Positions 1 through 30,155 of a stretch of 30,155 bases of DNA are shown here, in pieces (position 1 is the first letter of the stretch; each line of letters starts with the position of its first letter). Below the pieces are notes generated by a model, which worked only from the letters and a program-made list of their open reading frames with translations, was not told the origin of the DNA and ran no database searches. Origin of the DNA: a virus. The stretch spans positions 1 to 30,155 of IMG/VR virus record IMGVR_UViG_3300009432_000031; one strand, 5' to 3'. The position numbers and the translations under genes are program-made.

Positions 1-22
1 ACTTATTAGTTAAGGTTAAGTG

Positions 23-30
23 TATTTATA
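23..30 (-). promoter_or_regulatory. T4-type late promoter (TATAAATA)
   Basis: The minus strand reads TATAAATA exactly, the T4 late promoter consensus. It lies just past the stop of the first gene and would drive a gene off the left edge of the window. In T4 such sites are read by RNA polymerase carrying gp55, with gp33 and the sliding clamp. The same octamer occurs at several other gene boundaries here. Confidence 0.6.
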
Positions 31-71
31 ACGTATCAATTATCTACTTTTACACGCATCAAGCAATACCA

Positions 72-422
72 CTATGCGATAAACAAAGACATATATCCTT
101 TACGGTCTTTGTTGCGGAAGTCTTTCATCTGCTTACCAAACGCCTTTGACATCGCTTGGTTCATTTGCTGTTCTTTCTTGAATGCAACATCCAATGCTTT
201 CTTTGCCGCTTTCCACTTAGGGTTCGACTTCACATCATCCGGTGTAAGTCCATTACCACCACCACCGTGTCCCAAAGACTTCTCTACCTCTTTGAGTTTA
301 ACACCAAGTTCTTTGGTCAACTTACGTTGCACACCAACTGACTTGGCAGACGCGACAAATGACTTACCATATTCTTTCTCGGCATCAACACTGTCTGTTA
401 TAAATGAACGAAAACTTTTCAT
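72..422 (-). CDS. Small capsid-targeted internal protein candidate
   Basis: A 116-residue protein of unknown function. It opens with MKSFRSFITDSVDAE, resembling the T4 capsid-targeting sequence (MKTYQEFIAEA in T4 internal proteins), which directs proteins into the prohead and is removed by the gp21 protease. The rest is lysine-rich and helical in character, with a glycine run near residues 52-57. ATG start at 422, only 2 nt after the stop of the preceding polyprotein gene, so the two are probably co-transcribed. It is the leftmost of seven proteins in the window with this kind of N-terminus, which suggests a virion-interior protein. That role is inferred; no enzymatic domain is recognisable. 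Confidence 0.75.
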   Translation of the reverse strand: MKSFRSFITDSVDAEKEYGKSFVASAKSVGVQRKLTKELGVKLKEVEKSLGHGGGGNGLTPDDVKSNPKWKAAKKALDVAFKKEQQMNQAMSKAFGKQMKDFRNKDRKGYMSLFIA

Positions 423-424
423 TA

Positions 425-2581
425 TTATCTTTCTGCTCTAATATCGCTAAGAGTTTTAGGTGCAGTAGATTCTTTAACCTCTGCATCGAATCCAACAATA
501 TCACGGAGGTTTGCAGTAGATAGAAGACGAAGATATCTTAGCTTAGAACTCTTAGTTTCAAACTCTGCGTGTTCGATCTCACCTTCACTAGACTTCTGAG
601 ATAGGTTATATAGAAGACCTTTCTTAACATCAATCTTAACTAAAGGAAAGATATCGCCTGCGACAGTGCGGCTAGTAGCATAACGGAATACTGTTTGACC
701 AGTCTTAACCTTTGCTTCCTTACCGACATATGATTTGTCACCAGCATCCAGACCGAACAATACAATACCATCTATCTTACCGTGGCCACATACACCGATC
801 TCTTTGTAACCCTTCTTGCGTCCATAAGAGATTGCCTTGTCTTCACCCCAGTTAGGAGTCTTATCCAAGAACTGCTGATATGCTTCGTCCAGTTCGACAG
901 ACTCAGTAGCATACTTCTTCTTTAGTTCTGCATGACTTGCGGCACGATCCTTGGCACGTTTGTCAAGATCAACACCGGACTTCTTTAGTCGGTTGGTCAA
1001 TCGTGCGGCACCAGTCTTACCTTCTTCGACAGACTCTTTCATGTCTGCCATCAATTCTTTTACCGTCTTCATGTCCAGACCCATCTTCTTAGCAATCCAC
1101 TGTGCAGATTTACCTTGATCGATATAGTCATGAAACTCTTTCATTTTTCCTTCTTCAAGGTTTACCGACTCAGAAACCGACTCGGCAAAGTCTTTAACAA
1201 TCTTCCTTGACATTCTATTGTTTGCTTTACCACTAATTGCAGCAGTAAACGTCATCCTATTTTTTAAGGATCCTTTGTCACCCACGAAGGTAAGAAGTTT
1301 TTCTGAATCTAATTTATGTGTATTGATAAAATCGTCGACAGCATCAGCTCTAGTACCAGTGTATCTAGATATTAGTGAAGCGTTGTTACTTGCTTCGTCT
1401 AATGATTCAACACCTTCTTTAACTACCTTACCGACTTTAAGCATCTTGAAATCAACACCCAGACGTTTTGCTGCCATGCTGATTGCTTGACGAGCAGTCT
1501 TAGCCTTAACAAAGATTCCGTTCTTACCACCACCGATAGTCTTACCAGAGATAGTTTGTTTTGGTATCTCTACTGAGAAACCACCTACCATACCTTTGGC
1601 GCTCTCGTCCCAGTATCCTTTTTCTTTCTTAGCAGCGTTCTTTGCTTGATGTTTCTCAATCGCTTTACGACGAGCAACTTCTCTAGCATTAGTCTTGGCA
1701 GGTTTTGCAGCGGTTGCTTTCTTGTCTCGTTTATGCTTAGGAGTTTGGGTTATTGTCTTGGAGATATTCTTATATTCGTCTCCCTCTACAACCTCTACTG
1801 ATTCCTTTTGCCCTGCACCCATGATTTTACGTGAAAGTCCAATAAGCACATTAATGTTTGATGTTTCCATCTTCTTCTTATTGGTATCAGATACTTTATC
1901 GTATACATGGGTAATGGTGCTTGCGGTGTACATATCTATCATAGTACCACCGATCTTTTTCGCTTGTTTGTTCTTGACGATATCTTGGAACTGAGGAATG
2001 AGGTTCTTACCTTCCGTGAGGTCGGTAGACTCTTTGATGAACGTAACAGGGAACAGTGCAGAACCGCCAGTCTTAGGATCTATCTGCATAGCAAAAGGTG
2101 TTCCTTTGATCTTGGTCTTAAAGTCCTTGTGAATCTTAGCGTAGTTCTTCGCAGTCATCTCGATCTCGCCTTTGGCATTTAACTTGCCTTGCGCTTCGTC
2201 AAGTTCGACAGACTCATTAATACCCATCTTAGCCGCCTTGGAAACAGTCATCAAAGTTTGATTGTCACTAGAGGTGAATGCACTATTACTGGGTTTTGTT
2301 TTAAACTTCTTAATGATCTTACGATTCTGAACAAGAACCCATGCTTCCGAAGCTTCGTACATAGTTTCTTCGTCCCAATCATCTGAGGCACCACGTGGTT
2401 TTTGAGTAAGATACTTGATAGCACCTTTTCGCAAGACAGCATCCGACTTACCTTTATTCGCGGCATACTTCTTCATTATACTCACGGTCTGGACAACCTT
2501 CTTTTCGAACTCTTTTGGAGAATCCTTTTTTTCTACAATCTTGCTTTCGTTAAGAGTTCTTAACTCACTAAAGTTCTTCAC
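425..2581 (-). CDS. Virion polyprotein candidate with repeated prohead-protease-like sites
   Basis: 718 residues from a GTG start at 2581; a good ribosome site (AGAGGAAG, 7 nt away) lies in the end of the upstream gene. The N-terminus MKNFSELRTLNES resembles a T4 capsid-targeting sequence. A motif of the form (K/N/S/T)ES(V/T)-x-(L/V)-x-E-(A/G) recurs: NESVELDEA (122-130), KESTDLTEG (183-191), KESVEVVEG (259-267), KEGVESLDEA (388-397), SESVNLEEG (470-478), KESVEEG (515-521) and TESVELDEA (559-567). These fit the T4 gp21 cleavage rule (Leu/Ile-x-Glu before a small residue). They split the chain into lysine-rich segments of about 40-150 residues, one (about 484-512) with a helix-turn-helix look (SAQWIAKKMGLDMKTVKELM). 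I do not recognise the individual modules. I infer a precursor packaged in the head and cut into internal proteins; a long structural scaffold is the alternative. Confidence 0.8.
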   Translation of the reverse strand: MKNFSELRTLNESKIVEKKDSPKEFEKKVVQTVSIMKKYAANKGKSDAVLRKGAIKYLTQKPRGASDDWDEETMYEASEAWVLVQNRKIIKKFKTKPSNSAFTSSDNQTLMTVSKAAKMGINESVELDEAQGKLNAKGEIEMTAKNYAKIHKDFKTKIKGTPFAMQIDPKTGGSALFPVTFIKESTDLTEGKNLIPQFQDIVKNKQAKKIGGTMIDMYTASTITHVYDKVSDTNKKKMETSNINVLIGLSRKIMGAGQKESVEVVEGDEYKNISKTITQTPKHKRDKKATAAKPAKTNAREVARRKAIEKHQAKNAAKKEKGYWDESAKGMVGGFSVEIPKQTISGKTIGGGKNGIFVKAKTARQAISMAAKRLGVDFKMLKVGKVVKEGVESLDEASNNASLISRYTGTRADAVDDFINTHKLDSEKLLTFVGDKGSLKNRMTFTAAISGKANNRMSRKIVKDFAESVSESVNLEEGKMKEFHDYIDQGKSAQWIAKKMGLDMKTVKELMADMKESVEEGKTGAARLTNRLKKSGVDLDKRAKDRAASHAELKKKYATESVELDEAYQQFLDKTPNWGEDKAISYGRKKGYKEIGVCGHGKIDGIVLFGLDAGDKSYVGKEAKVKTGQTVFRYATSRTVAGDIFPLVKIDVKKGLLYNLSQKSSEGEIEHAEFETKSSKLRYLRLLSTANLRDIVGFDAEVKESTAPKTLSDIRAER

Positions 2582-2583
2582 GT

Positions 2584-2766
2584 TTAACTTCCTCTTGATG
2601 CGCCCCGAATCATTTTCGTTGCGGTTGTATTAGTATTAGTTGCCTTTAGTTTGGGGCCTTGCGACCCCATTGTGCTAAATTGGTTGTTTTCAAAACTAGT
2701 AGACTGTAACTTTTCCTTCTTGGCTTGTGACATCTTTTTGTTACGAGGTTTCTTAGTCTTGCTCAT
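2584..2766 (-). CDS. Small basic hypothetical protein
   Basis: A 60-residue, lysine- and serine/threonine-rich protein (begins MSKTKKPRNKKMSQAKKEK) with no recognised domain. ATG start at 2766 with AGGA upstream. Its stop codon sits between the ribosome site and the GTG start of the 718-residue polyprotein gene, so the two are tightly coupled. Low complexity and positive charge suggest a disordered nucleic-acid-binding or virion peptide, but this is only inference. Coding is supported by the tight packing and the ribosome site rather than by homology. Confidence 0.6.
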   Translation of the reverse strand: MSKTKKPRNKKMSQAKKEKLQSTSFENNQFSTMGSQGPKLKATNTNTTATKMIRGASRGS

Positions 2767-2784
2767 AAGGTATCCTATTTATTT

Positions 2785-5076
2785 CTAGTAAGCTACTTCG
2801 ATACGTTCACCAAACTTTTGCTGGTTGACAGTTCCGTAGACTATATTCTGTAGAACTCCAGAGTCGTTGTAACGATATACTGCTCCACAGTCAGTTAGAC
2901 CGTTAGCATCTGCATTTTTCGCTGATACTAGTATATCATTACCGAAGACTGCCACACCAGCACGATTGACTACAGTACCATCACCCCATAAATCATCGTT
3001 CGCTTGTTGATCACCACTAATAACAACCTGATTAGTAAATCCTTCATCATATATATAAACTTTGCTGTTAAACTGAGTATGGTCGACAACAACCAACTTT
3101 CCGGATAAAGTAGTTTCTAAGGAATAGCCATATTGGGCAGAAACATTCGCAGTGTGTAGGACTTGTCCAGTTGAAGATAGTATCTCTACTCCGTAATCTC
3201 CACTACTCGCTGCCCAGTTGTCACCGAATTTAACAAAGCTTTGCAGCCCGTGACTGGTGGGGATAAACGTTTGATTGGATCCATCTACATCAAAACCATG
3301 TATTCCTCTAGCAGTGGCATCCCACTGCTCTGAACCGGCATAAATTCTACCCTCAAGGAATCTAAGTCCGCCGCCGCCAACGGTGCCGATTCGAGAGTAT
3401 GTACCTGACACTACAGGAGTAATAACGTATGTAGGAACATTACGATCCAGTAAATCTACGACGATAATCGCACCAAGGCCATTTGGATAATATTCAGAAG
3501 CGTTAATGAATATTTTTCCTGCTCCAATAGCGATACTCCTAGCGCTGTCGTTAATTTGGGCTGCCATAGCGGAATCTACTGTCGCATCGTTAAAGGTCTG
3601 TTCTAACTGACCAGTAGTTTGGTCATAAATTCTAATTTCACTATTTGACCGTGCGATACTTACAACTTTACCATCACCACCGGCACTAGACTGTGGTGTT
3701 AGTGTTTGTAAAGTGATAGAGTTACTACCGTCAACATCAGACATCACCAAACCACCACGGATAGTATTGTAGGTCGCGCTCCACACGTTAGACGTAGAGT
3801 ACATTAAGATTTTATTTGGTGTAGGTGCGCTCGGTGCACTCGGTGCACTAGGCGGAGCAACATATGGAAGTTGAGTCGCTGGCGCTGCCGGCGCTGTCCA
3901 CACATGTGCTTGGTTCTGTCCATCATTCCTCGCAACAGTAATTAATGATCCGCCCGAAATCGAGACAGACTGTCCCATGAAATCATAATCAACTGGAGTT
4001 GGATTATTTGCAGTATATAACAATGAACCATCTGTCATATCATAAACAAAGGCACGGCCGGCGTAGTCTGTTGTCCGGCCGGGGACGTGGGCGTAGTCAC
4101 TAATAGCAAGATATTTACCTGAAACAGAAATATCCCTACCGAAGCTGCCTGTGGCGATAGTTGGAGTAATAGTTTGTAGTAAAGAACCATCGGTTATATT
4201 AAATACGTATACTACACCAGTGTCATATCCAAAGGTAGGACTATCTTCGTTAGGAGTAGCAATGCAAATATAGTCACCAGAAATCTTCACTGTGGTGCCG
4301 AAATAATCCAAGCTGCTTCCTTGTGGATTATTGATAGTTCTCAAGAACTGTCCGTTTGAGGCGTCAAATATTTCTACGTACCCGTGGTTTGATCCGCTCG
4401 GCACACCAACCGCGACATAAGAGTCCGATATAGCAACAGCGTGTCCCCAACGTTGGTTTGTTCCTACTGGCGCATGTGGTGTAATTTCTCGTACTAGTAA
4501 TCCTGTAGAAACATCATATTGATGAATCTTTGGCTGGTCGGCGTATGCATCTATACCAATTGCGGCATACTGTTCAGACAATCCAATACAGGAACCGAAT
4601 GCAAGGTCTACCCCAGTGTTTTGAGCATAACCAGCAGGGAGGAATGAATGTAATAATGTACCAGTTGTTACATCATGTAACCAAGCTTTACCAACACTGA
4701 ACCCATCATTGGTCGCGTAGTTCTTGGATGCTATTAATATATGGGTTTCGTTCATAAGCAACCCTCTATATCCCCCGAACCCACTGGAACCGTACGGTTC
4801 TGCATTGTCTGGCCTAGTTATGGTATGAACAACATTACCAGAAGTATCATATATAACTACTTCGCTGGGCCCGTAGATATGACCTTGAGCAAACCCAGTG
4901 CTGTTACTTGCCACGGCACCTGTTGAATCACCACCACCATTCGATAGATTAAATGGCTGTGTTGCTGAAGTCCAATCATATGCTGGAGCTGGCATCACCG
5001 GCGCTGGGCCAGCGTTTGAGATGGAGAGTTTCATGCCCGCACTAAATTTGCTTCCTGCTTTTAATTTGATACCCAT
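2785..5076 (-). CDS. Double beta-propeller (FG-GAP-like repeat) protein
   Basis: 763 residues, ATG start at 5076 with AAAGGAA about 12 nt upstream. The first half holds blade-like repeats of the pattern (F/W/M)G-x-x-(V/I)-x-(I/V)-S-x-x-Y-(V/I)-x-(I/V)-(G/A), seen near residues 160, 210, 259, 312 and 367. Each is followed by a strand ending in a phrase such as VFNITDGSLLQTITP. This is the look of an integrin-type FG-GAP or PQQ-like beta-propeller. A Pro-Ala-Ser linker (residues 395-421, APPSAPSAPSAP) leads to a second repeat array up to the C-terminus. The N-terminus is short, basic and then Pro/Ala-rich (MGIKLKAGSKFSAGMKLS), with no signal peptide. Beta-propellers in phages may be host-binding or virion decoration proteins; which applies here is not visible. 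It lies within a cluster of virion-interior genes but lacks the capsid-targeting N-terminus. Confidence 0.75.
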   Translation of the reverse strand: MGIKLKAGSKFSAGMKLSISNAGPAPVMPAPAYDWTSATQPFNLSNGGGDSTGAVASNSTGFAQGHIYGPSEVVIYDTSGNVVHTITRPDNAEPYGSSGFGGYRGLLMNETHILIASKNYATNDGFSVGKAWLHDVTTGTLLHSFLPAGYAQNTGVDLAFGSCIGLSEQYAAIGIDAYADQPKIHQYDVSTGLLVREITPHAPVGTNQRWGHAVAISDSYVAVGVPSGSNHGYVEIFDASNGQFLRTINNPQGSSLDYFGTTVKISGDYICIATPNEDSPTFGYDTGVVYVFNITDGSLLQTITPTIATGSFGRDISVSGKYLAISDYAHVPGRTTDYAGRAFVYDMTDGSLLYTANNPTPVDYDFMGQSVSISGGSLITVARNDGQNQAHVWTAPAAPATQLPYVAPPSAPSAPSAPTPNKILMYSTSNVWSATYNTIRGGLVMSDVDGSNSITLQTLTPQSSAGGDGKVVSIARSNSEIRIYDQTTGQLEQTFNDATVDSAMAAQINDSARSIAIGAGKIFINASEYYPNGLGAIIVVDLLDRNVPTYVITPVVSGTYSRIGTVGGGGLRFLEGRIYAGSEQWDATARGIHGFDVDGSNQTFIPTSHGLQSFVKFGDNWAASSGDYGVEILSSTGQVLHTANVSAQYGYSLETTLSGKLVVVDHTQFNSKVYIYDEGFTNQVVISGDQQANDDLWGDGTVVNRAGVAVFGNDILVSAKNADANGLTDCGAVYRYNDSGVLQNIVYGTVNQQKFGERIEVAY

Positions 5077-5137
5077 TTGTTATGTTTTCCTTTGAAAATA
5101 GTAGTTAAATTTTGTATTGCTATTTAGGTATTTCGGA

Positions 5138-5410
5138 TTATGCTAAATCCTTGTCGTGGTTGAGACCACCTTTCTTTTTCTTTACTATAAAGGCGTTGAC
5201 TCTCGCCATTCCCCACTGCTGGGGGGTTGTGCCTGGACGGTGCCCAGTCTTCCATGCAGCAACTCCACGTTTATACACAGTATTTAGTGTATCTGTAGAT
5301 ATACCTGACTTCTTTGCCTTTGCAGAGATACCGTCCGGACTTTCATCCAAGTCAACTGTATCATACATGGCATATCTCTTTTCGTCAAGGTATTTCTTAA
5401 AATTAATCAT
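5138..5410 (-). CDS. Capsid-targeted small protein with conserved Trp/Gly-rich C-terminus
   Basis: 90 residues from the ATG at 5410. An in-frame ATG at 5419 would add three residues; I prefer 5410 because the protein then starts MINFKKYLDEKR, matching the capsid-targeting N-termini of its neighbours, with GGAA just upstream. Residues about 20-24 read VDLDES, another possible gp21-type cut site. The C-terminal half contains VYKRGVAAWKTGHRP followed by a Gln-Gln-Trp-Gly segment and an Arg-Val-Asn-Ala-Phe motif. This block recurs in many T4-like marine phages as a small domain of unknown function (I believe the DUF5824 type, from memory). The start overlaps the stop of the nucleotidyltransferase gene by 4 nt. 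Probably a packaged protein; its activity is unknown. Confidence 0.75.
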   Translation of the reverse strand: MINFKKYLDEKRYAMYDTVDLDESPDGISAKAKKSGISTDTLNTVYKRGVAAWKTGHRPGTTPQQWGMARVNAFIVKKKKGGLNHDKDLA

Positions 5411-7086
5411 GGTTTCCATTTCCCTAACATACTATGCAGTGTTTTAGTGCTCATACCTGAATATGATTTGGCGACCTTCTGTGCATAATACTCTGTACTA
5501 TGAGTTAGTTTACCTTTATTCTCATCACTCTTACGAGTCAGAAGCTTCTTTAAAGTAGACAAAGCATGTTGATATTCTTTTTTATTGATGGTCTTAGACT
5601 TTACTGTGTCCATGAACCCTTCGTTAATACCTTGACTATTCTCTTCTGCAACACAATTCGGGACTGTCTTACCACCTTTCTTTTTCATACCGACTTGCTT
5701 GTAACCGTCCCAACAATCTTCGTCGTACATGTCCTTGAATGACTTGGTGTACTTGGAAGGTTTGGTCTTTGCAGTTGCATCGCCTGGCGCAGGGCCGTCT
5801 TTCTTTGCTTTGAAGTGTGCGTCACGTTTTACCTTGGTAGATTTCTTCAATCCTTTGTGATAACGTGATGGTTGAGTCCCTTCACGATCCTTGATATCTG
5901 GATCCTGTCCTTCGTATTGCACGACCGGACTAGTAGTTTTGAAGTTCTTCTTACGCATGATAGTCTTGTTAACCATTTCGAACTCACCGTCCTTATAGTT
6001 TACAACGACAGGTAAATTTAGGTCTGACTGCATATCTTTCAATACTGCCTCAGCATCCCCATGCTTTTTTATGCCTTTGCCCTTGTTCTTTGCAATCTTC
6101 TTAAACAGACGTTGAAGTTCCGTTACCTTAATAGCAGGACTATTACGTGTATCGTTCATACGGTCTGCGAAGTGTCGAGTAAACTCAATGTCAATATTGA
6201 ACTTCTTCAATAGACGATCACCGAACTTCTCTAAATCATTAAGTTGCTTCTGGTCAACGTCTTCGGAGATCAACTCCACAGACTCTAACCATTTACGCAT
6301 CTTCTTACCATCGCTAGTTTCAACGATGACGTAGTTTGCACCTAGGACGGATATAGTAGCAACCTCTTCACTTTCTTTGATTACTACTATATCGCCTACC
6401 TCGAACAATTCTCCTTGCACGAACTTCTCTCGTGTTTCGGATACTGTCTCTAGTTCTAGGTGATTACGGAATCCATTTGCTTCTTTTAGCCCCATACCCT
6501 TACGCACGTCGTTAAATAACTTACGTGTGTCTGGATCTGACATTGACTTAGGAACACCTTGCGAGAAAGAAACGAAATCATCACTAGATGCGTTCTCTCT
6601 TTGTTTGGAAGCAGACATGCCTTCGACACCAGTAGAATCTGGATCTCTCTTACCGGCAGATACTATCTTGATATTTTTAAAATTATAAAAACCATGTCTT
6701 GCTTTAGTACCATTATACTTATTTAATAGTACATCGAATTCTGTAATTCTGTCGTCTCCAACAACCAGTGTTACGGATTTGTAACCTTGGTCATATAGTA
6801 CGACCATGGCGTTGATAGCTGTTTTAACAGACTTATCCACCATGATATTCCGTGCGTGTTTCGGAAACATTTTTCTTGTGTGCTTGATTTTATCTGCGTA
6901 TGCTAAAGGATTCTTCTTCGCGTCTTGTGACTGTGACACAAATACTTTATAGTCTGATTTCCCAGACTTTATTGCTAACGCATCCATCACCTTGCCATGG
7001 CCAATCGTAGGAGGATTCATACGACCAAACGTAAAGTAAACTTCTCGTTCTTCTTCGACAAGGTATTGACTAAAATTCTTAATCAC
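5407..7086 (-). CDS. Capsid-targeted nucleotidyltransferase multidomain protein
   Basis: 559 residues from a GTG at 7086 overlapping the previous stop (GTGA). It starts MIKNFSQYLVEEER, a capsid-targeting-like sequence. Residues 16-170 form a cytidylyltransferase/NMN-adenylyltransferase-type Rossmann domain: FGRMNPPTIGHGKVMD carries the TxGH nucleotide-binding motif (27-30) and SASKQRE (158-164) corresponds to the family's ISSTxxR loop. Next come a small beta-rich segment (about 222-270), a possible protease site (LESVELISED), and a domain at about 300-385 with HFADRMNDTR and TIMRKKNFKT. A lysine-rich segment (405-455) contains a Lys-Asp-Gly-Pro-Ala-Pro-Gly-Asp signature. A second possible cut site, GINEG (486-490), precedes a helical tail. 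The enzymatic family is clear from motifs; the substrate (NMN, a sugar or an alcohol phosphate) is not. I infer a packaged, possibly processed, multifunctional protein. Confidence 0.8.
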   Translation of the reverse strand: MIKNFSQYLVEEEREVYFTFGRMNPPTIGHGKVMDALAIKSGKSDYKVFVSQSQDAKKNPLAYADKIKHTRKMFPKHARNIMVDKSVKTAINAMVVLYDQGYKSVTLVVGDDRITEFDVLLNKYNGTKARHGFYNFKNIKIVSAGKRDPDSTGVEGMSASKQRENASSDDFVSFSQGVPKSMSDPDTRKLFNDVRKGMGLKEANGFRNHLELETVSETREKFVQGELFEVGDIVVIKESEEVATISVLGANYVIVETSDGKKMRKWLESVELISEDVDQKQLNDLEKFGDRLLKKFNIDIEFTRHFADRMNDTRNSPAIKVTELQRLFKKIAKNKGKGIKKHGDAEAVLKDMQSDLNLPVVVNYKDGEFEMVNKTIMRKKNFKTTSPVVQYEGQDPDIKDREGTQPSRYHKGLKKSTKVKRDAHFKAKKDGPAPGDATAKTKPSKYTKSFKDMYDEDCWDGYKQVGMKKKGGKTVPNCVAEENSQGINEGFMDTVKSKTINKKEYQHALSTLKKLLTRKSDENKGKLTHSTEYYAQKVAKSYSGMSTKTLHSMLGKWKP

Positions 7087-7457
7087 TTTTTATCGCCTTT
7101 AGACCTATTTCTTTTGCGTTCGATTTCTTGCTTACGAACAACCTTTACAAGTTTCTTAGCCTGACGATCTATACGTGATTGTACGGCAGGACGTTCCATC
7201 CTTTTTTCTATGTCTTTCTTACGAGCGATAGACATATCCGCTTTACCTTTACCCTTAGTGATCTTAGCGACCATTGCATTACGTGCTTGACGACGTGCAC
7301 GTTTCTTGAGGGTATCCATGTTAGCAATTTTCTTTTCGCTACGTTTACGTGCGATTGCAATTCTGGATTTATTTCTTTTCATTCGCTGTGCAAGTTTTCG
7401 ACGTTGTGCTACGTCGAGTACTTCATTTACCATATCTTTAAATGACATCATAGTCAT
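7083..7457 (-). CDS. Very basic capsid-targeted internal protein
   Basis: 124 residues, over one third Lys or Arg, with repeated blocks such as AQRRKLAQRMKRNKSR and KKRARRQARNAMVAK. ATG at 7457 with AAAGGA 5 nt upstream; further Mets at 7451 and 7448 are possible starts. The segment MSFKDMVNEVLDV near the N-terminus matches the capsid-targeting pattern and contains possible prohead-protease sites. The composition suggests a DNA-condensing internal head protein, as for T4 internal proteins, injected with the genome or left in the capsid. No catalytic motif is seen. Its stop overlaps the start of the nucleotidyltransferase gene by 4 nt. Confidence 0.75.
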   Translation of the reverse strand: MTMMSFKDMVNEVLDVAQRRKLAQRMKRNKSRIAIARKRSEKKIANMDTLKKRARRQARNAMVAKITKGKGKADMSIARKKDIEKRMERPAVQSRIDRQAKKLVKVVRKQEIERKRNRSKGDKK

Positions 7458-7481
7458 CTATTCCTTTTTTGGTTTATCCCA

Positions 7482-8702
7482 TTATTTACGAGCTGAATCC
7501 CAGCCCTTTAATATATCGGATGAAAAGTTGTTGTATGAGAATTCCATACGATCAACAAGTTTCACCGCATCACCACCAAGTGTGTCAATTGCTACATAAC
7601 CTTCTTCACCAGTCACTTTGTAACCTTTAGAAGTTTTAACGAAAGTATCAATTGTCTTTAGTTTGTCTAAACTATTTATAAGTTTTAATTTGACCAAAAC
7701 TATCAATTTCTGTAATTCGAACATTTTAACTAGGTTAGCACGGTTTTTTGCAGAGAAAAACTCCATTTCATCTGCATATTTCTGTCTCCACGTCTCCTTA
7801 CCACGTTCAGACTTCTTACTGTCTATCTCCTTTTTATAGTAAGCTTGTCTATTACTTATCAATCCGCTAACATGTCTTTTTGAGTCAGGTAACAATGCAC
7901 CGGCACGAACGAACGAATTGTTGTAGGTTTCTATTGCCTGTGCTAACTTCGGACTTGCCTCTAAGGTCTTTAGAGTTTTTGCAGAGGTCTGCTTGAATAG
8001 ACGGCCGATCTCAGTCAAACGTGCATTAACTTCAACGGTGTCCTTGTCTGACATTGTCGCTTTAGTAGCATCTCGCAACATCGCATCCTGAGACCATACG
8101 TGTTTAGACTTCGTTAGTTTAGAAACATCTACTCCGTATGATGCTGTCATAGATTCGAAAGTAGCACCTTTGTACGTAGTGTGCCACACGATACCGATCT
8201 TAGCATCTCGTACAGATTTTGCTTGATCATATGGTACTGCATATGCAATAGTGTTTGGGTGGAATACTGTATACTTCTGTCCTTCGATAGTCTTAGTAGA
8301 CACATCGCCTTTACCGAACAGGAAGTCTCCCTGAATAACACCGACGATTCCTAAGGCAGGAAGATATAGTAATGCTTCCTTTAACTTCGCATTTAGGTCA
8401 CCAGATGTATCAGCATCGATGTCAGCATCAGTCTTGTATACCATTGGATTCTTATTGAATATACCTTTCTTAGCAACAAAGAACTTACCATCACTTGGAT
8501 CTGTTCCACAGAATACAGCAGGAGCACCGTCCCACTTAACAGAGACCTTACCAGCACCATGGCCAGCAAGTAGATCTCGTAGATCACGTAGAGCATTAAT
8601 AGACTGTCGAGTACCATCAACACCACCATAGAGAACCTTGTCCTCAATGTGAGTCATGTGAGTATTTTTGTTCTCTGTGATGAACTGTTGAAACGTATTC
8701 AT
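7482..8702 (-). CDS. Capsid-targeted protein with ligase/nucleotidyltransferase-like motifs
   Basis: 406 residues, ATG at 8702, AGGAAAAG upstream, overlapping the previous stop by 4 nt. It begins MNTFQQFITENKNT, a capsid-targeting-like sequence. Residues 53-64 (VSVKWDGAPAVF) contain K-x-D-G, the covalent nucleotidyl-lysine motif I of ATP-dependent DNA/RNA ligases and capping enzymes. KFFVAKKGIF (73-82) and VIQGDFLFG (122-130) sit where motifs III and IIIa would be, and KIGIVWHTTYKG (168-179) could be motif IV. Classic motif V is not obvious, so activity is uncertain. Proteins with this KWDGAPA signature are widespread in T4-like marine phages and are usually left as unknown (I recall DUF6267). 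I infer a ligase-fold enzyme packaged in the head, perhaps for nucleic-acid end sealing or nucleotide transfer on entry. Confidence 0.7.
   Translation of the reverse strand: MNTFQQFITENKNTHMTHIEDKVLYGGVDGTRQSINALRDLRDLLAGHGAGKVSVKWDGAPAVFCGTDPSDGKFFVAKKGIFNKNPMVYKTDADIDADTSGDLNAKLKEALLYLPALGIVGVIQGDFLFGKGDVSTKTIEGQKYTVFHPNTIAYAVPYDQAKSVRDAKIGIVWHTTYKGATFESMTASYGVDVSKLTKSKHVWSQDAMLRDATKATMSDKDTVEVNARLTEIGRLFKQTSAKTLKTLEASPKLAQAIETYNNSFVRAGALLPDSKRHVSGLISNRQAYYKKEIDSKKSERGKETWRQKYADEMEFFSAKNRANLVKMFELQKLIVLVKLKLINSLDKLKTIDTFVKTSKGYKVTGEEGYVAIDTLGGDAVKLVDRMEFSYNNFSSDILKGWDSARK
7673..7680 (-). promoter_or_regulatory. Possible internal T4-type late promoter
   Basis: An exact TATAAATA on the minus strand inside the 3' part of the ligase-fold gene, 216 nt before the start of the basic internal protein gene. 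It could boost late expression of the downstream virion genes. It lies in coding sequence, so it may be chance. Confidence 0.3.
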
Positions 8703-9853
8703 AGTAACACTTTTCCTGTTGCTGGTTTGCTCTTATAGTCGCACATTATGTGTGAAGGATACAAACCCCCCTGTTTATTTCTAATGTTTATCTTAAAGTC
8801 AAAATATTGATTGCTGAACACGATATCAATACGTTTACCTTTGCCTGAAGCACCACCGTATTGAATCTCAACATCACCCGTGATAGTAGAATACTGCGGA
8901 TTTTTCGCAGAAGACATTTCCCAGAAGTAAACCTTTCCACCTTCCATACCATGAACCATCCAATAACCAGAGCCGATACATGTTTGAAGGAAATTCTTTA
9001 ACTTGGTGTTGTTCATAGAGGTTTTTACAGAAGGAAACTTTTGTTTTCCATACTGCGTGAACACCTCACAAAACATAGTTTCGTCCAACCCAAACGTCTC
9101 TATTATCTGCTTACCGATTGGAGTAGTGACTTCATTATTTAACATGTCTCTCTGAGTGAAGATCATTCCAACACCAGCATTCATGAAAGTGAGAGTACTT
9201 GAGAACTTCAAAGATAGATATGATTTTTTGTTGTTGGCGTGAACTAGAGTAATATCAGTCAACTTCTCACCATGTGCTTTATGGTCATTAGGTGCAATAT
9301 ATAACTTACCACCCTGTACTGCGATAGGACGACTTTGGTTCTGTCCACCTTCCGCCAATATCTTTACTACCGGAGATCTCTCCTTTTTAGCACAAGCTTT
9401 GAGAATGTAGTCTACTTCTTTCGAATACGTCTTACTACTCATAGTACCCGAAAGTTGTTCGTTTAGAACATCAACGAAGTCGTGTTCGAATTTAATACCT
9501 TTGTTTACTCTGGTACCGCCGGCAGGTTGACCACCAAATTCTTCGGTCTTCTCTAATTTGGATATAAGAAACGATTTATTCGCAGACTGCCCTTGAAATT
9601 TACCGCATACTAAAATCTTTCTTTGGGAAACGGGTAAAAGTTTCAGAGCAAATATCATACCCACTATATCATGGGTATCTCCAGAAGAGATCTTCTTGTC
9701 GTTTATCTTAATATATTCTGCGACCAGAACACCTTCTCCTTCAATAACAAAATTATTAGACTTGCCGTTTCTAGAAAAAACCTTTTCGACAAGAAGCTCA
9801 GAACGATACTCCTTGTTCTCCTTGGTAATTTCTTTGTAAGATAAAGCTGCCAT
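8699..9853 (-). CDS. Putative PD-(D/E)xK-like nuclease
   Basis: 384 residues, ATG at 9853 with GAAGGAA upstream. Unlike its neighbours it has no clear capsid-targeting N-terminus (MAALSYKEITKENKE). The middle shows a possible restriction-enzyme-like core: Glu in GIKFEHDFVDVL (near 123), Asp in KLTDITLV (near 200), then after a turn SYLSLKFSS (211-219), where Ser-Leu-Lys would stand for the E-x-K strand as in some divergent members. The C-terminal half is beta-rich and unrecognised. The nuclease assignment is inference from this spacing. The gene is preceded by the composite early/late promoter at 9892-9919 and followed directly by the ligase-fold gene, consistent with paired nucleic-acid processing. 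An uncharacterised virion protein is the alternative. Confidence 0.55.
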   Translation of the reverse strand: MAALSYKEITKENKEYRSELLVEKVFSRNGKSNNFVIEGEGVLVAEYIKINDKKISSGDTHDIVGMIFALKLLPVSQRKILVCGKFQGQSANKSFLISKLEKTEEFGGQPAGGTRVNKGIKFEHDFVDVLNEQLSGTMSSKTYSKEVDYILKACAKKERSPVVKILAEGGQNQSRPIAVQGGKLYIAPNDHKAHGEKLTDITLVHANNKKSYLSLKFSSTLTFMNAGVGMIFTQRDMLNNEVTTPIGKQIIETFGLDETMFCEVFTQYGKQKFPSVKTSMNNTKLKNFLQTCIGSGYWMVHGMEGGKVYFWEMSSAKNPQYSTITGDVEIQYGGASGKGKRIDIVFSNQYFDFKINIRNKQGGLYPSHIMCDYKSKPATGKVLL

Positions 9854-9891
9854 AAAAATTCCTTCGTTATTTAACTCAAGTTTGTTTATAG

Positions 9892-9919
9892 AGTATAACA
9901 GATACTATTTATATGTCAA
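9892..9919 (-). promoter_or_regulatory. Composite sigma-70 and T4 late promoter
   Basis: On the minus strand TTGACA (9919-9914) is followed immediately by TATAAATA (9913-9906), then TATACT (9897-9892), 16 nt after the -35. The late octamer thus sits inside the spacer of a host-type promoter. Both would drive the nuclease-like gene starting at 9853. Confidence 0.6.
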
Positions 9920-10628
9920 GAGCATTAGCACTATTTTCGGCATTATATTGAGCAATAGTCTCACGGAGTGGTCGAACCCAATTGTCGCGGTGTTCAACAA
10001 ATACTTGTGGTTCATTATTGTCTACAGAGATGATTGTGACCAACTGAGTGATAGGCATTCCTGTGCGTTCTTCCCACATGATTGCATAACCAGACTCTTG
10101 CATGAAGTAATTCTTGATCCAGTCAAGACGTTTAGGTTTCATAGAAGTCTTGTAGTCAATGATAGACAACTTACCATCGAAGACACCGACGCAATCCACA
10201 CGACCGGCAACACCTAAGTGATTAGAGTATAGAGGTGCCTCTTGCGCATGAACAATAGTCAAGCGTTCGTCAAGGATAGGTTTGATTTTCAAGAAAGATT
10301 CTATAAGATCAGGGGTACGTTTAGTCAACGTCTGTTCACCAGTATCGATGTTCATGGCCAGATACTTGTCATAGTCAAGATCATTGTCTACGTACTTCTC
10401 ACAGATTTCGTGAACAGCAGTACCACGCGTAGAGGCGCGATAAGAAATTCGATTTGCTTCTTTCTCACCGACACGAGCTTTCCATTTCGCAATAGAATCA
10501 CGAGATAGTACAGAAAGTACGGTAGTGATAGAGGGAAGGTTGACACCTTCGGGAGTTTCGTATTGTCGACCGAACTGTGTAGTAACAGCGGTCATTTCTT
10601 GAAGTTCGACAGGAACGTGTGTAAACAT
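9909..10628 (-). CDS. RecB/Cas4-family PD-(D/E)xK exonuclease
   Basis: 239 residues from the ATG at 10628; an upstream in-frame TTG at 10640 is less likely. Motifs of the RecB-like nuclease family are plain, numbered from this start: RGTAVHEICEKYV (68-80) with the His-Glu pair, AGRVDCVGVFDGKLSIIDYKTS (141-162, in two parts GRVD and DYK) giving the metal-binding Asp and the D-x-K, and FMQESGYAIMWE with the conserved Gln/Tyr helix. The family includes 5'-3' exonucleases and Cas4-like enzymes used in recombination and DNA processing; similar genes are common in T4-like marine phages. No Cys residues for an Fe-S cluster of Cas4 type are seen. Driven by the sigma-70 promoter at 10659-10687, so probably early. 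Confidence 0.85.
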   Translation of the reverse strand: MFTHVPVELQEMTAVTTQFGRQYETPEGVNLPSITTVLSVLSRDSIAKWKARVGEKEANRISYRASTRGTAVHEICEKYVDNDLDYDKYLAMNIDTGEQTLTKRTPDLIESFLKIKPILDERLTIVHAQEAPLYSNHLGVAGRVDCVGVFDGKLSIIDYKTSMKPKRLDWIKNYFMQESGYAIMWEERTGMPITQLVTIISVDNNEPQVFVEHRDNWVRPLRETIAQYNAENSANALDI

Positions 10629-10658
10629 AATATAATCCAATTCAATTTAATATACTAC

Positions 10659-10687
10659 ATTATAAAGGATTTGGACAGATTTGTCAA
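10659..10687 (-). promoter_or_regulatory. Sigma-70 promoter, perfect consensus
   Basis: Minus strand TTGACA (10687-10682), 17 nt, TATAAT (10664-10659). The expected start of transcription lies about 25 nt before the ATG of the exonuclease gene. Confidence 0.85.
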
Positions 10688-10696
10688 GGGCGATGG

Positions 10697-10722
10697 GTGA
10701 CTCATTTCACTTTATTAGTCAC
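10697..10722. other. Hairpin between the structured RNA and the exonuclease promoter
   Basis: Inverted repeat GTGACT (10697-10702) and AGTCAC (10717-10722) with a 14-nt loop. It would form just after the 3' end of the structured RNA on the minus strand and just before the next promoter. There is no T-run, so an intrinsic terminator is not supported; it may be a 3' stabilising or processing hairpin. Confidence 0.4.
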
Positions 10723-10730
10723 GTAAGGAT

Positions 10731-10913
10731 CCCCACGAGTACGGGGCTCTTAATGGTACTTTATGATTGATGAACCTTAACTTGTTGGGATTGTGGTTTC
10801 CCGACTGCCGTGGTATTAATAACACGCACGTTTGAGAGATCGCAGTTACCAAGTTAGTGCGCTATTAAAAGCACAACGTTCATCTCTGTAGTACCGAGCC
10901 CCGTACAGTGGGG
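10731..10913 (-). ncRNA. Candidate structured non-coding RNA downstream of tRNA-Ala
   Basis: About 183 nt without a reading frame, held by nested complementary segments. P1 pairs 10731-10749 with 10896-10913 (17 base pairs, one small internal loop). P2 pairs 10755-10760 (ggtact) with 10890-10895 directly against P1. P3 pairs 10769-10775 (gatgaac) with 10878-10884. P4 pairs 10778-10784 (taacttg) with 10850-10856. Local hairpins lie at 10857-10874 (gtgc/gcac), 10809-10826 (cgtg/cacg) and 10785-10804. An alternative pairing, agagat (10835-10840) with atctct (10882-10887), competes with P3. On the minus strand it begins 4 nt after the CCA end of tRNA-Ala, so a shared transcript from the late promoter at 11018-11025 is likely. 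Strand and function are inferred; the helices are seen directly. T4 also makes stable RNAs of unknown role near its tRNAs, but I see no evidence that this is homologous. Confidence 0.7.
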
Positions 10914-10917
10914 AAAT

Positions 10918-10993
10918 TGGTGGAGCCTAACGGGATCGAACCGTTGACCTTCGCCGTGCAAGGGCGACGCTCTCCCATCTGAGCTAAGGCCCC
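10918..10993 (-). tRNA. tRNA-Ala (anticodon TGC)
   Basis: A complete 76-nt cloverleaf on the minus strand: acceptor GGGGCCT/AGGCTCC, anticodon loop CTTGCAC, T-loop GGTTCGATCCC, and encoded CCA. A late promoter lies 25 nt upstream, and the structured RNA follows after 4 nt. Confidence 0.95.
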
Positions 10994-11017
10994 AATTTCT
11001 TTTAATCAGAGTATCTT

Positions 11018-11025
11018 TATTTATA
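11018..11025 (-). promoter_or_regulatory. T4-type late promoter upstream of tRNA-Ala
   Basis: Exact TATAAATA on the minus strand, overlapping the stop of the glycosyltransferase gene and 25 nt before the 5' end of tRNA-Ala. It would drive tRNA-Ala and the adjoining structured RNA late in infection. Confidence 0.6.
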
Positions 11026-11920
11026 ACTCCGTTATGGGAACTCTTGTGTTATGTAACTTGTTCTTCCCATGTAAATTTTCTAATTCTTTTAGTAGTCTTG
11101 CCATCCAAGTTAAACGCCCTCTTCCTCGGATACTACCACTTTCCTTTACTGCGATACCTGATATTCGTAAATCATATATGTAGGTAGGTTCTTTAGACTC
11201 TTTATGAGCGACCATCACTAGTTCGCCTCGTTCAAAGGCATCCTTTACTTCTAAGTATTGAAGGGTGTCCTCTCCAACAACTAAATCTTTAAATCTGTAA
11301 GGTATTACCTTTCTCGACATAAAAACTAGTCGAGTGCTTAACTCATCCATTCCCATTCCACTTCTGAGTAGAGTTATATATTTTCTAAACATATCAACAT
11401 CAGCTTCGGTTGCGTCTGGGACATTGTCTGCTATCAAATCACCATTTACGAGTAAATCCCAATCTAATACAGCAGAACCTTGGCAATAATGCCTAGGCAT
11501 ATGGGTTATATCTTCATGTGGCCTTTTTTCACATTGCGTTCTTTCTGCGCTTTGATCATCAGGTGACATAAGGGATACCTGATTAACTAGTATCAAAGCA
11601 TCCGGACTATCTTTTTTCCCCATCATTCTTTGATAACAGTGAACACCTCTTGGTGTTAGATAGTCGTCTCCATCAACCAATACTGCATGTGGCACATCGT
11701 CTTTGTCAAACTGGTCTAAGAAACTGTTCTTACCAGTAGCGGCTGTACCATCACTCTCCGTTATAAAGTATCGAAGATCTTCTTCTTTACAATAAGATTC
11801 TGCTTGTTCTCGAAACCTATTGTTTAATGTGTTTATAATTACCGTAGTATTGTTTTTTGACAGTGTGTTAAATTGCCGTCTTAGTGCATAAATATTGTGG
11901 CTAGATAAAACATAAAACAT
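11021..11920 (-). CDS. GT-A fold (family 2-like) glycosyltransferase
   Basis: 299 residues, ATG at 11920. The N-terminal third follows the GT2 pattern: a strand ending in VIINTLNN, a second strand FITESDGTAATGKN where the nucleotide-sugar base would bind, and VLVDGDDYLTPRG (81-93) with the D-x-D metal site. The C-terminal part is less familiar. Such enzymes transfer a sugar from a nucleotide donor; in phages the acceptor may be modified DNA bases, virion proteins or host surface glycans, and the sequence does not say which. UDP-glucose dehydrogenase and an epimerase at 23.4-25.4 kb could supply a donor. A late promoter lies at 11968-11975, inside the preceding gene, suggesting late expression. 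Confidence 0.65.
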   Translation of the reverse strand: MFYVLSSHNIYALRRQFNTLSKNNTTVIINTLNNRFREQAESYCKEEDLRYFITESDGTAATGKNSFLDQFDKDDVPHAVLVDGDDYLTPRGVHCYQRMMGKKDSPDALILVNQVSLMSPDDQSAERTQCEKRPHEDITHMPRHYCQGSAVLDWDLLVNGDLIADNVPDATEADVDMFRKYITLLRSGMGMDELSTRLVFMSRKVIPYRFKDLVVGEDTLQYLEVKDAFERGELVMVAHKESKEPTYIYDLRISGIAVKESGSIRGRGRLTWMARLLKELENLHGKNKLHNTRVPITEL

Positions 11921-11926
11921 TAGAAA

Positions 11927-12112
11927 TTACTCTATGAAATCTTCTCGTGTTAGTGTCAGATTATCTTTATTTATAACCTTGTTTATCTTTACTTCTGTAG
12001 GCGCTTCTTCCGTGTTCTTCTTACCGAAGATGTTGTCCCAGTTATCACGTCCTTGTTTTGATAACGACTTGGAGCGTATAGCATCCCCAGTAATATCGTT
12101 CTTTGTTGCCAT
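11927..12112 (-). CDS. Small hypothetical protein
   Basis: 61 residues from the ATG at 12112, which has AGGTG 6 nt upstream and follows the preceding stop by 2 nt. A TTG at 12142 would extend it by ten residues but would overlap the upstream gene. The sequence is hydrophilic (begins MATKNDITGDAIRSKSLSK, contains RDNWDNIFGKK) and ends NLTLTREDFIE. No domain is recognised. A late promoter octamer lies within its 3' end. Confidence 0.65.
   Translation of the reverse strand: MATKNDITGDAIRSKSLSKQGRDNWDNIFGKKNTEEAPTEVKINKVINKDNLTLTREDFIE
11968..11975 (-). promoter_or_regulatory. T4-type late promoter upstream of the glycosyltransferase
   Basis: Exact TATAAATA on the minus strand, 48 nt before the ATG of the glycosyltransferase gene, within the end of the 61-residue gene. 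Position and strand suit late expression of the glycosyltransferase. Confidence 0.5.
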
Positions 12113-12114
12113 CG

Positions 12115-12336
12115 TTACACCTGTGTTTGCTGCTTTACCCAATTGAGTTCTTGGATGATTCTGTTATACCACTTAGAATCTGCTTCCGAATTATTCGGAT
12201 TGTCTCGTTCTATAGTCAACTGTTCTATTCGAACGTCGAGATACTCAACTCTCCTAGAATTCTTACGTCTTAGTCGGTCAAGCATACCCTGCTTGGTACT
12301 AGTCATCACTTCGATATTTTTGGTATTATAATCCAT
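12115..12336 (-). CDS. Small charged helical hypothetical protein
   Basis: 73 residues, ATG at 12336, overlapping the end of the cytochrome peroxidase gene by 11 nt. AGGA lies 11 nt upstream; an internal ATG at 12306 (MTSTKQGMLDRLR) with GAAG nearby is an alternative. The protein is rich in Arg, Glu and Gln (DRLRRKNSRRVEYLDVRIEQL), consistent with a short coiled coil. No family recognised. It is likely translated from the same transcript as the cytochrome. Confidence 0.65.
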   Translation of the reverse strand: MDYNTKNIEVMTSTKQGMLDRLRRKNSRRVEYLDVRIEQLTIERDNPNNSEADSKWYNRIIQELNWVKQQTQV

Positions 12337-13741
12337 TGTCAGTACATCCTAAGTCGTCTTGTGACTGCTGGTCATTGTTGGTTACACAGTTACCACTAGG
12401 CAATGTGTCTGGTACATATCTCATCAAATCTGGATCATACAAACTCTGCTCTAAGAATGCAATCAAGTTTGAGATATCTTCTTCACTCAAATCTAATGGA
12501 ACAAAACGGTAGTCCACATCAGTCGTTTCAACTTGTGGATGTTGTGGGACTGCGGCAACTTTATATCTTACCACATCTTCAACACTGGTGAACGAACCAC
12601 CATGACCAAATACAGTAGTATCTATAAGATTGTAAAGTGGTGGTACTTTGAACGCGAACTTTTCCATACTGTCACCAGTAAATCCAGCACGACCTTCTTT
12701 TACCGCTTGCTTAACTTCACCGACAGTCTCTTCCCACATATCCAAGTCATGGAAACCAAGGGTCATAAACACTTCTTGTGCCATAGAACCTACAGGGGAT
12801 GATAGTGCAGGGCCATTATGACAACCAGCACAGTTACCTTTACCGAAGAATACTTTTGCACCTTCTACTTCCTCTATAGACAGTGCAGTCTCATCTCCAC
12901 GTAGGAACGTTTGGAATGGTGCACGGTTTGCAAGGATAGTTCTTTCGTATGCGGCAATCGCAAAGGATGCTGCCTCTAACATATCGGTCGGTCGTGAAGT
13001 TCCGTATGCAGCCTCAAACATCATCTGATAGGTTTCGTTGTTACTGAGTATAGATTCATCACTAGTAACATCCATTCGGTGAACACCTAGACCGGCAACT
13101 GCTTGTGTTTCAAGACCAGACAACTGTCGTAGGTTTGCTTCCTTCGGAGTACCTTCGGTGAAGTGACGTTCAGGGTCAATACCCACATTCACTATACCGC
13201 CCATCACATTACCAAACTGACCGTTCCATAACATCACTTCTTGATATGCACTATTCAATACAGTAGGAGATGTTAGTGGTTGTATGTCTGCAAGTTCTTC
13301 CATACCTTCTGCAAAAGTACGGTGATCAAAACCGACACCGCCTTCACCAATACCTTGGCGAATACCAGACTTGAATCCGTTCTGGCCGTTGTGACATGAT
13401 GCACAAGACCACGTGTCGACCATATCGGTCTTGCTAGTCTCAGACGAGGACATACCAGTTTCATGATAAAGTAACTTACCTAACTCTACTTTCTCAGAAG
13501 TAACAGGGTTGCTAGGATCTTGGGGGATGTTGAAGAAGTCATCACTTTCTGGGAGAATGTATCCTTCGTACGAACCTGTAGGAGAGGTCACGTTCATTAT
13601 ATCCCTTAACTCACCAATAGATATCTCAAGAGGAGTAGGTGCTGGGGGAATAACTGCAATCGGTTCAGGGGAACTAGCAGATCCTCCACCACACGATGCT
13701 AGGAAAATAGATGATGATAATAGTAGTACTTTGTACTTCAT
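12326..13741 (-). CDS. Di-heme cytochrome c peroxidase/MauG-family lipoprotein
   Basis: 471 residues, ATG at 13741 with AGAGATCC upstream. Residues 1-17 are a lipoprotein signal: a charged start, hydrophobic core and lipobox LASC (Cys17), then a Gly/Ser/Pro-rich tether. Two c-type heme sites are complete, CASCH (113-117) and CAGCH (304-308). Family landmarks are LGKLLYHETGMS before heme 1, SPTVLNSAYQEVMLWNGQ after it, and FKVPPLYNLIDTTVFGHGGS, the usual segment near the second heme domain. The length suits the family. Such enzymes reduce hydrogen peroxide or carry out long-range oxidations in the periplasm using cytochrome electrons; heme attachment would need the host cytochrome maturation system. 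The gene follows tRNA-Ser by 21 nt and probably shares its sigma-70 promoter (13864-13892). Intact and in an otherwise phage context: a candidate host-derived metabolic gene. The family is certain; the role during infection is unknown. Confidence 0.93.
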   Translation of the reverse strand: MKYKVLLLSSSIFLASCGGGSASSPEPIAVIPPAPTPLEISIGELRDIMNVTSPTGSYEGYILPESDDFFNIPQDPSNPVTSEKVELGKLLYHETGMSSSETSKTDMVDTWSCASCHNGQNGFKSGIRQGIGEGGVGFDHRTFAEGMEELADIQPLTSPTVLNSAYQEVMLWNGQFGNVMGGIVNVGIDPERHFTEGTPKEANLRQLSGLETQAVAGLGVHRMDVTSDESILSNNETYQMMFEAAYGTSRPTDMLEAASFAIAAYERTILANRAPFQTFLRGDETALSIEEVEGAKVFFGKGNCAGCHNGPALSSPVGSMAQEVFMTLGFHDLDMWEETVGEVKQAVKEGRAGFTGDSMEKFAFKVPPLYNLIDTTVFGHGGSFTSVEDVVRYKVAAVPQHPQVETTDVDYRFVPLDLSEEDISNLIAFLEQSLYDPDLMRYVPDTLPSGNCVTNNDQQSQDDLGCTDNGL

Positions 13742-13762
13742 GATATAGGATCTCTTTGTAAA

Positions 13763-13850
13763 TGGCGGAGAGTGTAGGATTCGAACCTACGGAACCTTGC
13801 GGTTCGTCTGATTTCAAGTCAGGTGCATTCGACCACTCTGCCAACTCTCC
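13763..13850 (-). tRNA. tRNA-Ser (anticodon TGA)
   Basis: 88 nt on the minus strand with the long variable arm of class II tRNAs, acceptor GGAGAGT/ACTCTCC, anticodon loop CTTGAAA and encoded CCA. The sigma-70 promoter ends 13 nt upstream, and the cytochrome peroxidase gene starts 21 nt downstream. Confidence 0.95.
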
Positions 13851-13863
13851 ATTTAATACAGCT

Positions 13864-13892
13864 ATTGTAACACTTACTTATACGACTGTCAA
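13864..13892 (-). promoter_or_regulatory. Sigma-70 promoter for tRNA-Ser and the cytochrome gene
   Basis: Minus strand TTGACA (13892-13887), 17 nt, TACAAT (13869-13864). Transcription would start a few bases before tRNA-Ser and can run on into the cytochrome peroxidase gene. Confidence 0.8.
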
Positions 13893-13910
13893 GTCTTTTG
13901 AAAATTATAT

Positions 13911-13985
13911 TGGCTGGGGTGGGAGGATTCGAACCTCCGATATCGGGATCAAAACCCGAGGCCTTAACCACTTGGCGACACCCCA
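13911..13985 (-). tRNA. tRNA-Gln (anticodon TTG)
   Basis: 75 nt on the minus strand, acceptor TGGGGTG/CACCCCA, anticodon loop TTTTGAT between TCGGG and CCCGA, encoded CCA. Followed downstream by the sigma-70 promoter of tRNA-Ser. Confidence 0.95.
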
Positions 13986-14002
13986 ACATTACCTCTTATC
14001 AC

Positions 14003-14062
14003 TGGTACCACTTGCTTATTGATTAAAGAGAGAAACAAGACTCTCTGGCAAAGGGTGCACCA
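14003..14062 (-). other. Nested-helix element upstream of tRNA-Gln
   Basis: A ladder of four short helices closes 60 nt: tggt (14003-14006) with acca (14059-14062), cac (14009-14011) with gtg (14055-14057), ttgc (14012-14015) with gcaa (14048-14051), and agagag (14027-14032) with ctctct (14041-14046). It sits in the 111-nt gap between the HExxH gene and tRNA-Gln. A small RNA or a processing leader for the tRNA is possible. The strand is assumed from the neighbours. Confidence 0.4.
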
Positions 14063-14092
14063 CTGATTCAGTTATTTGAAAAGGAGAATCAG
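14063..14092 (-). other. Hairpin just after the HExxH gene
   Basis: Inverted repeat ctgattc (14063-14069) and gaatcag (14086-14092), 7 bp with a 16-nt loop, beginning 4 nt after the stop of the HExxH gene on the minus strand. No T-run follows, so it is a 3' end hairpin rather than a clear terminator. Confidence 0.4.
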
Positions 14093-14096
14093 ATCC

Positions 14097-14462
14097 TTAA
14101 TTCTTACGTAATCCTTTACTACCTTTATGGAACCGTCCCCATATACAATGAGCAACTTCATGTCCTATAAGTTCTGGTTCGTACTTCCACAATGGATCTT
14201 TAATATATATCTTACACGTACCTTCGGTTTCATTCCATCGGGTGAATGCACTTACTTTGTTCCAACCGTGTCCTATGAATTCTTTACGTGCAGCATCATA
14301 CTCTTCATCAGTTTCTAATAAGATGAATTCTACGATAGGTGTTAGGTTTTCGATTTCCTTTACTAAAAATTTATGATCATCCTTGGCGAATTTAAAACTC
14401 TGTGCAGATGCAAAAGATGCTACGATCAGAGCGATCATTATAAAGGCGTTTTTAATTGTCAT
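14097..14462 (-). CDS. Exported HExxH putative metallopeptidase
   Basis: 121 residues from the ATG at 14462; upstream in-frame sequence runs through tRNA-Pro and is not coding. The N-terminus MTIKNAFIMIALIVASFASAQS is a typical Sec signal peptide with a cut after ASA. The C-terminal part has LIGHEVAHCIWGRFHKG, the HExxH zinc-binding helix of metallopeptidases followed by another His that could be a ligand. Two Cys residues in the mature part could form a disulfide. The protein is small for a protease, and catalysis is inferred from the motif alone. It would act in the periplasm or outside the cell. Next to tRNA-Pro and other envelope-directed genes, it may help lysis, block superinfection or alter the cell surface; none of these can be chosen from sequence. 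Confidence 0.75.
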   Translation of the reverse strand: MTIKNAFIMIALIVASFASAQSFKFAKDDHKFLVKEIENLTPIVEFILLETDEEYDAARKEFIGHGWNKVSAFTRWNETEGTCKIYIKDPLWKYEPELIGHEVAHCIWGRFHKGSKGLRKN

Positions 14463-14479
14463 GTCGTTTCCCAAAAAAG

Positions 14480-14556
14480 TGGTCGGAGATGGAGGATTTG
14501 AACCTACGACCTCTGCACCCCAAATGCAGCGCACTACCAAACTGTGCTAATCTCCG
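14480..14556 (-). tRNA. tRNA-Pro (anticodon TGG)
   Basis: 77 nt on the minus strand, acceptor CGGAGAT/ATCTCCG, anticodon loop TTTGGGG between CTGCA and TGCAG, encoded CCA. The HExxH gene starts 17 nt downstream, so the tRNA and mRNA probably share a transcript. The 86 nt upstream of it (14557-14642) hold only weak hairpins such as agtc/gact around 14620. Confidence 0.95.
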
Positions 14557-14642
14557 AGTAATAATAAGCAGTTTTTCACTTACTTAGGTGACGGGCGTAA
14601 CGACCAGTGCAAGTTTAAAGTCCTTCCGAGACTATGATTTAT

Positions 14643-14723
14643 CTAATCTTCTTCATGAAATAGAGCGAAATATACAATAAGCAAAGTAACCGCTCCAACA
14701 ATCAAGATATCTAAAAGTTCCAT
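14643..14723 (-). CDS. 26-residue membrane microprotein
   Basis: A short frame from the ATG at 14723 to TAG, with a strong ribosome site (AAAGGAAGAT-ATG). The protein starts MELLDILIVGAVTLLIVYFA and ends LFHEED: one hydrophobic helix of about 18 residues with acidic ends. It resembles the neighbouring 43-residue gene (both MEx-L-x-IVG then a hydrophobic stretch), so the two may be distant duplicates. A 10-bp inverted repeat lies just before its ribosome site. The sequence supports an inner-membrane microprotein; the role is unknown. Holin-like or immunity-type functions are typical of such phage peptides but cannot be claimed. Confidence 0.65.
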   Translation of the reverse strand: MELLDILIVGAVTLLIVYFALFHEED

Positions 14724-14730
14724 ATCTTCC

Positions 14731-14771
14731 TTTAAGTTGGTGGGTGGAGCTATATATAGTTCCAACTTAAA
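14731..14771 (-). promoter_or_regulatory. Inverted repeat abutting the microprotein ribosome site
   Basis: Perfect 10-bp arms tttaagttgg (14731-14740) and ccaacttaaa (14762-14771); a second nested pairing (14746-14752 with 14757-14763) adds stability. On the minus strand the last arm ends directly before GGAAG of the 26-residue gene. It could control translation or protect the 5' end after processing. No T-run is present. Confidence 0.5.
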
Positions 14772-14803
14772 TGTAGATTTGGCTAACAGAAGAAGACTAT
14801 TGA

Positions 14804-14935
14804 TTACTTCTGTTGTGTATTTTTTGACGGATTGTTATTTGGCTTAGTGCCTGTGCCGCTATACTTCTTGCCTTTCCTAAAGAAAGTTAAGTACACAAAT
14901 ACAGCAACTACGAGTCCTACGATTAAGAATTCCAT
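14804..14935 (-). CDS. 43-residue membrane microprotein
   Basis: A short frame from the ATG at 14935 to TAA, with GAGGAGAG as ribosome site and a late promoter (TATAAATA) 28 nt before the start. The protein has an N-terminal hydrophobic helix (MEFLIVGLVVAVFVYLTFF), then a positively charged RKGKK and a Ser/Thr/Asn-rich tail of about 20 residues. By the positive-inside rule the tail should be cytoplasmic. It resembles the 26-residue neighbour at its start. The role is unknown; late expression is inferred from the promoter. Confidence 0.7.
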   Translation of the reverse strand: MEFLIVGLVVAVFVYLTFFRKGKKYSGTGTKPNNNPSKNTQQK

Positions 14936-14962
14936 GATTCTCTCCTCTGGTGTATGAATCTA

Positions 14963-14970
14963 TATTTATA
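14963..14970 (-). promoter_or_regulatory. T4-type late promoter before the 43-residue gene
   Basis: Exact TATAAATA on the minus strand, 28 nt before the ATG at 14935, with a ribosome site between them. This spacing is typical for T4 late genes. Confidence 0.65.
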
Positions 14971-14979
14971 TAAAATTTA

Positions 14980-15176
14980 TCTGGTGCCACAAACCCCTTC
15001 TTTGACCTTAGCTAAAGATAGCCTATCTTTATAACTATTAACTCGCACGGTCTCCAGCGCTTCTGACTAACGGTACCAGCTACCGACCTACTTGGTGTCG
15101 TGTTCCTATTTGAGGTAACTAATCCTCATTCTCATCGTAGAAGGAACAACATACTACTAGTCTGAGTTACCAGACT
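14980..15176 (-). other. Hairpin-rich non-coding region, possible second structured RNA
   Basis: About 200 nt with no gene. Stem-loops seen directly: aaagata/tatcttt (15014-15030), cggta/taccg (15071-15085), tgagg/cctca (15111-15128), tgttcct/aggaaca (15101-15107 with 15142-15148, enclosing the previous one) and agtctg/cagact (15159-15176). A long-range pair tctggt (14980-14985) with accaga (15169-15174) could close the whole region but competes with the last hairpin. The case is weaker than for 10731-10913 because several pairings exclude one another. It follows the stop of the 164-residue gene by a few bases. Confidence 0.4.
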
Positions 15177-15182
15177 CGTTCT

Positions 15183-15677
15183 TTACGTATTCTCCAAATC
15201 ATGTGTGTGTAATGCTAATAGAGCATAATGCAACACCTTCACAAGATCCTTTCGGTGATCTGATACATCACCCTTGTTTCCATAACGTGCATTATACTTA
15301 TCCACATTACCTAGAAAGAAACCCATACCATGCCCGCGATCAATAATGACTTCACTGGATTGAATACCAGAAGTGCAATAGTGTGCGTTGTACGTCGAGT
15401 CAATGTAATTCTTAAACTCTTCTATAAGTTTACCTTCGTTAAATTTGTAATCTATAGTACCGATATCTGCGGCAGATTTCATTGTAATCCCTGCGGTGCG
15501 ATCAATATCCTTATAGTGACTGAATACAAAGTCATCTGTATCACGTAAACCAACTTGGTTAAAGCTTTCAAAGACATCTGTATCAGGAACAGGCATCCTA
15601 TGTTCATATGGAGCGGAATCGACTGGGTAGGTTTCTCCATCAAAAGGTGGAGTGTGTGCGTATATTAATTTACTCAT
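15183..15677 (-). CDS. DUF3310-like (nucleotide-kinase-annotated) protein
   Basis: 164 residues from the ATG at 15677, which has GAGAG upstream and overlaps the previous stop by 4 nt. Earlier in-frame sequence lies within the upstream gene and is rejected. The C-terminal part, IDRGHGMGFFLGNVDKYNAR then a Gly-Asp stretch and HRKDLVKVLHYALLAL, matches the short phage domain DUF3310: a helix with GFxLGN-x-x-KY followed by a second helix. Its biochemical function is not established, though it is often annotated as a nucleotide kinase. The N-terminal part (SKLIYAHTPPFDGETYPVD) is unfamiliar. Confidence 0.7.
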   Translation of the reverse strand: MSKLIYAHTPPFDGETYPVDSAPYEHRMPVPDTDVFESFNQVGLRDTDDFVFSHYKDIDRTAGITMKSAADIGTIDYKFNEGKLIEEFKNYIDSTYNAHYCTSGIQSSEVIIDRGHGMGFFLGNVDKYNARYGNKGDVSDHRKDLVKVLHYALLALHTHDLENT

Positions 15678-15943
15678 AAAAATTCTCTCAAAAGTGCTGA
15701 TCCCAGCATTACCATCATAACGGAGTTTAGTATAATCAGTGCACGGTCTTCCCACATCACTGACACCCACGCCCAAAGTCCTGTACCAACAAATCCTACG
15801 GCAAGATCGTACAATCTCCAATCAGGCCCTGCTTGTCGAAACATTACAGCAGTGAGGATGCAAACAGTCGCAGCCCATTTCACATACCAGTCAAGATTAT
15901 CAGGGTACCATTTATTGTCAGGTTTACTTACAGGCTTATTCAT
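15674..15943 (-). CDS. Small multi-pass membrane protein
   Basis: 89 residues, ATG at 15943. The sequence predicts two to three membrane helices: about 21-35 (WAATVCILTAVMF), 45-62 (YDLAVGFVGTGLWAWVSV) and 70-87 (IILNSVMMVMLGSALL), with conserved-looking Trp and Gly positions and a WEDRAL turn. Short proteins of this kind recur in marine phages as domains of unknown function (I think DUF6552, from memory). It could be a holin or another membrane-altering factor, since a signal-bearing wall hydrolase lies about 1 kb away, but there is no direct evidence. The gene overlaps the following one by 4 nt. Confidence 0.7.
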   Translation of the reverse strand: MNKPVSKPDNKWYPDNLDWYVKWAATVCILTAVMFRQAGPDWRLYDLAVGFVGTGLWAWVSVMWEDRALIILNSVMMVMLGSALLREFL

Positions 15944-15965
15944 TACGACTCACTATTTCATTTAT

Positions 15966-16050
15966 TGGTACGAGTGAGAGGACTTGAACCTCCACGTCTT
16001 GCGACACTAGAACCTAAATCTAGCGTGTCTACCAATTCCACCACACTCGC
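15966..16050 (-). tRNA. tRNA-Leu (anticodon TAG)
   Basis: 85 nt on the minus strand with a class II variable arm, acceptor GCGAGTG/CACTCGT (one G-U pair), anticodon loop TTTAGGT and encoded CCA. Separated from tRNA-Asn by 4 nt, so the two are probably cut from one transcript. Confidence 0.95.
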
Positions 16051-16054
16051 ATTC

Positions 16055-16129
16055 TGGCTCCGAAGGTTGGGATCGAACCAACGACCAATTGATTAACAGT
16101 CAACTGCTCTACCGCTGAGCTACTTCGGA
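16055..16129 (-). tRNA. tRNA-Asn (anticodon GTT)
   Basis: 75 nt on the minus strand, acceptor TCCGAAG/CTTCGGA, anticodon loop CTGTTAA, encoded CCA. The -10 element of a perfect sigma-70 promoter ends 18 nt upstream. Confidence 0.95.
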
Positions 16130-16147
16130 ATTACTTACTAAGACTAT

Positions 16148-16176
16148 ATTATACTACAAACGACACTGTCTGTCAA
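16148..16176 (-). promoter_or_regulatory. Sigma-70 promoter for tRNA-Asn/tRNA-Leu
   Basis: Minus strand TTGACA (16176-16171), 17 nt, TATAAT (16153-16148). The -35 overlaps the stop of the 70-residue gene. It would drive tRNA-Asn, tRNA-Leu and probably the membrane protein and DUF3310-like genes. Confidence 0.9.
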
Positions 16177-16385
16177 GAGGCCTGTAGAGATAATATGTCT
16201 TGATTTGAAAACCCACGTTTCACTAGTTCATTACGAAATTTAACTTTAATCTTGGGCATACTACATCTTCCAAACTCTTCTAAAAGACTAGGAGTAGGAA
16301 GGGCGTGCATATAATATCTTGTGACCTTAACCTTTCCGGTTGTGCGGTCTTTAACTTCTGAATCTTCTTTGTACTTTATAGGCAT
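16173..16385 (-). CDS. Small conserved-looking hypothetical protein
   Basis: 70 residues, ATG at 16385 with GAGAGAG upstream. The sequence has a basic start (MPIKYKEDSEVKDRTTGKVK), a central LPTPSLLEEFGRCSMPKIK segment and a Lys/Arg-rich helix (KVKFRNELVKRGFS). Similar short proteins, with a PKIK-x-K-x-RNEL-x-RRG segment, are common in T4-like marine phages, but no function is known to me. It lies between tRNA-Glu and tRNA-Asn and probably shares the tRNA-Glu promoter. Confidence 0.7.
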   Translation of the reverse strand: MPIKYKEDSEVKDRTTGKVKVTRYYMHALPTPSLLEEFGRCSMPKIKVKFRNELVKRGFSNQDILSLQAS

Positions 16386-16411
16386 AACGATAACTCTCTC
16401 AATTAATAATA

Positions 16412-16487
16412 TGGCATCCCATAGGGGAGTCGAACCCCTGTTGCCGCCGTGAAAGGGCGGTGTCCTAGGCCACTAGACGAATGGGAC
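16412..16487 (-). tRNA. tRNA-Glu (anticodon TTC)
   Basis: 76 nt on the minus strand, acceptor GTCCCAT/ATGGGAT (first pair G-U), anticodon loop CTTTCAC between CCGCC and GGCGG, encoded CCA. The sigma-70 promoter ends 11 nt upstream. Confidence 0.95.
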
Positions 16488-16498
16488 ATTGTTCGGCT

Positions 16499-16527
16499 AT
16501 TATAACAAAAAGGATCTGGTCTGTCAA
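16499..16527 (-). promoter_or_regulatory. Sigma-70 promoter for tRNA-Glu
   Basis: Minus strand TTGACA (16527-16522), 17 nt, TATAAT (16504-16499). It begins TTGACAGAC, as do those before tRNA-Asn and the primase-like gene. Confidence 0.9.
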
Positions 16528-16781
16528 TAGATCTTTTCAATTAAAATGGTAATTTCTCCAATAGAACTTCGTACCATGATTGCCCAATCGAACACATCAA
16601 CATGTACAGTATCATACTGGTAATCTTTGGTGATCTCTTCTGCGGCACGATCTATTGCCCGTTCTGCGTCACCGTACACACAGATTAATCCGCCTGTGTG
16701 ATCGTATAATATATATGCATTATCTACGTCCGTGTCTTCCGAGAATAAACCTGTTGGAAGTTCTGCATAATCGATTGTCAT
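16524..16781 (-). CDS. Small acidic hypothetical protein
   Basis: 85 residues, ATG at 16781 with AGAGGAAT upstream; the start overlaps the stop of the wall hydrolase gene by 1 nt. The protein is acidic, with alternating strands and one helix (NAYILYDHTGGLICVYGD, then AERAIDRAAEEITKDY). No family recognised. The end overlaps the -35 of the tRNA-Glu promoter. Close coupling to the wall hydrolase suggests co-expression but not necessarily shared function. Confidence 0.7.
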   Translation of the reverse strand: MTIDYAELPTGLFSEDTDVDNAYILYDHTGGLICVYGDAERAIDRAAEEITKDYQYDTVHVDVFDWAIMVRSSIGEITILIEKIY

Positions 16782-17305
16782 TAGTATTCCTCTTTATAGA
16801 AAATGTGATCACCAATCCTACCTATAAGTCTCATCTTTTCGTGGTAACTCCACGTTGGATTTACATAGTCAGCATGGTAATGCGTAGATCCTTCTGTTAA
16901 ACCATTATGCTTAGTATAGTACATCATGTCATGTGCAATATCTTTTGCACGTAACCAAGAGTATGTTTCTAACGGTTCATCAGAGAGACCGTCACAATAC
17001 CAACTAAACTGGCACTTATTCTTCCTTGGTATTTCTAGACCTCTATCGAGGCCCCACTGACTATATACCGCTTGCTTTACAACACCACATATCGTTGATG
17101 GGTATCGTCTATCCTGTACTCTATTTAGAGTAACGTCTGCAACTGAATACTGACCGGCAAGACTTTCGCTTCTTGCCTCATGGTATATATTCATTGCGAG
17201 ACATTCAAGTTCTCTTTCGTCTTGGATATTAGGGGTTTCTGCATGAACAAAAGTAATGTAACCTAAAAAGGCAAGCATAGAAATCGAGATATATAAACGC
17301 ACCAT
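16781..17305 (-). CDS. Exported SleB-family cell wall hydrolase
   Basis: 174 residues, ATG at 17305 with TAGGAGAAC upstream. The N-terminus has a short basic start, a hydrophobic stretch and VHAETP, a signal peptide cut after HA. The rest is the Hydrolase_2/SleB fold: CLAMNIYHEARSESLAGQ (with the catalytic Glu of HEAR), VADVTLNRV, TICGVVKQAV, QFSWYCDG, then THYHADYVNPTW near the C-terminus. The family cleaves peptidoglycan (spore-cortex and lytic-transglycosylase-like activity). With its own signal peptide it could serve as a holin-independent endolysin, or as an exported wall-modifying enzyme. It has a perfect sigma-70 promoter at 17331-17359, so expression from early times is possible, which is odd for a lysis gene. 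Confidence 0.9.
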   Translation of the reverse strand: MVRLYISISMLAFLGYITFVHAETPNIQDERELECLAMNIYHEARSESLAGQYSVADVTLNRVQDRRYPSTICGVVKQAVYSQWGLDRGLEIPRKNKCQFSWYCDGLSDEPLETYSWLRAKDIAHDMMYYTKHNGLTEGSTHYHADYVNPTWSYHEKMRLIGRIGDHIFYKEEY

Positions 17306-17330
17306 AAAGTTCTCCTAAGATTAAAGAGCT

Positions 17331-17359
17331 ATTATACACTTATTGGGGGAAGATGTCAA
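17331..17359 (-). promoter_or_regulatory. Sigma-70 promoter for the wall hydrolase
   Basis: Minus strand TTGACA (17359-17354), 17 nt, TATAAT (17336-17331). The -35 overlaps the stop codon of the 41-residue gene; the ribosome site of the hydrolase lies 10-20 nt past the expected start of transcription. Confidence 0.9.
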
Positions 17360-17481
17360 ACAGTTTTTCGCAAAAGTTTTAGAAGTTTATCTAATTTCTT
17401 TTGTTGTTTGGGGGTGGGATTGTCACCTACCTTAGATAGTAGGAGAGCATATTCTTTAGCGAGATTCGACTGGTAGTTCAT
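17356..17481 (-). CDS. 41-residue basic hypothetical protein
   Basis: A short frame from the ATG at 17481 to TGA with GAGGAAC 6 nt upstream and its own perfect promoter at 17507-17535. The protein starts MNYQSNLAKEYALLLSKVGD and continues with PTPKQQKKLDKLLKLLRKTV, a strongly basic amphipathic C-terminal helix. No family recognised. The pairing of a strong promoter, a strong ribosome site and a tiny basic protein is typical of early phage effectors, but nothing in the sequence shows a target. Confidence 0.7.
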   Translation of the reverse strand: MNYQSNLAKEYALLLSKVGDNPTPKQQKKLDKLLKLLRKTV

Positions 17482-17506
17482 TGTAGTTCCTCTGTGTTAG
17501 AGTGTC

Positions 17507-17535
17507 ATTATACTACAATGAACTTCCCTTGTCAA
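17507..17535 (-). promoter_or_regulatory. Sigma-70 promoter for the 41-residue gene
   Basis: Minus strand TTGACA (17535-17530), 17 nt, TATAAT (17512-17507), 25 nt before the ATG at 17481. Confidence 0.9.
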
Positions 17536-17542
17536 TAATTTC

Positions 17543-18220
17543 TTAGCGAGTTTTATTTTTCTTTTCTGCGGCAATCCACTTCTTAGACTTGGCATTAGTT
17601 ACCGGAGACTGAGTAAATTTTGTTACGTCTTTGTATGCACGAAGAGTTTCGGCAGTCCAGTCTTTACCATCTGAGTTATCGACAACTAGAAAGTTCTTCT
17701 TACCGAACAAGGTCTGGAATGCACCTATGTTGTTTTGGATCTCTTGCCAATATTCTTTGACCATATCATCAGGTAGTTTTCTCGCTCTTGCGCGATTTCT
17801 AGCCATAGCAGTTTCTAGGTCAGTGTTGACGAATATCATCGCAACATCATATCCAATCTTTTTAAGGTCTTTTGCTTGGGTCTTCATCTTTTCAAGATTC
17901 TTACCAGTACCGTCGATGACTAATCCTAACCGACCTTTAATATACATCTCCAGTCTAGTTTTAGTTATTGCAGTAGCCTTACCTCGAAGTTCTTGACCTT
18001 TAATAGAAAAGATATTCTCAGGACTCATTTCTAGTCCTGCTTTCTTTAGTCCTGCTTCGAACGCATCGTCAGAATTACTTACTCTATAACCCATAGAGGT
18101 TAGTCCAGTCTTACCGACTATGAAAGACTTACCTGATCCAGGCCCGCCTGCAAGAAAGACTGCTTTGAAGATTGCAGGGTCGTTGACCCCTTCGTTCAGG
18201 AAGGTTTTAAAAGTTTTCAC
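17543..18220 (-). CDS. Capsid-targeted P-loop kinase (zeta-toxin/polynucleotide-kinase-like)
   Basis: 225 residues from a GTG at 18220 overlapping the previous stop (GTGA). It starts MKTFKTFLNEGVND, the window's closest match to the T4 capsid-targeting sequence. Then VFLAGGPGSGKSFIVGK (21-37) is a Walker A loop, LVIDGTGKN (about 99-107) a Walker B-like strand with the Gly-Thr-Gly-Lys turn, and MARNRARARKLPDDMVKEYW an arginine-rich lid. This is the AAA_33/zeta-toxin-like kinase group, which phosphorylates sugars, nucleotides or nucleic-acid ends. The exact substrate is not visible. The N-terminal tag, distant from the main virion cluster at 0-9.9 kb, suggests that it too is packaged and injected. 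The upstream SAP-like gene may be its partner. Confidence 0.8.
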   Translation of the reverse strand: MKTFKTFLNEGVNDPAIFKAVFLAGGPGSGKSFIVGKTGLTSMGYRVSNSDDAFEAGLKKAGLEMSPENIFSIKGQELRGKATAITKTRLEMYIKGRLGLVIDGTGKNLEKMKTQAKDLKKIGYDVAMIFVNTDLETAMARNRARARKLPDDMVKEYWQEIQNNIGAFQTLFGKKNFLVVDNSDGKDWTAETLRAYKDVTKFTQSPVTNAKSKKWIAAEKKNKTR

Positions 18221-18534
18221 TTTTCATTAGTCCATGATTGAAATATTTGCATAGCAGCTTCAATGAGTTCAGCCTTCTTAGTTGGCATACGCCCCGTTGA
18301 TTCTCCCAATTTTGATTTGTTTTCTTTAACATATACTTTTAATTGAGCAACAGTCATTTTAGAAAACATACCCCTTTGCACAGCAATGCTTTCAGCGTGG
18401 CGATCTACCACAGGCGTTGATGGCTTTACTGGGGTAGTACTTTTACCAGTTGACCCAGTGCTAGATTTTTTACTAATAACAATAAATGCTACTATGACTA
18501 AAATGATACCTACTAAAATTACGTTATCGCTCAT
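18217..18534 (-). CDS. Membrane-anchored SAP-like domain protein
   Basis: 105 residues, ATG at 18534 with TGGAG 8 nt upstream. Residues 5-21 (VILVGIILVIVAFIVIS) form one membrane helix, followed by a Ser/Thr/Pro linker (24-42). The C-terminal segment, MTVAQLKVYVKENKSKLG then RMPTKKAELIEAAMQ, has the helix-turn-helix spacing of a SAP/LEM-like DNA-binding motif (Leu-Lys pair, Gly, then Lys-x-Glu-Leu-Ile). A DNA-binding motif tethered to the inner membrane could attach phage DNA to the membrane. That function is inference, and the SAP match is by eye. Translationally coupled to the packaged kinase. Confidence 0.65.
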   Translation of the reverse strand: MSDNVILVGIILVIVAFIVISKKSSTGSTGKSTTPVKPSTPVVDRHAESIAVQRGMFSKMTVAQLKVYVKENKSKLGESTGRMPTKKAELIEAAMQIFQSWTNEK

Positions 18535-18553
18535 TACATTACTCCAAAGTTAT

Positions 18554-18573
18554 ATTATACTGTTATATTTATA
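18554..18573 (-). promoter_or_regulatory. Late promoter with adjacent sigma-70 -10 element
   Basis: Minus strand TATAAATA (18573-18566) followed by TATAAT (18559-18554), 20 nt before the ATG of the SAP-like gene. No good -35 is found 17 nt upstream of TATAAT, so the late octamer is the better-supported signal. Confidence 0.5.
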
Positions 18574-19369
18574 CGTTTTGTTGACTCGACTTAATGAAAG
18601 ACTCAAGTAATTCGTTCGCAAACACTACTTGGGTCTTTTCGCCCGGATGTCCGTGTGGTTTCATATCATCCAGTTCCTGACAAAGACTGTATAGATCTAT
18701 ACCCTTACCCATCCCAACTCGACTAGTGTCTTTTAAACTACCAATAGAATCTTTTACCCATTTACTATACTCCGGTATAGAGGCTATAAGATCTTTATCT
18801 AACAATGGAGCAGTATCTTTAAATCCGGGCGCGTCTGTCAAGATGGCCATGATATTAGACCAGTTTCTTGTATGGAAAACACCTTGGATTAATTTTATCC
18901 CAACTGCATCACATATGACCTCAAGTGCCTTCATCATACTGAGAGTGTGCATGATATCTGTCTTAGAATCATATGCAGTACCATACCACTTTTTCATACT
19001 AGCTCTTTTTTTCTGGCAGTATATTAAATCAGTACGCAATTCTGAGTACTGTGTGACATCGTTCTGTCTACCAATCTTAACTTCACGATCCGGTGGCATA
19101 TACTCTACGATCTCTGCACGTTGCCATGCAGACCACATAACTACTAGATGAGTCACCTTACCTCGATTGTCATCATTATGAAGGAAGTCTGTAACTTCCC
19201 TAAAGATCTTATCGTTACAGGCACCACATATACCACGGTTCACATAGTCAATACCTAGTTTCCTAGCAAGTATTGAAGTGAAAGTCCGTCCCCAGTGAGT
19301 AGGGGGATCTTGGTCAAATCCTTCTAACTCATCCCCCCATACAAAACTACATCCAGCAGTTAATAACAT
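18569..19369 (-). CDS. SGNH/GDSL-hydrolase-like protein
   Basis: 266 residues, ATG at 19369, overlapping the stop of dsbA by 1 nt. It opens MLLTAGCSFVWGDEL, a block-I-like start (Gly-Cys-Ser-Phe-x-x-Gly) of SGNH hydrolases in which Ser8 would be the nucleophile; an Asn lies in RGICGACND, and near the C-terminus HGHPGEKTQVVFANEL offers the catalytic His. Members of this superfamily are esterases or acyl-transferases acting on lipids, glycans or peptides. Related phage proteins with the GCSFxxG start are common but mostly uncharacterised. No signal peptide, so it is cytoplasmic or virion-associated. Confidence 0.65.
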   Translation of the reverse strand: MLLTAGCSFVWGDELEGFDQDPPTHWGRTFTSILARKLGIDYVNRGICGACNDKIFREVTDFLHNDDNRGKVTHLVVMWSAWQRAEIVEYMPPDREVKIGRQNDVTQYSELRTDLIYCQKKRASMKKWYGTAYDSKTDIMHTLSMMKALEVICDAVGIKLIQGVFHTRNWSNIMAILTDAPGFKDTAPLLDKDLIASIPEYSKWVKDSIGSLKDTSRVGMGKGIDLYSLCQELDDMKPHGHPGEKTQVVFANELLESFIKSSQQNV

Positions 19370-19608
19370 TATTTAAACAACTCTTCGTAAAGTTCAAAAA
19401 CCTCGTTCGTCTCAGTGCGAGCCTCTTCTAGGTTTCGTTTATGAAATATGTTAGCGATCTTACGGAATTGTTTTTTATCAATCTCGTACTTCTCAGCAGT
19501 AACATCAACGATGTCTTTCATCAGTTCTTTCTCTGCGTCGATACGTAACATGCTATCTGACATCTCTCGTACCGCAGCTGCGACTTTTTCTTTATCCGGC
19601 CCAATCAT
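19369..19608 (-). CDS. dsbA: DsbA-like late-promoter dsDNA-binding protein
   Basis: 79 residues, ATG at 19608 with GGTGG upstream. The central and C-terminal sequence follows T4 DsbA closely in pattern: KELMKDIVDVTAEKYEIDKK, then FRKIANIFHKRNLEEA, and TNEVFELYEELF against LIKDIRIRAKDELGVDGK, MFNRLLALYHKDN and TEEVVELYDTVF in T4 (89 residues, from memory). T4 DsbA is a small double-stranded DNA-binding protein that affects late transcription. Its presence fits the TATAAATA late promoters in this window. It is stop-start coupled to both neighbours. Confidence 0.85.
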   Translation of the reverse strand: MIGPDKEKVAAAVREMSDSMLRIDAEKELMKDIVDVTAEKYEIDKKQFRKIANIFHKRNLEEARTETNEVFELYEELFK

Positions 19609-19886
19609 TATGACACCACCAAGTTTATTCCACTAGTTGCTTCAGTCCACGCATCAGAAAATGCTTGGTTCGTCTTAGTACATAATACATACTGCTGAAA
19701 CAAAACAGTATCAGGATTTTCTTCACTGGTCATACATACACCACGAGCAAAACCAATACCCTGTTCACCAGTAATCAACATACGTGGGTCTTTTAGAGTT
19801 ACCGTACCATCGGCACTAAAGTTATCTAACCTCCCAACATACTCACCGCTCACTGTCACTACTGTTACTACATCATTAGTCTTCAT
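19608..19886 (-). CDS. Small beta-rich protein, Sm-like pattern
   Basis: 92 residues, ATG at 19886. The first 40 residues (MKTNDVVTVVTVSGEYVGRL, then FSADGTVTLKDPRML) have the strand-turn-strand pattern of an Sm/Hfq-like fold: a Gly-x-x-x-x-G turn, and a strand ending in L-x-(D/N)-P. The C-terminus ends ATSGINLVV. Close relatives occur across T4-like marine phages as proteins of unknown function. RNA binding is therefore only a fold-based guess. It lies between dsbA and the oxygenase with 1-nt overlaps on both sides. Confidence 0.7.
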   Translation of the reverse strand: MKTNDVVTVVTVSGEYVGRLDNFSADGTVTLKDPRMLITGEQGIGFARGVCMTSEENPDTVLFQQYVLCTKTNQAFSDAWTEATSGINLVVS

Positions 19887-20563
19887 TATTCACTCTCTAT
19901 ATCATCAATTAACATATCACGCATTGCTCTCGCTTGCGCATCTTCGGGGTTGTTCACATTGCCACCATTAACAAACTTGTAGGCTAGTGTGATTCTCTGA
20001 CACCCTGCATAAGCAGCATGCCAAAAATGTAAATCTTCTTCTTCTCTCGAACCAAAGTAATAGTGTCTGCATTGCCAGCCAGGCACATCATGGATACGAG
20101 TAATTTGATCAGTCTTCTTATCGTAGTATTCGAAATACCCTTCTCCGGTTTCTGACCACGTAAACAATACTTGATACGCACTCGCATCATAATTGTTATG
20201 CCAACCAACAAAACCGCCTGGCGGATAGTATGAAAGTAATGCGGATGTGTGTGCACCAATGTCTGCAGCGAAGTCGTATTTGACCTTCTGCATAAACGCA
20301 CCCCACATTTCCTTATCCGCACGAACCATTTTAGATATAGGTTGTGCAAAGTATCTGTCAGGCGGCCCTACTAGTTCAGGATATCTGGAGAGACAATCGT
20401 CTAAGTATAAACGAGAAGTGTAGTAGTCGCCTTTAGTGATATCACTGCGCTCATGATACGTCCAGTACTTCTCATCGTTATAAGATGGTTTAGACAACAT
20501 CTCATCAGAAAATCCATTCAGGACACTCAAAATTTCTTTATTACGAATTACAACTTCACTCAT
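19886..20563 (-). CDS. 2-oxoglutarate/Fe(II)-dependent oxygenase-like protein
   Basis: 225 residues, ATG at 20563. The core has SYYPPGGFVGWHNNYD with a first iron-ligand His at 122, a beta strand QVLFTWSETGEGYFEYYD, and LHFWHAAYAGCQRITLAYKF with the distal His182 and Arg190, the usual 2-oxoglutarate-binding Arg. In place of the common H-x-D, this protein has His-Asn-Asn, as in a group of marine phage oxygenases with His-x-Asn. Whether Asn124 or Asp126 helps bind iron is unclear. Such enzymes hydroxylate or demethylate nucleic acids, proteins or small molecules; the substrate is not visible here. Confidence 0.75.
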   Translation of the reverse strand: MSEVVIRNKEILSVLNGFSDEMLSKPSYNDEKYWTYHERSDITKGDYYTSRLYLDDCLSRYPELVGPPDRYFAQPISKMVRADKEMWGAFMQKVKYDFAADIGAHTSALLSYYPPGGFVGWHNNYDASAYQVLFTWSETGEGYFEYYDKKTDQITRIHDVPGWQCRHYYFGSREEEDLHFWHAAYAGCQRITLAYKFVNGGNVNNPEDAQARAMRDMLIDDIESE

Positions 20564-20565
20564 GA

Positions 20566-20748
20566 CTAGTAATCGCCTTCCTCATATTTTTCATTAGCAC
20601 GTTTCAAAGCATCGTCACTGACTGCTCCCATTTCTATCAGGTAGGTAACCGCTGCGGAAATTCCTTCCTGTCTTCCCATTTTTTTACCTATTATATTAGC
20701 AACAAACATAAGACATAATACAAATATGGTATGTGTGAGTGGATCCAT
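20566..20748 (-). CDS. Small single-pass membrane protein
   Basis: 60 residues from the ATG at 20748, with AAGGAA upstream overlapping the stop of the helicase gene. In-frame sequence further upstream lies within the helicase gene and is rejected. Residues 3-22 (PLTHTIFVLCLMFVANIIGK) form one membrane helix; the rest is a charged cytoplasmic tail (EGISAAVTYLIEMGAVSDD). No family recognised. Its position directly after the helicase recalls the membrane protein gp40 near gp41 in T4, but there is no sequence basis to equate them. Confidence 0.65.
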   Translation of the reverse strand: MDPLTHTIFVLCLMFVANIIGKKMGRQEGISAAVTYLIEMGAVSDDALKRANEKYEEGDY

Positions 20749-20758
20749 TATAGATTCC

Positions 20759-22153
20759 TTATAAAGTAAAACCTTCAAACTTCTCTGCGGAAATTCGTTG
20801 GCCTGAGTTAGAGTTATCAAAAACTGGGCCATGATCTACTTCTTTATTTAGTGGTGAATCGTTTTGATCCACATCAAACAACCTCATCTTACTACGGTCA
20901 ATACCTACCACAAATCTCTGGTGGGCATTGGGATCACCGTATCGGTTCTTCAATTGTTTGACTAATATCTGTCCATTAGCAGTTAGTTCATCATTACTAA
21001 TGAGTGCAAACATCAAGTCAGTTGTCGCTGGCAGTCCAAACGATTCAGAGGTATCCTCTAGACCAACATCGTCGTTAGAGTATCCAGAGCGAGTAGTCTG
21101 GGTGGCAGATACAACCGGAACATTGAACTCTACAGCAAGTCCACGCAATTCTTCAGCAATAGACTTAATATATGTATATGAGTTGATAGACCCACCCATG
21201 GCTTTCATACGAGCAGACGAACATATGTTTAGGTAATCGATAAAGATTATGTCCGCTGTGAACTTCTTCTTTAGTTTCAACTCGTTAAGTAAAGCACGGA
21301 AGTGAGACGCGTTTGCCGCACCAGTCGGGTATTCTTTAATGATCAACTTACCATTAGTCTTATCAGCAATACCCTTAACACGATCTGTGAACATATCTTT
21401 GCTGAGATTTCCTAACTGGTCGATAGGGACATTCAGTAAGTTAGCATCGATTCTTTCTGCGATACGTTCTTCGGACATCTCCATCGTAATATACAATACA
21501 TTCTTTCCTTGAGTAAGTGCGGCCGCTGAGGCATGACACATAAACAGAGATTTACCAACACCAGTACCAGCAAGTGCGACGGTAAGCGTCTTATTAGGAA
21601 GACCACCCTTAGTAATACGGTTGAAGTAATCCAAATCCCAAGGAAGACGTTCTTCATCAGTGTGATAGAAATCCCACCGCTCGTCAACACTCTCTAGATA
21701 ATCATGACCAATGTTAGTATCAAAGGATACCGATAGGGCCTTCGACAATACTTCGGGGATTGCATTCTTAGATAATTCTTGGTGTTTACCATCGATGATA
21801 GAGATTGACTCCATCACTGCATTGAATACTGCACGGTCTTGACACCACTTCTCAGTACGTTCAGTCAACCAGTCCATGTCTTCTTCGGCATACTTGAAGA
21901 TATCCGGTAGAATATCCATAGTGTGACGATAGTGCTCATCCGACATTCTATCCTCAGAATCAATCTCAATCTTGAGTGCTTCTTTGGAAGGGAGGTTATT
22001 GTATTTCGCGATATAGGCGGTGAACTCTTTGAAGATACTTTTGTAAGTACCCTCAAAGTATTCAGGTGAGAGGAAGGGGGCGACCTTCCTCATGTAGGGA
22101 TCGTTAGTCAGTAGATTCCGTAGAATCGTCTGCTGTAGGTTGATGTCCGTCAT
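20759..22153 (-). CDS. 41: Replicative DNA helicase, T4 gp41/DnaB type
   Basis: 464 residues, ATG at 22153 with AAAGGAT upstream; it overlaps the preceding gene by 50 nt. The N-terminal DnaB-like helical domain (about 1-150) precedes a RecA-like ATPase with Walker A AGTGVGKS (195-202), YITMEMSEERIAERI, IIFIDYLNIC as Walker B, and SATQTTRSGYSNDDVGLED with the sensor and arginine-finger region. In T4, gp41 forms the 5'-3' hexameric helicase of the replisome, loaded by gp59 and working with a primase. The order uvsX, small gene, 41 matches T4-like replication clusters. A perfect sigma-70 promoter (22251-22279) lies inside the preceding gene. Confidence 0.95.
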   Translation of the reverse strand: MTDINLQQTILRNLLTNDPYMRKVAPFLSPEYFEGTYKSIFKEFTAYIAKYNNLPSKEALKIEIDSEDRMSDEHYRHTMDILPDIFKYAEEDMDWLTERTEKWCQDRAVFNAVMESISIIDGKHQELSKNAIPEVLSKALSVSFDTNIGHDYLESVDERWDFYHTDEERLPWDLDYFNRITKGGLPNKTLTVALAGTGVGKSLFMCHASAAALTQGKNVLYITMEMSEERIAERIDANLLNVPIDQLGNLSKDMFTDRVKGIADKTNGKLIIKEYPTGAANASHFRALLNELKLKKKFTADIIFIDYLNICSSARMKAMGGSINSYTYIKSIAEELRGLAVEFNVPVVSATQTTRSGYSNDDVGLEDTSESFGLPATTDLMFALISNDELTANGQILVKQLKNRYGDPNAHQRFVVGIDRSKMRLFDVDQNDSPLNKEVDHGPVFDNSNSGQRISAEKFEGFTL

Positions 22154-22466
22154 GTGTATCCTTTTTGTATAATGAGCCAGTGTCTATCGCTGCGTCTAGG
22201 ATGTCCCCTAACACTTCACTGGCGAACTCTTGCAATGCAACATGATCACTATTATACACGCTTGTGTCGTCTGTGTCAACCACTTCGAAGCTAAAACTTA
22301 TATTTTGCTCCTCGCCATTAATTCGTACATTTTCAAAACGGATTGTTACGTCTCCAAAAGGAGAGCGAAGAAGATCAACATTCCATGCGTCCTTACCATC
22401 GACTACAGTAGGTATTAATTTGTAGTCGATGTTTTCCGAAGGTTTATCTAGATCTAAGGGTTTCAT
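22104..22466 (-). CDS. Conserved-position hypothetical protein between uvsX and gp41
   Basis: 120 residues, ATG at 22466 with GAGGAAA upstream and a 1-nt overlap with the uvsX stop. It has a beta-rich middle (DVTIRFENVRINGEEQNISF) and a disordered, acidic, Thr/Asp-rich tail. The 3' end overlaps the helicase gene by 50 nt. No domain is recognised. T4-like marine phages often carry an uncharacterised gene at this place, so a replication or recombination accessory role is a context-based guess. An internal promoter lies in its middle. Confidence 0.7.
   Translation of the reverse strand: MKPLDLDKPSENIDYKLIPTVVDGKDAWNVDLLRSPFGDVTIRFENVRINGEEQNISFSFEVVDTDDTSVYNSDHVALQEFASEVLGDILDAAIDTGSLYKKDTHDGHQPTADDSTESTD
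22251..22279 (-). promoter_or_regulatory. Internal sigma-70 promoter ahead of the gp41 helicase gene
   Basis: Minus strand TTGACA (22279-22274), 17 nt, TATAAT (22256-22251), within the 120-residue gene and 98 nt before the helicase start. It could give the helicase its own transcript. Confidence 0.7.
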
Positions 22467-23512
22467 TATACTATTTCCTCTAGAATCAATTCAGGGTTGA
22501 TTTCGCTCTTGTATCCTATCTGGTAAGTCTTCTGTAGGAATGTAGCAAAGTCACTTGTTTCGAAAATAGGTGCCCAGAACTCATTGGTCAAAGTATCCTT
22601 AGTACGGAACTTCTTATCTTCTGCTTCAGTACCGTGACAACGAGAGTACCAACCATTACTTGGTTTGATAACATAACCACCAGCCAATGCAACTTCGAGG
22701 AGACCAGAGTTCTTCTCAACACCACCATCCCAAGATACCGAGATTGGAATCTTAGACTGCTCTTTAACAAACCGAGACTTCTCGACCTTGATAACAAAAT
22801 CATAACCAGTCACTTCGGTACCAGTCTTATTCTGTCGACGACCGATAATCCAGATATTGTCGGCAGAGTAATAGATACCAGTACCACCACTAACTACATC
22901 TTTCGGAAACAAGCCAATCTCTTTATAAGTGTGATTGATTGCAAGCATCGGAATATTCTTCATCGCCAGATACGGAGTTGACATACGGAACAGACCTTTC
23001 AGTGCCTTCGCACGTGACATGTCGGCAACACCTTTCTCGCTCAGTGCATCGTCAAGTTCTTTCTTAGACGCAAGGTTACCAATAGAATCGATAACGATAA
23101 TAACATCGTCTTTGCGGTCTAGGTTCTCTAGTTGACTGATCAAGTCAAACTTCAACTCTTCGACATTTGCTATAGGTGTATGCAACACTCTACTAGTATC
23201 GATACCGAACTGTGCGAAGTATGACTGAGGTGATCCAAACTCGGAATCATAGAACAACATCACTGCGTCGGGTTTGGCTTCAAGGTATGCGCCTGCCATC
23301 AATAATGCAAAAGATGTCTTAAAGTGTTTAGATGGCCCTGCAAGAACTGTAAGGCCTGGCGAGATACCACCATCTACAGAACCAGATAACGCGACGTTCA
23401 CCATCGGAACATCAGTCGGTACCATCTCTTTTTCTGTGAAGAATTTACTCGTCGATAAGATCGCTGTCTCTTTGATCTTCGAGTTCTTCTTTAGTTTGTC
23501 CATTATTGACAT
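22466..23512 (-). CDS. uvsX: UvsX RecA-like recombinase
   Basis: 348 residues from the ATG at 23512, chosen because GGAGGA lies 5-6 nt upstream; a TTG at 23524 would place that ribosome site inside the gene. Walker A is GPSKHFKTS (59-67), as in T4 UvsX (GPSKSFKSN), with FYDSEFG after it, VIVIDSIGNL as Walker B, and AINHTYKE and VSGGTGIYYSADNIW from the DNA-binding loops. UvsX forms filaments on single-stranded DNA and drives strand exchange and recombination-dependent replication in T4. The start overlaps the end of the UDP-glucose dehydrogenase gene by 68 nt, and a promoter lies inside that gene (23573-23602). Confidence 0.96.
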   Translation of the reverse strand: MSIMDKLKKNSKIKETAILSTSKFFTEKEMVPTDVPMVNVALSGSVDGGISPGLTVLAGPSKHFKTSFALLMAGAYLEAKPDAVMLFYDSEFGSPQSYFAQFGIDTSRVLHTPIANVEELKFDLISQLENLDRKDDVIIVIDSIGNLASKKELDDALSEKGVADMSRAKALKGLFRMSTPYLAMKNIPMLAINHTYKEIGLFPKDVVSGGTGIYYSADNIWIIGRRQNKTGTEVTGYDFVIKVEKSRFVKEQSKIPISVSWDGGVEKNSGLLEVALAGGYVIKPSNGWYSRCHGTEAEDKKFRTKDTLTNEFWAPIFETSDFATFLQKTYQIGYKSEINPELILEEIV

Positions 23513-24431
23513 TTTTTCCTCCAAAATTTACGAATGTAATGTTATTAACTTTTTCTCTTTCATCAAGGGTGTATTGTACACGATAAGTACTATTGATGTC
23601 AAGTACTTTCTCTAACAAATCGAAACTAGTTGTAGTTCCATCAGCAAACTCATGTGTTGAAAAGTCTAAGAATGCTCTTGTGTCTTTGGGTAGACATGCA
23701 CCACCGAATCCTCGTTTACCGTCAAAGCCAGGCACACGGGTGTGACCTACACCAACTCTATCGTCTTTACCTACTGCACGAACAATAGTATTGTAGTTGC
23801 AACCATACATGTTGACCAGATCATACAACTGATTAAAGAATGTGATCTTAGTAGACAGGTATGAGTTAATAGTATATTTAACAAAGGATGCTTCGTATGC
23901 GGTCATACGGTGATAGTCGTTAGTCTCGCATGCACCAAAGATCTCATACACATCAATAAGTTCTCGTGCGGCTACCGGCATACCACCTATAACATGAAAC
24001 TTAGCACCGACAAAGTCTGCCTTAGCATTCTTCTCTGTCAAGAACTCAGGGTTATAAACGAAACGATCGATCTGTTCTCTACTCATACCAGAGTAAAGAC
24101 GGTCAATAGATTCGGGGGTGATTGTAGATTTAACTACGACAAGAGCATCAGTATAGTTAAGACATTTAAGCACCGAAGCTTCTACGATAGAAGAATCTAC
24201 CGAACCGTCATCTGCGGATGGTGTGGGCGCACATATAAAGAAACACTTAGGATGAATATCTGCTGGTGCGTCTGTCAGAGTATCAAGGGTAGTTTCATAT
24301 TTGGGGTCATAGTAGTTGAAGTCGACAAGCGGATGCATAAACGCATACTCGACTGCCTGACCAACAAATCCATGGCCAACAATTCCTATTCGAAATCGTG
24401 TGGTAACATCGTCTGCTGTTGCTCTAGTCAT
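23445..24431 (-). CDS. UDP-glucose/GDP-mannose dehydrogenase family enzyme, short form
   Basis: 328 residues, ATG at 24431, 1-nt overlap with the epimerase stop. An N-terminal Rossmann domain has IGIVGHGFVGQA (15-26), followed by CAPTPS, KSTITPES, YNPEFLTEKNA, FVKYTINSYLSTKITFFNQ with the conserved Lys185 and Asn189, and GFGGACLPKD with the catalytic Cys246. The pattern fits oxidation of a UDP-hexose to a uronic acid (UDP-glucose to UDP-glucuronate) with NAD. Typical bacterial enzymes have 390-450 residues; here the C-terminal nucleotide-binding domain is mostly missing, replaced by a short acidic tail (KEELEDQRDSDLIDE). It may be a minimal form or may depend on a partner. The adjacent epimerase could use its product. 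Confidence 0.88.
   Translation of the reverse strand: MTRATADDVTTRFRIGIVGHGFVGQAVEYAFMHPLVDFNYYDPKYETTLDTLTDAPADIHPKCFFICAPTPSADDGSVDSSIVEASVLKCLNYTDALVVVKSTITPESIDRLYSGMSREQIDRFVYNPEFLTEKNAKADFVGAKFHVIGGMPVAARELIDVYEIFGACETNDYHRMTAYEASFVKYTINSYLSTKITFFNQLYDLVNMYGCNYNTIVRAVGKDDRVGVGHTRVPGFDGKRGFGGACLPKDTRAFLDFSTHEFADGTTTSFDLLEKVLDINSTYRVQYTLDEREKVNNITFVNFGGKNVNNGQTKEELEDQRDSDLIDE
23573..23602 (-). promoter_or_regulatory. Sigma-70 promoter ahead of uvsX
   Basis: Minus strand TTGACA (23602-23597), 18 nt, TACAAT (23578-23573), in the 3' part of the dehydrogenase gene and 60 nt before the uvsX start. Confidence 0.65.
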
Positions 24432-25369
24432 TATTTGATTCCATTATAAGTTTTAAACCATTCGTAAAATCTTTCAACACCCTCTGCGATACTTACCTTC
24501 GGGTCATAACCAAGCGCTTGTAACTTAGCAGTATTAGACCAAGTCTCTAAAGTATCCGCAGGATGTTGGGGAGCAAGATTCTTAATTGCTTTCTTCCCAG
24601 TTTGTTTCTCGATCTCACCAATGAAGTCTAGCAACTCGACTTGTTCACCACGTCCGATATTAAATATCTCTCCCGACAGATCGTCATTGTCTAGGACAAC
24701 TTCAATACCATCTAGGATATCATCTACGTAAGTGAAGTCTCTCTTCATCTTACCGTAATTATACACGGTTATTTCCTTTCCGTCAAGTATATTTTTAGTA
24801 AAGTCGAACAACGCCATGTCCGGACGACCCCAAGGGCCATATACTGTGAAGAAACGAAGACCAGTTGTGTTTAGACCAGACGATTGCATCTGACACTCAT
24901 TCGCCCACTTGGTATAACCATATGCGTTTAATTGTTTACCAGTCTCTTCACCTTCTGTCCACGGAGTCGGGGATCCAGCATATACACAAGACGTTGACGC
25001 ATATACAATGCGAGTCTCTGGTAGATGTTGTTTACAGATATCAATAAGGTTCTGTGTAGCATCTATGTTATTTGCGTGGTACGACTTCTCCTTTCCCATA
25101 GAATCGCGAACTCCTGCCATTGCGGCAAGATGAATAATAGTGTCTGGACGGAAGTCTCTCAATAACGCTTCGAGCTTTATCTCATCCTTTAGATCACATC
25201 CCCAGATATCTAGATCGAAGTGTTTCATACGATCTACTTTTAATTCAGGAGTGTATAGATGGTTATTGAAATTATCAATACCTTTCACTGTCAATCCACG
25301 TTTCTGTAATCGATCCGATAATTGTGAACCGATAAATCCTGCCGCACCTGTTACTAATACTTTATTCAT
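24431..25369 (-). CDS. NAD-dependent sugar epimerase (UDP-glucuronate 4-epimerase-like)
   Basis: 312 residues, ATG at 25369 with GGAATAG upstream. It is an extended short-chain dehydrogenase: TGAAGFIG (7-14) binds NAD, HLAAMAGVRDS (80-90) is the family block, Ser/Thr125-127 and Y150-GYT-K154 form the catalytic set. TGLRFFTVYGPWGRPDMALF followed by KRDFTYVDDI is typical of UDP-glucuronate 4-epimerases and related GalE-group enzymes. Together with the adjacent UDP-glucose dehydrogenase it would make UDP-galacturonate from UDP-glucose through UDP-glucuronate. That pathway is inferred from adjacency and family. The product could feed glycosylation of phage DNA, virion or host surface by the GT-A enzyme at 11.0-11.9 kb. 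Confidence 0.88.
   Translation of the reverse strand: MNKVLVTGAAGFIGSQLSDRLQKRGLTVKGIDNFNNHLYTPELKVDRMKHFDLDIWGCDLKDEIKLEALLRDFRPDTIIHLAAMAGVRDSMGKEKSYHANNIDATQNLIDICKQHLPETRIVYASTSCVYAGSPTPWTEGEETGKQLNAYGYTKWANECQMQSSGLNTTGLRFFTVYGPWGRPDMALFDFTKNILDGKEITVYNYGKMKRDFTYVDDILDGIEVVLDNDDLSGEIFNIGRGEQVELLDFIGEIEKQTGKKAIKNLAPQHPADTLETWSNTAKLQALGYDPKVSIAEGVERFYEWFKTYNGIK
24758..24786 (-). promoter_or_regulatory. Possible internal sigma-70 promoter in the epimerase gene
   Basis: Minus strand TTGACG (24786-24781), 17 nt, TATAAT (24763-24758), inside coding sequence about 330 nt before the dehydrogenase start. The one -35 mismatch and its position in the gene lower confidence, but the spacing equals that of the other promoters. 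Confidence 0.4.
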
Positions 25370-25370
25370 A

Positions 25371-26312
25371 TTAACTATTCCTGTAAATATATTCTAATGC
25401 CCTATCAGCCTCTACGGTCAATGGGCGGTTTTCATACCAGTTACCTGTCTCACGATCAAAATCACGACACATATCTGAGATCTGACTTGCGGTGATAGGG
25501 TAACCTTTCGCATATGCATTCCCAGCAACTGCAAGCATAATCTTATACATCTTAGCGTACCAACCACCATCATTGATAGTTTGGTACTCTACACCCAATC
25601 GTTTGGGCCAGAACGGACAGTCACGGTATGTCGACCAATTGTAGTCGGTATTATTTAGACTATCCTTACGATGTTGTATAACTGCCTGTTGCATCTCTAC
25701 AGGTAGTCTGTCTAAGAAAGAATTACCAGTCTTTTCATGGTAAGGATGTTTTGCGATCAACTCAGATGTGTTTAGAGCAGACCCTTGATTAGTAATGAAG
25801 AACGAGGTCGCATTAGGGTACTGTGCAGGAACATAATACATACGTGCAAGATCTTTGGTCTGTGGATCTCCCATCTCACCCAGTTCAGTATTCAGTGCAT
25901 ACCAGAATGCCTTGATCCGAGCATTATCGATATGCTCATCTAGTCGAAATACTATTCTAAACTTGAGATGGTCGTCTCTGCTTGATGCAGTATTGTACAC
26001 AACGTAGTCGTACTGGCCAAAGAGTTTGTGCAACTCTTGGTTAAGGACTCGTACATCGCTAGAGAAATTATGATCATCAACATCAACGCAACACCACCCA
26101 CCCCAATAGAGAGTAGATTTATTACTACGCGTAGTATCCACTTCGAAAACAGCAGGACTAACAAGAGGACTAGAATTATTTCCACCTTTCTCTCCTTTCT
26201 CTTTATACATGTTCTTCAGGACATTTACGAACTTATCCCAATCGTCAAGAACCATATGGCGATGGGTCTTGTTATCGAACTGGTTTTTAAATATAGTTAA
26301 TTCGTAATTCAT
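25371..26312 (-). CDS. Archaeo-eukaryotic-primase-like protein
   Basis: 313 residues from the ATG at 26312; in-frame sequence upstream overlaps the promoter and the preceding gene and is rejected. The core looks like a primase-polymerase (AEP/RepB-type) fold: WCCVDVDDHNF (73-83) with the metal-binding D-x-D, YVVYNTASSRDDHLKFRIVF (103-122) with the Ser-Ser/His/Arg strand pair, and GDPQTKDLARMYYVPAQ (148-164), the third-acid plus Arg-x-(F/Y)-(F/Y)-x-P motif of the group. The C-terminal part (from about 220) is helical and resembles primase-C-terminal-type domains. T4 itself primes with gp61, a DnaG/Toprim enzyme, so this would be a different priming solution or an accessory one. Activity is inferred from motifs read by eye. 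Its own sigma-70 promoter lies at 26319-26347. Confidence 0.65.
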   Translation of the reverse strand: MNYELTIFKNQFDNKTHRHMVLDDWDKFVNVLKNMYKEKGEKGGNNSSPLVSPAVFEVDTTRSNKSTLYWGGWCCVDVDDHNFSSDVRVLNQELHKLFGQYDYVVYNTASSRDDHLKFRIVFRLDEHIDNARIKAFWYALNTELGEMGDPQTKDLARMYYVPAQYPNATSFFITNQGSALNTSELIAKHPYHEKTGNSFLDRLPVEMQQAVIQHRKDSLNNTDYNWSTYRDCPFWPKRLGVEYQTINDGGWYAKMYKIMLAVAGNAYAKGYPITASQISDMCRDFDRETGNWYENRPLTVEADRALEYIYRNS

Positions 26313-26318
26313 GTGGCC

Positions 26319-26347
26319 ATTATACCATAAAGTTTGGTGTCTGTCAA
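26319..26347 (-). promoter_or_regulatory. Sigma-70 promoter for the primase-like gene
   Basis: Minus strand TTGACA (26347-26342), 17 nt, TATAAT (26324-26319). The -10 is only 7 nt before the ATG at 26312, so the transcript would be nearly leaderless. Confidence 0.88.
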
Positions 26348-26664
26348 CCGAAGAAATCCTCCAAGTATCGTTTGAAAAGTTCGGGGTCATCAACAAACCT
26401 CTCGTCCACGCCACGGTAATTCCTTCGGACACTTTTTTTCATGTATTTTTTTAAATGTTTTTTCATAGTGCCCTCAGAAAACTTCAATCTCTTCTTATGA
26501 GACCAATCATTATCTTGTGACCATTTATCATTGTCTAAATGTTGTTGGGAAATATCAAAGTCAAAAGAGTCTAGTGGTCTATCACTTTTTCTTCCACCGC
26601 CTCTGATAAACATCCTCTTCCCAGAATGCGTATCTGTATGGTTAGTCTTATTATTAGGTATCAT
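26344..26664 (-). CDS. Small basic protein with DNA-polymerase-like C-terminal clamp motif
   Basis: 106 residues, ATG at 26664 overlapping the polymerase stop (ATGA), with GGAGGA inside the polymerase gene as ribosome site. The protein is very basic and hydrophilic, with a Lys/Arg block ([18 protein letters not shown]). It ends RYLEDFFG; the polymerase ends TLEDFFG. In T4, gp43, gp55 and gp33 all bind the gp45 sliding clamp through short hydrophobic C-terminal tails of this kind. I infer a clamp-binding protein, perhaps in the role of gp33 (late coactivator), which has similar length, though no other similarity to gp33 is visible. Confidence 0.7.
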
Positions 26665-29138
26665 CCAAAGAAATCCTCCAATGTGGCACGAGGTTCAGAA
26701 ACCCAACCGACTGCGTCAAGAATTGGTTCGAGAGGGTCAATGAAAGTCTTACTGAACATTAAGTCGTAATCGATATACTTACCCAGTCCCAGTTCTTCGG
26801 GGAGATGTTGAGGATATGCCACAACGTTTTCACCCAGACGATTCGGTACTTTTAGATAGACGAACTTTACCTTCTCGCCTGGCTTGACCAGTTCATATCT
26901 ATTACCAAGATTATTCTCCTTGATTAGATTGTTATAGCATAACGCACCACGAACGTGTATGGGAGTACCCTTCTTGAAAATAGTCTCTCGGTCTTTCCAC
27001 TTATCGAGATTAGAGATACCACGGGGCCACGAAACATCTTCGGGTGGTAATGTATTAAACAGAGTCTTGAACTCACGGATAAATCTCTGGGTGGTTTCCT
27101 CGGTGCCTTCTACAATGACGCGGAAGATTTCTTTCATCTTGTCACGGACAACCGAAGGAGTCGATGACTTGATTGCCTCGATACCCATCATCTTGAGTTT
27201 AGGTTCTGCGTACTGTACACCCTCAGAGTTATGTACATTAAGGATATATCGTTTCTTCGCCATCCAGATACCACGGTCTGCGATTACCTCACGTTCCATC
27301 ACCATACGATTCTCGTACGCACCAGTAACTTCTGCCATCTCATTATAAGAATTTTCCAGAACTTTCTCGAAGTGCTCGGAACATATCTTGTCAAGAAACT
27401 TTACAGGGTCTTTAGGAGAAAACTTATCCACAAGGGCAGACATACGAATGTAGAGAGAATCCGTGTCAATTGCTACAACATAATCTTCATCTGTTTTAAG
27501 AAGTTTCTGCATCTCATTATTGGCTGCTCTCTCTGCCCATTTGATTGCAAGTTGCCCTGCAAGAGTAATTGACTCTGCAACACGTTGATCAAAGTAACGG
27601 AAGTATCGATTACCGAGCGCACCATAGAGGGAGTTCATAAGAATCTTGATAGCCATCTGTTGGTTGTCCAGTGACGATATCCTATAGGCCAAAGCATTAG
27701 TCGGATTCTTCTGATATTCCTGCTGGAGTTTCAACATCTCCTTCTTGATAATACTACGTTCCGTATAGTATTGTTTAATCACCGTAGGAATAACCCCCTC
27801 TCTATCATGTGAGAAAGCGACCCCAGTTGGCGCAATAGAGACGTTAGATTCAGAGACCTTGTATGATCCATCAAGGAACTTATCGACGCTTACACCATTA
27901 TGGAAACCGTCCATCACAGTCTCAGGTGACATGTTATATTGAACAATGATGTTGGGATATAGAGACGCCAAATCAAAAGAGGTAACCCAGTCGTGTGACC
28001 CAACTTGAGGTTCTTTAACATAACCGCCCGGATATGAAGTCTTAGGCTTCTCAGATTTGGAAGGGACAACTACCTTCATCTTGTTCAGCATACGGTAAAT
28101 GATGCTGTCCCAGATGTTAGTAGTACCAAGTGTGTCACCATAGTTAACACCACCACGATATGCCATGGTGAGTACCAGAGTAATCAAGTCGAGTTTCTCA
28201 TCGATCTTGTGAACCAACTCCACGTCTTTGATGTTATAGTCAATAAACTTTTGGAAGTCGTTTTCATAAAGGGCGTGGAGGTTTCCGTGCTCCTCATAGG
28301 ACAACTTGCGTTCACCCAAGACAACGTGGGCGATATGGTCTAGACGATAGGATTCTTGTTGACCTAGAGTGTTGAGTGTAAACTTCTTAAAGATCTCAAT
28401 GTAATCTAGGTGCTCGACACCTTCAATCACGTATTCCTGATTGGCGCGACCTTGAATAGTCACATTACGTTCACGTACCGCGCCCCAAGGAGATAGTCGT
28501 TTCAATAACGTGTCATCACCGAACAGGTTAACGCAACGGTTAACGATGTATGGGATATCGAAAAACCGACTGTTCCAACCTGTCAGAATGTCAGGAGCGT
28601 AGTGAGACCAGTGCTCAATAAACTTGCGGAGAAGATCCATCTCGTGGTCGCATTTGATATAGAGGACTTCTTCACGAGTAGTGACATAGTCTCCACATGC
28701 CCACACCCAGTAGGTGCCATCATTCTTGCGCATTGCAATAGAGGTCACTGGATATGCAGCCTTGCCTGGCTCAGGGAAACCTTCCTTACTATAAACCTCG
28801 ATATCTATATTGGCAGTCCGGATTAGATCGCGGTCGAAGTTTATCTTATTGGGAAATTGTTCACCGATATACTGGGCAACGTAATTGTTGTTACCATATA
28901 CCTTGAAGTTATGCACATCAGCATACTTCTTGAGGAAGTCAGTCGCATCAGACATAGAGTCCAAGACGCACTCGGTAACGGGGAGTCCGTCCAAAGTCTT
29001 CCACTCAGATTCGTTCTGACTGGTGACATATAGTTTAGGTTGGAAAGGAATGCGTTTCTTGACCTGTAGGCCGTTCTCGTAACCGCGATATAGAATGTGC
29101 TTACCCATACGGATAGCAGAAGAGTAAAATTTTGTCAT
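26661..29138 (-). CDS. 43: Family B DNA polymerase, T4 gp43 type
   Basis: 825 residues, ATG at 29138. The 3'-5' exonuclease domain has NIDIEVYS (Asp112/Glu114), [15 protein letters not shown] and [10 protein letters not shown]. The polymerase domain has [14 protein letters not shown] (motif A), [17 protein letters not shown] (motif B) and [12 protein letters not shown] (motif C with D-T-D). The C-terminus TLEDFFG is a sliding-clamp-binding tail like that of T4 gp43. Length is slightly below T4 gp43 (898). Two nearly identical sigma-70 promoters precede it (29144-29210). No Shine-Dalgarno is visible before the ATG, unusual in this window, so its translation may be under special control, as T4 gp43 is autoregulated. 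Confidence 0.97.
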
Positions 29139-29143
29139 GGTGA

Positions 29144-29208
29144 TATTATACCTAGATTGGGAGAGTATGTCTCATGTGGCTATTATACCTAGATTGGGAG
29201 AGTATGTC
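29144..29208. repeat. Tandem 28-bp direct repeat carrying the gp43 promoters
   Basis: A 28-bp sequence occurs at 29144-29171 and again, unchanged, at 29181-29208, a 37-bp period. Each copy contains a TATAAT -10 element and most of a -35 on the minus strand. The exact identity including the spacer suggests recent duplication or selection as a double operator. Confidence 0.9.
29145..29173 (-). promoter_or_regulatory. Proximal sigma-70 promoter of gp43
   Basis: Minus strand GAGACA (29173-29168), 17 nt, TATAAT (29150-29145). Transcription would begin at about the ATG (29138), giving a leaderless mRNA. The -35 is weaker than in the distal copy. Confidence 0.65.
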
Positions 29209-29210
29209 AA
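29182..29210 (-). promoter_or_regulatory. Distal sigma-70 promoter of gp43, perfect consensus
   Basis: Minus strand TTGACA (29210-29205), 17 nt, TATAAT (29187-29182). The -35 overlaps the stop of the AsnB-like gene. It would give a leader of about 37 nt. Confidence 0.88.
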
Positions 29211-30073
29211 GACATAAATTCAGAAAGATTAGAAGTAGTATTTTCAGTGTACCAGTCGCGGCACATGTCCATAACTCTCTGACGTTTCTTATAGTTTATA
29301 ATAGGATCGTCCAATAGGGTTTCGAATAACTTATCGATCCCACCGCCCAGTTGTAGATTGATATGGGGCTTGACTTTCCCAAACAGATCTTCAATATTAA
29401 ATTCTTCACGGATTATATTCTTTTGTTTTGGTTTGTTGAGTTCTTCCCACGAAAACTTCATAAAGAACTCGCGTACGCGTGGGTCTAGATATGGAGTGAC
29501 ATGCACCTTACCATGCTTCTCTGCAAGATTGGTGTGTTGCTGTAGTCCTGCACAATCTCCGTCTAGATAGGCATTACGGAACTCATTCCAGTTAACTCTC
29601 TTCTGGTTGTTCTCTTTACAGTACTTGACGTAGTTGCGCTTCTTTTTAAAAGAAGAGTATCGTATCATTGCTTTCTTACTGCATCCGAAGTAGGCGTCTG
29701 CCCCCCATCCAGTAATACAGTAGTCTTCTAACATGTTTTCATAACAATAGAGGAAGGGAAACACTGCGGCTTCGTAGTGGGATTTCTTGCGACAACCATG
29801 TTTGACTAGTCGGTGCCAGTCTTCAACTAGGTTATCAGTAGGGACGATAATAGTGGTGAACTCCCACCCCATGATTTCTGCGACTTCTTTTGCCTTCGCA
29901 TGATCATAAGATGGTTGTCCTTCGAGATAGAAACTATACGCGTGTACAGTCTTCCCAGCATCCTGTGCAGCGATTGCCACACTGATACTGTCAACACCAC
30001 CAGAAAGAAGTACCGCAACCTTATCGTGCGGCACCTTTCCTGTTATGTGGTCAGATAGAATCTCTCTAATCAT
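29207..30073 (-). CDS. Asparagine-synthetase-like ATP-pyrophosphatase
   Basis: 288 residues, ATG at 30073 sharing one base with the previous stop (TAATG), with no separate ribosome site, so coupled translation is likely. VAVLLSGGVDSISVAIAA (19-36) is the PP-loop (SGGVDS), and ITGWGADAYFGCSKK near residue 120 matches the AsnB segment (Thr-Gly-x-Gly-Ala-Asp-x-x-Phe-Gly). The N-terminal glutaminase domain of AsnB is absent and there is no N-terminal Cys, so it would use free ammonia, a separate amidotransferase, or catalyse another adenylation such as amide formation on a macromolecule. Full AsnB has about 550 residues. Similar stand-alone domains are found in large phages; the substrate here is unknown. 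Confidence 0.8.
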   Translation of the reverse strand: MIREILSDHITGKVPHDKVAVLLSGGVDSISVAIAAQDAGKTVHAYSFYLEGQPSYDHAKAKEVAEIMGWEFTTIIVPTDNLVEDWHRLVKHGCRKKSHYEAAVFPFLYCYENMLEDYCITGWGADAYFGCSKKAMIRYSSFKKKRNYVKYCKENNQKRVNWNEFRNAYLDGDCAGLQQHTNLAEKHGKVHVTPYLDPRVREFFMKFSWEELNKPKQKNIIREEFNIEDLFGKVKPHINLQLGGGIDKLFETLLDDPIINYKKRQRVMDMCRDWYTENTTSNLSEFMS

Positions 30074-30155
30074 TAAATTAAAACTAATTCGGTTTCTGTA
30101 GGTGATCCACCCTTACTTGGATCAGGAGTCTCATTCTGTGGTAAGAATCCACCAA
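30073..30155 (-). CDS. 3' end of a further gene (partial)
   Basis: One frame on the minus strand stays open from the window edge to TAA at 30075-30073, giving the last 26 residues of a protein: a Gly-rich start, then NETPDPSKGGSPTETELVLI. The low-complexity Pro/Ser/Thr content suggests a disordered tail. The one-base overlap with the AsnB-like start supports real coding. It cannot be identified from this fragment. Confidence 0.5.
   Translation of the reverse strand, partial: GGFLPQNETPDPSKGGSPTETELVLI

Follow-up and report, generated by a model that had tools for sequence, protein, structure and literature searches.

A conserved phage gene for an atypical di-haem lipoprotein of the CCP_MauG superfamily in T4-like phages

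The metabolic genes known from phages mostly serve cytoplasmic processes or photosynthesis. The stretch of viral DNA analyzed here (hereafter the window, 30,155 nt, positions 1 to 30,155 of IMGVR_UViG_3300009432_000031) carries an open reading frame which a sequence-only reading had taken for an intact di-haem cytochrome c peroxidase lipoprotein. This raises the questions of whether the gene truly belongs to a phage, where it comes from and which chemistry its product would perform at the envelope of the infected cell.

Gene Product and Superfamily Membership

The reading of an uninterrupted di-haem lipoprotein in a T4-like phage holds: the translated frame has zero internal stops over its 471 residues, opens with a lipoprotein signal (MKYKVLLLSSSIFLASC) that includes LASC17, and contains CASCH at residues 113–117 and CAGCH at residues 304–308 (Table 1). 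A lipobox-type signal is found in nearly all phage copies of the protein. The small ORF overlapping the gene end gave no Pfam or PHROG match.

Table 1. Features of the di-haem gene and its surroundings in the window
Feature	Position	Strand	Details and evidence
Di-haem CCP_MauG-superfamily lipoprotein gene	12326..13741	(-)	471 aa; open frame, Pfam PF03150, PDB homologues
Lipobox L14-A-S-C17, residue +2 = Gly	13691..13702	(-)	Sequence
First haem c site C113-A-S-C-H117, peroxidatic (P) haem	13391..13405	(-)	Cys and His invariant in 40 aligned members
W172-N-G, equivalent of WDGR, Trp between the haems	13220..13228	(-)	Invariant in member alignment; profile alignment to canonical CCPs
Q213-AVAGLGV-H221-R222, distal P-haem pocket	13076..13105	(-)	Q213, H221 and R222 invariant; aligned to QAxxPxxxxxEM of canonical members
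Second haem c site C304-A-G-C-H308, electron-transfer (E) haem	12818..12832	(-)	Cys and His invariant
Y393-K394, place of the E-haem distal ligand	12560..12565	(-)	Invariant; HMMER and HHalign pairings
Possible ribosome-binding site AAAGAGA, 9 nt before the ATG of the di-haem gene	13751..13757	(-)	Sequence
Small ORF, 73 aa, 11-nt overlap with the di-haem gene end	12115..12336	(-)	Relatives in 12 phage loci
Phage PD-(D/E)XK exonuclease, PHROG 298, conserved downstream flank	9909..10640	(-)	Profile matches, locus comparison
tRNA-Ser(TGA), 21 nt upstream of the di-haem gene	13763..13850	(-)	ARAGORN and Rfam; gap conserved in relatives
Sigma-70-type promoter TTGACA-17-TACAAT, TG before -10	13864..13892	(-)	Motif scan; equivalents in relatives

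The protein matches Pfam CCP_MauG (PF03150) with an E-value of 2.1e-24 and 87.3 bits against a curated cut-off of 25.6, which is also exceeded in five long phage records, and it combines a predicted secretion signal with two CxxCH haem c sites, the combination by which the superfamily is recognized. In the PDB its sequence matches di-haem bCCP, MbnH and MauG, and its AlphaFold model (pLDDT 79, pTM 0.83) retrieved bCCP, MauG and MbnH folds with Foldseek (E 1e-9 to 5e-14). The best NCBIfam models were the MauG-like and MbnH ones, yet the curated cut-offs were far from reached (HxS MauG-like, 119 vs. 340; MbnH, 114 vs. 363; MauG, 88 vs. 444). By its sequence, the protein is a member of the CCP_MauG superfamily, yet it qualifies neither as a canonical bCCP nor as MauG/MbnH. 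Counting of CxxCH patterns across phage genomes was discarded, since a reversed control was about equally frequent.

The suggestion that such an enzyme lies outside the standard phage complement agrees with our searches: PHROG profiles gave no match to the protein, a fold search of BFVD with its model gave none either, and in the open-access literature we found no description of a phage-encoded di-haem CCP/MauG protein. Like the auxiliary metabolic genes of marine T4-like phages, the gene is a host-derived metabolic gene kept by T4-like phages, but it differs from them in encoding a di-haem c-type periplasmic lipoprotein. The superfamily and host-derived phage genes as such are known; new are the atypical pocket and the compartment and redox class, in which our searches met no description of a phage protein.

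A Conserved Locus in T4-like Phages

The other genes of the window include a T4-like polymerase, UvsX and a DnaB-like helicase, assigned by PHROG, and phage tRNAs surround the di-haem gene. With its counterpart in Phage C48C1 the polymerase shares 73% identity, and with cyanophage polymerases about 46%. C48C1 aside, the closest relatives of the DNA polymerase (26661–29138, minus strand) are in cyanophages, and those of UvsX (22466–23524, minus strand) in Acidovorax and Stenotrophomonas phages; these affinities may reflect either mosaic ancestry or a lineage between both phage groups.

Phage C48C1 (OQ984149.1) is a circular genome of 156 kb classified in Kyanoviridae, whose record names no host. 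At the corresponding locus it encodes a 64% identical orthologue, CDS0082, annotated as a hypothetical protein. As in the window, tRNA-Ser lies upstream, and tRNA-Ala and the exonuclease gene downstream, but in C48C1 the tRNA-Ser is 1.3 kb away with two genes between. When IMG/VR was scanned twice, relatives of the di-haem protein turned up on 60 contigs, four of them 137–160 kb long. The copies in these contigs and in C48C1 show 48–80% identity and share a conserved T4-like locus. Together with the window this gives 62 phage-borne copies, and clustering groups them into 36 at 99% identity and 32 at 95%. Every complete copy is free of stops and has two CxxCH sites, and partial copies end at contig ends. 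Four bacterial-looking matches in the 'phages' collection (H2–H5), about 25% identical, were left out of the count; two of them bear bacterial organism names (H2 was checked) and two are records of about 10 kb without annotation.

In the tRNA-bearing group the order is fixed: tRNA-Ser precedes the di-haem gene, and tRNA-(Gly-)Ala and the gene of the PHROG-298 exonuclease follow it. Among 76 loci around close exonuclease relatives, the di-haem gene is present in 36 and missing in 31 with enough flank, while nine were too short; nearly all of the 31 also lack the tRNA cluster. Other genes of the window include those for a putative secreted metallopeptidase-like protein (HEVAHCIW; 14097–14540, minus strand) beside the tRNA genes, with relatives in 25 phage loci; a signal-bearing cell wall hydrolase (Hydrolase_2, E 5e-21; 16781–17305, minus strand) in the tRNA region; a P-loop kinase that matches Zeta toxin (E 5e-12; 17543–18220, minus strand), with relatives in 27 phage loci; and a 763-aa phage protein with FG-GAP/beta-propeller repeats (2785–5076, minus strand).

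Nei-Gojobori dN/dS is about 0.05–0.14 for most phage pairs, and reaches 0.23 and 0.34 in two closely related pairs. Together with the locus comparison and the tree, these estimates describe a metabolic gene of host origin that has become fixed in phage genomes and is kept by purifying selection. This is one mark of an auxiliary metabolic gene; on the other, expression during infection with an effect on host metabolism, the promoters described below bear. The two findings named beforehand as fatal to the sequence-only reading do not apply: misassembly at the gene borders is excluded because the same locus recurs in numerous independent contigs and in the circular genome of a phage, and the flanks are not bacterial, as phage tRNAs, the exonuclease, polymerase, UvsX and helicase genes lie around the gene. 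Taken together, these data show a real, conserved phage gene for a CCP_MauG lipoprotein with two haem c sites.

Promoter and Expression

The promoter preceding the gene ends 13 nt before tRNA-Ser, and 0 of 200 shuffles were as good. In relatives with an adjacent tRNA-Ser, a promoter occupies the corresponding place with 10–12 of 12 matches (equalled in 0–2 of 200 shuffles); in those with intervening genes, a promoter with 11–12 of 12 matches lies roughly 45–60 nt before the matched gene start. Within the tRNA-bearing T4-like group, almost every copy thus follows a near-perfect sigma-70 promoter, and none of this kind was seen in sub-group L041–L043, where the tRNA cluster is missing. In T4-like phages, sigma-70 promoters of the host type are a sign of early genes, from which early expression would follow; the promoter sequences strongly suggest that the di-haem gene is transcribed from a strong host-type promoter early in infection, probably together with tRNA-Ser(TGA). 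Three perfect TTGACA-17-TATAAT promoters are also present on the minus strand, at 16499–16527 (before tRNA-Glu), 16148–16176 (before tRNA-Asn) and 10659–10687 (before the exonuclease gene), and by such motifs the tRNA region apparently comprises several separate early units.

An Atypical Pocket Shared With Bacterial Relatives

Gln213, His221, Arg222, Trp172, Tyr393, Lys394 and both haem motifs are invariant across the 40 phage and bacterial members aligned. The distal pocket of the Neisseria bCCP consists of Gln108, Pro112 and Glu118. Canonical relatives from the same bacterial genomes as our members read WDGR...QAxxPxxxxxEM, and the profile alignment places Gly217 at the canonical Pro and Arg222 at the canonical Glu, so that of the Gln/Pro/Glu set of canonical bCCPs the di-haem protein keeps Gln213 only. 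The E-haem distal ligand is Tyr in MauG, MbnH and BthA and Met in bCCP. The di-haem protein has no conserved Met for a His/Met-ligated E haem and presents the invariant Tyr393-Lys394 there: in the HMMER alignment Tyr393 falls on the MbnH ligand Tyr, and in that of HHalign, one residue off, Lys394 falls on the canonical Tyr column. A conserved distal His for reductive activation on the P haem is absent from the sub-group. The claim that all MauG/CCP landmarks are present therefore stands for the haem sites, the Gln and the inter-haem Trp, and has to be given up for the catalytic Glu, the distal Pro and the E-haem Met, and with them the identification as a cytochrome c peroxidase complete in its landmarks.

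The comparison with canonical di-haem bCCPs (Neisseria CcpR, 6fu3; Shewanella, 3o5c) follows the same division. The fold is shared (Foldseek E 5e-14, TM 0.74 by target length), yet sequence identity is about 20–25%, and the phage enzyme has an insertion of about 30–40 residues between WNGQ and QA. The missing Glu matters in the light of published work, which describes Gln, Pro and Glu as common to bCCP, MauG and BthA and reports that Glu mutants lose activity; bCCP and BthA require this acid-base residue to turn over peroxide, and MauG and BthA require it to form bis-Fe(IV) (PMC6405878; PMC10094543).

Bacterial homologues annotated as 'cytochrome c peroxidase' occur in Alteromonadaceae, Flavobacteriia, Lewinella/Saprospiria and Rhodothermota. 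They show about 40–55% identity, share the motifs QEVMLWNGQ, QAxAGxxVHR and VVxYK, and many have a lipoprotein-type signal. Since these relatives have the same Glu-to-Arg and Pro-to-Gly replacements and likewise lack the Met, they form a distinct sub-group with the phage proteins, and, judged from the alignment, the atypical pocket is inherited from this bacterial sub-group and is not a product of phage decay. In plant-type peroxidases, the distal His and Arg work as an acid-base pair. By analogy, we infer that the adjacent His221 and Arg222 could do the same.

Origin of the Gene

A maximum-likelihood tree built from 63 sequences places the phage proteins as a single group within Alteromonadaceae sequences, with Bacteroidota and Rhodothermota further out. 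The fork uniting all phage rows is supported at 92/76, and its two main sub-groups at 100/95 and 100/100. The relatives and the tree that had been proposed as a check thus show, at the level of sequence, that the phage gene traces to an Alteromonadaceae-like gammaproteobacterial source. Bacterial copies are chromosomal and have variable neighbors, whereas the phage copies possess their own promoter and locus.

The single bacterial row inside the phage group is L046, a Halieaceae MAG, sister to the window copy (98/93). Its contig piece is bacterial, with alaS, lysC, csrA, tRNA-Ser(GCT) and an MTHFR-family gene; within its positions 3345–6341, the phage-clade copy lies downstream of csrA and tRNA-Ser(GCT) and has an added (GNS)n linker after the lipobox. 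The gene was not found in the other 139 Halieaceae genomes searched. Because it occurs in 1 of 140 genomes of the family, on a bacterial contig, L046 may represent a phage-to-bacterium transfer, which is the simplest reading; for the same frequency, we do not claim Halieaceae as the phage host. A tRNA-Ser crossover common to L046 and the phage was rejected, the similarity there being merely tRNA-like.

Possible Roles of the Di-haem Enzyme

Peroxide reduction, which is the default chemistry of the CCP_MauG superfamily, appears the most likely role from the sequence comparisons, albeit a tentative one. The host polymerase would transcribe the gene early, from the promoter just before it or before the adjacent tRNA-Ser. 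Maturation of c-type cytochromes by Ccm and lipid anchoring of lipoproteins are established knowledge, and the signal and haem motifs strongly suggest that the host would export the protein, lipidate Cys17 and anchor it at the envelope facing the periplasm, and that the host Ccm system would load both haems; the proposed dependence on host cytochrome c maturation thus gains support by analogy with other c-type cytochromes. The N-terminal haem (His117; pocket Gln213/His221/Arg222) would then react with H2O2 or a related peroxide, with electrons supplied by periplasmic donors of the host by way of Trp172 and the C-terminal haem (His308, with Tyr393 or Lys394). On balance, peroxide would be cleared at the infected cell's envelope during disturbed respiration, which would protect host and progeny until lysis.

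The conserved Gln, inter-haem Trp and haem sites speak for such a peroxidase, and the Arg222 and Gly217 replacements and the missing E-haem Met and distal His speak against it. In some phages a peroxiredoxin might serve the same task inside the cell: five of the 12 longer phage records, among them C48C1 and the two from the L041/L043 sub-group, encode one, and none was found in the other seven, some of which are fragments. This co-occurrence fits the peroxide theme, but it is not general. Phage peroxiredoxin (Redoxin) genes located about 3–10 kb from the di-haem gene are found in L041 (3126–3686), L043 (4735–5310) and L002 (5349–5942).

The main rival to peroxide reduction, though a rather unlikely one, is a MauG/MbnH-like reaction: peroxide would serve to oxidize Trp, Tyr or some other group in an envelope protein of host or phage, for example to change a receptor, prevent superinfection or disable a defence located in the envelope. 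The best NCBIfam models point that way, as do the invariant Tyr at, or one residue from, the C-terminal-haem Tyr ligand of MauG, MbnH and BthA and the predicted lipid anchor in the envelope. Yet the scores remain far under the cut-offs and the Glu used for bis-Fe(IV) formation in MauG and BthA is missing (PMC6405878). Moreover, the phages have no mau/mbn operon, and no conserved partner gene adjoins the di-haem gene in phages or bacteria: the bacterial homologues have no conserved neighbor, and the phage copies none that resembles a substrate. The hypothesis of a partner gene was rejected on this ground, and a free-standing enzyme is likelier than one with a dedicated protein substrate. In the sub-lineage L041/L042, a radical SAM-SPASM gene (9212–10099, plus strand, in L041) starts on the last base of the di-haem stop codon, and the two genes are possibly a modification pair, which would favor this reading.

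About equally improbable is a new periplasmic oxidation by a pocket rebuilt on the invariant His-Arg in place of Glu, by which a phage early gene would rewire electron flow or modify the envelope. Slightly less probable is an electron-transfer or oxygen enzyme without peroxidase chemistry, whose pocket would bind O2 or a small molecule, or which would act as a respiratory electron outlet during infection, in line with the earlier idea of redirected electrons. That the Glu and Pro of peroxidases are gone, and that their invariant replacement is common to the bacterial homologues, suggests a different chemistry, but we found no linked electron-transfer partner, and among solved structures no close relative with an activity of this kind. 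A contaminant, an assembly error or a bacterial passenger gene without function can be dismissed as highly improbable, for although homologues reside in bacterial chromosomes, and one Halieaceae row within the phage clade, 60 viral contigs and a circular phage genome have the same phage flanks, dN/dS is about 0.1 and the dedicated promoter is conserved.

Significance

The finding suggests that a T4-like phage lineage known mainly from metagenomes alters the envelope peroxide or electron chemistry of the infected cell. A widespread bacterial sub-group labelled 'cytochrome c peroxidase' is exposed as having no catalytic Glu, which makes that annotation doubtful. For the phages themselves, a conserved, probably early di-haem lipoprotein ties infection to host cytochrome c maturation and implies that envelope redox chemistry would be worth controlling for infecting T4-like phages.
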